Source: Thermoclostridium stercorarium subsp. stercorarium DSM 8532 (GTDB lineage Bacteria; Bacillota; Clostridia; DSM-8532). From it: DNA of 64,000 bases. Position 1 is the first letter of the stretch; each line of letters opens with the position of its first letter. Location: the NCBI RefSeq assembly GCF_000331995.1, contig NC_020134.1:2764627-2828626 (forward strand), given 5' to 3'. Positions 1 to 64,000 of this stretch are shown piece by piece. Below the pieces are notes generated by a model, which saw nothing but the letters and a program-made list of their open reading frames with translations, was not told where the DNA came from and searched no databases. The position numbers and the translations under genes were made by a program.

Positions 1-655
1 CTGCCCACACGGTAAAGGGATTTCTCACCAAAGCAGTTAGCCAGGCAGACAACCGACACTATCTCAGCAGAACGTATGGCCTTTTGGATAAACGACGCCT
101 TGCTTATGCTCGAGACCATAATTCCCGCCTGCTTATTAATGGCGTCAACCTCAACAAACAGATGTTTCACCGAAAAATACTGCATATTGTTTTCGGCCAG
201 CTGGCCGTAGACGGCGTATTCCTTCACATCCCCGCCCAATAATATCACATTGTTTACAGGGGAATTGGCAAACTCCATCGCCACCCTCATATCATTCGTA
301 AGAACGGTCAGGTTGCTCTTCTGCGTCAGTTTCCGCGCGATATAAACGTTGGTAAGCCCTTCGGTAATCATAATCATGTCGTTGTCCGAAACCAAATGAA
401 AAACCGTTTCGGCATTTCCTGCCGTTGGGTTTTATATATATCAACAAATTCCTCTGCGTGCTCCTCTTCCGTATATTCCTTCAATATCGCGCCGCCGTGG
501 GTACGCTCCAAAAAGCCCTCTTTCTCAAGCTTTTCCAGATCCCTTCTGATTGTTACTTCGGTAACATTCAGAAGTTCGCTCAGTTTCGCAACCGACACCT
601 TATGCTCTTTTAACAGATAATTTTTAATTATCCTTATCCGTTCCGCTGCAAACAT
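1..655 (-). pseudogene. DeoR-family transcriptional regulator, frameshifted and cut by the window edge
   Basis: The 5' part (655 down to about 430) encodes a DeoR helix-turn-helix: VSVAKLSELLNVTEVTIRRD followed by the family's GFLERTHGGA stretch. That frame stops at 374. Reading one frame over, from about 425 to position 1, is open and gives the sugar-phosphate sensor domain, with LTNVYIARKL, VILLGGDVKEYAVYG and AEIVSVVCLANCFG in family order and at the expected spacing. One missing base near 425-435 (minus-strand AAAACCC run) therefore explains the break. The gene is divergent from the sugar transporter at 924 and would be its natural repressor. It is either a real pseudogene or a base-calling error. 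The 3' end lies outside the window. Confidence 0.75.
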
Positions 656-775
656 ATCTTCACTGTCCGGTTCCTTTCCGCTTGATATGATTATTTTATA
701 TTACTTTTTTGAATATTTCAATGTCTTAAAACGAAAAAATAAATAAATAAACGCAACAATTCAAACAAAAATCTA

Positions 776-804
776 TTGACACTATAACTAATTTTTGTTA
801 ATAT
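776..804 (+). promoter_or_regulatory. sigma-A promoter of the sugar transporter operon
   Basis: TTGACA at 776-781 and TAATAT at 799-804 are separated by exactly 17 bp, close to consensus. Transcription would begin near 811, leaving a leader of about 113 nt before the ATG at 924. Confidence 0.7.
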
Positions 805-873
805 CGCAGAGGAATCGAACATAAATATAAATTAACAGAAAAAAATGAAAAAATAGAATTTTTGTTTTCAATC

Positions 874-889
874 TATAGGGCGCCCTATA
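874..889. promoter_or_regulatory. perfect 16-bp palindrome, candidate operator in the transporter leader
   Basis: TATAGGGCGCCCTATA reads identically on both strands. It lies about 65 nt downstream of the predicted start point and 34 nt before the start codon, a position suited to a roadblock repressor site. The cognate regulator may be the adjacent DeoR protein or a LacI-type protein; this link is inferred. Confidence 0.45.
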
Positions 890-923
890 TAAAAATAAAA
901 AAATATTGGGGAGGACTTGGGGT

Positions 924-2015
924 ATGAAAAGTCTCAAAAAATTATTCGCATGTCTCCTTTCGCTGTTACTAATCCTTTCGCTCTCAGCCTGCAACACTTC
1001 TCCAGCCGGCAAAACCCAGACGACGAAAAAGGCGTACATAGGTATCTCAATGCCCACGCAGTCTTCGGAACGCTGGATCAAGGACGGCGGAACAATGAAG
1101 GAAATCCTTGAGAAAAGAGGATACACCGTCGACCTTCAGTTTGCGGAAGACGATATTCCCACTCAGAAAGCGCAGATTGAAAACATGATTATGAAGGGCG
1201 CAAAAGTTCTTGTGATAGCTCCGATTGACGGCTCCACCCTGTCGGAAACCCTGGATCAGGCTGGTAAAGACGGCGTCAAAATCATCGCTTACGACCGCCT
1301 TTTGGTAAACACCGACGCAGTTTCCTATTACGCTACGTTTGATAACAGAAAAGTGGGACAGCTTCAGGCACAATCCCTTCTGGAAGGCCTGAAAAAGCTA
1401 AAAGGCGATGGTCCCTACAATATCGAACTCTTTGCCGGTTCTCCCGATGACACGAATTCATACTACTTCTATCAGGGAGCAATGGATGTTCTGAAACCGT
1501 TAATCGACAACGGAACAATCCGCATTCCGTCGGGGCAGACAAAACAGGAGGAAATCGGTATTTTGCGCTGGGACGGCGCAGTTGCCCAGGCCCGAATGGA
1601 TGCGCTGCTTGCAGCACATTACACCGACGGCACCGTCCTCCACGGGGTTCTTTCACCCTATGACGGCCTGTCAAGGGGGATTATATCGGCTCTGATATCC
1701 TTCGGCTACACACCCGGCGATAATTTCCCCGTCGTTACGGGTCAGGACGCCGAAGCGGCTTCAATAAAACTTATTATATCCGGCGAACAGTATTCCACCA
1801 TTCTGAAGGACACCAGAAAACTGGCAGAAGTGGCCGCGAACATGGTTGAGGCGCTGCTTAACGGAACCGAACCTGAAATCAACGATACCGAAACCTACCA
1901 TAACAATGTCAAGGTAGTTCCCGCCTATTTGCTTGAGCCTTACATTGTAACCAAGGAGAACTACAAAGAACTGGTCATTGATTCGGGTTACCTGACAGAG
2001 GACGATATAAAATAG
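924..2015 (+). CDS. ChvE-like sugar-binding lipoprotein of an ABC transporter
   Basis: A periplasmic-binding-protein type 1 family member of 363 aa that captures aldose sugars outside the membrane for the ABC transporter encoded next. The N-terminus is a lipoprotein signal: MKSLKK, a leucine-rich core, then LSAC with Cys23 as lipidation site. The mature part matches the ChvE/XylF/multiple-sugar-binding group ([15 protein letters not shown] start, [29 protein letters not shown]). The start is taken at ATG 924 behind GGGGAGG; an in-frame TTG at 906 lies before the Shine-Dalgarno. The exact sugar (xylose, arabinose, galactose or glucose) cannot be read from sequence. Confidence 0.88.
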
Positions 2016-2041
2016 TCAATTCCCATTTCGAATGTTTCGGT

Positions 2042-2068
2042 CGGTTAGCGGCGATTTGCCGCTAACCG
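2042..2068 (+). other. intercistronic hairpin between binding protein and ATPase genes
   Basis: Arms CGGTTAGCGGC (2042-2052) and GCCGCTAACCG (2058-2068) pair over 11 bp around a 5-nt loop. There is no following T-run, so it is more likely an mRNA stabiliser or partial attenuator favouring the binding protein than a full terminator. Confidence 0.55.
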
Positions 2069-2124
2069 GCTGAAATATCATTAAGTAATCCCAAACAAAT
2101 TCATATGGCGAAAAGGAGTCGGTC

Positions 2125-3666
2125 ATGGAACAGTATATTCTGGAAATGAGAAATATAACAAAGGAATTTCCGGGAGTCAAAGCCCTGGACAATGTCAACC
2201 TTAAAGTCAGGCGTGGCCAGATTCACGCCCTGGTTGGCGAAAACGGCGCGGGAAAGTCAACTTTGATGAATATTTTAAGCGGCGTATATCCGTACGGAAC
2301 TTATGAGGGCGAGATAATTGTCGAAGGAGAAGTATGCAGATTCAGAGACATAAAGGAAAGCGAGGCAAAAGGCATTACGATAATTCACCAGGAACTGGCG
2401 CTGATCCCCACCCTGTCCATTGCCGAAAACATATTCCTGGGCAATGAGCAAACCCAGAGACGCTGGATTATAGACTGGCACAAGACGCACAGAAAGGCCA
2501 TGGAAATGATGAAAAAAGTAGGCCTTAACGAAAACATAAATACAAAGGTGGCGGACCTGGGTATGGGGAAACAGCAGCTTGTGGAGATTATCAAAGCCCT
2601 TGCAAAGGACGTTAAGATTCTAATTCTTGACGAGCCCACCGCTGCATTGAACGACGAAGATTCAAAAAATCTCTTAAGGCTTCTTGTCGAATTGAAAAAT
2701 CAGGGAATTACCTGCATTATAATATCCCATAAAATAAACGAAATTGTCGAAGTGGCCGATGAGATAACAATCCTCAGGGACGGAACGACGATTGAAACCC
2801 TCCGCAGAGGCGTTGATGACTTTTCCGAGGACAGGATCATAAAGGGCATGGTAGGCCGTGAACTGACCAACAGATTCCCCAAACGCAGCAGCAAAATCGG
2901 AGAGGTGCGGTTCGAGGTCCTGAACTGGAATGTATATGATCCCAAAGACCCGTCGAAGCACGTAATCAAAAACGTTTCAATCTATGCCCGGAGAGGTGAG
3001 GTAGTAGGCATTGCCGGGCTGATGGGGTCCGGAAGGACCGAATTCGCAATGAGCGTGTTCGGCAGGGCCTATGGCACAAACATATCGGGCACCATAAAGA
3101 AAGACGGGAAAGAAATTGTTTTGCGCGACGAAAGCGAGGCAATAGCAAACGGTATAGCCTATACCACGGAGGACAGGAAATCCGCAGGCCTCATACTGAT
3201 TGACGACATAAAACGAAATATCGTACTCCCCAGCCTTTCAAAAATAAGCAAAGGAATTGTCATTAACGAAAACGAGGAAATCAGGGTCGGGGAAGAGTAC
3301 AGAAGGAAACTCAGGATTAAATCTTCCAGCGTTCTGCAGAAAACCGGGCAGCTTTCGGGCGGAAACCAGCAAAAAGTGGTTTTCAGCAAATGGATATTCG
3401 CAGAACCAGACATACTGATACTGGATGAACCCACAAGAGGAATTGACGTGGGCGCAAAATATGAAATTTACTGCATAATAAACGAACTGGCCGAAAACGG
3501 AAAAACAATAATAATGATATCCTCTGAACTGCCTGAAATACTTGGAATGTGCGACAGAATATACGTAATGAACGAAGGCAGAATAGTCGGCGAATTAACG
3601 GCAGAAGAGGCTTCCCAGGAAAAAATCATGCAATGCATTATGAGAAGCAACAAGGAGGTATTTTAA
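2125..3666 (+). CDS. sugar ABC transporter ATP-binding protein, two ATPase domains (GguA/XylG type)
   Basis: Energises sugar uptake at the cytoplasmic face. The 513-aa protein holds two ABC cassettes. The first has Walker [10 protein letters not shown] at residues 38-46, a degenerate signature (LGMGKQQ) and Walker [11 protein letters not shown]. The second has a degenerate Walker A ([10 protein letters not shown]), signature LSGGNQQK and [10 protein letters not shown]. This asymmetry is typical of the carbohydrate CUT2 class. The start ATG follows AAAAGGAG. The stop overlaps the permease start by one base, indicating translational coupling. Confidence 0.92.
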
Positions 3667-4838
3667 TGAAAAAACTCAACTTACTGCTTGGTGGCAACCT
3701 TCGTCAGTATGTAATGATAATTGCCCTTGTAGTGGTGATTATATTTTTTCAAATCATAACAGGCGGAATTCTGTTAAGCCCGCTGAACATTACAAACATC
3801 ATCCAGCAGAACGCATATATACTGATACTTACAACAGGAATGCTGCTGTGCATCCTGACATGCGGAAACATTGACCTTTCGGTCGGCTCAGTCGCGGGAT
3901 TTATCGGCGCAGTGTCGGCGGTGTTTATTTTGAAAATTAATATGCCGGTTTTTCCCGCCATTTTAATATCACTGCTGATTGGGGTCTTAATAGGCGCCTG
4001 GCACGGTTTCTGGATCGCTTATGTAGGTGTTCCCGCGTTTATCACAACACTGGCCGGAATGCTAATTTTCAGGGGGCTCACGATGGTTATCCTCCAGGGA
4101 ATGAGCCTTGCGCCGTTCCCCAAATCGTACACGTTCATATCGGCGGGTTTTATCCCCGATATTGCCAACATAGAAGGCATAAATCTTCTGGCAATAATAA
4201 CCGGCATTGTGGCTTCGGCGCTGTACATACTGAGCCAGGTAAATGACAGGAAAAACAAGAAAAAATACAATTTTGAGGTTTCATCCACAGGCGCATTCCT
4301 GGCAAAAATCGCGGCCATTGTCGCAGTCATAAACGCCTTCACCTATTCGCTTGCAAGGTACAAGGGAATCCCGGCGGTGCTTATTATCGTGGTTTCACTG
4401 GTCTTAATATATTCATTCATCACAAATAAAACAATACCGGGAAGGCATATTTATGCCTATGGCGGCAATCCCAAAGCAGCCAAACTTTCAGGCGTGAAGA
4501 CCAAAAAGGTTTTGTTTTGGGTATATGTAAACATGGGCTTCCTTGCTGCTCTCGCAGGAATTATTTTTACCGGGAGGCTTAATTCTGCCACACCTAAGGC
4601 CGGAAACGGCTTTGAACTGGACGCCATTGCCTCGTGTTTTATCGGCGGGGCCTCCACAACCGGCGGTATCGGTACCGTCGTCGGGGCGATAGTCGGGGGC
4701 CTCTTAATGGGGGTTCTTAATAACGGCATGTCCATACTGGGCGTCAGCATAGACTGGCAACAAGCAATTAAAGGCGTGGTTCTCCTTGCCGCCGTTTCCT
4801 TCGACGTGTATTCAAAATCGAGATCAAGGTCTGTTTAA
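3666..4838 (+). CDS. sugar ABC transporter permease (GguB/XylH type)
   Basis: Membrane subunit of the CUT2 sugar transporter, 390 aa with about ten hydrophobic segments. Family motifs include CGNIDLSVGSVAG near the N-terminal third and GGASTTGGIGTVVGAIVGG near the end. A longer in-frame reading starts at 3549 but would run through the ATPase gene; ATG 3666 follows AAGGAGGTATTTTA and shares its A with the preceding TAA stop. With the two upstream genes it forms a complete transporter. Confidence 0.92.
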   Translation: MKKLNLLLGGNLRQYVMIIALVVVIIFFQIITGGILLSPLNITNIIQQNAYILILTTGMLLCILTCGNIDLSVGSVAGFIGAVSAVFILKINMPVFPAILISLLIGVLIGAWHGFWIAYVGVPAFITTLAGMLIFRGLTMVILQGMSLAPFPKSYTFISAGFIPDIANIEGINLLAIITGIVASALYILSQVNDRKNKKKYNFEVSSTGAFLAKIAAIVAVINAFTYSLARYKGIPAVLIIVVSLVLIYSFITNKTIPGRHIYAYGGNPKAAKLSGVKTKKVLFWVYVNMGFLAALAGIIFTGRLNSATPKAGNGFELDAIASCFIGGASTTGGIGTVVGAIVGGLLMGVLNNGMSILGVSIDWQQAIKGVVLLAAVSFDVYSKSRSRSV

Positions 4839-4871
4839 ACATATCCGCAGGAAATTAACACCTACGGAATT

Positions 4872-4917
4872 TGTCGGTAAGTTCCGCACTTCACGGAAAA
4901 CTTACGGCGCGCCGACA
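4872..4917. repeat. imperfect inverted repeat downstream of the transporter operon
   Basis: TGTCGGTAAGTTCCG (4872-4886) faces CGGAAAACTTA...CCGACA (4894-4917). The arms pair apart from an extra base and a bulge (CGGCGCG). It lacks a T-run and may be part of a 3' stabilising structure. Confidence 0.45.
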
Positions 4918-4957
4918 TACTCCTCCGGCCTGATGCATGGGCGGCCAGAGCATAAAT

Positions 4958-5024
4958 ATTGTGCAATACCGGAAAAAACGCTCCATTTTCCGCACCTCAC
5001 CTAAAGTTTCCGGTATTGCACAAT
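4958..5024. repeat. 18-bp perfect inverted repeat with 31-nt loop
   Basis: ATTGTGCAATACCGGAAA (4958-4975) is exactly complementary to 5007-5024. The element sits between the transporter operon and the proB promoter. A weak AT-rich tail (ATTATTTT) follows on the plus strand, so a terminator for the transporter is possible, but the long loop is unusual and a small mobile-repeat remnant is the alternative. Confidence 0.6.
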
Positions 5025-5065
5025 TATTTTGAGAAAACCAGCGCAATTTCATTGAAGGTTTTTTA

Positions 5066-5095
5066 TTGAAGGGAATAAAAGCGGTGTGATATAAT
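5066..5095 (+). promoter_or_regulatory. proB promoter
   Basis: TTGAAG (5066-5071), an 18-bp spacer and a perfect TATAAT (5090-5095). The -10 box overlaps an in-frame ATG at 5094, which therefore cannot be the translation start; the real start must be downstream. Confidence 0.6.
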
Positions 5096-5135
5096 GATGC
5101 AAACATTATCAGAATTTGTTGAGGAAGTGCAGCTT

Positions 5136-5951
5136 ATGGAGGAGCTCAGGCGGGAATACCTGAAAAACGTAAAACGTATTGTAATTAAGGTCGGTACCTC
5201 CACCCTAACGCATGAAACGGGGCGGATTAACCTCTTAAGAATGGACAGGCTCGCGATGACAATTTCAGAGCTGATAAACGAGGGATATGAGGTAATCCTT
5301 GTATCCTCGGGCGCGATCGGAGTGGGCATGGGCAAACTGAGCCTGAAGGAACGGCCTCAGGTAATGGGTATGAAACAGGCCCTTGCAGCCATAGGCCAGT
5401 GCGAACTGATGAATATTTACAGCAAAATGTTTGCTTCATACAACCAGATAGTTGCGCAGATTTTGCTTACAAAAAACGATGTGGATGACGATATAAAAAA
5501 AAGGAACATTGAAAATACTTTTGAACACCTGCTGGAAAAACACGTGCTTCCGATTGTCAATGAGAACGATACCGTTTCGACCGACGAAATAAGCTCAATG
5601 GATCACTTCGGGGACAACGATACGTTGTCCGCCGTCGTGGCGAAACTGGTAAACGCCGACCTGCTGATTATTCTTTCGGATATAAACGGGTTTTATGACT
5701 CGGATCCGAGGGAAAACAAAAACTCAAAGCTGATAGACACCGTAACCGAAATAGATGACCGCGTAATGCGGTGCGCGGGCGGCGAAGGCACTAAATTGGG
5801 CACCGGGGGCATGGTAACAAAGCTGAACGCCGCGAAAATAGTCATAAACGCGGGAATACATATGGTGCTGGCAAACGGCTGCGATCCGTTTATCATTTTT
5901 GATATCCTGCGCGGCGAAAAAATCGGAACTTTTTTCGTCGCAAAAAGATAA
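5136..5951 (+). CDS. proB: glutamate 5-kinase
   Basis: First step of proline synthesis: phosphorylates L-glutamate to glutamyl 5-phosphate in the cytoplasm. The 271-aa product has KVGTSTL near residue 17, SSGAIGVGMG, and the substrate loop NENDTVSTDE...FGDNDTLSA of the amino-acid-kinase fold. It lacks the C-terminal PUA domain of the enterobacterial enzyme, as in many clostridia. The start is ATG 5136 behind GAGGAAG, because the earlier ATG lies in the promoter. proA is not next to it in this window. Confidence 0.9.
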   Translation: MEELRREYLKNVKRIVIKVGTSTLTHETGRINLLRMDRLAMTISELINEGYEVILVSSGAIGVGMGKLSLKERPQVMGMKQALAAIGQCELMNIYSKMFASYNQIVAQILLTKNDVDDDIKKRNIENTFEHLLEKHVLPIVNENDTVSTDEISSMDHFGDNDTLSAVVAKLVNADLLIILSDINGFYDSDPRENKNSKLIDTVTEIDDRVMRCAGGEGTKLGTGGMVTKLNAAKIVINAGIHMVLANGCDPFIIFDILRGEKIGTFFVAKR

Positions 5952-6105
5952 AAATTTATGAAATTCATCAAATATCGATAAAATATTTATGAATGTTTTT
6001 CCAGGAATATAATGGTAATTTTTTGTCTGACCTGATATATAGGCAAACAAAAAATTTTTAATGGAAAAAATTTAAACTTGTTTTAGAAAAAATAACCTCA
6101 AATAC

Positions 6106-6134
6106 TTGACTTTGGTGGATTTTCATTATAAAAT
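6106..6134 (+). promoter_or_regulatory. promoter of the HU gene
   Basis: TTGACT (6106-6111), 17-bp spacer, TAAAAT (6129-6134). It is followed by a short leader with GGGAGG before the ATG at 6168. Confidence 0.55.
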
Positions 6135-6167
6135 GATGTCGAAATTAAGTGCGGGAGGTTATCTTGT

Positions 6168-6443
6168 ATGAACAAAGCAGAATTAGTCAATGTTATAGCC
6201 GCTAAATCAGGCTTAAGCAAGAAGAATAGCGAAGCTGCACTGAATGCAACTCTCTCTGCTATAGAAGAAGCTTTGGTTGCCGGCGAAAAAGTTGTGCTTG
6301 TGGGTTTCGGTACGTTCGAAGTTAAGCAAAGAGCCGAAAGAAAAGGAAGAAATCCTCAGACCAAGGAAGAGATCGTAATTCCTGCTTCCAAAGCACCCGT
6401 ATTCAAGCCTGGTAAAGGGCTGAAAGACAAGGTTAACGGATAA
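6168..6443 (+). CDS. hup: HU-family DNA-binding protein
   Basis: Nucleoid protein that binds and bends DNA as a dimer. At 91 aa it has full family length: an N-terminal helical dimer core (MNKAELVNVIAAKSGLSKK), GFGTFEVKQRAERKGRNP, and the flexible DNA-binding arm ending in FKPGKGLKD. It is monocistronic, with its own promoter and a strong terminator. Confidence 0.97.
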   Translation: MNKAELVNVIAAKSGLSKKNSEAALNATLSAIEEALVAGEKVVLVGFGTFEVKQRAERKGRNPQTKEEIVIPASKAPVFKPGKGLKDKVNG

Positions 6444-6465
6444 AAAAACTGAAAAAAGTGAAAAT

Positions 6466-6500
6466 AAAATGCTCTGCATAAAGCAGAGCATTTTATTTTT
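6466..6500 (+). terminator. terminator after HU gene
   Basis: AAAATGCTCTGC (6466-6477), loop of 5, and GCAGAGCATTTT (6483-6494) followed by a T-rich tail. The A-run on the left side could let it also stop the convergent ZIP gene. Confidence 0.85.
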
Positions 6501-7272
6501 ATCCGAGAACGGATATAAGCGCTCCCGTAAGAATTCCGGCCAGGTTTCCGAGAAGGGGAAACCTTCCCCTGTAAGCGGTGCGGGATTCATTAATCAGTTC
6601 TCCGAGGCTTACATAAAGCATCGCGCCACCCGCAGTCCCGAGGCATATCGCAGAAAACATGTCGGATATGCTTCCGAAGGCCGCTCCGAAAAATGCCCCT
6701 ATCCCCATCGGAATACCTGAAAGAATTGTAATCAGAAACACTTTCAGCGGTTTTATTCTGCCCATTCTCAGTGGAATTGCCATCGCCATCCCTTCAGGAA
6801 TATCATGAAGAAGTATCGCCACCGACAGCGTTATTCCAACGCTTGTCCCCGACTGAAAACCCGCCCCCACGGCAAATCCCTCCGGGAGGTTGTGAAGCGC
6901 CACGGCAAGCACCATCATCCAGCCTGACAGCATAATCGGGTTTGTGTCACGGTACGCGTCAGCCGGTTTATTTTTGCCGCTTTTCCTGTAAAAAGACCTC
7001 AAATATTCGTCTACGAAGATAATCATTATTACTCCTGCTAAAAGTCCTACGGACGTGTGAAAAAATCCCGACGTCTTATAGCCCTCGGGCAAGAGTTCCA
7101 TGCAAACCGTGCTAATCATAATTCCGCTTGTAAACTCAAGCAGTGTGCTCTGAACCCTGTCCGAAAGCGAAACGGGGATAAAAGCCGTTAATCCGCCTAT
7201 TCCTGTCCCTATTAAACCCGTAATCAGGCCCTTAAGGGTTATTGACAGAAGGCTGTTGACGGTAACCGTAAT
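6499..7272 (-). CDS. ZIP-family divalent metal transporter with a probable ATT start codon
   Basis: Membrane transporter of the ZIP/GufA/ZupT family, moving zinc or related metals into the cytoplasm. Conserved segments are SGIMISTVCMELLPEG and HNLPEGFAVGAG, with HDIPEGMAMAIPL in the next helix; these carry the metal-binding His, Pro and Glu. The first ATG of the frame (7119) would delete the first membrane helix. The frame stays open to 7287 and encodes a fitting N-terminus (SITLKGLITGLIGTGIGGL), but contains no ATG, GTG or TTG there. An ATT codon at 7272 lies 6 nt after GGGGAGGG, so an AUU start (257 aa) is the best reading. A recent start-codon mutation is the alternative. Confidence 0.7.
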   Translation of the reverse strand: MTVTVNSLLSITLKGLITGLIGTGIGGLTAFIPVSLSDRVQSTLLEFTSGIMISTVCMELLPEGYKTSGFFHTSVGLLAGVIMIIFVDEYLRSFYRKSGKNKPADAYRDTNPIMLSGWMMVLAVALHNLPEGFAVGAGFQSGTSVGITLSVAILLHDIPEGMAMAIPLRMGRIKPLKVFLITILSGIPMGIGAFFGAAFGSISDMFSAICLGTAGGAMLYVSLGELINESRTAYRGRFPLLGNLAGILTGALISVLG

Positions 7273-7321
7273 ATTAATCCCTCCCCGTCACCCGTTCCTA
7301 TCATATATATGAAACAAGGCA

Positions 7322-7352
7322 TAAAAAAAGAATTCACCCACGGTGAATTCTT
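7322..7352 (-). terminator. terminator at the end of the flagellar cluster
   Basis: Stem AAGAATTCACC / GGTGAATTCTT with a 3-nt loop at 7328-7352. On the minus strand it is followed by a T7 run at 7323-7329, directly downstream of the last flagellar gene. Confidence 0.85.
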
Positions 7353-7375
7353 CGTCTTTATATAAATTTTTGTCT

Positions 7376-7855
7376 TCACTTCTTTTTGTCAATGAAATAT
7401 GAAGGAACATTCAAAGGCTTAGGCGTGTACGCGCTCGCAATTTTTTTCGCGTTATTTATGTTTTTTATCTCCTGTCCGAATTGGTTCTGGAGCGCTACCG
7501 CGTTTTCATATCCCTGTTTTTCTATTTTTATTATCTCTTCAACAAGGGCCGTAATTTGCTCAATAAGGCTTTTTAATTCGCTGCAGCCTTCAATGCCGGT
7601 GTCCTCAAGCTGGGTCAGACTCTCTATGCCCAAAAGCTTTTTTAAGGCGTCAGAAGCCTTCAAAAAGGCATCATCCAGTTTTCCTATATAGTCTATTATC
7701 TCATCCTTTTTGTTAAGCACCCTTTCGACTTCGTCAAGGCGCTGCTCCCTGAATGCCTCGTCCTGCTTTTCGGACAATGCTTTCAGCTGCTTCAGCAGCT
7801 CCAGCTTTTTAGCCGAGAGTTTAATCATCTGTTCCAGAATGGTTTGTTCCTGCAT
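7376..7855 (-). CDS. FlgN/FliT-like flagellar chaperone
   Basis: A 159-aa, highly helical charged protein (coiled-coil-like LEQMIKLSAKKLELLKQLKA and DAFREQRLDEVERVLNKKDE) in the position where FliT or a second FlgN-type export chaperone is found, immediately after fliS. Its probable role is to hold filament-cap or hook-filament proteins before export. The start is ATG 7855, preceded by GGTGGG; a GTG at 7867 would add four residues. Assignment rests on helical character and context. Confidence 0.6.
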   Translation of the reverse strand: MQEQTILEQMIKLSAKKLELLKQLKALSEKQDEAFREQRLDEVERVLNKKDEIIDYIGKLDDAFLKASDALKKLLGIESLTQLEDTGIEGCSELKSLIEQITALVEEIIKIEKQGYENAVALQNQFGQEIKNINNAKKIASAYTPKPLNVPSYFIDKKK

Positions 7856-7875
7856 TTTACCCACCACGGTTAATT

Positions 7876-8280
7876 TTATTCACCGGCTGCAGCGGCACTG
7901 CTTCTTGTCTGCTTTCTGGCAATTCTCATCGCCTGCTCCCATGTATCCCTGAGCTCTTTTGCAAATTCCAGCACTTCGTCGAGGATTTCGCAGCTTTTCT
8001 TCACGTTGGCCTCAATAAGCCTTCTGAGCATAAAATCATACAGCATTTCCAGGTTGTTTGCTATTTCGTATTTTTTATCAAGGGTGGACATCAGTTCGGA
8101 AACTATGTCCTGCGCCCTTAAAATGTTTTCATTGGCTCCTTCAATATCTTTTTTTGAAATCGCATTCTGGGCCTTCATTATGAATTTTATAAGCCCGTTA
8201 TACAGCATCAGCGTAAGCTCTTCCGGACTTGCGGTATATACGCTGTTCTCTCTGTACTGGTTATAAGCTGCCATGTTCAT
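7876..8280 (-). CDS. fliS: flagellin export chaperone FliS
   Basis: Binds the C-terminus of flagellin in the cytoplasm and prevents premature polymerisation. 134 aa, with the family N-terminus YNQYRENSVYTASPEELTLMLY and the following helices including ISKKDIEGANENILRAQDIVSEL. It lies 35 nt downstream of fliD in the same orientation. FliS also acts on FliW and CsrA in the flagellin feedback circuit, and those genes are in this cluster. Confidence 0.93.
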   Translation of the reverse strand: MNMAAYNQYRENSVYTASPEELTLMLYNGLIKFIMKAQNAISKKDIEGANENILRAQDIVSELMSTLDKKYEIANNLEMLYDFMLRRLIEANVKKSCEILDEVLEFAKELRDTWEQAMRIARKQTRSSAAAAGE

Positions 8281-8315
8281 AAATCAATTCCTCCGTTAAA
8301 ATCAGATGAACCCGA

Positions 8316-10283
8316 TTATTGCCGGTACACCCCCAACTGGGCGAAAAGCCAGCTTAACTGGGAATTCATCTGACTCATATATTTTTCCAGCTCGGTAAAT
8401 TTCCTGTAATAGCTTTCCTCTTTTTCAGCCAGCCTCGTATACATTTCATTTATTCTTTCTTCGAAAGCCCTAATTTCTTTTGAAAGGCTGCTTTCATACT
8501 GGCTCAAATCGCCTTCCATTCCGGCCTTTTCAAGAAGAATTCCTTTATACCCTTCTTTGTTTCGCAGTGTTGATATATAATCGTTAAGAATATCCGATAT
8601 TCTGTGCAGCAATCCCTGTTCCTTGTATCTTACATTGCGCTGCTCCTGAGTAAGATCGCGATCATAAAGGGGAACGCTGTCTGAAGTCTTTATAAACAGT
8701 TCCCTTACTTCATCGGGCCTGTCCCTGAGGGCTGCCTTCAGCTTGTCTTCATCTATTGAAAGCTTGCCTTTATCCAGATAGGAATTTGATGAAATGCCTA
8801 TCGACGAAAGGCTGATTCCCACTCCTTCAACGGCGTCTATCAGGGCAACGCGCATGCTCCGCTGAATCTGTTGGAGTATTGAGTCGTTTCTGAGCAAACC
8901 TGTCTTAGCCTTTTCTTCCCACTTCTTTATTTCATCTTCTGTCAGTTCTTCCTTTTCATCGTCGGTCAGCGGGAAGTAATTCCTGTCATATTTTTCAGTC
9001 AGTTTGGTATTGAACATGTCCACCAGCTTGTTGTATTCGTCAACAAAGCTTTTTATTAAATTATAAACGGTGTCAATGTCCCGTTCGACGGTAATTGTCG
9101 CGGAGCCTTGCCCTTCATGCACTTTCTTGAGGGTGTATTCAATGCCGTTTACGGTAAATGTGTTGGAGCTTCTGACAATCTCAACTCCGTCTATTTCCAC
9201 CTTGGCATCCTGACCGGATTTTTCCGTATATCCTGAAAGAATAGCCTTTAAAAACGGATCAACGTTACCATTATTCCCCAAATCAATATTTTTACCGGCG
9301 CCGGTCTGTTTTGCCGTTATAATGAACCTATCTTCTATTTCATCGTAACTTAATGTCACCTTTGCATCAGAGTCATTATTAACCGTGCTCATCACTTTTT
9401 GGAGTGTATCATTTGCAGAAAATGTAAAAGTTTTACCGTTAATCGTGAATGAAACATTCCCGTTTTCATCAATAAACTTAAGAGTCTCATTATTCTGCGA
9501 ACTTCTGAGTTTATTTTCCAGATCTCTTAAAGTAATGCCGGTCGACAGACGGTTTGACGCCCCCGAAGCAATTCCGAGAATTGATAACCCATCGTTGCTT
9601 CCTGATGAAAGCGTAAGCTTGGATGCGCCATTCGTCGTTGAAAAATAAATTTTACCGTCTTCATTAGTTCCGACAACTATTTTTCTTACCACATTATTTT
9701 GGCCGTCTGTAGTTAAACCGAAAGCCTCATCAAGCCGATCTTGAAGTTCCTCAACAAAATTTGAGCCACCCGGCAGTTCGATTTCCTTCGTTACTCCGTC
9801 AAGGGTTACTTTAATTGTCTTTCCTTCCAGCGCCTCTGAATCTAATGACTTCAAATCGGAAACCGTTACGCCTGTTGTTATATTCCCTGATACTCCTTTT
9901 CCGCCTTCGACGACAGCCGCCGTGGCAAGCTGTTTCACCACAACCTTGTGGGAACCGGCCTGCGCGGATGCTGTTCCTTTCGCAGTAACATATTCGTCCG
10001 ACGAGGAGATAACCTTGAAAACGTTAAAGGAATTTTCGGACAACATGTAAGAAGTTCTTTTTGTTATATCAAAAAACTTTTCCTTAAAGCCTCTCAAAGC
10101 GTTTATAAATTCCCTGTACGCTTCCTGTTTCCATTCGGCCAGCTGTTTCTGCCTCTGGAGCTTGTACAGCGACTGCTTTTCAACAAACATCAGCTGCTTA
10201 ACAATTGTATCGGTATCAAGTCCCGTCGCAATACCGACCAAACGCATTGTACTGTATTTGTTAATATTATTAATACCACTCAT
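8316..10283 (-). CDS. fliD: flagellar filament cap protein FliD
   Basis: Caps the filament tip and assists flagellin insertion. The 655-aa protein is longer than the roughly 500-aa Bacillus protein, mostly in the exposed middle domains. The N-terminal part has GIATGLDTDTIVKQLMFVEKQ and the C-terminal part has ISLSSIGISSNSYLDKGKLSID, then helices near residues 590-650 (SLSKEIRAFEERINEMYTRL) that form the coiled base. The start ATG follows GAAGGTGA. It is separated from flaG by 4 nt. Confidence 0.93.
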   Translation of the reverse strand: MSGINNINKYSTMRLVGIATGLDTDTIVKQLMFVEKQSLYKLQRQKQLAEWKQEAYREFINALRGFKEKFFDITKRTSYMLSENSFNVFKVISSSDEYVTAKGTASAQAGSHKVVVKQLATAAVVEGGKGVSGNITTGVTVSDLKSLDSEALEGKTIKVTLDGVTKEIELPGGSNFVEELQDRLDEAFGLTTDGQNNVVRKIVVGTNEDGKIYFSTTNGASKLTLSSGSNDGLSILGIASGASNRLSTGITLRDLENKLRSSQNNETLKFIDENGNVSFTINGKTFTFSANDTLQKVMSTVNNDSDAKVTLSYDEIEDRFIITAKQTGAGKNIDLGNNGNVDPFLKAILSGYTEKSGQDAKVEIDGVEIVRSSNTFTVNGIEYTLKKVHEGQGSATITVERDIDTVYNLIKSFVDEYNKLVDMFNTKLTEKYDRNYFPLTDDEKEELTEDEIKKWEEKAKTGLLRNDSILQQIQRSMRVALIDAVEGVGISLSSIGISSNSYLDKGKLSIDEDKLKAALRDRPDEVRELFIKTSDSVPLYDRDLTQEQRNVRYKEQGLLHRISDILNDYISTLRNKEGYKGILLEKAGMEGDLSQYESSLSKEIRAFEERINEMYTRLAEKEESYYRKFTELEKYMSQMNSQLSWLFAQLGVYRQ

Positions 10284-10287
10284 TCAT

Positions 10288-10620
10288 TCACCTTCTTTCA
10301 TCCACTAAAATCCCTGCAAGTTCGAGAATATTTGCTATCAAATCCAGTATTTTTTCCGACGGGATTTCTCGTATTACTTCCTTTGTTTCAACGTCTATCA
10401 CTTTCACAATAATTTCTTTTGTTTTTTCATGTATTGAAAACTCCAGCGCACGGTTTGCAATAACCAGTTTCTCATTTGCTTTTTCAATGGTTTTTATCAG
10501 CATTTTTTCAGATATATCAATGTTATTTTCGCCAGCCGGAGTCGTCTTTTGTGCGGTATGTACTTTATCTACGTTAATATCACCGGTTTTGACCAGGGTA
10601 TTCATCCCATCAATTCTCAC
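10288..10620 (-). CDS. flaG: FlaG family protein
   Basis: Small flagellar protein thought to influence filament length. The 110-aa product ends in the FlaG domain (LEFSIHEKTKEIIVKVIDVETKEVIREIPSEKIL), which repeats the D(V)xTxEVIREIP signature. The start is GTG 10620, 7 nt after GGAGGG; the TTG at 10635 overlaps the Shine-Dalgarno. First gene of the flaG-fliD-fliS unit. Confidence 0.88.
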   Translation of the reverse strand: MRIDGMNTLVKTGDINVDKVHTAQKTTPAGENNIDISEKMLIKTIEKANEKLVIANRALEFSIHEKTKEIIVKVIDVETKEVIREIPSEKILDLIANILELAGILVDERR

Positions 10621-10728
10621 GATGATTCCCTCCAATCGGACAAATACGAAATCTTCAAAATATCAAATGCATTCTGCACTTGCCGGTTTAATAAAACATA
10701 CACCTTTATGCTCTCTTTCTTACAATAT

Positions 10729-10756
10729 ATATCGGTAACATCCTTACTGTAATTTA
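10729..10756 (-). promoter_or_regulatory. sigma-D-like flagellar promoter for flaG-fliD-fliS
   Basis: On the minus strand TAAA (10756-10753), 16 bp, ACCGATAT (10736-10729), close to the TAAA-N15-GCCGATAT sigma-D consensus. It would give a leader of about 100 nt before flaG. Confidence 0.6.
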
Positions 10757-10855
10757 CAATATTACCTCAGAATATACCGGTTATTTTCAATGCATTATTC
10801 AATATTGCAACTTTACAGGGCATAACTTCGCCGCTTAAATACTGTTACTCTGATA

Positions 10856-10875
10856 ATTGCATTTATAAATGCAAT
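10856..10875. repeat. perfect 20-bp palindrome between fliC and flaG
   Basis: ATTGCATTTATAAATGCAAT is its own reverse complement. It lies in the roughly 400-bp intergenic region, between the fliC terminator and the flaG promoter, and is a possible operator for the flaG unit. The rest of the gap is AT-rich with no gene. Confidence 0.4.
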
Positions 10876-10944
10876 GCCATACTAATCATTTTGCTGTTTA
10901 AAGGCCCGAAACCTGAGGGAATGGCATCGACCGGCCGGGGTTTT

Positions 10945-10985
10945 CCATAAAAAAATAAGGAACAGCTTGCACTGTTCCTTATTTT
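10945..10985 (-). terminator. flagellin gene terminator
   Basis: Stem AAAATAAGGAACAG / CTGTTCCTTATTTT (10952-10965 and 10972-10985) with a 6-nt loop, continuing into a T-run on the minus strand. It lies 50 nt after the fliC stop. Confidence 0.88.
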
Positions 10986-11035
10986 CATAATACCGGAGAG
11001 TTGCTTTTTCCGGTTGGTTAGCGGTCTTTTGTTCA

Positions 11036-12280
11036 TTATCTTAACAACTGGAGAACTCCCTGAGGCATCTGATTTGCATGAGCCAGCATAGCCTGTGCAG
11101 CCTGCTGCAGTATGCTGTTCTTCGTGTATTCCATCATTTCCTTTGCCATGTCTACGTCGCGGATTCTGCTTTCTGCTGCAGTCAGGTTCTCTGCTGATGC
11201 ACCCAGGTTGTTGATGGTGTGTTCGAGGCGGTTCTGGTAAGCTCCGAGTTTTGCACGTTCGGTCGATACCTTGTTGATTGCATTGTTAATTGCCGTAATT
11301 GCGTCATTTGCTGCTGTCTGAGAGGAAATATCAATACCGCCGATATTAATCTCTGTATTTGCCGTTAAACCTCCATCAATCGCTAAAACTATGTTTCCAT
11401 CTTTGTCTTTATAAATCTTATCAGTATCATCATAAGTTGCCACTTTATTACCATTACTATCTATCAGATTTAGAGCATCATCTACTGTATATTTTCCTGC
11501 TTGGAGGCCAATATTGGTAACATTAATCTGCGCTGTTGCTTTGCCTTTTTCTATGACAACATTACTATTTACTACTGGTGCGCTGAGAGAGAAGAGGCTC
11601 TGGTCGTCTGCATCCTTAAATTCTATTTTACCATCTGCGTTAGCAGTGCCTGTAGCTACAGTCTCCCCTTCGGAATTTAAAAGTAAATAGCTGTCGTCTG
11701 AATCACTTTCTATCCTATAAGTACCGTCTTTTATCGTTGCATCGCTATCAACAGACACGGTCTCTTTTAACACACCTACCCCAAGACTAAAAGCTCTCAT
11801 ATCACCGATGCTTATGTCGAGGTTCTGGTCTGCATTAGCTCCTATATGCAAACGTCCTGTGAAGGTTCCGTCCAGAATCTTCTTTGTGTTGAATTCGGTG
11901 GTTGCTCCTATTCTGGACAGTTCCTGTGCAAGCTGGTCTACTTCCTTCTGCAGTGCTTCTCTGTCGTAATCGGTGTTGGTGTCGTTTGCTGCCTGCACTG
12001 CAAGCTCACGCATACGCTGCAGAATTTCATGGGTTTCATTCAGCGCGCTTTCTGCGGTCTGAATTAATGAAATACCGTCCTGAGCGTTCTTTGATGCCAT
12101 GTTCAGGCCTCTGATCTGAGCTCTCATCTTTTCACTAATGGCAAGCCCTGCTGCGTCGTCCCCTGCACGGTTGATTCTGTAACCGGATGAAAGTTTTTCA
12201 ATTGATTTTGCAGCATTGGAATTGTTCAGTGATAACTGACGATAGGTATTCAATGCTGAAATGTTATGATTGATAATCAT
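11036..12280 (-). CDS. fliC: flagellin
   Basis: Structural subunit of the flagellar filament, exported by the flagellar type III system. 414 aa. Both conserved ends are present: MIINHNISALNTYRQLSLNN and SSGYRINRAGDDAAGLAISE at the N-terminus, SRIRDVDMAKEMMEYTKNSI and LQQAAQAMLAHANQMPQGVL at the C-terminus. The middle (about residues 165-310) is a variable, aspartate- and serine-rich D2/D3-like domain. It lies directly downstream of csrA, has a sigma-D-like promoter, and is preceded by a CsrA-type hairpin and an AAGGAGG ribosome site. Confidence 0.96.
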   Translation of the reverse strand: MIINHNISALNTYRQLSLNNSNAAKSIEKLSSGYRINRAGDDAAGLAISEKMRAQIRGLNMASKNAQDGISLIQTAESALNETHEILQRMRELAVQAANDTNTDYDREALQKEVDQLAQELSRIGATTEFNTKKILDGTFTGRLHIGANADQNLDISIGDMRAFSLGVGVLKETVSVDSDATIKDGTYRIESDSDDSYLLLNSEGETVATGTANADGKIEFKDADDQSLFSLSAPVVNSNVVIEKGKATAQINVTNIGLQAGKYTVDDALNLIDSNGNKVATYDDTDKIYKDKDGNIVLAIDGGLTANTEINIGGIDISSQTAANDAITAINNAINKVSTERAKLGAYQNRLEHTINNLGASAENLTAAESRIRDVDMAKEMMEYTKNSILQQAAQAMLAHANQMPQGVLQLLR

Positions 12281-12305
12281 TATAACAACCTCCTTGTTTT
12301 TTTGT

Positions 12306-12325
12306 TTCCGGCCTCCCTGCCGGAA
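12306..12325 (-). promoter_or_regulatory. candidate CsrA-binding hairpin in the fliC leader
   Basis: On the minus strand TTCCGGCAGGGAGGCCGGAA folds as a perfect 7-bp stem with the hexaloop AGGGAG, presenting GGA in the loop as CsrA requires. It lies about 26 nt before fliC. The ribosome site AAGGAGG supplies a second GGA, matching the two-site arrangement known for Bacillus hag. Confidence 0.6.
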
Positions 12326-12389
12326 TAACGCTGGTTTTAGTTTTTAAGACTCTAAAACCGGCCGACCGATTTTTAAAGTCTCACCTTAT

Positions 12390-12417
12390 ATATCGAATAA
12401 AAGTTTATATAACTTTA
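12390..12417 (-). promoter_or_regulatory. sigma-D-like promoter of flagellin
   Basis: TAAA (12417-12414), 16 bp, TTCGATAT (12397-12390) on the minus strand, overlapping the 3' end of csrA. The start point near 12383 gives a leader of roughly 100 nt containing the CsrA hairpin. Confidence 0.5.
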
Positions 12418-12681
12418 GCTTTTATTTTCTTCTTCGCCATATTTTTGGTTTTCGTTCCTGTTAATCTTTATACCCTTAATTATTTCAGGATTAACAGGAA
12501 TTGTGGCGGCTTCCCTGTTTTCGTTTATAATTTCTTCATAGACTTCCTTCCTGTAAACTGCCACCGTTCTCGGCGCGTTTATCCCTATACGTACCTGCTC
12601 ACCCTGGATGTCTATGACCGAAATTTCTATGTCATTCCCTATAATTATCGACTGGCCTTTCTTTCTTGACAGTACAAGCAT
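12415..12681 (-). CDS. csrA: carbon storage regulator CsrA
   Basis: RNA-binding translational repressor, expected to block flagellin mRNA translation. [20 protein letters not shown] and [20 protein letters not shown] are the conserved strands; the RNA-contact Arg is in APRTVAVYR. At 88 aa it is about 14 residues longer than usual, with a charged tail. fliW is 12 nt upstream and fliC lies downstream, which is the order of the FliW-CsrA-flagellin partner-switch circuit. Start ATG follows AAAGGAG. Confidence 0.95.
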
Positions 12682-12693
12682 GGTTTCACTCCT

Positions 12694-13140
12694 TTATCGC
12701 GGCGGTTCACTTCCCCCGGTCAATATATAATATCTCACAGGAAAGGTGTCATTTTTCATTATTACCTGTTTTCCCATGTTGTTTTTCATATTGATCAGAA
12801 CCGGCGCTTTAAGGTTCACCGTCATAAACCGTATGTCTTCAGGAATTGTTACAATGGCCAGCGTCAGCACATTTTCGGGATCGTTTATCTCAATTTCGGC
12901 TATTTCCTCATCGTCCACGTCCACATAATAATCTTCCTTAATATAAAACGGATCGGTTACAACAAACGCCAGATCGGGTTTATCAACACACTGGAGCCAG
13001 AAAAAAGGGCTGTCGGCCTCCTGCCTTCCCAGCAGAACAAACTTCCTGACATTCTCAAACCCTGGTATTCCAGACGGAAAATACAGGATTTCTTTCTCAT
13101 CCACTTCAATAACGCCAAAATGCTTTGTGTTAAGCTGCAT
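12694..13140 (-). CDS. fliW: flagellar assembly factor FliW
   Basis: Protein antagonist of CsrA; it is released when flagellin is exported and then frees or binds CsrA. 148 aa, with TKHFGVIEVDEKEILYFPSG and GIPGFENVRKFVLL, then WLQCVDKPDLAFVVTDPF, all family hallmarks. The start is ATG 13140 behind AATGGAGGAG; earlier in-frame codons lie outside the homologous region. Confidence 0.93.
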   Translation of the reverse strand: MQLNTKHFGVIEVDEKEILYFPSGIPGFENVRKFVLLGRQEADSPFFWLQCVDKPDLAFVVTDPFYIKEDYYVDVDDEEIAEIEINDPENVLTLAIVTIPEDIRFMTVNLKAPVLINMKNNMGKQVIMKNDTFPVRYYILTGGSEPPR

Positions 13141-13194
13141 AGCTACTCCTCCATTTAAAAGAACCGGGGACACATAACTCCTTCACCATGCAAA

Positions 13195-14106
13195 TCAGAG
13201 CAGGAAATCCACCAGGGTGGGCTGAATTACCTTTGCGCCTACTGCCAGCGCAGCGTTGTATACATTCATTTCGTTTGTCCAATGCATAATTGCCTCGGCC
13301 AAATCCACGTCTTCGTTTTTGCTCATCAGTTTCGTGAAGTTGATATAATCGTCGTCCAGCCTGTTGGATGTAAGCTCAAGCCTGTTCGTCCTTGCGCCCA
13401 CGGCGGAAAGAACCCTTAAAATGTTTTCTATTTCAGTGTCGATATCGGCAATTACATCCCCTACCGCTTTTTCATTGCCTGACTCAAGCGCGGCAATAAG
13501 ATTGTCAAAAGTGCCGATCAGACGGCTTTTTGTTCCTTCCGCAACTCCCTTGCTTCCGCCATGGAACAGATCGCATCCTACAACATTGACGTCTATGTCA
13601 TCCCCTATGCCTATCTCATAAAACATCTTCTCATCATCCGAAACCTCAATCAGGAAATTGCCCTGTTCATCCAGCAGGGCTTTATCGGTTTTAAATCCCG
13701 AGAAAATATATCTTCCTGAATATGTGGTGTTTGCCAGCTGGATCATTTGCGCTTTCAGCTGTTCAATCTCGGCCTTGATCTTGGCCATGTCCTCCGGCGT
13801 TTTGGTTCCGTTGGCAGCGTCAACGGTCAGTTCCCTGGCCCGCTGCATTACGTTTTCTATTTGCATAATCGTCGTCTCGGTAATCTCCATCCATGATTCC
13901 GCGTCATCGACATTTCTTTTGTACTGCTCAATCTCAGCAACGTCGGTGCGGAGTTTCAACGCCCTGGACGCCACAATGGGATCATCGGAAGGAAGGCTTA
14001 TTTTCTTCTTCGATGCCACCTGATTCTGATATTTACTGACTCTGTTCAGACTATTGCTTAAATTCGACAGCATGTTATTAATGAGCATGTTATTTGTAAT
14101 ACGCAT
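13195..14106 (-). CDS. flgL: flagellar hook-associated protein 3
   Basis: Forms the second hook-filament junction ring. 303 aa; N-terminus MRITNNMLINNMLSNLSNSL and the C-terminal helix ending NVYNAALAVGAKVIQPTLVD match FlgL/HAP3. A SGRYIFSGFKTD motif marks the central domain. ATG follows GAAGGGAG. It is 42 nt downstream of flgK. Confidence 0.93.
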   Translation of the reverse strand: MRITNNMLINNMLSNLSNSLNRVSKYQNQVASKKKISLPSDDPIVASRALKLRTDVAEIEQYKRNVDDAESWMEITETTIMQIENVMQRARELTVDAANGTKTPEDMAKIKAEIEQLKAQMIQLANTTYSGRYIFSGFKTDKALLDEQGNFLIEVSDDEKMFYEIGIGDDIDVNVVGCDLFHGGSKGVAEGTKSRLIGTFDNLIAALESGNEKAVGDVIADIDTEIENILRVLSAVGARTNRLELTSNRLDDDYINFTKLMSKNEDVDLAEAIMHWTNEMNVYNAALAVGAKVIQPTLVDFLL

Positions 14107-14148
14107 AATACCACTCCCTTCACCTAATGCGGAATTTCAGCGTTACCG

Positions 14149-15753
14149 TTAAACTCCAAGCCTGTTTACAAGAACATCCAGTATTTCGTCATATGTCTGA
14201 ATCATTTTCGCCGCTGCCTTATAAGCGTGCTGGTACCGAACCAGATTGCTCATTTCTTCATTAACCGAAACGCCCGATACCGACTCCCTTCTGTTGTCTA
14301 TCTGCTGGGTTATGGCAGTCTGGTTGTTTAAATAATGCATTGCCAGCTGACCGTCAACGCCAACACATGATATTACGGTTTTTATGTAATCCTCCGGGCT
14401 TCCTTCCCTGAACATGTACGGATTATGCCGCATGTCTATCAGCGATCTCAGAACCTCGAAGTTGCCAACCTCACCGGGCGCTGACGATATGCATATGTTG
14501 TTTGTCGGGTCCTCATATATTTCACTGCTGATCGAAAAATTCTTTGCGGTGATATGCCTGTACATCTCTTCAATGTCCCCGCCGCCCAGTTTGGCGAAAT
14601 CCTCGCTGCTCATCGGCTTGCCGTTCTCGTCAAACATCGTGAAAAATCTGATACCGGCGGCAGAATCCCCTTCCTTTGAATTCAGTTTGTATCCGTCAAC
14701 ATGGCCCATTACGTCTTCGACAACGCCGTCGCCGTTAATATCTATAAGCCCTTCATTGAATGTAAGCGCAAATGTCCGTACAAATTCATTCAACTTTCTC
14801 ATATAATAAGGAATTCCTCTGAAACCACTGCTTCCGTTCAGGCCTTCGTTACCGTCCCGAACATCCAGATATCCCTTAAGTTCTCCCGATTTTACCACCA
14901 GCCTGTTCCCGTCAGCCCAGGCCACCTCATACAGGTCGGGTATATCTTCTTCGTTGAGTTTGTTTTCCCGCTGTATTGTGGTAAGGTACGAAACTTTGTT
15001 GTGGTCAACAAGGGCCTTTCCGCTTATTGTTATCACAAACCGCATGTCATCCTGCCCGTTCGGGAGTTTCCCGTAGCTTACTTCATAGGCCTCAATGTTT
15101 ATCAGTCTGGCCAGCTTGTCCACAAGATACCCTCTCTGATCCCTCAGGTCATTTGCGACATTTCCGGACACTTCATAACTGTAAATCTGCTGATTCAGTT
15201 TCGCAATCTGATCGGCCAGAGAGTTTATTTCCTGTACCTTCGCGTAAATGATTTCGTTTATGTCATTCTGCATGTACTCAAAATGCGCCGCTACGCTGTT
15301 GAAATATTTTGTAAGCATAACGGCTTTTTCCTTCAGCGCCGCACGGGTTGACGGGTTTGACGGGTCGGTGGAAAGCCGCTGCAGACTGTCGTAAAATTCA
15401 TTAAGGACGGTATTGAAACCACTTTCAGACGGTTCATTGTATATTACCTGCAGTTCCTCAAGTAGGGCCTGCTTTACATCCCATTCGCCGAGGTACTGGG
15501 CTTCTGTGCGGTATTTGACATCCAGATACTCGTCCCGCACCCGTTTAACTCCGATAACTTCAGAACCCGTTCCAAGCATTCCGGTACCGTTGGCCATAAG
15601 GATTGGCCTTGCCGCCCTCTGTTCCAGTACCTGACGTGAAAATCCGGGAGTGGTTATATTGCCTATGTTGTGGTTTACCGTTGCAAGCCCGCGCTGCGCG
15701 CTGTAAAGGCCTCTTGTGGCTATGTCTATTCCGAAAAAGCTTGAACCGCTCAT
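14149..15753 (-). CDS. flgK: flagellar hook-associated protein 1 (second FlgK copy, standard form)
   Basis: Hook-filament junction protein. The 534-aa product has the FlgK N-terminus (FFGIDIATRGLYSAQRGLAT, NITTPGFSRQ) and C-terminus (SGVSVNEEMSNLVRYQHAYK, AAAKMIQTYDEILDVLVNRL). The length is typical and it lacks the extra domain found in the gene just upstream, from which it is clearly diverged. Start ATG after AAAAGGGG. Having two adjacent flgK genes raises the question of whether one is an alternative junction protein. Confidence 0.92.
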   Translation of the reverse strand: MSGSSFFGIDIATRGLYSAQRGLATVNHNIGNITTPGFSRQVLEQRAARPILMANGTGMLGTGSEVIGVKRVRDEYLDVKYRTEAQYLGEWDVKQALLEELQVIYNEPSESGFNTVLNEFYDSLQRLSTDPSNPSTRAALKEKAVMLTKYFNSVAAHFEYMQNDINEIIYAKVQEINSLADQIAKLNQQIYSYEVSGNVANDLRDQRGYLVDKLARLINIEAYEVSYGKLPNGQDDMRFVITISGKALVDHNKVSYLTTIQRENKLNEEDIPDLYEVAWADGNRLVVKSGELKGYLDVRDGNEGLNGSSGFRGIPYYMRKLNEFVRTFALTFNEGLIDINGDGVVEDVMGHVDGYKLNSKEGDSAAGIRFFTMFDENGKPMSSEDFAKLGGGDIEEMYRHITAKNFSISSEIYEDPTNNICISSAPGEVGNFEVLRSLIDMRHNPYMFREGSPEDYIKTVISCVGVDGQLAMHYLNNQTAITQQIDNRRESVSGVSVNEEMSNLVRYQHAYKAAAKMIQTYDEILDVLVNRLGV

Positions 15754-15784
15754 TTTCTTTACCCCTTTTGCCTCAAGTTTTTAA

Positions 15785-17788
15785 TTACCTTCCCACAATT
15801 CCGGTCCTGTAAATTATCGTTTCGAGCATTTCGTTTATAACGTTCACTATTTTCGTCGCGGAGTTGTATGCATATTTATATTTGATCAGGTTGCCCATTT
15901 CTTCGTCCAGCGAAACGCCCATCAGGGACTGCCGTTCGTTTTCGGCGGCATTTACAAGCACCTGCTGGCTTTCCACATACTGTCTTGATTCGTTTCCGAT
16001 ATTCCCCACAGTGAGAATTATCTGCTGGTAGTAGGAATCGACGCTCAAAGTCTGGTTGTAGCTTGCCATAATGCTTTCATTGCGAAGTTTTGCTATTTTC
16101 ATCGCTATAACGTTGTCGCCGTTAGCGTCGGTGGAAGACGCAACAATGCTGTTCAAATCCAGCAGGGAATCGGACAACTTAATATTTCCCATTTCAAGCG
16201 GCCTGGACGGATCTATTGTTTCAAACAACGCTCCGCCCGGTTTTCCGTCCAGCGTATAACCTGACATATGGAGGCGGTTTACTTCCCGTAGTACGATATT
16301 CACCATCGCATTCAGCATTTTCTTCACATTCGAGATTATATTCATCGACTCTTCCACGGTGGCGATGCGCTTGTTCACGTCGGCGGCGGTATCGGTTCCC
16401 ACTTTGGACATAAGCGAGGAATAATCGTCAGCAGTTATATTATAAACCGATCCGCCGGTGGCTTTGACAACGCTGTTCCAGCCCGCATCCGTACCTATTA
16501 CCGAAACCTGAATATTATTCTTCGTCAGCGTGCTTATATAATCGTCCAGATTACCGGTGGTGCTCAGGGCTTCGGCTGAGAATACAACCAGATATCTGTT
16601 GGCTCCTTCGGCAAACGGCCCTGTTCCGGCCACGTTTGAAACCACAGTCCCAAAATCCAGCGCTCCACCGCCGGAAATATTTAAGCTTTTAACAGCGCTA
16701 ATAAAATCATCTGTATTATTCCCAAAATCAATATTGCTGACAGTTCCGGCGTTAAACGTAACAAGCCTGAGGTTATATTCCAGCCCGTTACTCTTAAGTT
16801 CACTGACATATTTTTCTATGCTGTTTTGCAGATCAGCCAGGTATCCGGACGAGGCACTGGACAAATCCACAGCAAAGGTTACATCGCAGGTGGTGTTCGG
16901 AGTGCCGTTGTCATAGCTCCCCTTGGCGCCGCTGACCATTCCCCGCGCCTCCATCAGGCCTTTTATTCTGCCCATGCCCGGATCTATTTCAACCCCAAGA
17001 TCTTCAATCACAGGCACAACAAAATGCGACAACGGCGCATTCTGCACGGCAACCAAATTGGTGTGGCTTGTCTTGCTTACAAGGTAATAGCCTCCCACCA
17101 GAATATCCATATATCCGTCGGGATGTTCGTAAACTTCAACCTTAATAAGATCTGAAAGCTGATCAACCAGTAAATTGCGCTGGTCATAGTAGTCATTGGG
17201 GTTATTGTTGGCCGCAATTGCCTTGGCAATTAAAACATTGAGTTCGGCAATCTGCTTTGTTATGCTGTTCACCTTCTCAATGCCCTTTATAATTTCGTTG
17301 TTTATGTCTTCCTGAAGCTTGTCTATCTGATAACCAATGTGGTTAAGATGATAAACCAGCGCTTCGGCCCTCTGCCTTACCAGTGCTCTTACCGTTAAAC
17401 TTTCGGGAGACTTTGCCAGTTCCTGCCATGCATTCCAGAATTCATTCAGGATGCTTTGCAGGCCATCGGTCATCGGCTCGCCCAGAATGGATTCAAGTTC
17501 ACTTATGCCGTTGTACCGCGCTTCCCAGTATCCGAGGGCATTTGCCTCCCTGCGGTAAATCCCGTCAAGGAAGGAATTGCGTATCTGGCGTATCTCCTGA
17601 ACCTTCGAGCCCAGTTCAACCCAGTTGTTTACAATGTACCGGCTGTTGGCCGTCGCAAGAATGGCCTGCTGCCTTGTGTATCCCTTTGTGTTCAGGTTGG
17701 ATATATTATGACCTGTTACCTCAAGAGCTTTCTGGTTATTGTGCATTCCCGTTACGGCAGTAGTTAATCCTGAGAAACCGGTTGACAC
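15785..17788 (-). CDS. FlgK-like hook-associated protein with inserted von Willebrand A-like domain
   Basis: FlgK family protein of 667 aa, about 130 longer than its neighbour. Residues 1-290 (TTAVTGMHNNQKALEVTGHN, LQSILNEFWNAWQELAKSPE) and 480-667 (GVSLDEEMGNLIKYKYAYNS) are ordinary FlgK ends that pack in the hook-filament junction. Residues about 300-463 (nt about 16400-16891) form a vWA-like Rossmann domain: CDVTFAVDLSSAS opening strand, LEYNLRLVTFN second strand, YLVVFSAEAL, and IQVSVIGTDAG, with alternating helices. The metal site is degenerate (D308-x-S310-x-A312). The start is GTG 17788 after AGAGGTGA. The domain would be exposed on the flagellum surface; an adhesive role is only inferred. 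Confidence 0.82.
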   Translation of the reverse strand: MSTGFSGLTTAVTGMHNNQKALEVTGHNISNLNTKGYTRQQAILATANSRYIVNNWVELGSKVQEIRQIRNSFLDGIYRREANALGYWEARYNGISELESILGEPMTDGLQSILNEFWNAWQELAKSPESLTVRALVRQRAEALVYHLNHIGYQIDKLQEDINNEIIKGIEKVNSITKQIAELNVLIAKAIAANNNPNDYYDQRNLLVDQLSDLIKVEVYEHPDGYMDILVGGYYLVSKTSHTNLVAVQNAPLSHFVVPVIEDLGVEIDPGMGRIKGLMEARGMVSGAKGSYDNGTPNTTCDVTFAVDLSSASSGYLADLQNSIEKYVSELKSNGLEYNLRLVTFNAGTVSNIDFGNNTDDFISAVKSLNISGGGALDFGTVVSNVAGTGPFAEGANRYLVVFSAEALSTTGNLDDYISTLTKNNIQVSVIGTDAGWNSVVKATGGSVYNITADDYSSLMSKVGTDTAADVNKRIATVEESMNIISNVKKMLNAMVNIVLREVNRLHMSGYTLDGKPGGALFETIDPSRPLEMGNIKLSDSLLDLNSIVASSTDANGDNVIAMKIAKLRNESIMASYNQTLSVDSYYQQIILTVGNIGNESRQYVESQQVLVNAAENERQSLMGVSLDEEMGNLIKYKYAYNSATKIVNVINEMLETIIYRTGIVGR

Positions 17789-17900
17789 TTAATTCACCTC
17801 TTAATCTTTTCTATTCTTGTCAAAAACCCGTTAAACCGGTGCTTTAAATCCAATAACTAATATCGGGCAAAACTTCTGCGGAATTTAAATGCGCTGCCCG

Positions 17901-18404
17901 TCAGTACTTAATATCCAGCACGCTTCCGCCGTTTATCTGCTTTTCAGCGCCCTTTCTGCCATACTGCGTGGTTTGCGGAGCTGGCTGCATGTAAAGGTTC
18001 AATGAAAAATTTATGTACTCTATCGCATTCTCCAGCAGTTTCTGGTTAGTATCATTCCGCGCCTTTAATTTTTCAATTGTTTCCCTCAGACTGTCCCTTA
18101 CGCTCAAAAGCTTCTTTGCCTTATCCTCGGGCAATATTTCAGCCAAGCAGGATGCAGTGACTTCCGCGGGCTTTTTCCCAAGTTTTCTTGCAATCTGCAC
18201 CACAATCTGTTCCCTTGCGCTGTTGAGCTTTTCCAGTTCCTTAACAATCTTCTGTTCCCTTATTGTGGTCTCCTCAAGAGCCTGCACATCGCCTTTTACA
18301 ATAATATCGGTTTTTTTCTCAGCTTCTTCCAGAATCTGAGCGTAAAATTTATTTTCCAGTTCCAGAACCCTTATCAGGTTATCGGTCCAAACCGCGTCTA
18401 TCAT
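17901..18404 (-). CDS. flgN: flagellar export chaperone FlgN
   Basis: Cytoplasmic chaperone for FlgK and FlgL before export. 167 aa, mostly helical, with the FlgN-family opening (LIRVLELENKFYAQILEEAE) and repeated Lys/Glu heptads up to residue 120, then a low-complexity tail. It lies immediately upstream of the two flgK genes. ATG follows GGAGGAAATGA. Confidence 0.82.
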   Translation of the reverse strand: MIDAVWTDNLIRVLELENKFYAQILEEAEKKTDIIVKGDVQALEETTIREQKIVKELEKLNSAREQIVVQIARKLGKKPAEVTASCLAEILPEDKAKKLLSVRDSLRETIEKLKARNDTNQKLLENAIEYINFSLNLYMQPAPQTTQYGRKGAEKQINGGSVLDIKY

Positions 18405-18519
18405 TTCATTTCCTCCGTACGTTTCAGGGTAAAGGTTTTATTGCCGCAAAATTCACCGCCTGTAATAAATACGTTTACCGACAAATCAACAGGATTTTGG
18501 GGATCAATCTTTTATATAT

Positions 18520-18547
18520 TTATCGGATAAAAGCAAAAACGGGATAA
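18520..18547 (-). promoter_or_regulatory. possible sigma-D -10 element upstream of flgN
   Basis: TCCGATAA (18527-18520 on the minus strand) matches the sigma-D -10 box, but the -35 position reads TTAT instead of TAAA. It overlaps the flgM terminator tail. It would restart transcription for flgN-flgK-flgK-flgL. Confidence 0.3.
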
Positions 18548-18565
18548 CAATTTTCTGTTATCCCG
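18531..18565 (-). terminator. flgM terminator
   Basis: CGGGATAACA (18540-18549) pairs with TGTTATCCCG (18556-18565), with a 6-nt loop and a T5 run on the minus strand. It separates flgM from flgN. Confidence 0.8.
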
Positions 18566-18584
18566 TTGTTTATCTTTTGTTTGG

Positions 18585-18872
18585 CTAAATTTTTTCCTTC
18601 AACAGAGTTTGGATCAGTTTTTCGGCAATATCCTCGGCACTTACGTAGTATTCCCCTCTTTCGATTTTCCGGGAAATTTCCTTCACTTTGTCCTCTCTGA
18701 TATCGGGGATGTTCCGCAGAGCCCTCATTGCAACCTGGTACTCTTTCGCAAGCCCTGAAATGCTGAACTCGTCCTTTTTTGAAGCAACAACGTCTTTTTG
18801 CGTGAACTTTCCTGTCGGGCCCGGCTTGTTGTAGACACCGTAAATTTTGGGATTATCTCCCCAAATTTTCAT
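18585..18872 (-). CDS. flgM: anti-sigma-28 factor FlgM
   Basis: Holds the flagellar sigma factor inactive until exported through the finished hook. 95 aa; the disordered N-terminus carries the short MKIWGDNPKIYGVY opening and the C-terminal half has the sigma-binding helices (RALRNIPDIREDKVKEISRK, IERGEYYVSAEDIAEKLI). Own terminator and probable sigma-D promoter, so it is likely to be induced with the filament genes. Confidence 0.9.
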   Translation of the reverse strand: MKIWGDNPKIYGVYNKPGPTGKFTQKDVVASKKDEFSISGLAKEYQVAMRALRNIPDIREDKVKEISRKIERGEYYVSAEDIAEKLIQTLLKEKI

Positions 18873-18904
18873 TCATATCCCTCTCTCCTTGTTGTCTGCC
18901 ATAG

Positions 18905-18932
18905 ATATCGGTTTATATAAAATCCCTCTTTT
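18905..18932 (-). promoter_or_regulatory. sigma-D-like promoter of flgM
   Basis: AAAA (18932-18929), 16 bp, ACCGATAT (18912-18905) on the minus strand. It shares the unusual 16-bp spacing with the flaG and fliC promoters. Confidence 0.5.
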
Positions 18933-18997
18933 GTTTTTCACTGATTGTATCGTCAATTTGATATTATAATTTTATGGTTAAAGTAATATTTCCCTTT

Positions 18998-19423
18998 TTA
19001 TGTCTCGTTTTTATGTTTATAATACAGTCCAAACTCGTCCTTCTCAAACGGTACTCTCTCTCTCCCCAGACGCTGACGAAGGTCACCGCTTGCCTGCATC
19101 ATTTCCCTTGCCAGCATCTTGGAACACTCTATGCAAAACCTTCCGCTGCGTATCCTCACACCGCATCTTTCACAGTTCAGCGCAACAGGACTGCCTTCAC
19201 TGACCTCAAGACGCTCTTCCTTAAGCCAGCGGTTAATTTTACTGGGCTTTACACCGGTAGCGTTCGATACCTCCTGCATGGTTGCGCCGGGATATTCCTT
19301 TAAAAACGCCCTGACCTTTTCAAATTCCTCATCATCCTTCTTCCTGCAGTAACTGCATAAGACGGGGCCACCCATATACTGGAATATTCTATGGCATTCT
19401 TTGCAATATCTTATTTCAGGCAT
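18998..19423 (-). CDS. yvyF: flagellar operon protein YvyF (TIGR03826-like)
   Basis: Small protein found at the head of late flagellar operons in Firmicutes; molecular role not established. 141 aa with two zinc-ribbon-like Cys pairs, YCKECHRIF...LCSYCRK and LNCERCG...FCIECSK, flanking a MerR/HTH-like segment (GATMQEVSNATGVKPSKINR). ATG 19423 follows GGGGGTG. It lies between comFC and flgM, the same order as in Bacillus. Confidence 0.82.
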   Translation of the reverse strand: MPEIRYCKECHRIFQYMGGPVLCSYCRKKDDEEFEKVRAFLKEYPGATMQEVSNATGVKPSKINRWLKEERLEVSEGSPVALNCERCGVRIRSGRFCIECSKMLAREMMQASGDLRQRLGRERVPFEKDEFGLYYKHKNET

Positions 19424-19489
19424 ATCTAACACCCCCATTAATATATCGGCAAATCAGGCACGTTGCTAAAATCCTGCTGACCTACCCCG

Positions 19490-20254
19490 TTATGACCTGT
19501 GCCGTATTGCGACTACATACGCGTCAATATACGCAGCTCCGGCATTTTTTAATGCCTTCGCACAATGTTCAAGCGTGCTTCCTGTTGTCATTATATCGTC
19601 AACAAGAAGTATTCTCCGGCCTTTAACCAAACCAGGCTTCTTTACGGAAAAAACCCCGACAAGATTTATTAAACGCTCTCCACGTCCCAGCCTGCTTTGA
19701 GGAGGAGTGTTGATTTTTTTAACAAGAACACCTTTTAGCGCGGGCACATTCATATGATAAGAAAGCCGCGAGGCAATGAGTTCCGACTGGTTATACCCTC
19801 TTTGCCGTTTTCTTCTTGGGTGTAACGGGGTCGGTATTATTATATCATATTTCATAACAGACTTAAAGGTTTCATTTTTGAGAAAACTTTCAAGGAAAGG
19901 AAAGGATAAATCAACCAGAACCGATGCATTGTGCGGGGTTTCGCCGAATTTAAGGCGGTGAATAGCTTCTCTTACATTACCTTCGTATTCAAACGCAGAG
20001 TATACTTTGCGGATATTGCTGCCCGCAGGGAATATATGCTCGAAATTTCTCAGAAATCTTATATCCTTTTTGCATTCATCGCATATTTCGAGGGGTATGT
20101 CAAACGGCAGTATTCGGTCGCAGCATATGCATCTCGCCGGAAAAAGAAGCCTTAAAAAATACTCGGCTTTGGAAATTCTCCGGGTCTGCATGAGCACCTC
20201 CGCGGAAACATTTGTACTGTCCTCTTTGTTCCTTTTCATTGCGGCCTTGTTCAT
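19490..20254 (-). CDS. comFC: ComF family phosphoribosyltransferase-like protein
   Basis: Competence-associated protein required for DNA uptake in other Firmicutes. 254 aa; a four-Cys zinc site (CICCDRILPFDIPLEICDEC) near residue 40, and the PRPP loop ILLVDDIMTTGSTL near the C-terminus. There is an N-terminal extension of about 30 residues compared with most ComFC. Its ATG overlaps the recD2 stop by 4 nt, so the two are cotranscribed. No other competence genes are in the window. Confidence 0.87.
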   Translation of the reverse strand: MNKAAMKRNKEDSTNVSAEVLMQTRRISKAEYFLRLLFPARCICCDRILPFDIPLEICDECKKDIRFLRNFEHIFPAGSNIRKVYSAFEYEGNVREAIHRLKFGETPHNASVLVDLSFPFLESFLKNETFKSVMKYDIIIPTPLHPRRKRQRGYNQSELIASRLSYHMNVPALKGVLVKKINTPPQSRLGRGERLINLVGVFSVKKPGLVKGRRILLVDDIMTTGSTLEHCAKALKNAGAAYIDAYVVAIRHRS

Positions 20255-22464
20255 TCAAAATACCGTATCAGCCTTTCTTTCAGCCCTGTATACCTCTCCC
20301 TTTCGGTAGCGTTATTAACCATCTGCCTCAGTATTTCAATATCGCCTACGATTACTACAAGCTGCCGCGCTCTGGTTATTGCGGTGTATAAAAGGTTTCT
20401 TAACCGCAGCATCGGCGGGACGCCCGACAGCGCTACAACCACCGCGGGGAACTCACTTCCCTGGCTTTTGTGAACGGTAATCGCATATGAATGCTCCAGT
20501 TCATCCAGCATGTCGAAACTGTATTCCACAATTTTCCCGTCATCAAACAGGACAGTCAAATAATCATTTTCCGGGTCAATTTCCCGGATTATGCCCATAT
20601 CTCCGTTGAATACGCCTTCACCGCTTACAACCTTTCGGTTTTTGTCCTCCATCGTCCATGGCAAATTGTAGTTATTCTTTATCTGCATTACCCTGTCATT
20701 TTCCCTGAAAACCACGCCCCTGAAGTTTTTTTCCCTCACTCCTGATTCCGGCGGGTTCAGGCACTGCTGCAACAGAGCGTTCAGGTTGTAAATCCCCGCA
20801 TCACCTTTTTTCGACGGCGACAGCACCTGGATGTCTTTCATCGGGTCCAGGCCGAATTTCTCAGGAATCCGAGCCGTGCATAGCTCCAGTACGGCCTGTG
20901 CCGTTGCTTTCGGCGTGCTTCTCGGGATAAAGAAAAAATCTCCTTCGGACATACTAAATTCCGGAAAGATACCTTTGTTTATCCTGTGGGCGTTAATGAC
21001 GATGGAACTTTCACCGGCCTGCCTGAAAACCGTGTTTAACCGTATGACTTTAAGGCATTCGCTTTCAATTATGTCGCCCAGTACCTTTCCCGGTCCCACC
21101 GACGGAAGCTGGTCCACGTCTCCGACCAGAATAAGCCTTGTACCGGGTTCAACCGCCTTAAGCAACGAATGCATAAGCAGAATGTCAACCATTGACATTT
21201 CGTCTATAATTATGGCATCGGCCTTTATCGGATCCCGCTCATTCTTCCTGAATTCCCTGTAGCTTTCATCCACTGAGAACTCCATCTCAAGAAGGCGGTG
21301 AATGGTTTTTGCCTCTTTGCCCGTGGCCTCGGTCATCCTTTTTGCCGCCCTCCCGGTAGGTGCCGCTAAAACAATTTCCAGGCCGCTTTTTTCAAATATC
21401 GATATAATACCCCTTATAAGCGTGGTTTTACCCGTTCCGGGGCCGCCGGTAACAACCAGTATGCTTTCCGTGGCCGAACAGCGTATTGCCTCAAGCTGTT
21501 CTGCGGTGTATTCAATACGCTGTTCTTCCTGGACTTCCTCAAGCAGCTTTTCCAGATTCAATATATTCTTTTTCGGCCCTATGCTGCTTAAAACTGCAAG
21601 TTTCCTTGCCACGCACTGCTCGGCTTTGAAAAATGGGGACAGATATACCCTGTCTTCCTCGGGCGTTTTTTCAATACAGACGCTTTCTTCAAAGATAAGG
21701 CCTGACAGGACTCTTTCCACCGCTTCGGCTGACACATCCAGAAGCCTTGAGGCATATGGTATCAGTACATCGGACGGCAGATACACATGCCCGTCCTGCA
21801 CCGCTTTCGACAACGCGTACTGGATTCCGCTGGCAATTCTGAATTCGGATTCGATATCAATTCCCATCGATATTGCAACACGGTCCGCAATTTTAAATCC
21901 GATATTTATATCCTCATCGGTCAGTCGGTATGGATTGCGTTTTATTTCATTAACGGCTTCATTTCCGAACTTTTTCCATACTTTTACGGCATAAGTGGCT
22001 GAAATTCCGTATTTCTGAAGGAACATCACGATTTGCCGCATCTGTTCCCTTTCAATAAAAGCCTGTCCAATCTGTAAAGCCTTCTCTTCACTGATTCCCT
22101 TTATCTCGGACAGGCGCTGCGGTTCGAACTGCAAAATCCTTAACGTGTCCTCGCCGAACCTGTCAACAATTTTTTTCGCCGTTGTTTCGCCAATTCCCTT
22201 AATTATACCCGACGCGAGGTACTTATATATGGCATCGGTCGTCGTCGGAAGCACTCTTTCACAGGTCTCAACCTTCAGCTGTTTCCCATAGTCCTGATGT
22301 ACCGTCCACGTCCCGCTTACAACAACCGTTTCGCCAATGGCAATGTCGGGCATATAACCCACCACGGTTATAAGCCTTCTCCCCGAGCGTATATCACATA
22401 CGGTATACCAGTTGTCCCTATTGCAAAATATAATATCTTCCACAATTCCTTCTATTCTCTCCAA
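20251..22464 (-). CDS. recD2: RecD2-type ATP-dependent DNA helicase
   Basis: 5'-3' helicase working without RecBC, in replication-fork maintenance and repair. 737 aa. N-terminal OB-like and helix-hairpin-helix regions (GIIKGIGETTAKKIVDRFGE, RLSEIKGISEEKALQIG) precede the motor. Walker A GGPGTGKTT is at 340-348, followed by LAAPTGRAAKRM, IIDEMSMVD, LVGDVDQLPSVGPG and the C-terminal AITVHKSQGSEFPAVVV. TTG start behind GGGAGG. Confidence 0.94.
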   Translation of the reverse strand: MERIEGIVEDIIFCNRDNWYTVCDIRSGRRLITVVGYMPDIAIGETVVVSGTWTVHQDYGKQLKVETCERVLPTTTDAIYKYLASGIIKGIGETTAKKIVDRFGEDTLRILQFEPQRLSEIKGISEEKALQIGQAFIEREQMRQIVMFLQKYGISATYAVKVWKKFGNEAVNEIKRNPYRLTDEDINIGFKIADRVAISMGIDIESEFRIASGIQYALSKAVQDGHVYLPSDVLIPYASRLLDVSAEAVERVLSGLIFEESVCIEKTPEEDRVYLSPFFKAEQCVARKLAVLSSIGPKKNILNLEKLLEEVQEEQRIEYTAEQLEAIRCSATESILVVTGGPGTGKTTLIRGIISIFEKSGLEIVLAAPTGRAAKRMTEATGKEAKTIHRLLEMEFSVDESYREFRKNERDPIKADAIIIDEMSMVDILLMHSLLKAVEPGTRLILVGDVDQLPSVGPGKVLGDIIESECLKVIRLNTVFRQAGESSIVINAHRINKGIFPEFSMSEGDFFFIPRSTPKATAQAVLELCTARIPEKFGLDPMKDIQVLSPSKKGDAGIYNLNALLQQCLNPPESGVREKNFRGVVFRENDRVMQIKNNYNLPWTMEDKNRKVVSGEGVFNGDMGIIREIDPENDYLTVLFDDGKIVEYSFDMLDELEHSYAITVHKSQGSEFPAVVVALSGVPPMLRLRNLLYTAITRARQLVVIVGDIEILRQMVNNATERERYTGLKERLIRYFE

Positions 22465-22490
22465 GGGAACCTCCCGGCCAGGATTCTGGT

Positions 22491-22853
22491 TTATTGTAAA
22501 ATCCCTTTTTCTTCTGCCGTTTCTTCCTTATTATATCTCATTCTATCCCAATTATTATCATCTATCAATACCAGGCGCGGATACTCCATGCAAAGCTTTT
22601 CCACAATGGCTCTGTTCGGATCGTTTTCTTTAAGTTTTATATACAGAAATCCGTCGGTACCAAGTTTCTCGGTAACTTCATTAAGAAAAAACGAACGGAT
22701 TTTCCCTTCAAGGCCTTCATCTCCCGGATAGGGGTAAAGGCACAGTTTTCCGCCCAGGCTGTTACATCCGACTTTAATCCGTGTTATTATATCGTTTACC
22801 AGGCTTATTAAACCATAAATCGCAAGTACCGATAATACTATATAGACAGCCAT
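22491..22853 (-). CDS. unrecognised membrane-anchored protein
   Basis: 120 aa with one N-terminal membrane helix (MAVYIVLSVLAIYGLISLVN) and a soluble domain rich in acidic residues (LGTDGFLYIKLKENDPNRAI, LCMEYPRLVLIDDNNWDR). The start is placed at ATG 22853 after GGGCAGGG; ATG 22880 would add nine residues but has no ribosome site. It lies 26 nt upstream of recD2 in the same direction. No family recognised. Confidence 0.6.
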   Translation of the reverse strand: MAVYIVLSVLAIYGLISLVNDIITRIKVGCNSLGGKLCLYPYPGDEGLEGKIRSFFLNEVTEKLGTDGFLYIKLKENDPNRAIVEKLCMEYPRLVLIDDNNWDRMRYNKEETAEEKGILQ

Positions 22854-22992
22854 ATTTTTCCCTGCCCATATTCTTTTCATTCTATTCTATGCATGATTTG
22901 ATTTTTTGCCAACAATCATGCATAATATATTGGGCGGATTACATGTTTTTGCTAATCTGCTACAAATATCTAATGGAACAATGAGGGAAAGT

Positions 22993-24045
22993 ATGAAAAA
23001 AGTAGCTGTAGATGATCTTAAGCCGGGAATGAAACTGGCAAAGGATATTATCCTGGACGACGGCCGGTTCCTGCTTCTTAAGGGGTTTACGCTAAAAAAA
23101 CGGTTTCTTGAAAAAATTCGTCTTTACAACATTCCATATGTTTATGTTGAGGATGACAGCGAAGAAACTGAATATGTAAGCGAAGAAAAGATATACTCGG
23201 AAACATTCCACACCATCAAGAACATCATGCAGGCCGTCCGTGAGGGCAGCGACATTGACGTGGATTCGGTAAAAAAGACCATATGCCAGATTATATGCAG
23301 AATAATAAATAACGACAGCGTTTTTATGAACCTGACGGGTATACGTGACATCGACAATTACACTTACCTGCATTCGGTGGATGTTTGCATCTATTCGATA
23401 ATTGCCGGCAAAAACATGAACCTGCCGATGGAATTGCTCAACAATCTCGCCCTCGGGGCAATACTCCACGACATAGGAAAATGCAAAGTACCCCTGGAAA
23501 TTCTGAATAAACCCGCAAGACTTACCGACAGCGAATACGAGATTGTCAAAAAACATTCCGAATACGGCTATGAAATACTGACCAAAACTTCAGGCCTGAA
23601 TGAGGAAATTGCAAAAATAGCACTGAACCATCATGAACACTGGAACGGCAACGGATACCCCAGAGGTCTTAAAGGCGAAGAAATTGATTTATTGTCCCGT
23701 ATTGTCGCCATTGCCGATGTTTATGACGCCCTTACTGCAAACCGCGTTTACAGGAAGAGATTCATGCCTCACGAAGCGGCGGAATATATAATCGCCAATT
23801 CCGGAACCCAGTTTGATCCGCAGATTGTAAACGTGTTTATCCAAAGCATTTCGGTATACCCGCCCGATATTATAGTTATGCTGAACACGGGCGAAATTGC
23901 GAGGGTTCTGGAAACAAAAGGCCCTCCTTCCATCAGGCCGAAAGTAATGGTTATTACCCGGAAAGAAGGGCCTCCTGTATTTGAACCTTACGAAGTGGAT
24001 CTGTCAAAAAACCCTGAGTATAATATAGTAGACATAATAAGTTAA
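22993..24045 (+). CDS. HD-GYP domain protein, probable cyclic-di-GMP phosphodiesterase
   Basis: Likely hydrolyses cyclic di-GMP. The 350-aa protein has an N-terminal DUF3391-like segment ([20 protein letters not shown]) and an HD-GYP domain from about residue 120: [19 protein letters not shown] (HD at 159-160), then [16 protein letters not shown] at 213-228 with the diagnostic GYP. The C-terminal 60 residues are a family extension. ATG 22993 follows GAGGGAAAGT. It is convergent with metK and next to the flagellar block, which suits a motility-to-biofilm switch; that link is inferred. Confidence 0.88.
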
Positions 24046-25229
24046 ATACCCGCCGCGCGTCTCATTGCTTCGGCCTTGTCGGTTTTCTCCCATGTGAAAT
24101 CCTCATCTTCACGGCCAAAATGCCCATATGCGGCGGTTTTACGGTATATCGGCCGTCTCAGCTTCAGGTCGCGGATTATTGCGTCGGGCCGCAGATCGAA
24201 GTGTTCCTTTACTATTTCAAGTATTCTCTCATCATCTATCTTTCCTGTCCCGAAAGTGTCGACCATAATTGAAACAGGATGGGCCACACCAATAGCATAG
24301 GCAATCTGTACTTCGCACCTGGATGCCAGACCGGCTGCTACTATGTTTTTTGCCACATATCTCGCGGCGTATGCGCCCGAACGGTCCACCTTCGTGGGAT
24401 CCTTGCCCGAGAAAGCCCCGCCGCCGTGGCGGCCCATTCCGCCATAGGTATCCACAATTATCTTCCTTCCCGTAAGCCCTGAATCTCCCTGAGGCCCGCC
24501 TACAACAAACCTTCCCGTGGGGTTTATGAAATACTTCGTTCCGTCATCCAGCAAATTTGCCGGGATTACAGGTCTTATAACATATTCCATGATGTCATTT
24601 CTGATTTTTAAATAATCCACATCGGGGCTGTGCTGCGCCGAAACAACCACGGTATCCACCCTTACAGGCCTTCCGTCCGCATATTCGACCGTTACCTGCG
24701 TTTTTCCGTCGGGTCTTAAATAGTCCAGAATCCCCTGCTTACGCACATCGGTGAGCCTTTTCGCCAGCTTGTGAGCCAGTGAAATGGGCATCGGCATAAG
24801 CTCAGGTGTTTCATCACACGCAAACCCGAACACCATTCCCTGATCCCCGGCACCTGTAACGCCCACTTCGCCGTGATTATCCGCATCCCTGTATTCCAGC
24901 GCCTTATTAACCCCTAATGCAATATCCGGCGACTGCTCATCTATAGAGGTTATAACGGCACACGTGTCACAGTCGAAGCCATATTTGGCCCTGTCGTAGC
25001 CAATATCGCGTATCGTATCCCTGACTATTTTCGGGATGTCCACATAGCACTTCGTTGAAATTTCGCCCATGACAATTACTAAACCCGTGGTTACCGCGGT
25101 TTCACATGCAACCCTTGCCATCGGGTCCTCTGAAATAATTGCGTCAAGTATTGCGTCTGAGATATTATCACATATCTTGTCAGGATGACCTTCAGTAACC
25201 GATTCCGATGTAAACAGCATTCTTGCCAT
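24042..25229 (-). CDS. metK: S-adenosylmethionine synthetase
   Basis: Makes SAM from methionine and ATP. 395 aa, all three signatures present: [40 protein letters not shown], and the phosphate loop [20 protein letters not shown]. Stop codon abuts the HD-GYP stop in convergent orientation. Expression is controlled by the S-box upstream. Confidence 0.97.
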
Positions 25230-25320
25230 ACCAACAACTCCCTTACCTATATTTAATATCTTCCGTGAGACATGAGATCATTCGATATTGAATAAGTAAT
25301 GCCTTCGTCACAGTAATTAA

Positions 25321-25453
25321 AAAAAAATCTCTTCCATGAAGAGATTTGCCTTGCTCCTCATCTCTCAGGAATTAATCCTGCAGGATTTGGCACCGTGCAA
25401 ATGCCGGTTGCCGGGTTTCATAGGGCGCAGTCCCTCCACCTCTCTTGATAAGG
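25321..25453 (-). ncRNA. SAM-I (S-box) riboswitch with terminator, upstream of metK
   Basis: On the minus strand the RNA begins CTTATCAAGAGAGGTGGAGG, then GGGACTGCGCCC, the hallmark ATGAAACCCGGCAACC, and GGTGCCAAATCCTGC...TGAGAGATGAG, in the order of the S-box core. It ends in a rho-independent terminator (AAATCTCTTC / GAAGAGATTT at 25325-25347, T7). SAM binding would stop transcription of metK. About 90 nt separate the terminator from the start codon. Confidence 0.95.
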
Positions 25454-25588
25454 ATATACCGTATTAAGTTATACAACTTGTCCGCTGTTTATAATAGCAT
25501 ACCACAGACTGGAAATCAAGGCTTGGATGCGTGGGGATGCAAACCGGACTTCCGGACGTTTTCGTACCGGTAAAACCGCATTAATAAC

Positions 25589-25612
25589 GGGGTTTGTGTT
25601 TTCACAAACCCC
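25589..25612 (-). terminator. possible rubredoxin terminator
   Basis: GGGGTTTGTG / CACAAACCCC hairpin with a 4-nt loop, just downstream of the rubredoxin stop. The T-run is poor (CGTTATTAAT), so activity is uncertain. Confidence 0.5.
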
Positions 25613-25618
25613 ATTCCG

Positions 25619-25777
25619 TTATTCCTTCTCAAACATGTCCTTGCCGACACCGCAGTCCGGACAGACCCAATCGTCCGGCAAATCTTCAAAAGGCGTTCCC
25701 GGCGCTATACCATGCTCAGGATCTCCTACCTCCGGATCATAAACATAACCGCATACAGTGCAAACCCACTTTTCCAT
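25619..25777 (-). CDS. rubredoxin
   Basis: Small one-iron electron carrier. 52 aa, the usual length: Cys6-x2-Cys9-Gly and Cys39-Pro-x-Cys42-Gly bind the iron, and the WVC(T/P) contexts and [12 protein letters not shown] loop are standard. Start is ATG 25777 behind GGGGTG; a longer frame upstream lacks similarity. Serves oxygen or peroxide detoxification in anaerobes; the partner is not in the window. Confidence 0.96.
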
Positions 25778-25871
25778 AAAAACACCCCTTTCCACTACCT
25801 TCTTTAAATATACCACTATCCTCTTTACAGGACAACCCATATTTTTCAGATAATTTTCCGTTTCTAACAAA

Positions 25872-26444
25872 TTATTGCATATGGGGATTTAAAAGCTTTC
25901 CGCCGGTCCTGTGATATTTCCATAAGGCATACTGCAGCCCGTCGGCAATGGTTTCGCTCATTTTCATAACAAGGCTAAGCCTGGTATTCTGAAGAACCAT
26001 GAAATCCATAAATCCGCCATGGTTTACAATACCTGTGATATGGATATCGCCGGTTTCAGGCAAATCCTTTTTCAAACCCGAGCCCGGTTTCAGAGGCCCT
26101 TTTGCCACTTTTATATAACCTATGTTCCCATGCGTTCCAAGACATGCATCCACGGCTATTATAAAATTATTTGGGATATCTCTGTTTATTCTTTCCAGCG
26201 TTTCTTTTAGATTCACCGCATGAACCGGATGATCCAGTGTCCCGACAACCAAAGCGCTTAAAGTGCGATACCGGCTCAGCCTGTATCCTACCAGTGGCCC
26301 CAGGGAATCCCCCGTGGATCTGTCTGTGCCTATGCATAAAATAACAATTTTTTCATTGGAACTCAGGCCTGACAGATGTTTAAGTACCGCCCGCCCTACC
26401 TCCAGAACCGCATTGCTCTTGTAAACATCAATCCAATCCTTCAA
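25872..26444 (-). CDS. yyaC: YyaC-type sporulation protein (GPR-fold)
   Basis: Sporulation-associated protein related to germination/spore proteases. 190 aa; conserved [33 protein letters not shown] and IIAVDACLG...[17 protein letters not shown] start after AAGGAGAAGG. It supports an endospore-forming host. Confidence 0.88.
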
Positions 26445-26780
26445 TATTCCTTCTCCTTTTCCATACCCATCCTGTTTCCAGCTATTTAATGATTATTCCC
26501 CTGTGAGGCATTCTTATGCATTGCAACCGAACAATCCCGGAAATTAATGCTATTCTGCTTTGCAGTGGCGGCGGGGCGGATTGTTCCATAATTAAATAAT
26601 GTCGAAACGGCAATTTCCATTGCGGCTGTTTGTATTTTATGTTAATATATGTTTAATAACCGAAAAAATTCTTTAATATAACACATTGCTTTTACGGGGC
26701 TGAAAATTCAGTGTGTTCCGTGAAACACGGGTGTTCTTTTCAAGCCTCGTTATATAATTTAAGGACAGGCAGGATAACGT
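26445..26780. other. intergenic region with a candidate promoter for the PAS-SpoIIE gene
   Basis: Divergent upstream regions of yyaC and the phosphatase gene. A TATAAT at 26753-26758 on the plus strand could serve the phosphatase, with no convincing -35. A small inverted repeat (GTGTT...AACAC, 26713-26727) is present. No gene seen. Confidence 0.35.
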
Positions 26781-27920
26781 ATGTTTTCACCTTATTTTTC
26801 CTCAGGGAATTCAAGCTTCAAGTTTATATTGGACATACTCGACGGCATGGACGACTGGGTGCGTGTTGTGGACCGCTCCAATTCGGTTATTTTCATAAAC
26901 CGATCCATGGAAAGGGATCTGGGGATACGGGATCTTGCAGGGAAAAAATGCTATGAAATTATGGGCTGCGGCGATCCCTGCGATAACTGCATAACCGATA
27001 AGGCGGTTTTTGAAGGCAAATCCTGCAAAAAGATAGAGGTATTCAACAACAGGATTTTTTCGGTAATGAGCTCGCCCATCATAGCCGACGACGGGAACGT
27101 GTATTATGCCGTTGAGGTTCTGCGGGATATTACGAAGGAAAAGGAAATGGAAAGGGAACTGATAAGGCAGAACCAGAAGCTGCAGCATGACCTGGAAATG
27201 GCCAGGAAGCTTCAGATGCAGCTTTTGCCTCGGAAAAATGTAAAAATCCCGGGCCTGGATTTTGCTTACCTTTATCAGCCATGCGACGATTTAAGCGGCG
27301 ATATGGTAAACATCTTCCAGGTTGACAGGGATCGTGTCGGCATTTATATAGCCGACGTGTCGGGGCATGGGGTGTCTGCTTCAATGCTTACCATATTTAT
27401 AATATCCACACTGAACCAAAAGACCCGTTCACCCTCAAGGGCTCTGTACAGGCTGTTCAGGCAGTACAATCTGGGTGACTTTGACAAGGATTCCTATATT
27501 ACCATATTCTACGGGATATATAATACCCGTACCCGTGTATTAACCTATTCCAATGCCGGGCATAACTGCGCTCCTGTGATAATAGGCCGGAACGGCGTTA
27601 AAAAGCTGTATATGCCCGCCATACCCATAAGCAATTGGGTTGACGATCCCAAATATTACGACGCAACCATACAACTGGATACGGGTGACAGATTGTTCCT
27701 GTACACCGACGGTGTAGCGGATCAATGGCTTGAAGAGCCGGGAAAAATTACATCCGACGGCTTTATTATGGAAACGCTGAGCGAGAAAAACAGTGATTTG
27801 CAGGCAATCCTGAACAAAATATACGATTATGTACATACCCGTCTTGAAAATATAGGCGTAAGACAAAAAGACGATATAACCATGGCTTTGATGCAGCCGG
27901 TTCAGTCAAAAGGCTGCTGA
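26781..27920 (+). CDS. PAS domain-SpoIIE/PP2C serine phosphatase
   Basis: Probable partner-switching phosphatase that dephosphorylates an anti-anti-sigma factor. 379 aa. A PAS sensor covers residues about 15-120 and carries four Cys (57, 63, 67, 70: CYEIMGCGDPCDNC), a common redox/metal-ready arrangement. A short coiled coil (ELIRQNQKLQHDLEMARKLQ) leads to the PP2C domain with metal-ligand motifs DDLSGDMVNIF, IADVSGHGVSASM, TYSNAGHNCAP, LFLYTDGVAD and QKDDITMAL. No antagonist or kinase gene is adjacent, so the target is unknown. Confidence 0.87.
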   Translation: MFSPYFSSGNSSFKFILDILDGMDDWVRVVDRSNSVIFINRSMERDLGIRDLAGKKCYEIMGCGDPCDNCITDKAVFEGKSCKKIEVFNNRIFSVMSSPIIADDGNVYYAVEVLRDITKEKEMERELIRQNQKLQHDLEMARKLQMQLLPRKNVKIPGLDFAYLYQPCDDLSGDMVNIFQVDRDRVGIYIADVSGHGVSASMLTIFIISTLNQKTRSPSRALYRLFRQYNLGDFDKDSYITIFYGIYNTRTRVLTYSNAGHNCAPVIIGRNGVKKLYMPAIPISNWVDDPKYYDATIQLDTGDRLFLYTDGVADQWLEEPGKITSDGFIMETLSEKNSDLQAILNKIYDYVHTRLENIGVRQKDDITMALMQPVQSKGC

Positions 27921-28050
27921 GAACATTACATTTCTCTTCTTCTGTCGCATACATTTCACGCGCGAAAACCGGGCAGAATAAATTATAAAACCATTGCACA
28001 GCGGCCGTTTCCGGCATTGCGCAATATCCTTTCGGTGCAAATTTTTACTC

Positions 28051-28080
28051 TTTACAAAAGAACATATGTTCGGTTATAAT
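28051..28080 (+). promoter_or_regulatory. promoter with LexA (SOS) box
   Basis: TTTACA (28051-28056), 18-bp spacer, TATAAT (28075-28080). The spacer contains GAACATATGTTCG (28060-28072), matching the Gram-positive LexA box CGAAC-N4-GTTCG except for the first base. The box overlaps where RNA polymerase binds, so LexA would repress the next gene. Confidence 0.68.
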
Positions 28081-28134
28081 AATAGCATGAACGTAAAAAA
28101 TCTGTCTCCGAAGTAATACCAAAGGTGGTTCTCA

Positions 28135-28398
28135 ATGAAAATTCTTATGCGGCCTGTGGACATGATTAGCTATACAACAAAAGACGGGGCTGTTTACCCG
28201 GTTAAATTCCGTATAAGCGACGACAGGGATGAAAACAGGGTCATTCGGATAGACAGGGTGGTATCCCGCCGCGAGGAGAAGCTTGCCGGAAACCGCATGC
28301 TGGTTTTTACCGTGAAAAGCGTGATTAACGGTACCGAGTGCCTCTATGAAATGAAATACGAGCTCAGCACGTGTAAATGGTTTCTTTACAAAATTTAA
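28135..28398 (+). CDS. unrecognised 87-aa protein under probable LexA control
   Basis: Small basic soluble protein (VKFRISDDRDENRVIRIDRV, VKSVINGTECLYEMKYELS) with alternating strand-forming residues, no membrane segment and no family that I recognise. The ATG follows AAAGGTGGTT. Its promoter carries a LexA box, which suggests a DNA-damage-inducible role. It is convergent with the prenyl synthase gene; the two stops are 2 nt apart if the frameshift of that gene is accepted. Confidence 0.7.
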   Translation: MKILMRPVDMISYTTKDGAVYPVKFRISDDRDENRVIRIDRVVSRREEKLAGNRMLVFTVKSVINGTECLYEMKYELSTCKWFLYKI

Positions 28399-28400
28399 CC

Positions 28401-29358
28401 TCACTTTTTAAGAGTCATCATGATATCCCGGAAAACTTGTTTTTCGGGTACATCGGGCAAAGGCTCAAGCATCATATCGGCTTTTTTTAAGATAGCGATC
28501 AATCCAGGCACGGGTATCATCAATACCGCCCGAATTCAGGATTTCATTTATTATAAGCCCAACCTCCGCGTCGCTTACCTTTTTGTCAGCCATTATCCCT
28601 GAAACGGTTTCGGCAAAGGCGGGGTTTTTTCTTAATGCTATAATCAGGGGAATGGTAATTATTCCCTCCTTTATATCATTTCCTCTCGGCTTTCCCGTTT
28701 TTGCCTCATCCCCCACAAGATTCAGAACATCGTCGTACATCTGAAATGCCATACCGAAATAAAAGCCGAATTTCACAAGATTCTTCTGAACCTTTTCATC
28801 ACATCCCGAAAGAAAGGCACCTTCGCCGCAGGAAAAAGCAAACAGCGCCGAAGTTTTCCTGGCAATTCTTTTCAGGTACGTGAAAAGGGATATGCTCAAA
28901 TCAAATCTGCTGAAAAACTGTTCAATTTCAGCTTCACATATGGATTTTAAGCCTCCTGCGATTTTTTCAAGCCTGTCTTCGGGCAGACTTTTTGAAAGCA
29001 GAAGCACAGCCCGGGTCAAAAGAAAATCGCCCATGTAAACCGCTATTTTGTCACCGTAAAGTTTATTGGCAGTAGCCTTTCCCCGCCTCGTATCGGCGTC
29101 GTCAATGACATCGTCGTGCACAAGGGTTGCCATATGGAGAATTTCAATACCCGCAGCGGCGTCGTATATTTTTTCATTCTCCTGTTTTCCAAACCCCGCC
29201 GCAAGTATCGTAAAAGCGGGTCTGAGCCTTTTCCCGCCTGAAGAAAGCGTATGAAGAAACTCCTCGAAGGGTTTGCTTCTGCATCTGAGGCTTTTTTGAA
29301 TTATTTCCTCAACCTTTGCCAGTTTTTGTTTTATCTCCGGGTAATTGTCCCACAGCAT
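28401..29358 (-). CDS. polyprenyl diphosphate synthase, frameshifted near its C-terminus
   Basis: Trans-isoprenyl chain-elongation enzyme; makes the side chain for a quinone or other prenyl product. The first Asp-rich motif is LVHDDVIDDADTRRG, the second YDDVLNLVGDEAKTGKPRGN. As read, the protein stops early at 28465 (297 aa). After a 7-A run (28482-28488) a shift by one base gives LKKADMMLEPLPDVPEKQVF and RDIMMTLKK, ending at 28401, which restores the family length of about 318 aa. HepT/DmkB type is suggested by the flavoprotein and NADH dehydrogenase next door. Start ATG follows AAGGAG. Confidence 0.85.
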
Positions 29359-29490
29359 CGGGTTTCTCCTTATTGCCGTTATTCCGCTTTTATTCCGATT
29401 TGCAAAAATTCTATTATTTATTATTTTAGCCAGGCTGTTAAAAATTCTTAAGCATTATTAAAAGAAACAGTCAAAAAAGGAATTTTTATT

Positions 29491-29517
29491 CTAAAAAGAA
29501 AAGCCCCGGAAGGGCTT
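29491..29517 (-). terminator. terminator after the flavin lipoprotein gene
   Basis: AAGCCC / GGGCTT stem (29501-29517) with a GC-rich loop, followed on the minus strand by TTTTCTTTTTAG. Confidence 0.72.
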
Positions 29518-29528
29518 GGAGCTAATAT

Positions 29529-29948
29529 TTATTTACCTCCCTTTGCCTTTGCCAGGGCATCCTTAGCTGCTTCCTGGAATGCTTTCCATGAGCTTGTTGC
29601 ACCGGTTATCGAATCAACCTTTTCCACATCCTGAGTCTCTACCAGTTTCTCGGCATACTGTTTCGATGCCTCAAGAGCGGCCTGCGCCTTCTTGTAATTT
29701 TCCTCCCCGGAATCTTTTCCGTATGATTCATCCTTTAACGAACCGTCAGCGTTATACTGTAAGAATTCTGCCGATTCAATCTTTCCGTCCTTGACCTCAA
29801 TCTTCACAATCCCGTAGCCGCCGCGGCTGTCAGGTGTGCTCTGTCCTTCATATGTTCCGTCCTGCAATTTTGACTGTGATGTTCCTCCACATGCGGTCAG
29901 TGCAACAAGCAGACACACTGACATTAATAATGCTCCTATTTTCCTCAC
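29529..29948 (-). CDS. lipoprotein with covalent-FMN attachment domain (PplA-like)
   Basis: Surface lipoprotein of 139 aa. The signal ends in the lipobox LTAC with Cys20. The rest is one FMN-binding domain, with VKIEVKDGKIESAEFLQYNA and the ApbE flavinylation motif DSITGATSS at 112-120; Thr118 is the expected FMN acceptor. It resembles the PplA family, which holds flavin for extracellular electron transfer, but has one FMN domain instead of two. GTG start after GGGGTGATAAC. The NADH dehydrogenase gene is divergent on the other side. No flavin transferase gene is in the window. Confidence 0.82.
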   Translation of the reverse strand: MRKIGALLMSVCLLVALTACGGTSQSKLQDGTYEGQSTPDSRGGYGIVKIEVKDGKIESAEFLQYNADGSLKDESYGKDSGEENYKKAQAALEASKQYAEKLVETQDVEKVDSITGATSSWKAFQEAAKDALAKAKGGK

Positions 29949-30209
29949 TGTTATCACCCCGTAATGATTTAATTTTAACAATCAAAGCTATGCACCCTTT
30001 TTCTTTACCCAGAAAAAGCGGTAATAAAACAAAAATTTAACAACCTTATTGTTCTATATTATTTTATGAAATATAATAAAATTATACTTACATGAGAAAA
30101 TAAGTCAATCATCAGGATAATTTTTTTAATATATTTAAATGAGGTGGTAAACATATTATTGATTTACAATAAACAATATTAACGCTTTTAAAAAACTGGA
30201 GGTGTACCA

Positions 30210-31991
30210 ATGTCATACAGGGTTGTTGTCCTTGGGGCGGGTTATGCAGGTATTGAGGCGGCCATGACCCTGCACAAGAAAAAGAAAAAAACCGATAATA
30301 TCGAAATTATCCTGATCGATAAAAATCCATATCATACATTTCTGACCGAGCTTCACGAAGTGGCAGGTAACCGGGTGGACGCCGAAGCCGTTACCTATCC
30401 GCTTAATAAAATCTTCCGTTATACCGATGTACGCGTAATTCAGGATGAAATTGTCAGTTATGACTTTGAAAATAACAAAATCTTTTCAGAAAAACGTGAA
30501 TACCCCTATGACTATCTTATAATCGCCGCGGGAAGCAATCCGAATTACTATGGAATACCCGGTATGAAAGAAAACGCGTTCTCCCTCTGGTCTTACGAAG
30601 ATGCGCTGAGAATCCGCGGGCATATAGAAGACTGCTTTATAAAGGCATCACAGGAAACCGATCCCGAACTGAGGAGGAAACTTTTAACCATTGTTGTGGG
30701 TGGCGGCGGTTTTACAGGCGTAGAAGCCGTAGGAGAAATTGCCATATGGGTTAAATCCCTTTGCCGCGAGTACGGCATAAACAGATCCGAAGTAAGGCTG
30801 TACCTTGTCGAGGCATTGCCTGATATACTTCGCACAATGAAGGAAAAGAACCGGATAAAGGCAACAAAATACCTGAAAAACAGGCTGAAGGTTGAGGTTT
30901 TGACCAATACCACCATTACAAAGCTGGAGGACGACAAACTGTATTTCGGAGACGGAAGCAGTATCCTCACATCCACGGTTATCTGGACCGCCGGCGTGAA
31001 AGCCTGCGACATGACCAATAAAATGAATCTCCCAAAAGGACATGCCTGCCGCATTGAAGTGGACGAATACACACAGGTAAAAGGCTTTGATAATGTATAT
31101 GCGGTAGGTGATATAGCACTTTTTATCCACGAAGGCCAAGCATTGCCCGCCATGGTTGAAACAGCCCTCCAGACCGGTAAGGCAGCGGCAATGAACATTC
31201 TGCGTTCGATACGCGGAGAAGAGAAAAAGAAGCTTGAACCTAAATATCACGGCATGATGGTTTCGGTGGGTTATTATTTTGCCGTTGCCGAAATCATGGG
31301 TGTTTCGCTTAACAGGCTTTTTGCCGTTATTATGAAACATCTCGTAAACATGCATTATTATTTTGGAATTGGCGGATTTGAACTTGTTTTTCGCTACCTT
31401 AAGCATGAATTCCTGTATAAACGCCAGCACAAGCCGGCACTGGAAGCATTTATCACGAAAAAGACCATGCTGGTATGGCTTGTTCCGCTAAGGCTGTATA
31501 TTGGCTATTACTGGCTGATGGAAGGTTTAAAAAAGGCATGGGACGGATGGTTTGTGGTTGAAATGCTGGCAGGCCGGGCAACCGACGCTGAAGCGACCGC
31601 ATCGTTAACCGAGGAAGGCCGGAAAGTATTCCGTATTGTTTCCGAGCATACTCCACAGTGGTACGAATGGATTGTCGATCATGTTATCCTTCCGCGCCCC
31701 ATGCTTTTCCAGTATCTGATTGTTTTGACCGAAATAGGTTTGGGGCTTGCGTTTATTACAGGTACATTTACCATTCTTGCCGCAATCGTCGGCATTGGGT
31801 TAAATATTAACTTCCTGTTGTCCACCGGAATGTACCCTGAAACTTACTGGCTGATACCCGCGCAGATAGCCATGTTCCAGGATGCCGGGAAATCCTTCGG
31901 CGTGGACTATTACTTAATCCCTTATCTCACAAGGCAGTGGAGATACTTTGTAAGGAACAGGAAAATCAAACTTAACCTGTTCAGGGAATAA
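30210..31991 (+). CDS. type-II NADH:quinone dehydrogenase with C-terminal membrane domain (Ndh2-like)
   Basis: FAD enzyme that passes electrons from NADH to a membrane quinone. 593 aa. The first FAD-binding loop is VVLGAGYAGIEAAM (residues 5-18) and the NADH loop is VVGGGGFTGVEAVGEI, followed by YAVGDIALF. Beyond residue 410 the usual NDH-2 fold ends and a DoxX-like segment with about four hydrophobic helices follows (VWLVPLRLYIGYYWLMEGLK, LFQYLIVLTEIGLGLAFITG, ILAAIVGIGLNINFLLSTGM). This two-part layout is that of the Ndh2 used in flavin-based electron export. ATG follows GGAGGTG. Confidence 0.88.
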   Translation: MSYRVVVLGAGYAGIEAAMTLHKKKKKTDNIEIILIDKNPYHTFLTELHEVAGNRVDAEAVTYPLNKIFRYTDVRVIQDEIVSYDFENNKIFSEKREYPYDYLIIAAGSNPNYYGIPGMKENAFSLWSYEDALRIRGHIEDCFIKASQETDPELRRKLLTIVVGGGGFTGVEAVGEIAIWVKSLCREYGINRSEVRLYLVEALPDILRTMKEKNRIKATKYLKNRLKVEVLTNTTITKLEDDKLYFGDGSSILTSTVIWTAGVKACDMTNKMNLPKGHACRIEVDEYTQVKGFDNVYAVGDIALFIHEGQALPAMVETALQTGKAAAMNILRSIRGEEKKKLEPKYHGMMVSVGYYFAVAEIMGVSLNRLFAVIMKHLVNMHYYFGIGGFELVFRYLKHEFLYKRQHKPALEAFITKKTMLVWLVPLRLYIGYYWLMEGLKKAWDGWFVVEMLAGRATDAEATASLTEEGRKVFRIVSEHTPQWYEWIVDHVILPRPMLFQYLIVLTEIGLGLAFITGTFTILAAIVGIGLNINFLLSTGMYPETYWLIPAQIAMFQDAGKSFGVDYYLIPYLTRQWRYFVRNRKIKLNLFRE

Positions 31992-32018
31992 AGCAATGAA
32001 ATATACGAAATGAAACAT

Positions 32019-32080
32019 AAATATCAGTGCTGTCACGCTGTGTATAAATACAGAAGGCCGCACTGATATTTTATTTTTTA
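32019..32080 (+). terminator. terminator between ndh and the VanZ-like gene
   Basis: AAATATCAGTGC (32019-32030) and GCACTGATATTT (32060-32071) pair perfectly, and CTGT/ACAG pairing closes the inner loop. TTTATTTTTTA follows on the plus strand, and A-rich bases precede, so it may act in both directions. Confidence 0.7.
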
Positions 32081-32081
32081 T

Positions 32082-32570
32082 TCAATCATTGGCTTCCGCA
32101 TGGTCTGGCAGCTCATTACGCCGGCTTATTATGCTTCCGAAAACAAAGGCAAGAATCCGGTAAATAACAAGCCCTGCGGCAGCACCCGCGCAGTCAATAA
32201 ATACATCGGACGCCTTCGCTCCCCGCCCGGGAACGTACAACTGGTGAATTTCATCCGACACCGCATAAAGCGCGCATAAAAAGAACGACAAAAGCGCGCT
32301 TTTATTCATAGGAAATCCGCTTCGCCGGAACGCGTTCATTGCCAGAAGCCCTAATACCAGATAGCAAAAAAAGTGGGCGTTTTTCCTGATTATGTGGTTT
32401 AAAACCTTGGCGTTAATCTCGGCTTCAGGTTTTACTTTTTCCACGGTCTTAACAACAATATCGGTTACTCCGCCACTCAGCTGATTGGACTGTTCCGCAA
32501 CCTGCGCTGACAGACAGAAAATAACCACCATCCATAAAACAACTGCTGCCCAGGATATTTTTTTATACAT
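32082..32570 (-). CDS. VanZ-like family membrane protein
   Basis: 162 aa, four predicted membrane helices. VanZ-like signatures: LSAQVAEQSNQLSGGVTD near the start, and HFFCYLVLGLLA, YAVSDEIHQLYVPGRGAK, SDVFIDCAGAAAGL. Family role is unclear (low-level teicoplanin resistance in VanZ itself); no other van gene is present, so no resistance function should be assumed. Confidence 0.85.
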   Translation of the reverse strand: MYKKISWAAVVLWMVVIFCLSAQVAEQSNQLSGGVTDIVVKTVEKVKPEAEINAKVLNHIIRKNAHFFCYLVLGLLAMNAFRRSGFPMNKSALLSFFLCALYAVSDEIHQLYVPGRGAKASDVFIDCAGAAAGLVIYRILAFVFGSIISRRNELPDHAEAND

Positions 32571-32660
32571 CTGCCCGTAATCCTTTTAATTTACTTTAAA
32601 GTCAAATTTCCGGATATATACTGCAAATTATACCAGTCAAACATCAATTTGTATATATTT

Positions 32661-33083
32661 TTATTTGCAGTTGGGACATATGCCGTATATTTCAAGCTTA
32701 TGACCCGTAAGTTCAAAACCCTGTTTATTGCACATTTCCCGCGCATATTCGTCAATCGGACAATCCTCTATGGATATCATCCGGTTGCACACGGTGCAGA
32801 CAAGATGATGCTTGTGCTCTACCCTTTTGTATTCGTACATTGACTTATTGAAATCCATTAACGTGGTTTTTTCAACCAAGCCGTTCTTCAGCAGGACATC
32901 CATTGTCCTGTATACCGTTGAAAGATTAACAGACGTAATCATGTTTCTTAAAAGGTTAAAAACCTCTTCGACGGTCATCGGAGTTTCAGCGCCATCCAGT
33001 ATTTCAAGGACTTTAACCCTTACATTTGTAATTCTGAGCCCTTTTTGCATAAGCAATTTGCGATAAACGTTATTTTCAGCCAA
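32661..33083 (-). CDS. zur: Fur-family repressor, probably the zinc regulator Zur
   Basis: 140-aa metal-sensing repressor. Winged helix (GLRITNVRVKVLEILDGA, NLSTVYRTMDVLLKNGLVE), then a sensor with His-rich HKHHLVCTVCNR and a C-terminal ICPNCK completing a Cys4 structural zinc site. It is the last gene of the znuA-znuC-znuB operon, starting one nucleotide after the znuB stop, so zinc uptake is its target by context. TTG start after GGGGAGAGG. Confidence 0.85.
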   Translation of the reverse strand: MAENNVYRKLLMQKGLRITNVRVKVLEILDGAETPMTVEEVFNLLRNMITSVNLSTVYRTMDVLLKNGLVEKTTLMDFNKSMYEYKRVEHKHHLVCTVCNRMISIEDCPIDEYAREMCNKQGFELTGHKLEIYGICPNCK

Positions 33084-33084
33084 C

Positions 33085-33918
33085 TCAATCCTCTCCCCGA
33101 ATTTTAACCGCTCTTTTTATCCTTTCTTTAAAGCTTTTGACCAAAAGTGTGGCTACCAGCGTCAGAACCCCCGTCATAACAATGGTTCCTCCGGGCTTCA
33201 AATCCAGGTAGTACGAAAGGAAAAGCCCCGTCACGACAAAAAACACCGAAAACAGAACCGAAAAAACAACGGTTTTTTTATAGCTTTTCGCAATCTGCAT
33301 CGACACTGCTACGGGAAGCACCATCATCGACGAAACCACAAGCGTTCCCACTACCCGCGAGGATATAGAGATTGTAACGGCGGTCAGAACGGTAAAAATA
33401 ACGGTCACCAGTTTCACAGGTATGCCTGCAAGCCTTGCCGACTCCTCGTCAAAAGTTACGTAAAACAAAGCCCTGTAAAGCAAAAGGAACATTGCAAGCA
33501 CTACAACCGAAAGCCCTATTATCAGGTATTTCTCAAAGGGATTTATCGCCATCAGGCTTCCGAAAAGGAAACTGTTGAAATTCCCGCTTGTGACAAATCC
33601 CGAAAGTATCGCCGCAAGCCCTATACCGAAAGACATGATTACCGCTGTTGATATTTCGCCGTATTTTGGAATAGCGCTGCGTATTTTTTCAATACACAGT
33701 GAGGCAATCACCGCAAACACCACGGCGCTTAGAATGGGATTTATGCCGAAAACCAGACCTGCAGCTACACCGGCAAGCGAAATATGGGATAACGCATCAC
33801 CCATTATGGAAAGCCTTCTTAACACAACAACAGTCCCTATGCATGGAATTATAGCCGCGATTAAAATGCCGACGATAAAGGCATTAACCATAAAATCATA
33901 CTTAAACATTTCCAGCAT
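33085..33918 (-). CDS. znuB: zinc ABC transporter permease
   Basis: Membrane subunit of the ABC-3 zinc/manganese transporter class. 277 aa, about eight hydrophobic helices, with MGDALSHISLAGVAAGL and VSSRVVGTLVVSSMMVLPVA hallmarks. ATG 33918 overlaps the znuC stop (TGATG). Earlier in-frame codons lie inside znuC. Confidence 0.92.
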   Translation of the reverse strand: MLEMFKYDFMVNAFIVGILIAAIIPCIGTVVVLRRLSIMGDALSHISLAGVAAGLVFGINPILSAVVFAVIASLCIEKIRSAIPKYGEISTAVIMSFGIGLAAILSGFVTSGNFNSFLFGSLMAINPFEKYLIIGLSVVVLAMFLLLYRALFYVTFDEESARLAGIPVKLVTVIFTVLTAVTISISSRVVGTLVVSSMMVLPVAVSMQIAKSYKKTVVFSVLFSVFFVVTGLFLSYYLDLKPGGTIVMTGVLTLVATLLVKSFKERIKRAVKIRGED

Positions 33919-34694
33919 CAGTTGTTCACCTGCCTTGCGTGACCGCAGAACCGGCACAGCCGGCTTTGGATTTTTACAGGATAACCATATACATCCGAAA
34001 CAATGTCACCAGCTTCGGGGTCCTTCATATCATGCACCGAAAGCCCTTTTTCTTCAAGGACTATCAGTTTGTTCGCGTGGGCGGTTATCGCCCCTATATC
34101 ATGGGTTACCATTATTATTGTAATCCCCAGTTCGCTGTTCAGCCTTGCCAGAAGGCAGTACAGCGCTTCCTCGGATTTGGCGTCAATTCCCACCGTCGGT
34201 TCGTCCAAAAACATTATTTCAGGCTCGGTTACAAGTACCCGGGCAATAAAAACCCTCTGCTGCTGTCCTCCCGAAAGCCTTCCGATCATTTTATCGCCAT
34301 AGTCCTGCATTCCCACTTTTTTCAGCGCTTCGTTGATTCTCCGGTTATAATCCCGCAGCTTTCTTTGAAAAAGGCCCTTGTTTGCAAGCAGGGCTGCGCC
34401 CACAATTTCGTTTACCGTTGCGGGAAAATCACCGTTGAAGCTGTTGGCTTTCTGGGAAACATAACCTATTTTCGGCCATTCGCTGAATTTTCTTATATCC
34501 TCGCCAAAAATCCTTATCTGCCCCGCTTCGGGAGTAAGTATCCCCAGCATAAGCTTAATCAGCGTACTTTTCCCAGAGCCGTTAGGGCCGATAATACCGA
34601 CAAAATCGCCTTTGTTCACCGAAAAGCTCACGTTTTTAAAAATATATTTCTTCTGATACGCAAATGTTAAATTTTCAACTTCCAGTATACGCAT
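33918..34694 (-). CDS. znuC: zinc ABC transporter ATP-binding protein
   Basis: ATPase of the zinc importer. 258 aa: Walker A GPNGSGKST, signature LSGGQQQRVFIARVL, Walker B IMFLDEPTVGID and H-loop VTHD. The last 15 residues end in CRFCGHARQVNN, a Cys-x2-Cys-Gly-His tail that could contact metal. Ten nt downstream of znuA, one-base overlap with znuB. Confidence 0.93.
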   Translation of the reverse strand: MRILEVENLTFAYQKKYIFKNVSFSVNKGDFVGIIGPNGSGKSTLIKLMLGILTPEAGQIRIFGEDIRKFSEWPKIGYVSQKANSFNGDFPATVNEIVGAALLANKGLFQRKLRDYNRRINEALKKVGMQDYGDKMIGRLSGGQQQRVFIARVLVTEPEIMFLDEPTVGIDAKSEEALYCLLARLNSELGITIIMVTHDIGAITAHANKLIVLEEKGLSVHDMKDPEAGDIVSDVYGYPVKIQSRLCRFCGHARQVNN

Positions 34695-34703
34695 ATGCTC
34701 CCC

Positions 34704-35723
34704 CTACCGTAAGGCTTCCGACAAAGCTTTCAGGTTTTCTTCCATTATTGAGAAATAGTCCTTTCCGGCTTTCAAATCCTCTTCGGTTAATCCTTCAATG
34801 GCGCTCAGGACCGCGGTGCGAATTCCCGTTTCCCGCGCGACTGCGTCAACAACCTTGGAACTGGAAAGGCTGTCGTAAAAAATAACCTTTATATTGTGTG
34901 CCCTGATAAAGTCAATAATTTCTTTCATTTTCGCCGCTGTGGGTTCCGAATCCCCCGTAACATTCTCCAGCGCAAACTGCTCAAGGCCGTACGCATTGCA
35001 TAAATAGCCATAGGCCGCATGGGAAACCACTATTTCCTTACGCGAAAAGCCTTTAGCCGCTTCCTTGAATTTCCTGTCCAGCTCATCCAGTTTTTCGGCA
35101 TAATAATTGTAGTTTTTTTCATAATAGTCGCTGTTTTCGGCGTCGGCCAGTACCAGCGCGTCCTTAATCGCCTTCATCTGAATTTTTGCATTCATTGGGT
35201 TAAGCCAGACATGCGGATCATATCCATCTTCCGGATGCCCGTCCTCCGTTTCCTCTTCACCATGTCCGTGGGAATGGGCTGATTCCTGCAGCGCAATGCC
35301 TTTCGACGTCTCCACCGCAATAAGGTTTTTGTTACTAACCGCGTCCAGGACTTTTTCAACCCAGCCTTCCATTCCCGCACCGCTGTATATGAACAAATCG
35401 GCCTCCGCCAGGCCTGCAATATCCTTCGGGCTCGGCTCCCAGTCATGGGGTTCCATTCCCGACGGCACCATATTTATAACGTTAACTTTTTCGCCGCCTA
35501 TTTTGGACGCAAAATCGTACATTACAAAAAAGCTTGTGTAGACGGTTATTTTGCCGTCATCGTTTTTCACCCCGCCCGAACTGCATGAAGAAAGTACCAA
35601 AGAAATAACAAGCGCCATTAATGCCGCTGAAAATTTTTTCTTCTTATGCGGGTTTCCGGACAAATCTGCCTGCTTTGAATGTTTGTTTTTTAATATTTCC
35701 GCACAGATATTCCTGTTCCGCAT
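34704..35723 (-). CDS. znuA: zinc-binding lipoprotein of the Znu ABC transporter
   Basis: Captures zinc outside the cell. 339 aa from ATG 35723 (after GGGAGAAAG). A long basic N-terminus leads to the lipobox LSSC with Cys47. Metal ligands: EPHDWEPSP, a His/Glu-rich loop (HSHGHGEEETEDGHPEDG) before DPHVWLNP, and VSHAAYGYL. First gene of znuA-znuC-znuB-zur. The operator lies between its promoter and start. Confidence 0.92.
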   Translation of the reverse strand: MRNRNICAEILKNKHSKQADLSGNPHKKKKFSAALMALVISLVLSSCSSGGVKNDDGKITVYTSFFVMYDFASKIGGEKVNVINMVPSGMEPHDWEPSPKDIAGLAEADLFIYSGAGMEGWVEKVLDAVSNKNLIAVETSKGIALQESAHSHGHGEEETEDGHPEDGYDPHVWLNPMNAKIQMKAIKDALVLADAENSDYYEKNYNYYAEKLDELDRKFKEAAKGFSRKEIVVSHAAYGYLCNAYGLEQFALENVTGDSEPTAAKMKEIIDFIRAHNIKVIFYDSLSSSKVVDAVARETGIRTAVLSAIEGLTEEDLKAGKDYFSIMEENLKALSEALR

Positions 35724-35754
35724 ATTTCTTTCTCCCGTATTATTTTTTATATAA

Positions 35755-35783
35755 ATGCAAATGCTTTGCATTTGCATATTATA
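35755..35783 (-). promoter_or_regulatory. znu operon promoter and candidate Zur operator
   Basis: Inverted repeat with arms ATGCAAATGC and GCATTTGCAT separated by 3 nt (35755-35777), adjacent to a TATAAT -10 box (35783-35778 on the minus strand). Covering the start point, it suits repression by the Fur-family protein of the operon. It differs from the Bacillus Zur box sequence. Confidence 0.6.
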
Positions 35784-35944
35784 CTGTATTTTTTCCAAAA
35801 AATAAATACCCTATTCAAAATTTTGCGGAAACGGAACAAAACCTTTCACAACTTAATTTGTCTTTGCAAGTGAGGGACCTGAGAAAAATTTCAGAAGCTA
35901 TTTTGAGAGTATACGCATATTATGATATGAGGTCATGATTTTCA

Positions 35945-36002
35945 AGGCAAAAAGAGAGACGCCCACCATACGGCTTTTGGCCAGTGAGCGTCTTTTGGGG
36001 TT
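35945..36002 (-). terminator. terminator downstream of the 36066-36503 gene
   Basis: AGACGC...GCGTCT outer stem (about 35953-35995) with an inner CTCAC/GTGGG pairing and CCAAAAG loop region; CTCTCTTTTTG follows on the minus strand. Confidence 0.6.
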
Positions 36003-36065
36003 TATATATTTGAACTGTTAGGGGGGGGTAGACCTATATAAAATTACAGATCAGGCTGTTATGTA

Positions 36066-36503
36066 TTATTCATAAACTTTAACAGAGCTTACCATCCGGT
36101 GCTCTTCAACCACTTTACCGTTAACATATACATATCCCGTCGCAACGGAACGGTACATGTTGTCGCTCATTACATACCACGTTCCGCCTGCCCCGCAAAG
36201 ATCTCCGGCTTCAGTTGAAGACCATGTTTTTATAGTTTTCCACTCATAATTTTTGATGTCATACTGCTGAAGTTCAACTACCACCTTTAACTCATCGGCG
36301 TTAAAAGCGTTTAACAGAGCGCTGCATGTAGCTTTTCCATACCTGTTAATGTCAAAGTAGTGCGTCATTGTGTTAATATATTTAAACATCGGCCTTACGA
36401 TTGTGCCATCGGCTGTCACATCCCTGCTGACGGCTAAGGTGGGAACTGAGAACACTGACAGGATAAGACACAGAATCAATAAAACCTTTAATGCTTTTTT
36501 CAT
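36066..36503 (-). CDS. secreted protein of unknown function
   Basis: 145 aa with a cleavable signal peptide (MKKALKVLLILCLILSVFSV, likely cut after TLA). The mature part is beta-rich with two Cys (ATCSALL, GDLCGAGGTW) and ends in VYVNGKVVEEHRMVSSVKVY. No catalytic motif. ATG 36503 follows AAGGAGGTGG. It is downstream of the ECF/anti-sigma pair, so it may be a target of that sigma factor. Confidence 0.75.
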   Translation of the reverse strand: MKKALKVLLILCLILSVFSVPTLAVSRDVTADGTIVRPMFKYINTMTHYFDINRYGKATCSALLNAFNADELKVVVELQQYDIKNYEWKTIKTWSSTEAGDLCGAGGTWYVMSDNMYRSVATGYVYVNGKVVEEHRMVSSVKVYE

Positions 36504-36572
36504 CTTTCCACCTCCTTCTGTTAATAAAACAAGCGAAGGTGAATTTTTGTTACACTTTTTCATAAAATTTTT

Positions 36573-37307
36573 TTATTTTTTTTCCAGGCTTTCTGCGATA
36601 AATATCAACTTTTTTTCGTCCAAATTAGATGTCATATGAAAACTAAACTCTTCATTATTCCAAATCAGAATATTTTTATCCCCTTTTTGAGTAAGCAGAG
36701 CCTTTTTGTCGTTAACCTTCACCTCTCTCTTTTCCCCGCTCTCGGTATCCAGACTCATCTCTGTTCCATTTGGAGTCTGAATAAAATAAATATATTCATT
36801 GTCATCATTGACAAATTTAATTACTCTGATTCCTTCTATCTCCCTTGCACTTTTAATGTAAAAACCCTCGGGTATATATGCCGGAAAATAGTAATCGCTC
36901 CATCCGCTGATTGCATTGTTTTCATCGGATATTTCCATGGTTTTTGCATTTGAAAACTCCTTATGGTCGGTGAAAAACAGGTTGTATATATGCACTCTGA
37001 AAGCCTCCACGCTGAGGGTGAGGGTTATAAGCGAAAACAGCAACGCAAGAAGGATAACCGCCACTCTCGACGATGTGTTTCTGAATTTGGCGATAAACCT
37101 TTGCCGGCTTTTTCTTCCCTTCACGCTGTTAATATACCGATAGACCCGTTCGTCCAGCGTTTCAGGAATTTCTATTTTATCTATTTCCTCCTTCAGATTC
37201 TCGGTTTCCGCGCATATGTTGTCTATATGGCATTCCCCGATGTAATCATAAAACGCCGTCATCAGCTTGTTCAGCCTTTCCTCTTTTCTACTCTTTTGTA
37301 TTTTCAT
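36573..37307 (-). CDS. probable membrane anti-sigma factor (DUF4367-like)
   Basis: 244 aa. Cytoplasmic N-terminus (about 1-85), one membrane helix (SRVAVILLALLFSLITLTLS) and an extracellular domain with the DUF4367-like pattern YFPAYIPEGFYIKS...IKFVNDDNEYIYFIQ. Start ATG 37307 after GAAAGGTG; it overlaps the sigma gene by 20 nt, a sign of coupled translation. Confidence 0.75.
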   Translation of the reverse strand: MKIQKSRKEERLNKLMTAFYDYIGECHIDNICAETENLKEEIDKIEIPETLDERVYRYINSVKGRKSRQRFIAKFRNTSSRVAVILLALLFSLITLTLSVEAFRVHIYNLFFTDHKEFSNAKTMEISDENNAISGWSDYYFPAYIPEGFYIKSAREIEGIRVIKFVNDDNEYIYFIQTPNGTEMSLDTESGEKREVKVNDKKALLTQKGDKNILIWNNEEFSFHMTSNLDEKKLIFIAESLEKK

Positions 37308-37845
37308 AATATTCACCTTTCATAATCTCGTGCAGAGCCTTCCGGGCACGGTGCAGTTTCACCCTTACATTGCCTTCCGTGGTATTCAGCAGATAGGCTA
37401 TCTCCTCAATCGAAAACTGGTATGTATACCGTAATACCAGAACATCGGCGTATTCGGGATTTATGGATGCCAGTTTTCTTGCCACCCATTCGGCATTTTC
37501 AATTTTTAACATATACTCTTCAGGATTTATATTGGTATCACTTGAATCAAAAAGCCTCTCCATGGAAAAATCCAACAGTCTCCTTTTTTTATTATAAACG
37601 TTTATAGCGATGTTTCTTACTATAATAACAAGAAAGGCTTTCGTTTTGTTACACTTAATGTCATCAATTTTGTCCAGATACTCGCATACTTTTATTATTG
37701 CCATGTGAACTACGTCTTCCGCCTCATGATAGTCCTTCAGTATGCTGTATGCCGTATAGAACAGAAGTTTTCTGTATTCCCTGTATATTTCCTCAATTTT
37801 GTTACGAACCGGTTCATTATCCATTACAATGCCCGTGATTAGCAT
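37288..37845 (-). CDS. ECF-type RNA polymerase sigma factor
   Basis: 185 aa. Sigma-2 region RKLLFYTAYSILKDYHEAED and sigma-4 helix-turn-helix YQFSIEEIAYLLNTTEGNVR, followed by VKLHRARKALHE. It is controlled by the overlapping anti-sigma gene. The start is ATG 37845 behind GGAGA; ATG 37824 is an alternative. Confidence 0.9.
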   Translation of the reverse strand: MLITGIVMDNEPVRNKIEEIYREYRKLLFYTAYSILKDYHEAEDVVHMAIIKVCEYLDKIDDIKCNKTKAFLVIIVRNIAINVYNKKRRLLDFSMERLFDSSDTNINPEEYMLKIENAEWVARKLASINPEYADVLVLRYTYQFSIEEIAYLLNTTEGNVRVKLHRARKALHEIMKGEYYENTKE

Positions 37846-37903
37846 ATCCGGCGTCTCCTGAAAAATTTGCCAAAACTTTTGTATGAATACCTTTGCATGT
37901 ATA

Positions 37904-37932
37904 AAATAACATTAATCTACATTATATGTCAA
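37904..37932 (-). promoter_or_regulatory. possible promoter of the ECF operon
   Basis: TTGACA (37932-37927), 17 bp, TTATTT (37909-37904) on the minus strand. The -10 match is weak. Confidence 0.35.
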
Positions 37933-38027
37933 TCAGGATATGTTTCTCACAGGATTGCACCAATAATGAAAGATTTGAAATGATTATAATATTTATCCGT
38001 GTTTCGGGGATTATTCTGTCGAGAAAA

Positions 38028-38071
38028 GAAAAAAACAGGGTTATTATTTGAGATATGAACGGTAAACCCTG
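38028..38071 (-). terminator. terminator at the end of the ribosomal-EcfT-methyltransferase unit
   Basis: AACCCTG (38065-38071) pairs with CAGGGTT (38036-38042); a T7 run follows on the minus strand. The left arm lies inside the last codons of the methyltransferase gene. Confidence 0.6.
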
Positions 38072-38640
38072 ATGCCACCCTGTTTTTCCACGTCTTCCAC
38101 ATTTCCGAAGTTTTCTTCCATTATCCTTTTGTAAGTTGAACCGCCTTTATTGTGATATGCAACCAGCCATAACGCGCCGCCAGGCTCCAAATGTTCCACT
38201 GCTTCCTGTATCAGTTGCGTAACCACCTTTTTCCCCGCGGTTATCGGAGGGTTCGTAACAATATCGTCAAAACGGCTGTCACCGACGCTTTCGTACAAAT
38301 TTCCCCTTACTACTTTAACCCAAAGATTGTTCCTCTCGGCGTTTTTTTGGGCATACGCTACCGCCCGTTCGTTTATGTCGGTCAATGTAACAATCAGTTG
38401 GGGATAAAGAGCTTTTATAAAAAGCCCGATTGCACCGTAACCGCAGCCCATGTCAAGAACCGTCCTGCCCGTTGGCCTGAAAGTTTCAATCAAAAGGCGG
38501 GAAGCCTTGTCAATGCGGGTGTCAAATGCAAACACACCGCTTACCGAAACAAATTCCAGCGTTTTATTTCTGTAAGTTTCGGTAAAAACCTTTTCCTTTA
38601 TTTCCGATGTCGGCTTTTCGGTGTAATAATGCTCATTCAT
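38044..38640 (-). CDS. RsmC/RlmG-like class I SAM-dependent methyltransferase
   Basis: 198 aa. Resembles the small 16S/23S rRNA guanine methyltransferase group: VLDMGCGYGAIGLFIK SAM-binding loop, TLTDINERAVAYAQKN, and the catalytic-loop motif TNPPI. N-terminal half-domain SVSGVFAFDTRIDKASRLL is also typical. Start ATG after AGAAGAG; it overlaps the TPR gene by 8 nt. Substrate unconfirmed. Confidence 0.8.
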   Translation of the reverse strand: MNEHYYTEKPTSEIKEKVFTETYRNKTLEFVSVSGVFAFDTRIDKASRLLIETFRPTGRTVLDMGCGYGAIGLFIKALYPQLIVTLTDINERAVAYAQKNAERNNLWVKVVRGNLYESVGDSRFDDIVTNPPITAGKKVVTQLIQEAVEHLEPGGALWLVAYHNKGGSTYKRIMEENFGNVEDVEKQGGIRVYRSYLK

Positions 38641-39580
38641 TTCTCTTCTCCCTGTCCTGTAAATATTTTTTTAACGCCTGGTATCCCGGATGTTTTCTTA
38701 CACTTTCCAGGTCCTTATCCTTTTCCGCATAGCTCAGGAACTCGGGATTCAGCCTTGCGGCGCGGACCACATCCAGAAAGGCTTCTTCTATATTGCCCGC
38801 CATTGCAAGAAAACACGCCCGGTTATAATAAAGGGACGGAACTCCGGGATTGCAGCGTATACCCTCACTTATTACCAGAATAGCCCTGTCCAGCTTTTTT
38901 TCCTCCTTGTACAAAAGGGACAGGTTTAAAAAACTGTAAGGGTATTTTTTATACCTTTTGATGGATTCCAAGTAACATTCCTGGGCTTTTTTGTCATAGC
39001 CCATTTTGGCATAAACAACGCCCAGGTTAAACAATATCCTGTGATGTTCGGGGATTATTTCAAGGGCTTTACGGAAATAATTCAGCGCTTCAACGTTCAT
39101 ATTCAGTTCTTCGCATATTGAGCCGGCATTGTTATGAGCCCAGAAGTTTTCCGGATCCAGCGCAATAACTTTTTTATAGCACTCCAGGGCATTGGCTTTA
39201 TCCCCTTTTTCATACAGGGCATTGGCCATGAAAAAACACGCCGGTATATAATCAGCTTTAACATTTATGGACTTTTTATACCAGGTAATTGCATCCTCGT
39301 ACCTCTTCTTATTGTCGTAAAGTATTGCAATTCCGTAATAAGCTCTTGGATCCTGAGGATGCAGTTTAATAACTTTATGATATATCCTGGCAGCACGGTA
39401 GATTCTGCCCATCCGGTCATATACCAGCGCAAGGTTTATGGAAATCCACGGAAATTTCCATCCTGTTATATAATTAACAAGACCGTATATACACAGTCCA
39501 ATATACAATCTGACCCTTTTCATCGCCGCTTTCAGCTTCCGCGTTTTTTTCTTAACTCCCCGTTTCGCCATAGTCTTCAT
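38633..39580 (-). CDS. tetratricopeptide-repeat protein
   Basis: 315 aa. A basic N-terminus and one hydrophobic stretch (LYIGLCIYGLVNYITGWKFP) precede about seven TPR units, e.g. PRAYYGIAILYDNKKRYEDA, ENFWAHNNAGSICEELNMNV, HRILFNLGVVYAKMGYDKKA. Likely a protein-interaction scaffold; partner unknown. ATG 39580 chosen; a TTG at 39589 lies too close to the Shine-Dalgarno. Confidence 0.8.
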   Translation of the reverse strand: MKTMAKRGVKKKTRKLKAAMKRVRLYIGLCIYGLVNYITGWKFPWISINLALVYDRMGRIYRAARIYHKVIKLHPQDPRAYYGIAILYDNKKRYEDAITWYKKSINVKADYIPACFFMANALYEKGDKANALECYKKVIALDPENFWAHNNAGSICEELNMNVEALNYFRKALEIIPEHHRILFNLGVVYAKMGYDKKAQECYLESIKRYKKYPYSFLNLSLLYKEEKKLDRAILVISEGIRCNPGVPSLYYNRACFLAMAGNIEEAFLDVVRAARLNPEFLSYAEKDKDLESVRKHPGYQALKKYLQDREKRNE

Positions 39581-39612
39581 CTCATACAATACTCCGACCT
39601 TATGCGAATGTA

Positions 39613-40416
39613 TTAAATAACAAACGTGGATATAATAAAAACAATCGAAAAGGCTATTAAAAACATATGAATATTTCTGTCAACCCTGGTATAGGCAAGT
39701 TCTTTCATCCGTGTGCGGCCAATATCGCCCCGGTAGCATCTTGCCTCCATCGCGGTCGCAAGTTCCTCAGCCCTTTTGAATGCACTTACGAAAAGCGGTA
39801 TAAGCACAGGTATGAAACTTTTGGCCCTTTCAATAAAATTCCCGGTATCAAAATCTGCGCCTCTCGATGACTGGGCCTTTATTATTCTGTCGGTCTCTTC
39901 TAATAATGTCGGAATAAAACGCAGCGCAATTGACATCATCATCGCCATTTCATGCACCGGGACCTTTATTTTTTTCAAAGGCCGCATAAGTTTTTCCAGC
40001 CCGTCGGTCAGCTGAATCGGAGTTGTGGTAAACGTCAAAATCGAACCTATGATAACCATTAACGAAAGCCTTACTGCTACTATGACTGCCTGAAGAATTC
40101 CTTCCAGAGTGATTTTAAACGATCCTACCGAAACAAGCACGGTGTTTCCCTGGTATGCAAAAATGTTTATCACGGCGGTCAATATAAGGATTATTAACAG
40201 CGGTTTTATACCCCTCAGTGTATATTTCACCGGGATTTCACTGACTACGAGGATTATGCCGACAAGCGCAAGCATCATAACATAACCGTATATGTTATTC
40301 GCGGTGAAAAGCGCAATCAGCAGCAGAAAGGTCCATATTATTTTGGTTCTCGGGTCTGCCCTGTGCAATATTGAATTTCCCGGAATATACTGACCCATCG
40401 TTATGTTTTTTATCAT
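39613..40416 (-). CDS. ecfT: energy-coupling factor transporter transmembrane protein
   Basis: Shared membrane subunit of ECF vitamin/metal transporters. 267 aa, six hydrophobic segments, with the two ATPase-contact motifs (AQSSRGADF and ATAMEARCYRG, Ala-Arg-Gly/Arg-Cys types). It works with the fused ATPase just upstream and separate substrate-binding S-components, none of which are in the window. Confidence 0.93.
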   Translation of the reverse strand: MIKNITMGQYIPGNSILHRADPRTKIIWTFLLLIALFTANNIYGYVMMLALVGIILVVSEIPVKYTLRGIKPLLIILILTAVINIFAYQGNTVLVSVGSFKITLEGILQAVIVAVRLSLMVIIGSILTFTTTPIQLTDGLEKLMRPLKKIKVPVHEMAMMMSIALRFIPTLLEETDRIIKAQSSRGADFDTGNFIERAKSFIPVLIPLFVSAFKRAEELATAMEARCYRGDIGRTRMKELAYTRVDRNIHMFLIAFSIVFIISTFVI

Positions 40417-40476
40417 AATGATCCCTCTGACGACTATAACCTTTTATAACTTTAACAATTCCCCAAATCCATTACC

Positions 40477-42225
40477 TCATTTTTTTAATACTCTTTTCAG
40501 TTCCTCAATTCCTTCTTCCACCGTCAATATATCTTTTCTTACAAACGGAAATTTTTTATTAAGGCGATAAAAAATCTCGGTTATCTGGGGCACGTCCAAC
40601 CCCATTTCAGCAAGGAATTCCCGTTTTGAGAATACTTCACGGGTTTTTCCCGCCAAAACCAGTTTTCCGTGATTCATAACCGCCACTCTGTCACAATAAT
40701 ACGCAACATGCTCCATTGTATGTGAAACCACAATAATTGTAGTATTTTTTTCCTTCCTCAGTTTCAGCAGAAATTGATACATTTCGGTACTGCCGGCCGG
40801 ATCAAGGCCTGCCGTGGGTTCATCCAGCACAAGAATTTCCGGATTCATTGCAATAACCCCTGCGATGGCAACCCTTCGTTTCTGACCCCCCGACAGTTCA
40901 AACGGCGATCTGCCCAGAACCTCTTTTGGCAAACCGGTAATTTCGGCAGCCTCGATAACCCGTTTTTCAATTTCCTCATCGGGCAGTCCCATTTTCTTAA
41001 GCCCAAATGCTATGTCTTTTTCAACCGTTTCCTCAAACAACTGATCTTCAGGATTCTGAAAAATCAACCCCACTCTCCTGCGCAATTCTTTCAAAGCCTT
41101 CCCCTTTGGAACTATACCCGCTACGTTTATGCTTCCCTCGGTGGGAGTAAGAAGGCCGTTTAAATGCTGAATGAGGGTTGACTTGCCCGAACCTGTCTGC
41201 CCTATTATTCCAAGGATTTCTCCCCTGTATACGTCCAGCGAGACATTGTCAAGGGCTTTTCTTTCATATGGCGTGCCGGGCATGTAGACATATGAAAGGT
41301 TTTTTATTTCTATAATCTTTTCCCTGGATTCGGTAATCCCGTCCGGGCTTTCATGAGTCCTTTCCTGCTTCCTGCTGTCAACAAAATCAAGTTTCAGCAG
41401 CACTTTCTCCAGCTCATCCATTAAAACGGGTATTTCCCCGCCTTTGACAATACCTTCGTTAACCGCCCTGATATACAGTGAAGTCACCTCCGGTATGTCC
41501 AGGCCCGCCTTTTTCAGTATTTCAGAATTGGCGAAAACCTCTCTCGGCGTGCCTTCCAGCACAAGACTCCCCCTGTTTATAACCATAACCCTGTCGGCAT
41601 GGGCGGCTTCATCCATATGATGGGTTATCAGTATGACGGTGATTCCGTCCTCCTTGTTCAGTTTCTGAAGTATCCTTATAACATCCCTGCGGCCTGTCGG
41701 ATCAAGCATTGATGTGGCTTCATCCAGCACAAGGCACTTCGGATTCATCGCAAGCACACCTGCAATCGCGACTCTTTGCTTCTGACCTCCTGAAAGCATA
41801 TGGGGTGAATGATGTATGTATTTAAGCATATTCACCTTTTCCAGCGATTCATTAACTCTCTTCCGTATCTCTTCAGGGGCAACGCCGAGATTTTCAGGAC
41901 CAAAAGCCACATCTTCCTCAACCGTCGTGGCAACAATCTGGTTGTCCGGATTTTGGAAAACCATTCCCACCTGACTTCTTATTTCCCAGATAAGGTCTTC
42001 GGCATTGGTGTATTTGCCGAATACGCATACAGTGCCCCCTGTCGGAAGCAAAAGCGCATTCAGGTGCTTTGCGAGGGTTGATTTGCCCGAACCGTTTCTT
42101 CCGACTATCGCGACAAACTCACCTTCATTTATTGAAAAGGATATATTATTCAAAGCCCTGGCAGGCTCGTTTCCTCCACGGCTTAAATAAACATGTTCCA
42201 AATCTTTTGCAACTATTGCTTCCAT
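40477..42225 (-). CDS. fused EcfA1-EcfA2 ATPase of the energy-coupling factor transporter
   Basis: Single 582-aa polypeptide with two full ABC domains. First half (to about 280): Walker A GRNGSGKST at 42-50, LSGGQKQRVAIAG, LVLDEATSMLDP. Second half (from about 303): GQTGSGKST at 342-350, LSGGQKRRVAIAGV, LVLDEPTAGLDP. Residues 281-302 are a linker without conserved pattern. Most clostridia encode EcfA1 and EcfA2 as separate genes here, so this is a fusion. It is upstream of ecfT after rplQ. Confidence 0.92.
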   Translation of the reverse strand: MEAIVAKDLEHVYLSRGGNEPARALNNISFSINEGEFVAIVGRNGSGKSTLAKHLNALLLPTGGTVCVFGKYTNAEDLIWEIRSQVGMVFQNPDNQIVATTVEEDVAFGPENLGVAPEEIRKRVNESLEKVNMLKYIHHSPHMLSGGQKQRVAIAGVLAMNPKCLVLDEATSMLDPTGRRDVIRILQKLNKEDGITVILITHHMDEAAHADRVMVINRGSLVLEGTPREVFANSEILKKAGLDIPEVTSLYIRAVNEGIVKGGEIPVLMDELEKVLLKLDFVDSRKQERTHESPDGITESREKIIEIKNLSYVYMPGTPYERKALDNVSLDVYRGEILGIIGQTGSGKSTLIQHLNGLLTPTEGSINVAGIVPKGKALKELRRRVGLIFQNPEDQLFEETVEKDIAFGLKKMGLPDEEIEKRVIEAAEITGLPKEVLGRSPFELSGGQKRRVAIAGVIAMNPEILVLDEPTAGLDPAGSTEMYQFLLKLRKEKNTTIIVVSHTMEHVAYYCDRVAVMNHGKLVLAGKTREVFSKREFLAEMGLDVPQITEIFYRLNKKFPFVRKDILTVEEGIEELKRVLKK

Positions 42226-42299
42226 GCTGATACTCCAATATAAAAAAATTGATGAAATTGCACTGCAATTTCAACCAATCCGAACAAAATTTTATTATT

Positions 42300-42331
42300 A
42301 AAACAAAGGAGAACGAAAATTTCCGCTCTCC
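42300..42331 (-). terminator. terminator after rplQ
   Basis: GGAGAACG (42308-42315) faces CGCTCTCC (42324-42331), an 8-bp stem with one G-T pair, and TTTGTTTTAAT follows on the minus strand. Confidence 0.6.
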
Positions 42332-42353
42332 CCTCATGAAGTGCCGTTATTTA

Positions 42354-42884
42354 TTACACAAGCTCAAGTATTACCATGTTTGCCCCGTCTCCTCTTCGCG
42401 GCCCTATCTTATACATTCTTGTAAAACCGCTTGTCCTGTTTTGTTCCTTATAACGCGGGGCAATCTCATCCAGCAGTTTGTTTGCAAGGTTTATGTTCTT
42501 GCCGTTCTTGTCCTTGACTCTGTAAAGCCATGAAATCATCATTCTTCTTGCATGAAGTCTTGAAGGGCTGTCAACAGGCTTCATTTCGGTCTTTACTTCC
42601 CTTTCAACAACTTCATAGCTTCTGTCGTTCTTTGATTTCTTGGACTTGGTCATTTTATTTCCCTTGCTGTCAAGAACGGGCGCACTTATTTTAACCTGTT
42701 TGGTTGTAAAGTTATCGCACTCCTTAACAGCCATAGCAATCAACCTGTCTGCAATAGGCGCAACCTCTTTGGCCCTTGCTTCGGTTGTTTCAATTCTTCC
42801 ATACATAATAAGTGAAGTTACCAGACTTCTCAGCATAGCCTTTCTCTGATCTGTCGGTCTTCCCAGTTTCCTTTGCCAAGGCAT
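42354..42884 (-). CDS. rplQ: ribosomal protein L17 with internal insertion
   Basis: Large-subunit protein near the exit tunnel. The N-terminus ([20 protein letters not shown]) and C-terminus ([20 protein letters not shown]) are standard. Between them residues about 57-107 form a Lys-rich insertion ([20 protein letters not shown]), making 176 aa where 115-130 is usual. End of the alpha operon. Confidence 0.95.
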
Positions 42885-42911
42885 TGTAAGTTCCCTCCTT
42901 ATAGTTTTTTA

Positions 42912-43862
42912 TCAGCTGTCTTCAGACGGGGCCAAAGACAACCCCAGGGCCTCCAGTTTCTGTATTACTTCTTCAAGAGACTTACGCCCCAGGTTCCTCA
43001 CTTTCATCATCTCTTCAGGCGTCTTGCTGATAAGCTCCTCAACGGTGTTTATGCCGGCTCGTTTCAGACAATTGTAGGAACGTACCGAAAGATCCAGTTC
43101 CTCAATCGTCATTTCGAGCACCTTTTCCTTCTTCGTCTCTTCCTTTTCCACCATGATTTCCGCATCTTTTGCGTGCTCGGTCAGATTTATGAACAGGTTC
43201 AGGTGCTCACTCAGTATTTTTGCAGCAAGACTTATCGCCTCGTCGGGATGGATGCTGCCGTTCGTCCAGACTTCTATCGTAAGCTTGTCATAATCGGTTA
43301 CCTGACCTACACGGGTATCTTCCACTGTGTAGTTTACTTTTTTAACCGGTGTATAAATTGAATCGACGGGAATTATACCAATAGGCTGGTTAGGCTTTTT
43401 GTTTTTCTCAGCAGGTACATATCCGCGGCCCCTGTCCACTATCATTTCCATATACAGCCGATGATTTCCGCTGATAGTTGCTATATGCAGATCGGGATTC
43501 AGAATCTCCACGTCCGCGTCTGTCTTAATATCGCCTGCTTTTATTTCACCGTCGCCTTCATAATCAATATAAATTACCTTTGGACCGTCTGAATGAAGTC
43601 TCAGCGAAAGTTCCTTAATGTTCAGTATGATTTCGGTTACATCTTCCACAACGCCCGGAATGGTTGAAAATTCATGCAGCACGCCGTCTATCTTTATTGA
43701 AGTCACCGCAGCCCCCGGAAGTGAAGAAAGCAATACACGCCTCAGAGAATTTCCCAAAGTAATCCCATATCCTCTTTCGAGCGGCTCAACTACAAACTTC
43801 CCGTAGGTGAAGTCCTCGGCCATTTCCACACATTCAATTTTCGGCTTTTCAATTTCTATCAT
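42912..43862 (-). CDS. rpoA: RNA polymerase alpha subunit
   Basis: Assembly subunit of RNA polymerase. 316 aa: N-terminal dimer domain ([20 protein letters not shown]) and C-terminal DNA/activator domain ([40 protein letters not shown]). ATG 43862 follows GGGAGGG. Confidence 0.98.
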
Positions 43863-43972
43863 CAAAGACCCTCCCTGTTACACTTAATTACAACGCGGAA
43901 TGCTTAACAGGCGCAATCCGCTTAAACGAGGGCAACCATAAAAGCAGTTGCTTATTGCAGAGGCTATATCGG

Positions 43973-44599
43973 TTACTTCGAGTACAACTCAACAATAAGA
44001 TGCTCTTCAATCGGCAGATCGATATCTTCTCTTGCAGGCAATGTAACAACCCGGCCTTTCATATTCTCATGATCGACTTCAAGCCATTTCGGTACAGTCC
44101 TGCCTCCAGTAACTTCGAGGATTTCCTTGAAACGCTCCAGTTTCCTGCTCTTTTCAGCCACTTCAACCACATCACCTTCCCTAACCAGGTAGGAAGGAAT
44201 ATTCACTCTTTTTCCGTTTACAAGGAAGTGGCCGTGGGTAATCAGCTGACGTGCTTCTGCTCTTGATGTACCGAAACCCATTCTGTATACTACATTGTCC
44301 AGGCGGCTTTCAAGAATTTGAAGCAGGATTTCACCGGTAATTCCCTTTCTGCGGATAGCCATTTCATAATATTTTCTGAACTGGCTTTCAAGAACTCCGT
44401 AAAAGCGTTTCGCCTTCTGCTTTTCACGAAGCTGTATGCCGTATTCGGACAGCTTCTTCCTCTGCTGGCCGTGCATACCCGGTGCATAAGACCTTCTCTC
44501 GATAGCACATTTATTCGAATAGCATCTTTCACCCTTCAGGAAAAGCTTTTGACCTTCCCTGCGGCACAATCTACAAGATGCACCTGTATATCTTGCCAT
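43973..44599 (-). CDS. rpsD: ribosomal protein S4
   Basis: Primary 16S-binding protein and, in many bacteria, translational regulator of the alpha operon. 208 aa. Four N-terminal Cys ([16 protein letters not shown]) fit the zinc form. S4 RNA-binding domain around [20 protein letters not shown]. The leader upstream of rpsM may be its regulatory target. Confidence 0.98.
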
Positions 44600-44743
44600 T
44601 TATATTTACACCTCCGACTAAATTCACAAGTTTTATCAGGTCCTGCATTAACAAACAACCCTTAACCGTTATTTTGCATAATGTTTACGGACCATCTACT
44701 CTTATAAATTATCGACAACATACGTTATTTCCAATCAATTTGT

Positions 44744-45139
44744 TTATACTCTTCTTCTCTTTGGAGGCCTGCAACCGTTATGGGGAATGGGCGTAACATC
44801 CTTTATCATTGTTACCTCAAGTCCTGCAGCCTGCAGCGCGCGTATTGCCGCTTCACGTCCTGCACCGGGACCTTTAACATATACAGCCACCGATTTCATT
44901 CCATGATCCATAGCTGCTTTTGCTGCTGCCTCCGCTGCCTGCTGTGCCGCAAAAGGAGTACTCTTCTTCGAGCCCTTAAAGCCCAGCGCTCCTGCACTTG
45001 CCCATGCAATTGTATTTCCCTGGACATCAGTGATTGTTACGATTGTATTATTGAAAGAGGAATGAATGTGCGCACATCCACGCTCAACATTCTTTTTCTC
45101 TCTTTTTTTTCTTGTTCTACGAGCAACTTTAGCTGCCAT
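44744..45139 (-). CDS. rpsK: ribosomal protein S11
   Basis: Platform protein of the 30S subunit. 131 aa, with [20 protein letters not shown] and the C-terminal [17 protein letters not shown]. The N-terminus is Arg/Lys rich. 18 nt after rpsM. Confidence 0.98.
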
Positions 45140-45157
45140 TTAATAACCAACCTCCCG

Positions 45158-45526
45158 TTATTTCTTCTTGTTGGCCACCGTTTTCTTCGGGCCTTTTCTT
45201 GTTCTTGCGTTGGTTCTTGTCCTCTGACCACGCACAGGCAATCCCATTCTGTGTCTTCTTCCCCGGTAGCATCCGATATCTATCAGCCTTTTGATATTCA
45301 TCGCAATTTCTCTTCTGAGATCACCTTCAACAACATATTCCTTTTCGATGGTCTCTCTGAGCCTGTTGATTTCATCGTCCGTAAGGTCTTTTACCCGGGT
45401 ATCGGGATTAATGCCTGTTTTCTCCAATATCTGCTTAGACCGGGTCCTTCCTATTCCAAATATATAGGTCAACCCTATTTCAACCCTTTTATCTCTTGGC
45501 AGATCAACACCTGCAATACGAGCCAA
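45158..45526 (-). CDS. rpsM: ribosomal protein S13
   Basis: Head protein of the 30S subunit contacting tRNA and the 50S. 122 aa from the TTG start ([20 protein letters not shown]) which sits 7 nt after GGAGGTG. C-terminal [20 protein letters not shown]. An upstream in-frame ATG gives a nonhomologous extension through the leader and is rejected. First gene of the alpha operon proper. Confidence 0.97.
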
Positions 45527-45654
45527 TTTTTTACACCTCCGAAAGCATTCGCATTTTATATGACCTTTTACCGAATAATACTTCTGCCTGGCAATGCCGT
45601 CAGTGATTATATTATTCCTGCAATTATACCCAACTTCAACATATCTATATAAAA

Positions 45655-45737
45655 GGTTCAAAAGCAACAAACAAATTTTGTTGCAGCCGCGGTTTTTGAA
45701 CCCTTATTTTCGTTCGGGTTCCGAAAAATCCGGAACC
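45655..45737 (-). other. structured leader between rpmJ and rpsM
   Basis: Element A (45655-45702): outer arms GGTTCAAAA / TTTTGAACC, inner arms GCAACAAA / TTTGTTGC, a 5-nt loop and a 9-nt bulge on one side. Element B (45717-45737): GGTTCCG / CGGAACC with a 7-nt loop. The 258-nt gap otherwise has no gene. It is placed where S4 represses the alpha operon in other bacteria. Confidence 0.6.
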
Positions 45738-45784
45738 ATATTCAGCTTTTTTATATTTTCCTTCACCCAAAAAGCAACTTTCCG

Positions 45785-45898
45785 TTATCCCTGGCGCTGT
45801 TTATGCTTAGGGTTTTCACAGATTACCATTACTCTGCCTTTCCTGCGAATAATCTTGCATTTTTCGCATATTTTTTTTACTGAAGGTTTAACTTTCAT
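45785..45898 (-). CDS. rpmJ: ribosomal protein L36
   Basis: 37 aa, [20 protein letters not shown] then [17 protein letters not shown]. Cys, Cys, Cys, His zinc set (CEKC, C, H) is intact. It sits after infA, before the rpsM leader. Confidence 0.97.
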
Positions 45899-45931
45899 AA
45901 TCCGACCCTCCCGTCATAAATGTGCGTTTTG

Positions 45932-46150
45932 TTATTTTCCTCTCCAGGTTATACGTCCTCGGGTAAGGTCGTATGGCGACATTTCCACTGTGACCTTATC
46001 ACCGGGTAAAATCCTGATATAATGCATTCTCAGTTTACCTGAAATATGAGCAAGGATTTTATGGCCATTTTCAAGCTCAACCCTGAACATTGCATTAGGC
46101 ATTGCTTCAATAACCCTACCTTCAACCTCGATTACATCTTCCTTTGACAA
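45932..46150 (-). CDS. infA: translation initiation factor IF-1
   Basis: OB-fold factor that occupies the ribosomal A site during initiation. 72 aa: [53 protein letters not shown] start after GGAGGGTGTCGAT. Confidence 0.98.
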
Positions 46151-46163
46151 ATCGACACCCTCC

Positions 46164-46454
46164 TTAACTTTCCTCCTCCAGAATTTTTTTCATTTCCTTT
46201 ATTGCCTTCCGAATGTCAGCGTTCAGCGGCATTCTGCCGCTTTTTAAAATCTCAGCAATATTTTCAGCCACCAAATCCGTATATTTTAAGTGCTTAATCC
46301 TTTTCTTTTTAGGTTTCTCAACGGGTCTTAAATCCCCGTCGCAAACCAGCACAAAATCTTCATCCACTATACCGATAACTATGAACAGTTTACCTTTATC
46401 CCTGCCTGCCTTGGAGTACGCAACCCTGCCAATCACAGGATTTGACCAGTCCAT
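46164..46454 (-). CDS. KOW-domain protein (L14e-like), clostridial ribosome-associated
   Basis: 96 aa, start [20 protein letters not shown] is a KOW/L14e-like RNA-binding fold, the rest helical and Lys rich ([18 protein letters not shown]). Found between map and infA in many clostridial genomes; direct role not known to me. Confidence 0.75.
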
Positions 46455-46531
46455 TCAAATCATCCTTTTTAGGGCTTAACTACTATATTTTAAAGTAATT
46501 TCAATGGTTTTTCAAGCTATTAATAAAATTT

Positions 46532-47293
46532 TCATTCTGTCAGTATTTCGGGCTCGTTTTCGGTCACAACAATGGTGTTTTCATAATGGGCAGACAGCTT
46601 TCCGTCTTTCGTAACCACCGTCCACTTATTGCTCAGTATATCCACTTCCCAGCGTCCTTCGTTAACCATGGGTTCGATTGCCAAAGTCATGCCTTTACGC
46701 AACCGCGGGCCGCGTTCCAGTGTGACAAAATTCGGTATCTGTGGTTCCTCATGCATCTCTCTTCCGATGCCATGCCCAACAAAATCACGGACTACCGAAT
46801 AGCCGTTCTGTTCAACGTACTGCTGAATCGCCCGCGATATGTCCCGGATTCTCATGCCTTCCCTGGCCATTTCAATGCCCTTGTAAAAACTTTCCCTTGT
46901 AACTGCAATCAGCCTTTTTGCTTCCGGAGATACTTTTCCCACTTCGTAAGTCCTTGCCGCATCTCCATGGTAACCTTCATATATCGCACCTATGTCGATG
47001 CTGACAATGTCTCCTTCTTTCAGAGGTATATCATTTGGTATACCATGAATGACTTCGTGGTTTACCGAGGCACAGATACTGGCCGGGAAGTCAATCCCTC
47101 CGTACGGATTTGGTACACCTTTAAAAGAAGGAATACCACCCAATTTCCGGATGACTTCCTCCGCAGCTCTGTCAAGTTCCCTGGTTGTTATCCCCGGCGC
47201 TATCAGTTCCTCTATCCTGCGATGTGCCATCGCCACTATATATCCGGCCTTTCGCATCAGGTCTATTTCCCGCTGCGATTTTATTGTTATCAT
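46532..47293 (-). CDS. map: methionine aminopeptidase, type I
   Basis: Removes the initiator Met from nascent proteins. 253 aa. Dinuclear metal ligands in VSIDIGAIYEGYHGDAARTY, FVGHGIGREMHEEPQIPNF and IEPM...; HYENTIVVTENEPEILT closes the C-terminus. ATG 47293. Confidence 0.96.
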   Translation of the reverse strand: MITIKSQREIDLMRKAGYIVAMAHRRIEELIAPGITTRELDRAAEEVIRKLGGIPSFKGVPNPYGGIDFPASICASVNHEVIHGIPNDIPLKEGDIVSIDIGAIYEGYHGDAARTYEVGKVSPEAKRLIAVTRESFYKGIEMAREGMRIRDISRAIQQYVEQNGYSVVRDFVGHGIGREMHEEPQIPNFVTLERGPRLRKGMTLAIEPMVNEGRWEVDILSNKWTVVTKDGKLSAHYENTIVVTENEPEILTE

Positions 47294-47302
47294 CACTATC
47301 GC

Positions 47303-47950
47303 CTACTTTTTCAACAACGCTTCCATTATTTCGCTGGTGGTTTCCAGAATGGCTTTCGTACCATCAAACTGAAGAAGCAAACCTTTTTCCTTATAATAAC
47401 CTATCAGCGGTTCAGTTTTTTCATGATAGGTTTTCAGTCTTTCGATGACGGTTTCTTCCTTATCGTCGTCGCGAATTATCAGTTCATCGCCGCATGAATC
47501 GCACTTGCCTTCAACCCTGGGAGGATTCGTGACAACATGATAAGCCATGCCACATCTTCTGCATACCCTTCTGCCTGCCATTCTCTTCACGATAACTTCA
47601 TCGGGGACTTCAAGGTTGATTACAGCGTCCAGTTTCAGTCCCATACCTTTTAAAACTTCGTCAAGCTGCTCAGCCTGTGGTATTGTACGAGGAAAACCGT
47701 CAAGCAAAAACCCGTTGCTGCAGTCAGGCTTCTGTATCCTGTCCTTCACAATGCTGACCGTCAGATCGTCGGGTACCAGAAGCCCCTGATCTATATACTC
47801 CTTTGCTTTCTTTCCCAGTTCGGTTCCCTCTTTAATATTGGCCCTGAAAATGTCTCCCGTTGAAATATGGGGAATATTAAGCCTTTGCGACAGATTAACA
47901 GCCTGTGTACCTTTCCCCGCACCGGGAGCTCCTAACAAAATCAGTCTCAT
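47303..47950 (-). CDS. adk: adenylate kinase
   Basis: Balances ATP, ADP and AMP. 215 aa. P-loop [10 protein letters not shown], lid domain with a Cys4 zinc site (CRRCG...CDSCG), and [16 protein letters not shown] 47950 follows GAAGGTG. An upstream GTG two codons earlier is less well placed. Confidence 0.97.
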
Positions 47951-48020
47951 TGCCAAACACCTTCTACGAATTCAGGTTTTGGCAGGAGCAAGGACAAAGC
48001 CCCCTCCTGCCGATTATTCT

Positions 48021-49316
48021 TTAATCCAGGAATCCTTTGTAATGTCTCAGCATAAGCTGCGATTCTATCTGTCTTACCGTCTCTATGGCCACACTGACCA
48101 AAATCAGCAGCGATGTCCCGCCCAGCCATACGTTGGATATCTTAGTAAATGCCTGAAGCAAGCTTGGCAACACTGTAACCAGCGCGAGGAAAAACGCCCC
48201 GAACCATGTTACGCGGTTAAGTACTTTTGTAATATAGTCGGCTGTAGGTTTCCCCGGCCTTATACCTGGTACAAATCCTCCGTTTTTCTTGATGTTATTT
48301 GCAAGCTCTATCGGGTTAAACGCAATCATTGTATAGAAGAATGTAAAGAACATAACCAGCAGAGCATATGCTATAGTGAACCACCATTTGTCGTTGATAT
48401 TTTTAAGGTAAGTCAATACCGGCCCTGTTTCCTTCGAACCCCATATCAGGTTTATTATCGTGGGCGGGAATGTCATTATCGACATTGCAAAGATTATCGG
48501 CATTACTCCGGCGGAGTTTACCTTGATGGGTATATGCGTACTCTGCCCGCCGTACATTTTGCGTCCTACCACTCGCTTTGCATACTGAACGGGGATTCTT
48601 CTTTCGGCCTCCTGCACATAAACAACAAGTGCGATCATTGCAATCATGACAAGGATTATAACAACCAGCACAATGTATCCCACAACCCCCGGGCCGAGAA
48701 TTTCAGCCCTGAGGTATTCATACAGTATGGCTGCAAGAGAAGGACCTCTGCTCAATATTCCGGTGAAAATCAGCAGTGAAATTCCGTTCCCTATACCGTA
48801 TTCGGTAATCTGTTCTCCCAGCCACATCAGAAACGCCGTACCTGCGGTAAAGGTCAGCGTTATTGTCAGATAGGACCAGAAATTCCTTCTTACGACCGCA
48901 TCTCTGATACCTGCATACATGGCCGATGCCTGTATAAATCCAAGTATCACAGTACTGTAACGTGTCCACTGGGCCAGGATCTTTCTTCCATGCTCTCCTT
49001 CCTTTGAGAGCTGTTCAAGTTTTGGAATGGCAATGGTCAGTAACTGAATTATAATAGAGGCAGTAATATATGGTGAAATAGACATGGAGAATATACTGGC
49101 ATTACTGAAAGCGCCACCCGATATTATATTAATAAAACCAAACAAAGAGCTTCCAGTCTGAGCCAACTGCGATAATGCTGCCGCACTTAAGCCTGGTACC
49201 GGAATGTGAGTACCAAGCCGGAAAATCAACAGCATCAGTACTGTCATCAGCATCCTCTTGCGAAGTTCAGGGACTTTCCAGGCATTCCTGATGGATGCCA
49301 CCATGTTATTCGCCAT
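48021..49316 (-). CDS. secY: protein translocase subunit SecY
   Basis: Membrane channel for Sec export and insertion. 431 aa with ten membrane helices; FRLGTHIPVPGLSAAALSQL, ERRIPVQYAKRVVGRKMYGG, and GIRPGKPTADYITKVLNRVT match. One nt before rplO. Confidence 0.97.
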   Translation of the reverse strand: MANNMVASIRNAWKVPELRKRMLMTVLMLLIFRLGTHIPVPGLSAAALSQLAQTGSSLFGFINIISGGAFSNASIFSMSISPYITASIIIQLLTIAIPKLEQLSKEGEHGRKILAQWTRYSTVILGFIQASAMYAGIRDAVVRRNFWSYLTITLTFTAGTAFLMWLGEQITEYGIGNGISLLIFTGILSRGPSLAAILYEYLRAEILGPGVVGYIVLVVIILVMIAMIALVVYVQEAERRIPVQYAKRVVGRKMYGGQSTHIPIKVNSAGVMPIIFAMSIMTFPPTIINLIWGSKETGPVLTYLKNINDKWWFTIAYALLVMFFTFFYTMIAFNPIELANNIKKNGGFVPGIRPGKPTADYITKVLNRVTWFGAFFLALVTVLPSLLQAFTKISNVWLGGTSLLILVSVAIETVRQIESQLMLRHYKGFLD

Positions 49317-49317
49317 A

Positions 49318-49755
49318 TTATACCACCTCTACCTTTCCTCCTGCAGCTTCAATCTTCTGCTGAGCAGATTTTGTAAATCTTGCGGCCTGTACCGTCAGTT
49401 TCCTGGTTATTTCTCCGGATCCCAACACTACAATACCGTCGTTTTTTTCCTTGATTACTTTTTCTTTCAGCAACAGCTCTGCATTAACCACAGTTCCGTC
49501 TTCAAATCTTTCCAGGTCGGAGAGCTTAACCTCGGTGTATTTTTTCCCAAATATGTTATTGAATCCTCTCTTGGGAATCCTTCTGTAAAGAGGCATCTGT
49601 CCTCCTTCAAAACCGAGCCTTACGCCACCGCCTGAACGGGCGTTTTGTCCCTTATGACCTCTTCCGGAAGTTTTACCTCTTCCTGAGCCTATGCCTCTTC
49701 CTACCCTTTTCCCCCGTTTTTTGGGTACAGCAGGTCTTAAATCAGCCAATGTCAT
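49318..49755 (-). CDS. rplO: ribosomal protein L15
   Basis: 145 aa; Gly/Arg-rich N-terminus [20 protein letters not shown] and [17 protein letters not shown] are typical. Confidence 0.97.
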
Positions 49756-49769
49756 AGGTTTTCACCTCC

Positions 49770-49949
49770 CTATATTTCTTCCACTTCAACCAGGTGTTCC
49801 ACTTTCTTTATCATTCCGCGTATTGCCGGATTGTCCTTTTTTATTACGGAGCTTCCTACTTTATGAAGGCCAAGAGCTTCAACGGTAGCCTTCTGATCTT
49901 TCTTAGATTCGATGGTACTCTTAACAAGCGTTATTTTCAAATCACCCAT
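49770..49949 (-). CDS. rpmD: ribosomal protein L30
   Basis: 59 aa read directly from the sequence: [40 protein letters not shown], ending [10 protein letters not shown]. In the expected position between rpsE and rplO. Confidence 0.97.
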
Positions 49950-49960
49950 GGAAAAGCCTC

Positions 49961-50461
49961 CTATCCCAAGATTTCCTCAACCGTTTTTCCTCTTAACCTT
50001 GCATACTCCTCTGCGGTACGCAACTGGGAAAGTGCTTCAATGGTGGCACGAACCATATTGGTGGGATTGTTGGACCCAAGTGACTTCGTACGAATGTCGC
50101 GAATACCTGCCAGTTCAAGAACTGCACGTACAGGTCCCCCGGCGATAACACCCGTTCCTTCCTCGGCCGGTTTCAGCAATACTTTTCCTGCTCCGTATTC
50201 GCCCAGTGACTCATGCGGAATTGTTGTTCCCGACAACGGAACTCTTATCAGGTGTTTTTTCGCATCTTCAATACCCTTACGGATTGCATCGGGTATTTCG
50301 GCAGCTTTTCCTGTTCCCACGCCTACATGTCCGTTTTCATCACCAATCACAACCAGGGCACTGAAACGGAAATTGCGGCCGCCCTTAACAACCTTGGCTA
50401 CACGTCTGATATTTACAACCTTTTCTTTTAAGTCTAATGTGCTAGGATCAATTCTCTGCAA
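49961..50461 (-). CDS. rpsE: ribosomal protein S5
   Basis: 166 aa, with [20 protein letters not shown] (double-stranded RNA-binding half) and [23 protein letters not shown] start after GGAGGGGAG. Confidence 0.97.
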
Positions 50462-50486
50462 GTGACTCCCCTCCTTTGTTCAAGAA

Positions 50487-50855
50487 CTAAAATTCCAGGC
50501 CGGCTTCTCTTGCTCCGTCCGCCAGTTCCTGTACTCTTCCGTGATAGAGGTATCCGCCTCTGTCAAAAACAACTTTCTTTATTCCCTTTTCAATGGCCCT
50601 CTGGCCAATTAATTTTCCAACTTCACGAGCCGCAGCCTTGTTTCCGGTATGCTCAAGCTTTCCTCTGAGAGCTTCATCCAGCGTGGATGCGGCAACAAGC
50701 GTACGTCCGGATTCATCATCAATAATCTGCGCATAGATATGCTTTAAGCTCCTGTAAACACACAGTCTCGGCTTTTCTGCCGTTCCCTTTATTTTTTTGC
50801 GTATCCTTAAATGTTTCTTCTTCCGGACTTCGTTCTTATCCTGAAACTTAATCAT
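50487..50855 (-). CDS. rplR: ribosomal protein L18
   Basis: 5S rRNA-binding protein, 122 aa: [55 protein letters not shown]. Confidence 0.97.
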
Positions 50856-50875
50856 ATGCCACTCACTCCTTTCTG

Positions 50876-51418
50876 CTATTTCTTAGCCCCTGTTTTACCT
50901 TCTTTTCTGATAATTACTTCATCGACGTACTTGATACCCTTACCCTTGTATGGTTCAGGCGGTCTCTTGCTGCGAATTACCGCGGCAACCTGCCCCACCA
51001 GCTGTTTGTCTATTCCCTTGACAATTATCTGGTTCTGATCCGGTACATCGATGGTAATTCCTGCAGGTTCTTCGATTTCAACAGGGTGTGAAAAACCTAA
51101 GTTTAAAATGAGCTTTTTACCCTGCTTCTGGGCCCTGTAACCAACACCGTTGATTTCAAGCCGCTTTTCATAACCCTGAGTTACGCCAATTATCATATTG
51201 TTTATCAGTGTACGGGTAAGGCCATGCAAAGCTTTATGCTTTTTCAGGTCAGAAGGTCTTTTAACAATTACCTGGTTACCTTCCTTTTCTATTGTCATGT
51301 CAGGGTGAAAAACCTGAGTGAGTGTTCCTTTCGGACCTTTAACAGTAACTTCATGTCCGTTAACTTTTACATCTACGCCTGCTGGTATAACTACCGGCAT
51401 TTTTCCTACACGGGACAT
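50876..51418 (-). CDS. rplF: ribosomal protein L6
   Basis: 180 aa with [20 protein letters not shown] and the C-terminal [20 protein letters not shown] signature. Confidence 0.97.
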
Positions 51419-51533
51419 TAATTTTACACCTCCGTCCTTACATTGAAGATGGAATCTCCATTAATTCCATCCTTTTCAGAACTTTTCAGTTCATATGTTC
51501 TTTTATGTTCACCGACCTGTTATCGGTTACTGC

Positions 51534-51932
51534 TTACCATACAAAGGCAAGCACTTCTCCTCCGACACCTGCTTTTCTCGCAGCTTTATCGGTCATTACG
51601 CCTTTTGATGTGGATATAATAGCAATTCCCAGGCCTCCAAGCACTTTTGGAAGCTCGTCCTTTCCGGCATAAACCCTGAGCCCGGGTTTTGAAATTCTCT
51701 TAATTCCTGAAATGACACTTTTCTTGTTTTCTGTATATTTCAACGTTATGCGAATGATACCCTGTTTTTTGTCGTCTATTACGGTGAATCCCTTAATGTA
51801 TCCTTCCTCCAGAAGGATTTCCGCTATTCTCTTTTTCAAATTCGACGCAGGAATATCTACCGTTTCATGCTTCGAATTCGCTGCATTCCTTATTCTTGTC
51901 AGCATATCAGCAATTACGTCGGTTGCATTCAT
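51534..51932 (-). CDS. rpsH: ribosomal protein S8
   Basis: 132 aa: [20 protein letters not shown], and the 16S-contact motif [20 protein letters not shown]. In Escherichia coli the equivalent protein represses the spc operon; no S8 target was identified here. Confidence 0.97.
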
Positions 51933-51962
51933 TGGTTACGACCTCCTTCCGGTACTGAACTG

Positions 51963-52148
51963 TTACCAACTGGCTTTTCTCACGCCGGGTATCTGACCTT
52001 TATAAGCCAGGTCCCTGAAACACAGACGGCATACCCCGAATTTCCTCATATACGCATGAGGTCTTCCGCAAATTTTGCACCTGTTATAATAACGGGTTGA
52101 AAATTTGGGCTTTAATTTTTGTTTGTGAATTAATGATTTCTTTGCCAA
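51963..52148 (-). CDS. rpsN: ribosomal protein S14, zinc form
   Basis: 61 aa with [20 protein letters not shown], the four zinc ligands of the type-Z form. TTG start after GGGAGG. No cysteine-free paralogue in the window. Confidence 0.96.
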
Positions 52149-52162
52149 ACCATATACCTCCC

Positions 52163-52702
52163 TTAACGGCTGAATGGCATTCCTAAGAGTGCCAGCAGTT
52201 CTTTCGCCTCTTCGTCAGTTTTGGCTGTAGTAACAAAAGTAATATCCATTCCGCGTATTTTTTCAACTTTGTCAATGTCTATTTCAGGAAAAATCAGCTG
52301 TTCCTTTACGCCCAGCGAGAAATTGCCGCGTCCATCAAATGAATTGGGATTTATTCCCCGGAAGTCACGAACTCTCGGGAGGGCTATATTGAACAGCTTG
52401 TCAGCAAATTCATACATTCTGTTTCCTCTGAGTGTAACTTTGCAGCCGATGTTCATCCCCTGACGGATTTTAAAGTTTGAAATGGACTTCTTTGCCTTGG
52501 TCACCACAGGCTTTTGCCCTGATATTAACGCAAGTTCGTTAACAGCAGATTCCAGAGCCTTGGGATTGTCTTTTCCATCGCCAACACCCATATTGATAAC
52601 TATTTTCACAAGCTTTGGTATCTGCATCGGATTTTTATAATTAAACTTCTCTTTCAGTGCCGGAGCAACCTCTTCCCTGTATTTGTCCAGTAATCTTGGC
52701 AT
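52163..52702 (-). CDS. rplE: ribosomal protein L5
   Basis: 5S rRNA-binding protein, 179 aa: [20 protein letters not shown] and [20 protein letters not shown]. Confidence 0.97.
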
Positions 52703-52724
52703 TATCGGTTAACCTCCCTTCAAA

Positions 52725-53126
52725 TTAGTCCCCGCTTTTCTTCAGAATATCGATAATCTCACCGCATTTCTTGCAAACACGGGCTTTCGAACCGTCTTCC
52801 AGAATCTTCTTTCCTACCTTTGTGGGAGCACCGCATTTGCTGCAAACCAGCATTACCTTAGCCGCGTATATCGGTGCTTCTCTGTGAATAATGCCACCCT
52901 GCTGGAGTTCGCTTCTCGGCTTAACATGTTTTGCCACCATGTTAACTCCTTCCACAATAACCATCTGCTTGGATGGCAGTACTCTCAATACCTTTCCCTT
53001 TTTGCCCCTGTCTTTTCCGTTAAGTATATAAACGGTATCACCTTTTTTTACATGAACTTTGTTTTTCAATTCACGTGCCTCCCCTCTCTCCGGTTTTTGC
53101 ACTTTAACCTGTTCCTGTTTGCCCAT
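52725..53126 (-). CDS. rplX: ribosomal protein L24 with zinc ribbon
   Basis: 133 aa. KOW region [20 protein letters not shown], then an extended C-terminus with two Cys pairs ([13 protein letters not shown]... VCKKCGE) likely binding zinc. An N-terminal extension of about 20 residues is also present. Confidence 0.95.
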
Positions 53127-53166
53127 TACGGTAAAACATCACAAAAACCGTTTTCTTTTTGTTTGC

Positions 53167-53535
53167 TTATATAACTTCGGGCGCTAAAGAAATAATTTTC
53201 ATGAAATCCTTTTCCCTCAGTTCTCTGGCAACAGGTCCGAAAATACGTGTTCCTCTCGGACTTCCGTCATCCCTGAGAATAACTGCGGCATTTTCGTCAA
53301 ATCTGATATATGAACCGTCGCTGCGTCTTACTCCCTTTACAGAACGGACCACAACAGCCCTAACAACTTCACCTTTCTTTACAACACCGCCGGGCGTTGC
53401 ATCTTTAACAGAACAAACAATTACATCCCCTATATTTGCATATTTTCTCTTAGAGCCACCGAGTACCTTTATACACATAAGTTCTTTTGCTCCCGTATTA
53501 TCGGCTGCCCTAAGTATTGTCTGCATCTGAATCAT
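53167..53535 (-). CDS. rplN: ribosomal protein L14
   Basis: 122 aa: [20 protein letters not shown] and [23 protein letters not shown] 53535 after GGAGGTG; the longer reading is non-coding. Confidence 0.97.
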
Positions 53536-53628
53536 TTCAGGCACCTCCCTAAACCGATATTCAGCTTCCTTTTGCTGCACAGTCAATCTGAATTCGAACA
53601 AAATTTCCGATACTCATCAACAATACAC

Positions 53629-53886
53629 TTATTTTGCTCTTTCAATTATTTCAACCAGGCGCCATCTTTTTTCCTTTGACAACGGTCTGGTTTCCATAAC
53701 GCGCACTATATCGCCAACCCTGCAGATATTATTCTCATCATGAGCTTTCAGCTTAAGAGTTCTCTTCATCGTCTTTTTGTAAAGTGGGTGTCTTACGATG
53801 TTTTCTACGGCAACAACAATGGTTTTATCCATTTTATCGCTGACCACTCTGCCAACGCGGGTCTTTCTCAAATTTCTCTGAGCCAT
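53629..53886 (-). CDS. rpsQ: ribosomal protein S17
   Basis: 85 aa: [43 protein letters not shown] 53886 after AAGGAGG. Confidence 0.97.
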
Positions 53887-53910
53887 GCGGAACAAACCTC
53901 CTTCCGGTCA

Positions 53911-54111
53911 TTAACGCTTAATTCCCAGTTCCTTTTCCCGTATAACGGTCTTCACACGGGCTATGTCCCTTTTAACGCTTTTCAGTTTCATCGGGTTATC
54001 CAATTGATTTGTTGCATGCTGAAAGCGCAATTTAAACAGTTCATTCTTTAATTCCTGTAATTCCTGCTGTAATTCAGCAATACTTTTTTCTCTCAGTTCA
54101 CTTGCTTTCAT
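53911..54111 (-). CDS. rpmC: ribosomal protein L29
   Basis: 66 aa helical hairpin, [20 protein letters not shown] and [18 protein letters not shown] 54111 behind GGTGGAG; overlaps rplP by 14 nt. Confidence 0.96.
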
Positions 54112-54532
54112 TTGCTCCACCTACCTCTTCCCGTGCTACTACCTTGCATTTGATCGGCAATTTATGTGATGCAAGACGCAATGCTTCTCTGGCTTCTTCT
54201 TCCGGAATTCCTGCTATTTCAAACATAATGCGTCCCGGCTTTACAACCGCCACCCAGTATTCCGGTGCACCTTTACCGCTACCCATACGGGTTTCAGCCG
54301 GTTTTTTGGTTACAGGCTTATCAGGGAAAATTTTAATCCAAATCTTTCCGCCTCTTCTTACAAAACGGGAAATTGCGATACGCGCTGCCTCAATCTGGTT
54401 GCTGGTAACCCAGCCGGGTTCCAAAGCCTGAAGTCCATATTCACCGTATGCAATCACGTTACCACGTGTTGCCTTTCCCTTCATTCTTCCCCTCTGTACA
54501 CGTCTGTATTTAACTCTTTTCGGCATTAACAT
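54098..54532 (-). CDS. rplP: ribosomal protein L16
   Basis: 144 aa: [20 protein letters not shown] (N-terminal MLM added), [39 protein letters not shown]. Shares a TAATG overlap with rpsC. Confidence 0.97.
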
Positions 54533-55194
54533 TATCTGTCTCCCCCTTCCTTTTTGTCCTTTTTAGCGGGAAGCACTTCACCTTTGTATATCCAAACCTT
54601 AACACCGAGCTTGCCATATGTGGTATCTGCTTCTGCAAAACCGTAATCTATATCGGCTCTCAGTGTCTGAAGAGGAATTGTCCCTTCATGATAATGTTCT
54701 GTTCTTGCTATTTCCGCACCTGCAATACGCCCTGATACCGCAGTCTTTATTCCTTTCGCTCCGGCTTTCATGGCTCTCGACATTGCCTGTTTCATTGCAC
54801 GGCGGAATGAAATTCTGCGTTCAAGCTGGCTGGCAATGGTTTCCGCAACTAACTGGGCATTCAGTTCCGGAACCTTTATTTCTGTAATGTTAATCAACAC
54901 ACTCTTTCCTGTGAGTTTTTCTATTTCCTTCCGGAGCTGCTCAATTCCCGTACCGCCTTTTCCAATCACAAGACCGGGTTTTGCGGTATGAATGTTCAGT
55001 TTTATTTTATTTGCGGCACGCTCAATTTCAATCCTTGCAATACCTGCAATATACAGCTTCTTCTTTATATACTTTCTGATGTTGTAGTCTTCGATCAGAA
55101 AATTGGCAAAATCCTTTTTCTCCGCGTACCATTTCGTGTCCCAGTCTTTAATAATTCCGATTCTAAGTCCGTGCGGATTAACTTTCTGGCCCAT
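54532..55194 (-). CDS. rpsC: ribosomal protein S3
   Basis: mRNA-entry protein, 220 aa: [22 protein letters not shown] loop [37 protein letters not shown]. Confidence 0.98.
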
Positions 55195-55210
55195 TAGAAA
55201 ACCTCCTTAT

Positions 55211-55687
55211 TTATGCCATTTCTCTCAACACCACAGTAATATGGCTGGTTCTTTTGTTTATCCTGTAAGCACGCCCGTGTGCCCTCGGTCTGATTCTCTT
55301 CATAGTCGGTCCCTGGGTTGCATAAATTTCGGCCACATATAAATTGTCGCGGTTCAGACCGTTGTTGTTCACGGCATTAGCTTCTGCAGATTTCAGCAGT
55401 TTTTCCAGGATTCCTGCCGCTCTCTTCGGTGTATATCTTAAAATGGCATAAGCCTCATCAAGTTTCTTGTTACGTATCAAATCAATAACCAATTTTGCTT
55501 TTCTGGACGACACCCTGACATTTCTCAATACGGCTCTGCCTTCATCCTTTCCAATGCCCAGAATTTTCTTCTCTTTTTTCGTGAGTATTGGAAGCTTTTC
55601 AGATTTTCTGCGTGCCTGCCGGTATTGAGCCAATATTTCGTCCTTTTTTTCCAGAAGTTCGTCCCTGGACATAACCTTTCTACCCAC
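55211..55687 (-). CDS. rplV: ribosomal protein L22 with N-terminal extension
   Basis: 158 aa where about 112 is usual. The core starts near residue 48 ([20 protein letters not shown]) and ends RTSHITVVL. Residues 1-47 ([20 protein letters not shown]) form a charged helical extension with no gap to rpsS. GTG start after GGAGG. Confidence 0.94.
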
Positions 55688-55788
55688 GTCGATTCCTCCT
55701 TTTGGCTTTGTACCGATATTTTACGTGGCTTCAAACCAGAACCCCGCTTAGGCTTCTGCATTTGTTGCTGTCAGTTTGACTTCAAAAT

Positions 55789-56070
55789 TTATTTCAGTTT
55801 GCTGCTTTTTTCGTCCTTACCGTGACCCCTGAAGGTACGGGTGGGTGCAAACTCGCCTAATTTATGGCCAACCATATCTTCAGTTATATATATGGGAACA
55901 TGTTTCCTTCCATCATGAACGGCAATGGTGTGCCCAACCATCTGAGGGAATATGGTAGACGCTCTTGACCAGGTTTTTATAACCTTCTTCTCACCTTTCG
56001 CATTCATTTCCTCAATCTTCTTCAGCAGACTTTCGCTAACAAAAGGTCCTTTTTTTAATGATCTACCCAC
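55789..56070 (-). CDS. rpsS: ribosomal protein S19
   Basis: 93 aa: [43 protein letters not shown] start after GGGAGGAGG. Confidence 0.98.
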
Positions 56071-56093
56071 AGAACAAACCTCCTCCCGATACC

Positions 56094-56927
56094 TTAAATG
56101 GCATTACGTCTCTTAATAATGAACTTGTCACTCAGTTTTCTCTTCTTCCTTGTCTTGTAACCCAATGTAGGCTTACCCCAAGGAGTAACAGGACTTGGCA
56201 TACCAATGGGAGATTTTCCTTCTCCACCGCCATGAGGATGGTCATTCGGGTTCATAGCAGAACCGCGGACATGCGGTCTTCTGCCCAACCAGCGGCTTCT
56301 TCCCGCTTTACCTATGCTTACGTTTTCATGATCCACATTTCCAACCTGTCCAATGGTTGCCTTGCAATTCAAGCTAATCATGCGAACTTCACCGGAAGGA
56401 AGCCTTACCTGAGCATAGTTTCCCTCTTTTGCCATCAGCTGGGCCATATTGCCGGCCGCACGAACAAGCTGCCCGCCTTTTCCGGGTTTCAGTTCTATAT
56501 TGTGAATAATCGAACCTATCGGAATATTTCTCAGCGGGAGTGCGTTTCCTACGCGTATGTCGACATTTTCTCCCGACATAACGGTATCACCGACTTTAAG
56601 ACCAAGCGGGGCAAGAATGTACCGCTTTTCTCCGTCTGCATAGTGCAGAAGAGCTATATGCGCCGAACGGTTAGGATCGTATTCAATGGCTGCAACCTTT
56701 GCCGGTATATTGTCCTTATCCCTCTTGAAATCTATAAGTCTGTAATGTCTTTTCGCTCCGCCGCCACGGAACCTTACGGTTATTTTTCCGTAGGAATTTC
56801 GTCCGCCGGTTTTCTTAACAGGAACCAGCAAGGATTTTTCCGGTTCATGCTTTGTAATTTCCTCAAAGGTAGACACAGTCATATTTCTTCTTCCAGGAGA
56901 AGTTGGTCTGTATTTTTTTATTGGCAT
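56094..56927 (-). CDS. rplB: ribosomal protein L2
   Basis: Peptidyl-transferase-adjacent protein, 277 aa: [20 protein letters not shown] and [20 protein letters not shown] with the catalytic-centre-proximal His. Confidence 0.98.
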
Positions 56928-57048
56928 TACATTCACTCCTTTACGTTAATTGCATCTATCCGTTAGCAGGCCGACTGTATAACCTATTCAACCGAATAGC
57001 TGCAGCAATCTGCCTTCTTTACCGCGATTGCCCGTTATGAATTTAGTA

Positions 57049-57402
57049 TTATTGCGCTCCACCGAATTCCTCAATTTCGGTCTTATATTTCTTAGCCACC
57101 GTTACAGGTTTGCCTTCCTTGTCAAGATAAGTTACAGGTTGAGGATTGGTATCGATTTTAACAATGGCTTTTTTCCATTTGGATGTTCTTCCCACATGCA
57201 CACCCAGTCTTTTTTCTTTTCCTTTATAGTTAACGGTATTCACCGATAAAACCTTGACATTGAAAAGCTTTTCAACAGCATGCTTGATTTCTGTTTTTGT
57301 TGCTTTCGGATCCACAATAAAGGTGTATTTGCCCTGGGCCATGTTTTCATAGCTCTTTTCGGTTATATACGGACGGATAATAATATCCTCAGCAAGCTTC
57401 AT
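57049..57402 (-). CDS. rplW: ribosomal protein L23
   Basis: 117 aa: [45 protein letters not shown] overlap with rplD. Confidence 0.97.
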
Positions 57403-58028
57403 TATGCGTACACCTCCTCAACCTTGGCAACAGCTGCCTTGGTGATAATGAACTTCTTGTATTTCAGTATATCGTAGGTGTTAATTGTATTTACAAGAGC
57501 TGTCTTTACATCGGGTATGTTCCTGGCTGATTTGATGACCTTTTCATCAACTTCAGGGAGCACCACCAATGCTGATTCATCGGCAACTTTCAGATTCTTC
57601 AAAATTTTTACAAATTCCTTTGTCTTGATTTCATCCATTACCAGTTCATCAAGAACTATAATGTTGTTGTCCAGTACCTTTGTGGTCAGTGCACTTTTCA
57701 GTGCAAGCCTCTTCAGTTTCTTGGGAATTGTGTAACGATAACTTCTCGGTTTCGGAGCAAAAGCCACACCGCCGCCTTTCCACTGAACGGCACGGATACT
57801 ACCCTGACGGGCACGACCTGTACCTTTCTGCCTCCACGGCTTTCTGCCACCGCCCCGTACTTCACTTCTGGTCTTGGCTGATTGCGTTCCCTGACGTGTG
57901 TTGGCCAGATGGTTGACTACCGCGGTATGCATGGCATCCGTGTTTACTTCTACACCAAATATATCATCGCTGAGGTATATATCCCCTACGACTTCGCCTT
58001 TGATATTGTATACATCCACTTTTGGCAT
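57402..58028 (-). CDS. rplD: ribosomal protein L4
   Basis: 208 aa: [40 protein letters not shown]. In Escherichia coli L4 represses its own S10 operon; the leader here could be an equivalent. ATG 58028 behind GGAGG. Confidence 0.97.
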
Positions 58029-58058
58029 TTCAGGTCCTCCTTCCATCTCGTAAGTGCT

Positions 58059-58691
58059 TTACACCTTGACCGAATCCTTGATCATTAAGAGCCCGCCTTT
58101 AACACCGGGTACCGCTCCCTTAACGAGCAGCAGGCCTCTTTCAGCATCAACACGGACAACAGTCAGGTTCTGTACAGTAACTTTTTCATTTCCCATATGC
58201 CCCGGCATCTTTTTGCCCTTGAAAACACGTGCGGGATCGGTATTAGCACCCATCGAACCAACGCCTCTGTGATAACCCGAACCGTGTGACATGGGTCCGC
58301 GGCTCGCTCCAAAGCGCTTAATCGTACCCTGGAAACCTTTACCTTTCGAAATACCGGTTACATCCACTCTGTCGCCTTCACTGAACATATCCTGTACTTT
58401 TATTTCCTGTCCGACTTCATAGTTATCAACATTCTCAATGCGGAACTCTCTCAAATACTTTTTCGGGCTCACTCCGGCCTTGTCAAACTGGCCCTTTGTC
58501 GGTTTATTTACCTTCTTTTCGCTTACATCCTCAAATCCTACCTTCAGCGCATTATACCCGTCAGTTTCCACAGTTTTCTTCTGAATCACCGTTACGGGTC
58601 CTGCCTTTATAACCGTTACGGGAATCAATGTCCCATCTTCGGCGAAGATTTGAGTCATACCAATCTTTTTACCCAGCATACATTTCTTCAT
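58059..58691 (-). CDS. rplC: ribosomal protein L3
   Basis: 210 aa: [20 protein letters not shown] and [20 protein letters not shown] with the L3 signature. Confidence 0.98.
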
Positions 58692-58749
58692 TTTTACATT
58701 TCCCTCCTGTCATTGGTTCGAATAAATCGAACATAACATTACTGTCGAT

Positions 58750-59061
58750 TTACAGCTTGATCTCAATATCCACCCCTGCCGGTAAATCCAACCTCATTAA
58801 CGCATCAACGGTCTTCGGTGTGGGAACAAGGATGTCTATCAGTCTCTTATGAGTTCTTATTTCGAACTGCTCACGCGAATCCTTATACTTGTGAGGAGCG
58901 CGCAAAATTGTAATAACTTCTCTCTTAGTTGGCAGCGGCACAGGACCCGAAACTTTTGCACCAGTCCTCTTTGCTGTTTCAACTATTTTTTCAGCCGATT
59001 GATCAAGCAATTGATGATCAAAAGCCTTTAACCTAATACGAATTTTCTGATTGCTCGCCAT
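58750..59061 (-). CDS. rpsJ: ribosomal protein S10
   Basis: 103 aa: [62 protein letters not shown] 59061 follows TAGGAGG; the longer frame extends through the leader. First gene of the S10 operon. Confidence 0.98.
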
Positions 59062-59379
59062 ACATATGCCTCCTAATCCTTGCTTTAAACAAAGGTTTTG
59101 TAAAACAGCTCCTTTTGTGGTATCGCAACAAGTTTTTCGCTGTACACTCTGCCGGGTGTGTCGCATCCTTAAATATATAAAACCCAGGACATGACAAGTT
59201 GACCCCAACTTGTAAACCTAGGCTCAGTAACAAACATACTTCACGCATGTACATGAATACATGCATGAACGCAAGATGTACAGTGACTTGTCGCCCGGTT
59301 TCTACGAATCGGACATTCTCCGTTGAAGTTCCCCGGAATTCCGGCAATCTCCAACTTCATCGTATGCCATGTCACAACA
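59062..59379 (-). other. long structured leader of the S10 operon
   Basis: About 318 nt from the predicted start point to rpsJ with no convincing gene. Minus-strand RNA hairpins include GAAGTT...AACTTC around the palindrome CCGGAATTCCGG; TTCATGCATGTA / TACATGCGTGAA (11 of 12 paired) around a 6-nt loop; and ACAAGTTG / CAACTTGT (59194-59213), flanked by near-complementary CCTAGG/CCCAGG and followed by a TTTTATATATTT tract like an attenuator. Confidence 0.6.
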
Positions 59380-59385
59380 GGCAAC

Positions 59386-59414
59386 ATTATACTATAGTTT
59401 TTTGGGCATGACAA
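59386..59414 (-). promoter_or_regulatory. S10 operon promoter
   Basis: TTGTCA (59414-59409), 17 bp, TATAAT (59391-59386) on the minus strand. Start point near 59379. Confidence 0.75.
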
Positions 59415-59461
59415 GTATTTTTCATAAATTTTTTACTTAAAATTCTACGTTAAATTTTTAA

Positions 59462-59917
59462 TTATTCCCCGTCCAGATAACACCACATTATAAGTGCGTC
59501 TTCATGGGTGTCGCTGTAATAGTTTTTCCTCAGCCCTTCAACCTTGAAGCCGAACTTCTTATACATCGATATTGCGGCAATGTTGCTTTTTCTTACCTCC
59601 AGCGTCAGTGCCCGCAGTTTACTGCTCCTGGCCGATTCAATAATCTTTTCCATCAGCCTTGTTCCAATTTTCATCCTTCGATACGACGGATCCACCGCTA
59701 TGTTTGTAATATGGCCTTCGTCCAATATAATCCAAAACCCGGTATACCCCACTATTCTGCCCGAAATCTCAGCGACAAAATAACGGGCACGGGGATTTTC
59801 CAGTTCATCAAAAAACATCAGCCTGGACCACGGACTTGTAAATGAGCGTTTTTCAACGGCAAGCACTCTGTCTATGTCTTCAAGTCTCATCGGTCTGATA
59901 GTCAGCTCATTTTCCAT
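59462..59917 (-). CDS. rimI: ribosomal-protein-alanine N-acetyltransferase
   Basis: GNAT acetyltransferase, 151 aa. Acetyl-CoA loop VDPSYRRMKIGTRLMEKIIE and LTLEVRKSNIAAISMYKKFG. It overlaps tsaB by 11 nt, the common tsaE-tsaB-rimI order. Confidence 0.9.
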   Translation of the reverse strand: MENELTIRPMRLEDIDRVLAVEKRSFTSPWSRLMFFDELENPRARYFVAEISGRIVGYTGFWIILDEGHITNIAVDPSYRRMKIGTRLMEKIIESARSSKLRALTLEVRKSNIAAISMYKKFGFKVEGLRKNYYSDTHEDALIMWCYLDGE

Positions 59918-60623
59918 TGGAGTTACTCCCCGATAACAGTTCTTTCATCCTTTCAGCCTGTGATTTTCTGAGGTAATTCGGGACCACATGAAATGCATCG
60001 GTAACCTTTCCGTCTTTCTGCATTAACCAGGCAAGATACGCCACTGCTGCAGCCCGATGCGTAAAAATGTTATCGGGTGCAAACCTTGCCTTTATACCCT
60101 GATCAAGTATATAGTCCTCGTATAACGAAACGGCATCACCAACAAAATGTATCGGCATATCATACGCCCTAAGTTTAGATACAAGTTCCTCAATGGCTAT
60201 CCCTGTATCCTCCATCAGAACCGATACCGATTCGTTGTCTATTTTATAAAGCCCGGTGTAAACCTGGCGGTTCCGCGCGTCCATTACAGGGCATACCAGC
60301 CCGTCGGGGGCACTTACGGTATATGCCAGAGCCATAAGGGTTGAAACCTCCACAACGGGCAAATTCAGCGCGTAAGCCATTGCTTTTATCGTAACCACAC
60401 CTATTCTCAGCCCGGTAAAAGAACCGGGGCCGTTTGCAACCGCCAGCATATCCAGGTCTTCCGGCTTATAATCAAGTATTTCAAGCAACTGGTGGATCAT
60501 CGGAATAACTTTCTGCGAATGGGTTTTTCCGTTCCTGATGGTTATTTCGCCCGTAAGGTAGCCATCCTTTACCACTGCCACCGACGCTGCCTGTGCCGAC
60601 GTATCCAAAGCAAGTATAATCAT
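59907..60623 (-). CDS. tsaB: tRNA threonylcarbamoyladenosine biosynthesis protein TsaB
   Basis: Scaffold partner of TsaD for the t6A37 tRNA modification. 238 aa: ILALDTSAQAASVAVVKDGY, VANGPGSFTGLRIGVVTIKA. tsaD is not adjacent in this window. Confidence 0.93.
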   Translation of the reverse strand: MIILALDTSAQAASVAVVKDGYLTGEITIRNGKTHSQKVIPMIHQLLEILDYKPEDLDMLAVANGPGSFTGLRIGVVTIKAMAYALNLPVVEVSTLMALAYTVSAPDGLVCPVMDARNRQVYTGLYKIDNESVSVLMEDTGIAIEELVSKLRAYDMPIHFVGDAVSLYEDYILDQGIKARFAPDNIFTHRAAAVAYLAWLMQKDGKVTDAFHVVPNYLRKSQAERMKELLSGSNSNGK

Positions 60624-61054
60624 TCGCTTTCAAGCCCCTTTACAGTAATCCTTCGCTTGTCCGCACCGTCTTCTGTCCGTTCGAAATGTATCCATATCGC
60701 CCGCGGCGGGATCAGGTTTTTTATCAAATCCGCCCACTCAATTACACAAATATCATTTTCGTACAGGTATTCATTAAAACCTATCTCAAACATCTCTTCC
60801 TCGTCGGATATACGGTACACGTCAAAATGGTGCAGACTGACATCACGGCCTTTATAGCTTTGCACCAGAGTGAACGTGGGACTTGTAACATATTCGGCAA
60901 CGCCAAGACCACGGGCAAGGCCTTTGACAAACGCGGTCTTGCCCGTTCCCAAATCCCCGGTCAAAGCAATAATGTCGCCTTTTTTCAGTTTTGCCGCTAT
61001 TTTCTCTCCAAACCTGACGGTATCGGCTTCACTTTCCGAAATCACCGTAAACAT
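60620..61054 (-). CDS. tsaE: tRNA threonylcarbamoyladenosine biosynthesis ATPase TsaE
   Basis: 144 aa from ATG 61054 after GGAGATAG. P-loop LTGDLGTGKTAFVKGLAR, and VTSPTFTLVQSYKGRDVSLH, HFDVYR. Overlaps tsaB by 4 nt. Confidence 0.94.
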   Translation of the reverse strand: MFTVISESEADTVRFGEKIAAKLKKGDIIALTGDLGTGKTAFVKGLARGLGVAEYVTSPTFTLVQSYKGRDVSLHHFDVYRISDEEEMFEIGFNEYLYENDICVIEWADLIKNLIPPRAIWIHFERTEDGADKRRITVKGLESE

Positions 61055-61144
61055 CGCTATCTCCATTCCATGGTTCACTGTTTACATCAATACCTTTACT
61101 GTCCCCCGGTATTGCAAATTCATACAGGTACTTTACAGTTCCTG

Positions 61145-62122
61145 TCATTCCTGTCTGCCGCTCAGCCACGGCAGGATTTTTTCAATGGTATATTCCTTTG
61201 CCTCTTCATCGGTAAGTATTTTTGCCCACTGAACCCTTTTATCGGGCCGGGCCCCGGGCCCGTAGCTGTTATACTCGGCATAAAAAACGGTGGATTCGCT
61301 TTCAGGTTTATCCCAGTTATGCCAGCCTTCACTTTTAATATGATCATCCATATAGCAATTTATAAAAACGGTTCTCGCAAAATTCCTCCACGGTCTGCCG
61401 AGATACACGGTGGACGGTTTGCATTTGCCCAGAAGCCTGCAGTTAATAAAAACATAACCGTATTTCACGCCTTCAGGCGTGGACGCGGCCGTAATATATC
61501 CGTTTACGCCGCCTTCTGGTTCACCCCTGTCCAGCGACACAATAGTACAGTTCTTGAAAACCGCTGTTGCCGAGCCGAATATAAAATCCACATCGCCTTC
61601 AATATAGCAGTTTTCATAATAGTGACTCTGCATTTTTCTTTCTCTGTGCTCACCCGGCCCTTTAAATCCGTTTTTTATAATAGGCGCCGGGGGCAGCGGT
61701 GCTGTGAAGAGAGTATCCTGATGCCCCAAAAAACGGCAGTTCCGGAACACTGCACGGTCGGCATCCACGTAAGCTGCAAGGGCTTGTCCCTTTATTGTAC
61801 CCGATCCTGCCGCGTTTTCAATAGTCAGGTTGCGCGCTTCAAATCCGTCGCCAGTAATAAGAACGGTATATGAATTAAACGTACCGTATTCTTCGCCGTT
61901 TTCAAACCTCTTCCTTGCATAGTCGTCGTAAGTAATCACCGTTGATTCGGCGTCTTCCCCAATCAGTGTGACATTGGGCCTGCTTATGTGAAGTTTCTCC
62001 CTGTATATTCCTTTCTTAATATGAATTACAACTCTTTCGCCGCTGTCTTTCATATTTTCCAGTGCCTGCAAGGCCTGTCCCAGCGAAAGATAATCTCCGC
62101 TTCCGTCCGCTGCGACGATCAT
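61145..62122 (-). CDS. pectinesterase (carbohydrate esterase family 8), cytoplasmic form
   Basis: Removes methyl esters from galacturonan. 325 aa beta-helix protein. Active-site motifs: GQALAAYVDADRAVFRNCRF, GHQDTLFT (first Asp), DVDFIFGSATAVF (nucleophile Asp) and YLGRPWRNFARTVF (Arg). No signal peptide, so it probably acts on imported methylated oligogalacturonides. Own promoter and no operon partner close by. Confidence 0.93.
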   Translation of the reverse strand: MIVAADGSGDYLSLGQALQALENMKDSGERVVIHIKKGIYREKLHISRPNVTLIGEDAESTVITYDDYARKRFENGEEYGTFNSYTVLITGDGFEARNLTIENAAGSGTIKGQALAAYVDADRAVFRNCRFLGHQDTLFTAPLPPAPIIKNGFKGPGEHRERKMQSHYYENCYIEGDVDFIFGSATAVFKNCTIVSLDRGEPEGGVNGYITAASTPEGVKYGYVFINCRLLGKCKPSTVYLGRPWRNFARTVFINCYMDDHIKSEGWHNWDKPESESTVFYAEYNSYGPGARPDKRVQWAKILTDEEAKEYTIEKILPWLSGRQE

Positions 62123-62167
62123 GTTTCCTGCCCCTTTCGTTTCTGAATGGTATTAAATCTATATTTG

Positions 62168-62196
62168 AGTATATTTAATATAAACGCATTTTACAA
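62168..62196 (-). promoter_or_regulatory. pectinesterase gene promoter
   Basis: TTGTAA (62196-62191), 17 bp, TATACT (62173-62168) on the minus strand, about 45 nt before the start codon. Confidence 0.6.
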
Positions 62197-62226
62197 TTAT
62201 CTTTTTTACAAAACAAAAAAACGTAA

Positions 62227-62682
62227 CTATTTCCTTATTATATTACCCGATTCGTCCTTTACCAGCCCGAACAGTTTTATCATGAACGGAGGAACGGGAA
62301 TGCCCAGGATAATGAGATTTTGGATTATGCTCAAGCCTTCGGTGCCGATAAGGTATATATAAACCGCCATCGTAATGGAGTTTTCTATTTTGATGTCAAA
62401 TCCCGTGTTCTCTGTCAAATATTTAATCAAAAATTCAACCAGGATTGTGACAAGTATAAGTATCAGGTACGACAGCTTTTTTAAAGCGCCCCTGATTCCC
62501 TTTTTATAATTAAACCCGTTGTTTTTAACCAGCCCGCAGATAATGCCCGTTATATAATCCAGAACCATAAACGCCGCCAGTATTACAAAAACCTCATGCA
62601 TCGAATTGGAAACATAGGCGATTACCATAACCAGGGAACCAAGAAAGGTTTTTGTTTCCAACGCCTGCATAAGCCTGTACAT
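62227..62682 (-). CDS. phage-type holin
   Basis: 151 aa with about four hydrophobic helices (FLGSLVMVIAYVSNSMHEVF, LILILVTILVEFLIKYL) and the toxin-secretion/phage-lysis holin pattern YITGIICGLVKNNGFNYKKG, SYLILILV. No endolysin or other phage gene is next to it, so it is an orphan; it could serve autolysis or protein release. Confidence 0.75.
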   Translation of the reverse strand: MYRLMQALETKTFLGSLVMVIAYVSNSMHEVFVILAAFMVLDYITGIICGLVKNNGFNYKKGIRGALKKLSYLILILVTILVEFLIKYLTENTGFDIKIENSITMAVYIYLIGTEGLSIIQNLIILGIPVPPFMIKLFGLVKDESGNIIRK

Positions 62683-62849
62683 AAAATCCCCTCTTTTCAG
62701 TTAAGGTTAATTTATTATATGCACGCCGGGAAAAGTTGACAAACCCCTGCAACAGTGCTCCATGCAGGCAAAATGCAATTGCGCTCGACCGGCTCCGCCC
62801 CGTAAAAACCGACATGCGGCGGAGAGTACAGTGCCGCAAGGCCATGACA

Positions 62850-62874
62850 AAAAAAAGGCCGGGAAAACCCGGCC
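62850..62874 (-). terminator. terminator of the sugar-binding protein gene
   Basis: GGCCGGG (62857-62863), AAAA, CCCGGCC (62868-62874); minus-strand T8 run follows. Confidence 0.88.
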
Positions 62875-62899
62875 GGCAAAGCGAATATTACAACAACGA

Positions 62900-64000
62900 T
62901 TATTTCGGTTTATTCTTAAGCCATTCGTCATACTGCCTCTGCATTTCGGCAATGAGCTCATCCACGCCTGCCGCTTTAAGCTCTTTTGCGAACTGCTCAA
63001 CGGTAGGCTCCACTTCAACCGAACCTGTGAACAGTTGCTTGTAATATGCCTGAACAACGTTTTTGCAGGCTGAAATCTGGGTTTCCACGTTGGTCTTGTC
63101 AAATACGAATCCAAGACTGTTCAGCACCAGGCCTTCTTCGTTGAATTTCAGGAATTTTTCCCACTTCTGCGGATCCTCGTTGCTCATCAGGTAATCTTTG
63201 AACTGATCGCCGAATTTCCATCCATGTCCCGGATTATATCCTGAATTTTCAGGATTTATAAGTTCAATCACATTATCGTTTATCTTCCTGTAATGAACAT
63301 TTTCAATACCATAGTTCAGAAGATTCTTCAGGTATTTGTCGGTATACAGCAGTTCTATGAACAGGAAAGCTTTTTCGGGATTCTTCGACGCTTTGGGTAT
63401 TGCCAGCATTGCTCCCGTAGTTTCACGGTTGGACATAACGGGACGCGTTACATCAACCTGTACCCACTCAATTCCCGTAGTAGCCGACATTTCGGCATCT
63501 TTTCCGGGTTTCAGGGACTGAGATGCCGCAAAATATTTTCCTGACTTCATAAGCTCAACCTGATTCTGCATTGTTGCGGCGTCGGGATGAATATATCCTT
63601 TGTTCATCCAGTCCCTCATAAGATGATAGTGTTCTATGCTTTCAGGGGCAAGGAAGTGGTTAATTATTTTCGTATCCCTGTTATCGGGGTATAGTGCACC
63701 GGGAACATCGTCGTCACTGATGCGGTCCCAGTCAAGAAGCTGGAAAGGCGCATCCATTGTGGCAATACACAGCGGTATAATATCCGGTTCGTTTTCCTTT
63801 ATTATTTTCAGCAGCGGTTCAATTGCTTCTATTGTTTTAATGTTGCTGATATCCATGTTGTATTTTTCCACAAGATCTTTTCTGAGAAGCCATCCCCAGT
63901 TATGCACCTTTTCCTTGTTGGTCGGAAGGGCGTAGTTCTTGCCGTTGATTGCCGAACCGTTAAGGAAATCTTCACCGAGGATTTGTTTTATTGCTGGATA
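62900..64000 (-). CDS. extracellular sugar-binding protein with DUF3502-like C-terminus, 5' end outside the window
   Basis: Family 1 solute-binding protein for an oligosaccharide ABC transporter (LplA type). The reading frame is open to the window edge (KQILGEDFLNGSAINGKNYA, LPTNKEKVHNWGWLLRKDL), so the signal peptide is not visible. The C-terminus has the DUF3502 pattern, AFLFIELLYTDKYLKNLLNY and NSLGFVFDKTNVETQISACK. The permeases are expected upstream, outside this window. Confidence 0.85.
   Translation of the reverse strand, partial: YPAIKQILGEDFLNGSAINGKNYALPTNKEKVHNWGWLLRKDLVEKYNMDISNIKTIEAIEPLLKIIKENEPDIIPLCIATMDAPFQLLDWDRISDDDVPGALYPDNRDTKIINHFLAPESIEHYHLMRDWMNKGYIHPDAATMQNQVELMKSGKYFAASQSLKPGKDAEMSATTGIEWVQVDVTRPVMSNRETTGAMLAIPKASKNPEKAFLFIELLYTDKYLKNLLNYGIENVHYRKINDNVIELINPENSGYNPGHGWKFGDQFKDYLMSNEDPQKWEKFLKFNEEGLVLNSLGFVFDKTNVETQISACKNVVQAYYKQLFTGSVEVEPTVEQFAKELKAAGVDELIAEMQRQYDEWLKNKPK

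Follow-up and report, generated by a model that had tools for sequence, protein, structure and literature searches.

The upstream member of a tandem FlgK pair in Thermoclostridium stercorarium and other Clostridia carries a von Willebrand A domain

The window, that is, the whole stretch of 64,000 nucleotides of the Thermoclostridium stercorarium genome that was analyzed, contains a late flagellar cluster in which flgM, a probable flgN, an flgL-like gene, fliW, flagellin, flaG and fliD surround two flgK-family genes, here called flgK1 and flgK2. The features of the locus are as follows (residue numbers refer to FlgK1; vWA, von Willebrand A).

12694..13173, minus strand: fliW, assigned with NCBIfam
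13195..14106, minus strand: flgL-like gene with Flagellin_N and Flagellin_C, in the position after flgK
14149..15753, minus strand: flgK2, an ordinary FlgK of 534 aa without a vWA domain, directly downstream of flgK1
15785..17788, minus strand: flgK1, a FlgK of 667 aa with a vWA insert and a GTG start
15785..16348, minus strand: C-terminal half of FlgK1, residues 481-667 (D1 helices, a 47-aa segment at the D2 site, D0 helix), from Pfam and the model
16349..16939, minus strand: inserted segment, residues 284-480, missing in L048 and the other FlgK1 proteins that lack an insert
16361..16897, minus strand: vWA fold, residues 298-476, from PF00092, AlphaFold and structure comparison
16853..16867, minus strand: remnant MIDAS motif D308-L-S310-S-A312, from the sequence and the alignment of relatives
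16940..17788, minus strand: N-terminal half of FlgK1, residues 1-283 (D0 helix, D1 helices, D1b sheet), from Pfam, the model and the alignment of relatives
17901..18404, minus strand: probable flgN (FlgK/FlgL export chaperone), assigned by position only, with no match in an NCBIfam search
18585..18872, minus strand: flgM, assigned with NCBIfam

The tandem arrangement of two flgK-family genes was correctly recognized in the original prediction: both are on the minus strand, and both products exceed the cut-off of the NCBIfam FlgK equivalog TIGR02492 (170.75 bits), with 301.7 bits for FlgK1 and 312.5 bits for FlgK2. A ribosome-binding-site-like sequence, AGAGGTGA, lies 5' of the GTG start of flgK1, and the neighborhood of this gene, a late flagellar cluster that also contains flgM, flgL and fliW, is that expected of a flgK. 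The ends of the protein, proposed to be intact, indeed contain the Pfam domains Flg_bb_rod (residues 8-38), FlgK_D1 (96-288) and Flg_bbr_C (624-659). The AlphaFold model of full-length FlgK1 has a mean pLDDT of 77.6, with low confidence (pLDDT < 50) only at the D0 ends, and its D1 and D1b parts match Salmonella FlgK (2d4y) with a VIA-align Z of 32.8 and an rmsd of 1.9 over 340 residues. The D0/D1 body, D1b and the C-terminal half are shared with the FlgK (HAP1) proteins of Salmonella, Burkholderia and Campylobacter (2d4y, 4ut1, 5xbj, 9go6), with Z values of 28-33 for the body. In a Foldseek search with the FlgK1 model, solved FlgKs rank first, followed by vWA proteins. FlgK is a protein of the junction between flagellar hook and filament. 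FlgK1 is a genuine FlgK, and its expected NCBI annotation is simply FlgK. Profiles of hook and rod proteins (FlgE, FlgG) also match the N-terminus of FlgK1 (window positions 17605-17767), but not that of FlgK2 (14149-15753), a hint that FlgK1 may be the hook-side subunit.

Insert-free relatives of FlgK1, such as L048, align to residues 1-283 and 484-667, so that the break lies at 283|484 and the insert comprises about 200 aa (residues 284-483). The insert had been placed at about residues 300-463, with a length of about 164 aa; this location holds, whereas the extent was somewhat underestimated, as the fold alone spans residues 298-476. The insert starts with the conserved entry motif V-x-G-x-K-G-S-x-x-N-G-x-P (residues 285-297), which in one family group (f24; L047, L088, L089) is preceded by about 25-30 extra residues. 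The order in solved FlgKs is D1b sheet, D1 helix and then D2 (and then D3 in Burkholderia), and the D2 folds vary by species (PMC5691160). The insert of FlgK1 is located between D1b and the next D1 helix (residues 484-508 in the model), ahead of the D2/D3 site, and therefore it does not represent the usual D2/D3 domain, a candidate that is also ruled out by the alpha/beta fold described below. The expectation that the insert is something other than a common FlgK D3 domain is thus borne out by both position and fold. The D2 site itself encompasses only 47-52 residues in FlgK1 proteins, irrespective of the presence of the vWA domain (47 aa in the window protein), compared with 120-160 residues in solved FlgKs (PMC5691160).

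FlgK1 residues 298-476, approximately, are a von Willebrand A domain. Pfam detected PF00092 (VWA) at residues 302-441 with 33.2 bits and an E-value of 7.4e-8 (gathering score, 23.8 bits), and no VWA was found in FlgK2 in this search. In the full-length model, residues 300-476 form strands and helices in the vWA order, and the segment 298-476 yielded VIA-align Z values of 18-20.6 to TFIIH p44, integrin I domains, vWF A1 and BatB. Predicted alone, the insert adopts a Rossmann-like fold with a central sheet of all six strands and alternating helices (pLDDT 85.7, pTM 0.84), and its Z values to TFIIH p44, integrin I domains, vWF A1 and BatB are 17-19.5. A profile of the insert found integrin I domains as well, weakly (E-values of 2e-4 to 5e-3). 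A chance or weak vWA likeness is ruled out by the PF00092 score, the Foldseek result and the Z values. The vWA identity, which had been suggested from the sequence, is therefore supported by the profile search, the predicted fold and the structure comparison alike.

The closest structural neighbors of the insert are p44/Ssl1, and Rpn10 is also among the matches. These proteins are scaffold subunits. The neighbors, and the use of the vWA fold as a protein-protein module in TFIIH p44 and Rpn10, lend some weight to an alternative that we consider possible but doubtful, namely, that the domain is a structural brace that packs on FlgE, on the second FlgK or on an adjacent FlgK1, stiffens or buffers the junction and replaces the missing D2. 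The small D2 site (47-52 residues compared with 120-160) fits this explanation, and so does the insertion site, which borders D1b, the part of FlgK that contacts the hook protein FlgE in a docking model of the Campylobacter proteins (PMC5691160). In addition, the junction has been proposed to act as a mechanical buffer (PMC12221982). However, several relatives have an equally short D2 site and no vWA domain, and because these proteins do without it, the domain is not required as a D2 replacement.

The opening strand indeed ends in D308-L-S310-S-A312, as originally noted, and the suspicion that the metal site is imperfect applies well beyond the window protein. Window FlgK1 has D308, S310, A312 and A405 and no matching Thr, and thus lacks a complete MIDAS, which consists of D-x-S-x-S and of T and D from three loops. 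Of 37 relatives, 36 retain D308 and 33 have S310 (or T). Position 312, by contrast, is Ser in only five (Ser or Thr in 19), Asp405 of the third loop occurs in six, and the second loop contains no conserved Ser or Thr; D-x-S-x-[S/T] together with D405 is retained in 3/37. Because the site is degenerate throughout the subfamily, the metal-independence part of the earlier guess at metal-independent binding gains strength, and a metal-binding adhesin is unsupported. We read the vWA domain of FlgK1 as metal-independent, judging from these residues, and as probably descended from a metal-binding ancestor that later lost the site. The near-invariant D308 and S310 could nevertheless form a residual cation or ligand site.

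The vWA fold is best known from adhesive and force-sensing proteins. A surface or shear sensor, in which the vWA domain would deform under load on the rotating flagellum and signal to the cell, comparable to the pilus-tip protein PilY1, appears highly improbable to us, even though torque passes through the junction and vWA domains sense force in both vWF and PilY1 (PMC9210963, PMC8806160). Force sensing by PilY1 requires cysteines of its vWA domain, and its MIDAS is intact (PMC8806160), whereas in FlgK-vWA the MIDAS is lost and conserved cysteines are absent, with no cysteine in the domain of most members of the subfamily. FlgK1 thus has neither of the two PilY1-like features, and a disulfide-switched sensor is unsupported. 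Moreover, no inward signaling route from a rotating external ring is known, and no partner gene travels with vWA-FlgK.

A FlgK with the insert was found in 34 of the 391 sampled genomes of the class Clostridia, comprising the majority of genomes in the same family, a single genome of the same order and members of the families f24, f26, f54, f64, f76, f80 and f87. Altogether, vWA-FlgK is spread over no fewer than nine family-level groups of Clostridia; a sample of 398 genomes of the phylum, within which the spread was assessed, yielded no further case. An intact gene with conserved counterparts in relatives rules out a single-genome oddity or an assembly artifact. vWA-FlgK is an old, conserved and apparently undescribed FlgK subfamily. 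One genome of the same genus (G002) has no FlgK1 match and is possibly non-flagellated or incompletely assembled.

The vWA domain occurs only in the upstream copy of the tandem FlgK pair, and a plain FlgK lies downstream of vWA-FlgK at all 37 loci for which the downstream flank exceeds 600 bp. In the FlgK survey, two FlgKs were found in 25 of 25 vWA genomes compared with 32 of 86 FlgK genomes without vWA, counts that stem from related and hence not independent genomes. When the insert is removed from the alignment, the tree groups FlgK2 proteins with FlgKs from genomes that have a single copy (SH-aLRT 99), and the FlgK1 proteins lie outside this group; therefore, FlgK2 appears to be the plain orthologue and FlgK1 a divergent duplicate, in a tree rooted on few distant sequences. 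Two other genomes deserve mention. A FlgK1/FlgK2 pair from a genome labelled as the same family (L053, genome G029) groups with f22 and lacks vWA, reflecting either assembly contamination or horizontal transfer, and a 5.5-Mb genome (G204) with a contamination estimate of 11% has two separate FlgK1/FlgK2 tandem pairs (L145, L146), both without vWA.

The insert-free FlgK1 proteins of f54 and L048 are nested among vWA-bearing FlgK1 proteins, and in the tree of the FlgK body one protein with the domain (L067) and one without it (L132) are sisters with full support. A single origin without loss, with all vWA-FlgK1 proteins in one clade, is rejected by the AU test (p 1.2e-6). Since the vWA domains are homologous and have the N-G-x-P entry motif in common, one gain followed by several losses is the simplest reading. 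The domain was lost without loss of the FlgK gene; the losses in f54 left short loops that differ among its members, and FlgK1 proteins of f22 have a similar V-x-G-x-K-G-S-x-E-N-G loop and no domain, either an old acceptor loop or a scar. No sign of recent domain shuffling between lineages was observed, as the vWA tree recovers the groups f1, f24 and f26, with deep branches unresolved. As for the source of the domain, the same genome has five other PF00092 matches, ranging from weak to strong, and three of these proteins (L090, L091, L094) were compared with the FlgK-vWA profile and did not match it. In the sample of 398 genomes, the only other strong matches to this profile, and the best ones outside FlgK, with E-values of 1e-18 to 1e-22, are large secreted vWA proteins from another class of the phylum (L097-L100), which are a possible source of the FlgK domain. 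Three of them (L097, L098, L099) are secreted-looking proteins of 1650-1832 aa that combine many D-x-D-x-D-G-type repeats with vWA. The metal site of L097-L100 appears complete by eye (D-x-T-x-S, T, T-D), and these proteins are multi-domain and non-flagellar.

The vWA domain evolves faster than its carrier, with a mean identity to the window protein of 36% for the insert vs 56% for the carrier. This divergence speaks against the brace as well, as a tight interface should be conserved. Fast change and repeated loss would likewise be expected of a nearly neutral or antigenic decoration. In this case the duplicated FlgK1 would tolerate an outer domain that has no dedicated ligand, varies in response to phages or grazers and comes and goes. 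The differing short loops in the insert-free members of one family group point in the same direction. Yet the domain is retained, with its fold intact, in nine family-level groups, N-G-x-P is conserved, and D308, W437 and G446 are near-invariant, so that we regard decoration as quite unlikely. Our preferred reading, held with moderate confidence, is that the vWA domain is an exposed accessory domain that would bind a surface, a polymer or a neighboring appendage. Because it diverges faster than the carrier and has been lost repeatedly, it would be dispensable for assembly. Sequence does not distinguish adhesion from structural bracing or from sensing, among which the adhesin and the surface sensor were the possible roles originally suggested.

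An accessory binding domain of this kind could have arisen and could function as follows. After an old tandem duplication, flgK2 would have kept the plain form, so that the divergent flgK1 would have been free to carry an outer domain. The flgK1 product would leave the cell through the flagellar type III system and be assembled via its intact D0/D1 helices, and the metal-independent vWA domain would have been inserted into its outer side, between D1b, the sheet with which known FlgKs contact the hook, and the following D1 helix. In the Salmonella junction, 11 FlgK subunits lie above the hook and 11 FlgL subunits below the filament, and the junction is the proposed buffer of mechanical stress (PMC12221982). 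FlgK1 contains everything required to join a layer of this type. If the FlgK1 layer has 11 subunits as in Salmonella, the vWA domains would form a collar on the hook-proximal side of the junction, facing outward near the hook, as homologues suggest. The presence of two FlgKs would allow either a third layer in the junction or a mixed one. The specific arrangement of an extra layer, in the order FlgK1, FlgK2 and FlgL, with eleven metal-independent vWA domains as an outward adhesive or load-bearing collar, is in our view unlikely.

FlgK1 differs from known systems in several respects. The known D2/D3 domains of FlgK (HAP1) are beta domains that follow the D1 helix (PMC5691160), whereas the vWA domain of FlgK1 precedes this helix, the D2 site is almost empty, and the gene is duplicated in tandem. 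With integrin I, vWF A1, BatB, TFIIH p44 and Rpn10, the vWA domain of FlgK1 has the fold and strand order in common (Z 17-20), but it is only 11-19% identical to them, its metal site is degenerate, and its host is a flagellar axial subunit that would pass through the type III channel. PilY1 and other pilus vWA adhesins likewise carry vWA on a bacterial surface appendage, as proposed for FlgK1, but PilY1 is a pilus protein with an intact MIDAS and cysteines (PMC8806160), whereas FlgK1 is flagellar and lacks both. Searches of the open-access literature found no description of a FlgK with a vWA domain.

The known species differences in the outer domains of FlgK involve only beta domains at a single site. 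The vWA domain occupies a second site and is restricted to one FlgK copy, which makes it a test case for how axial proteins gain outer functions, and the tandem FlgK pair is a test case for whether two kinds of FlgK can make up one junction. The flagellar junction joins the sites at which bacteria display vWA domains, which so far have been described mainly for pili and secreted proteins.
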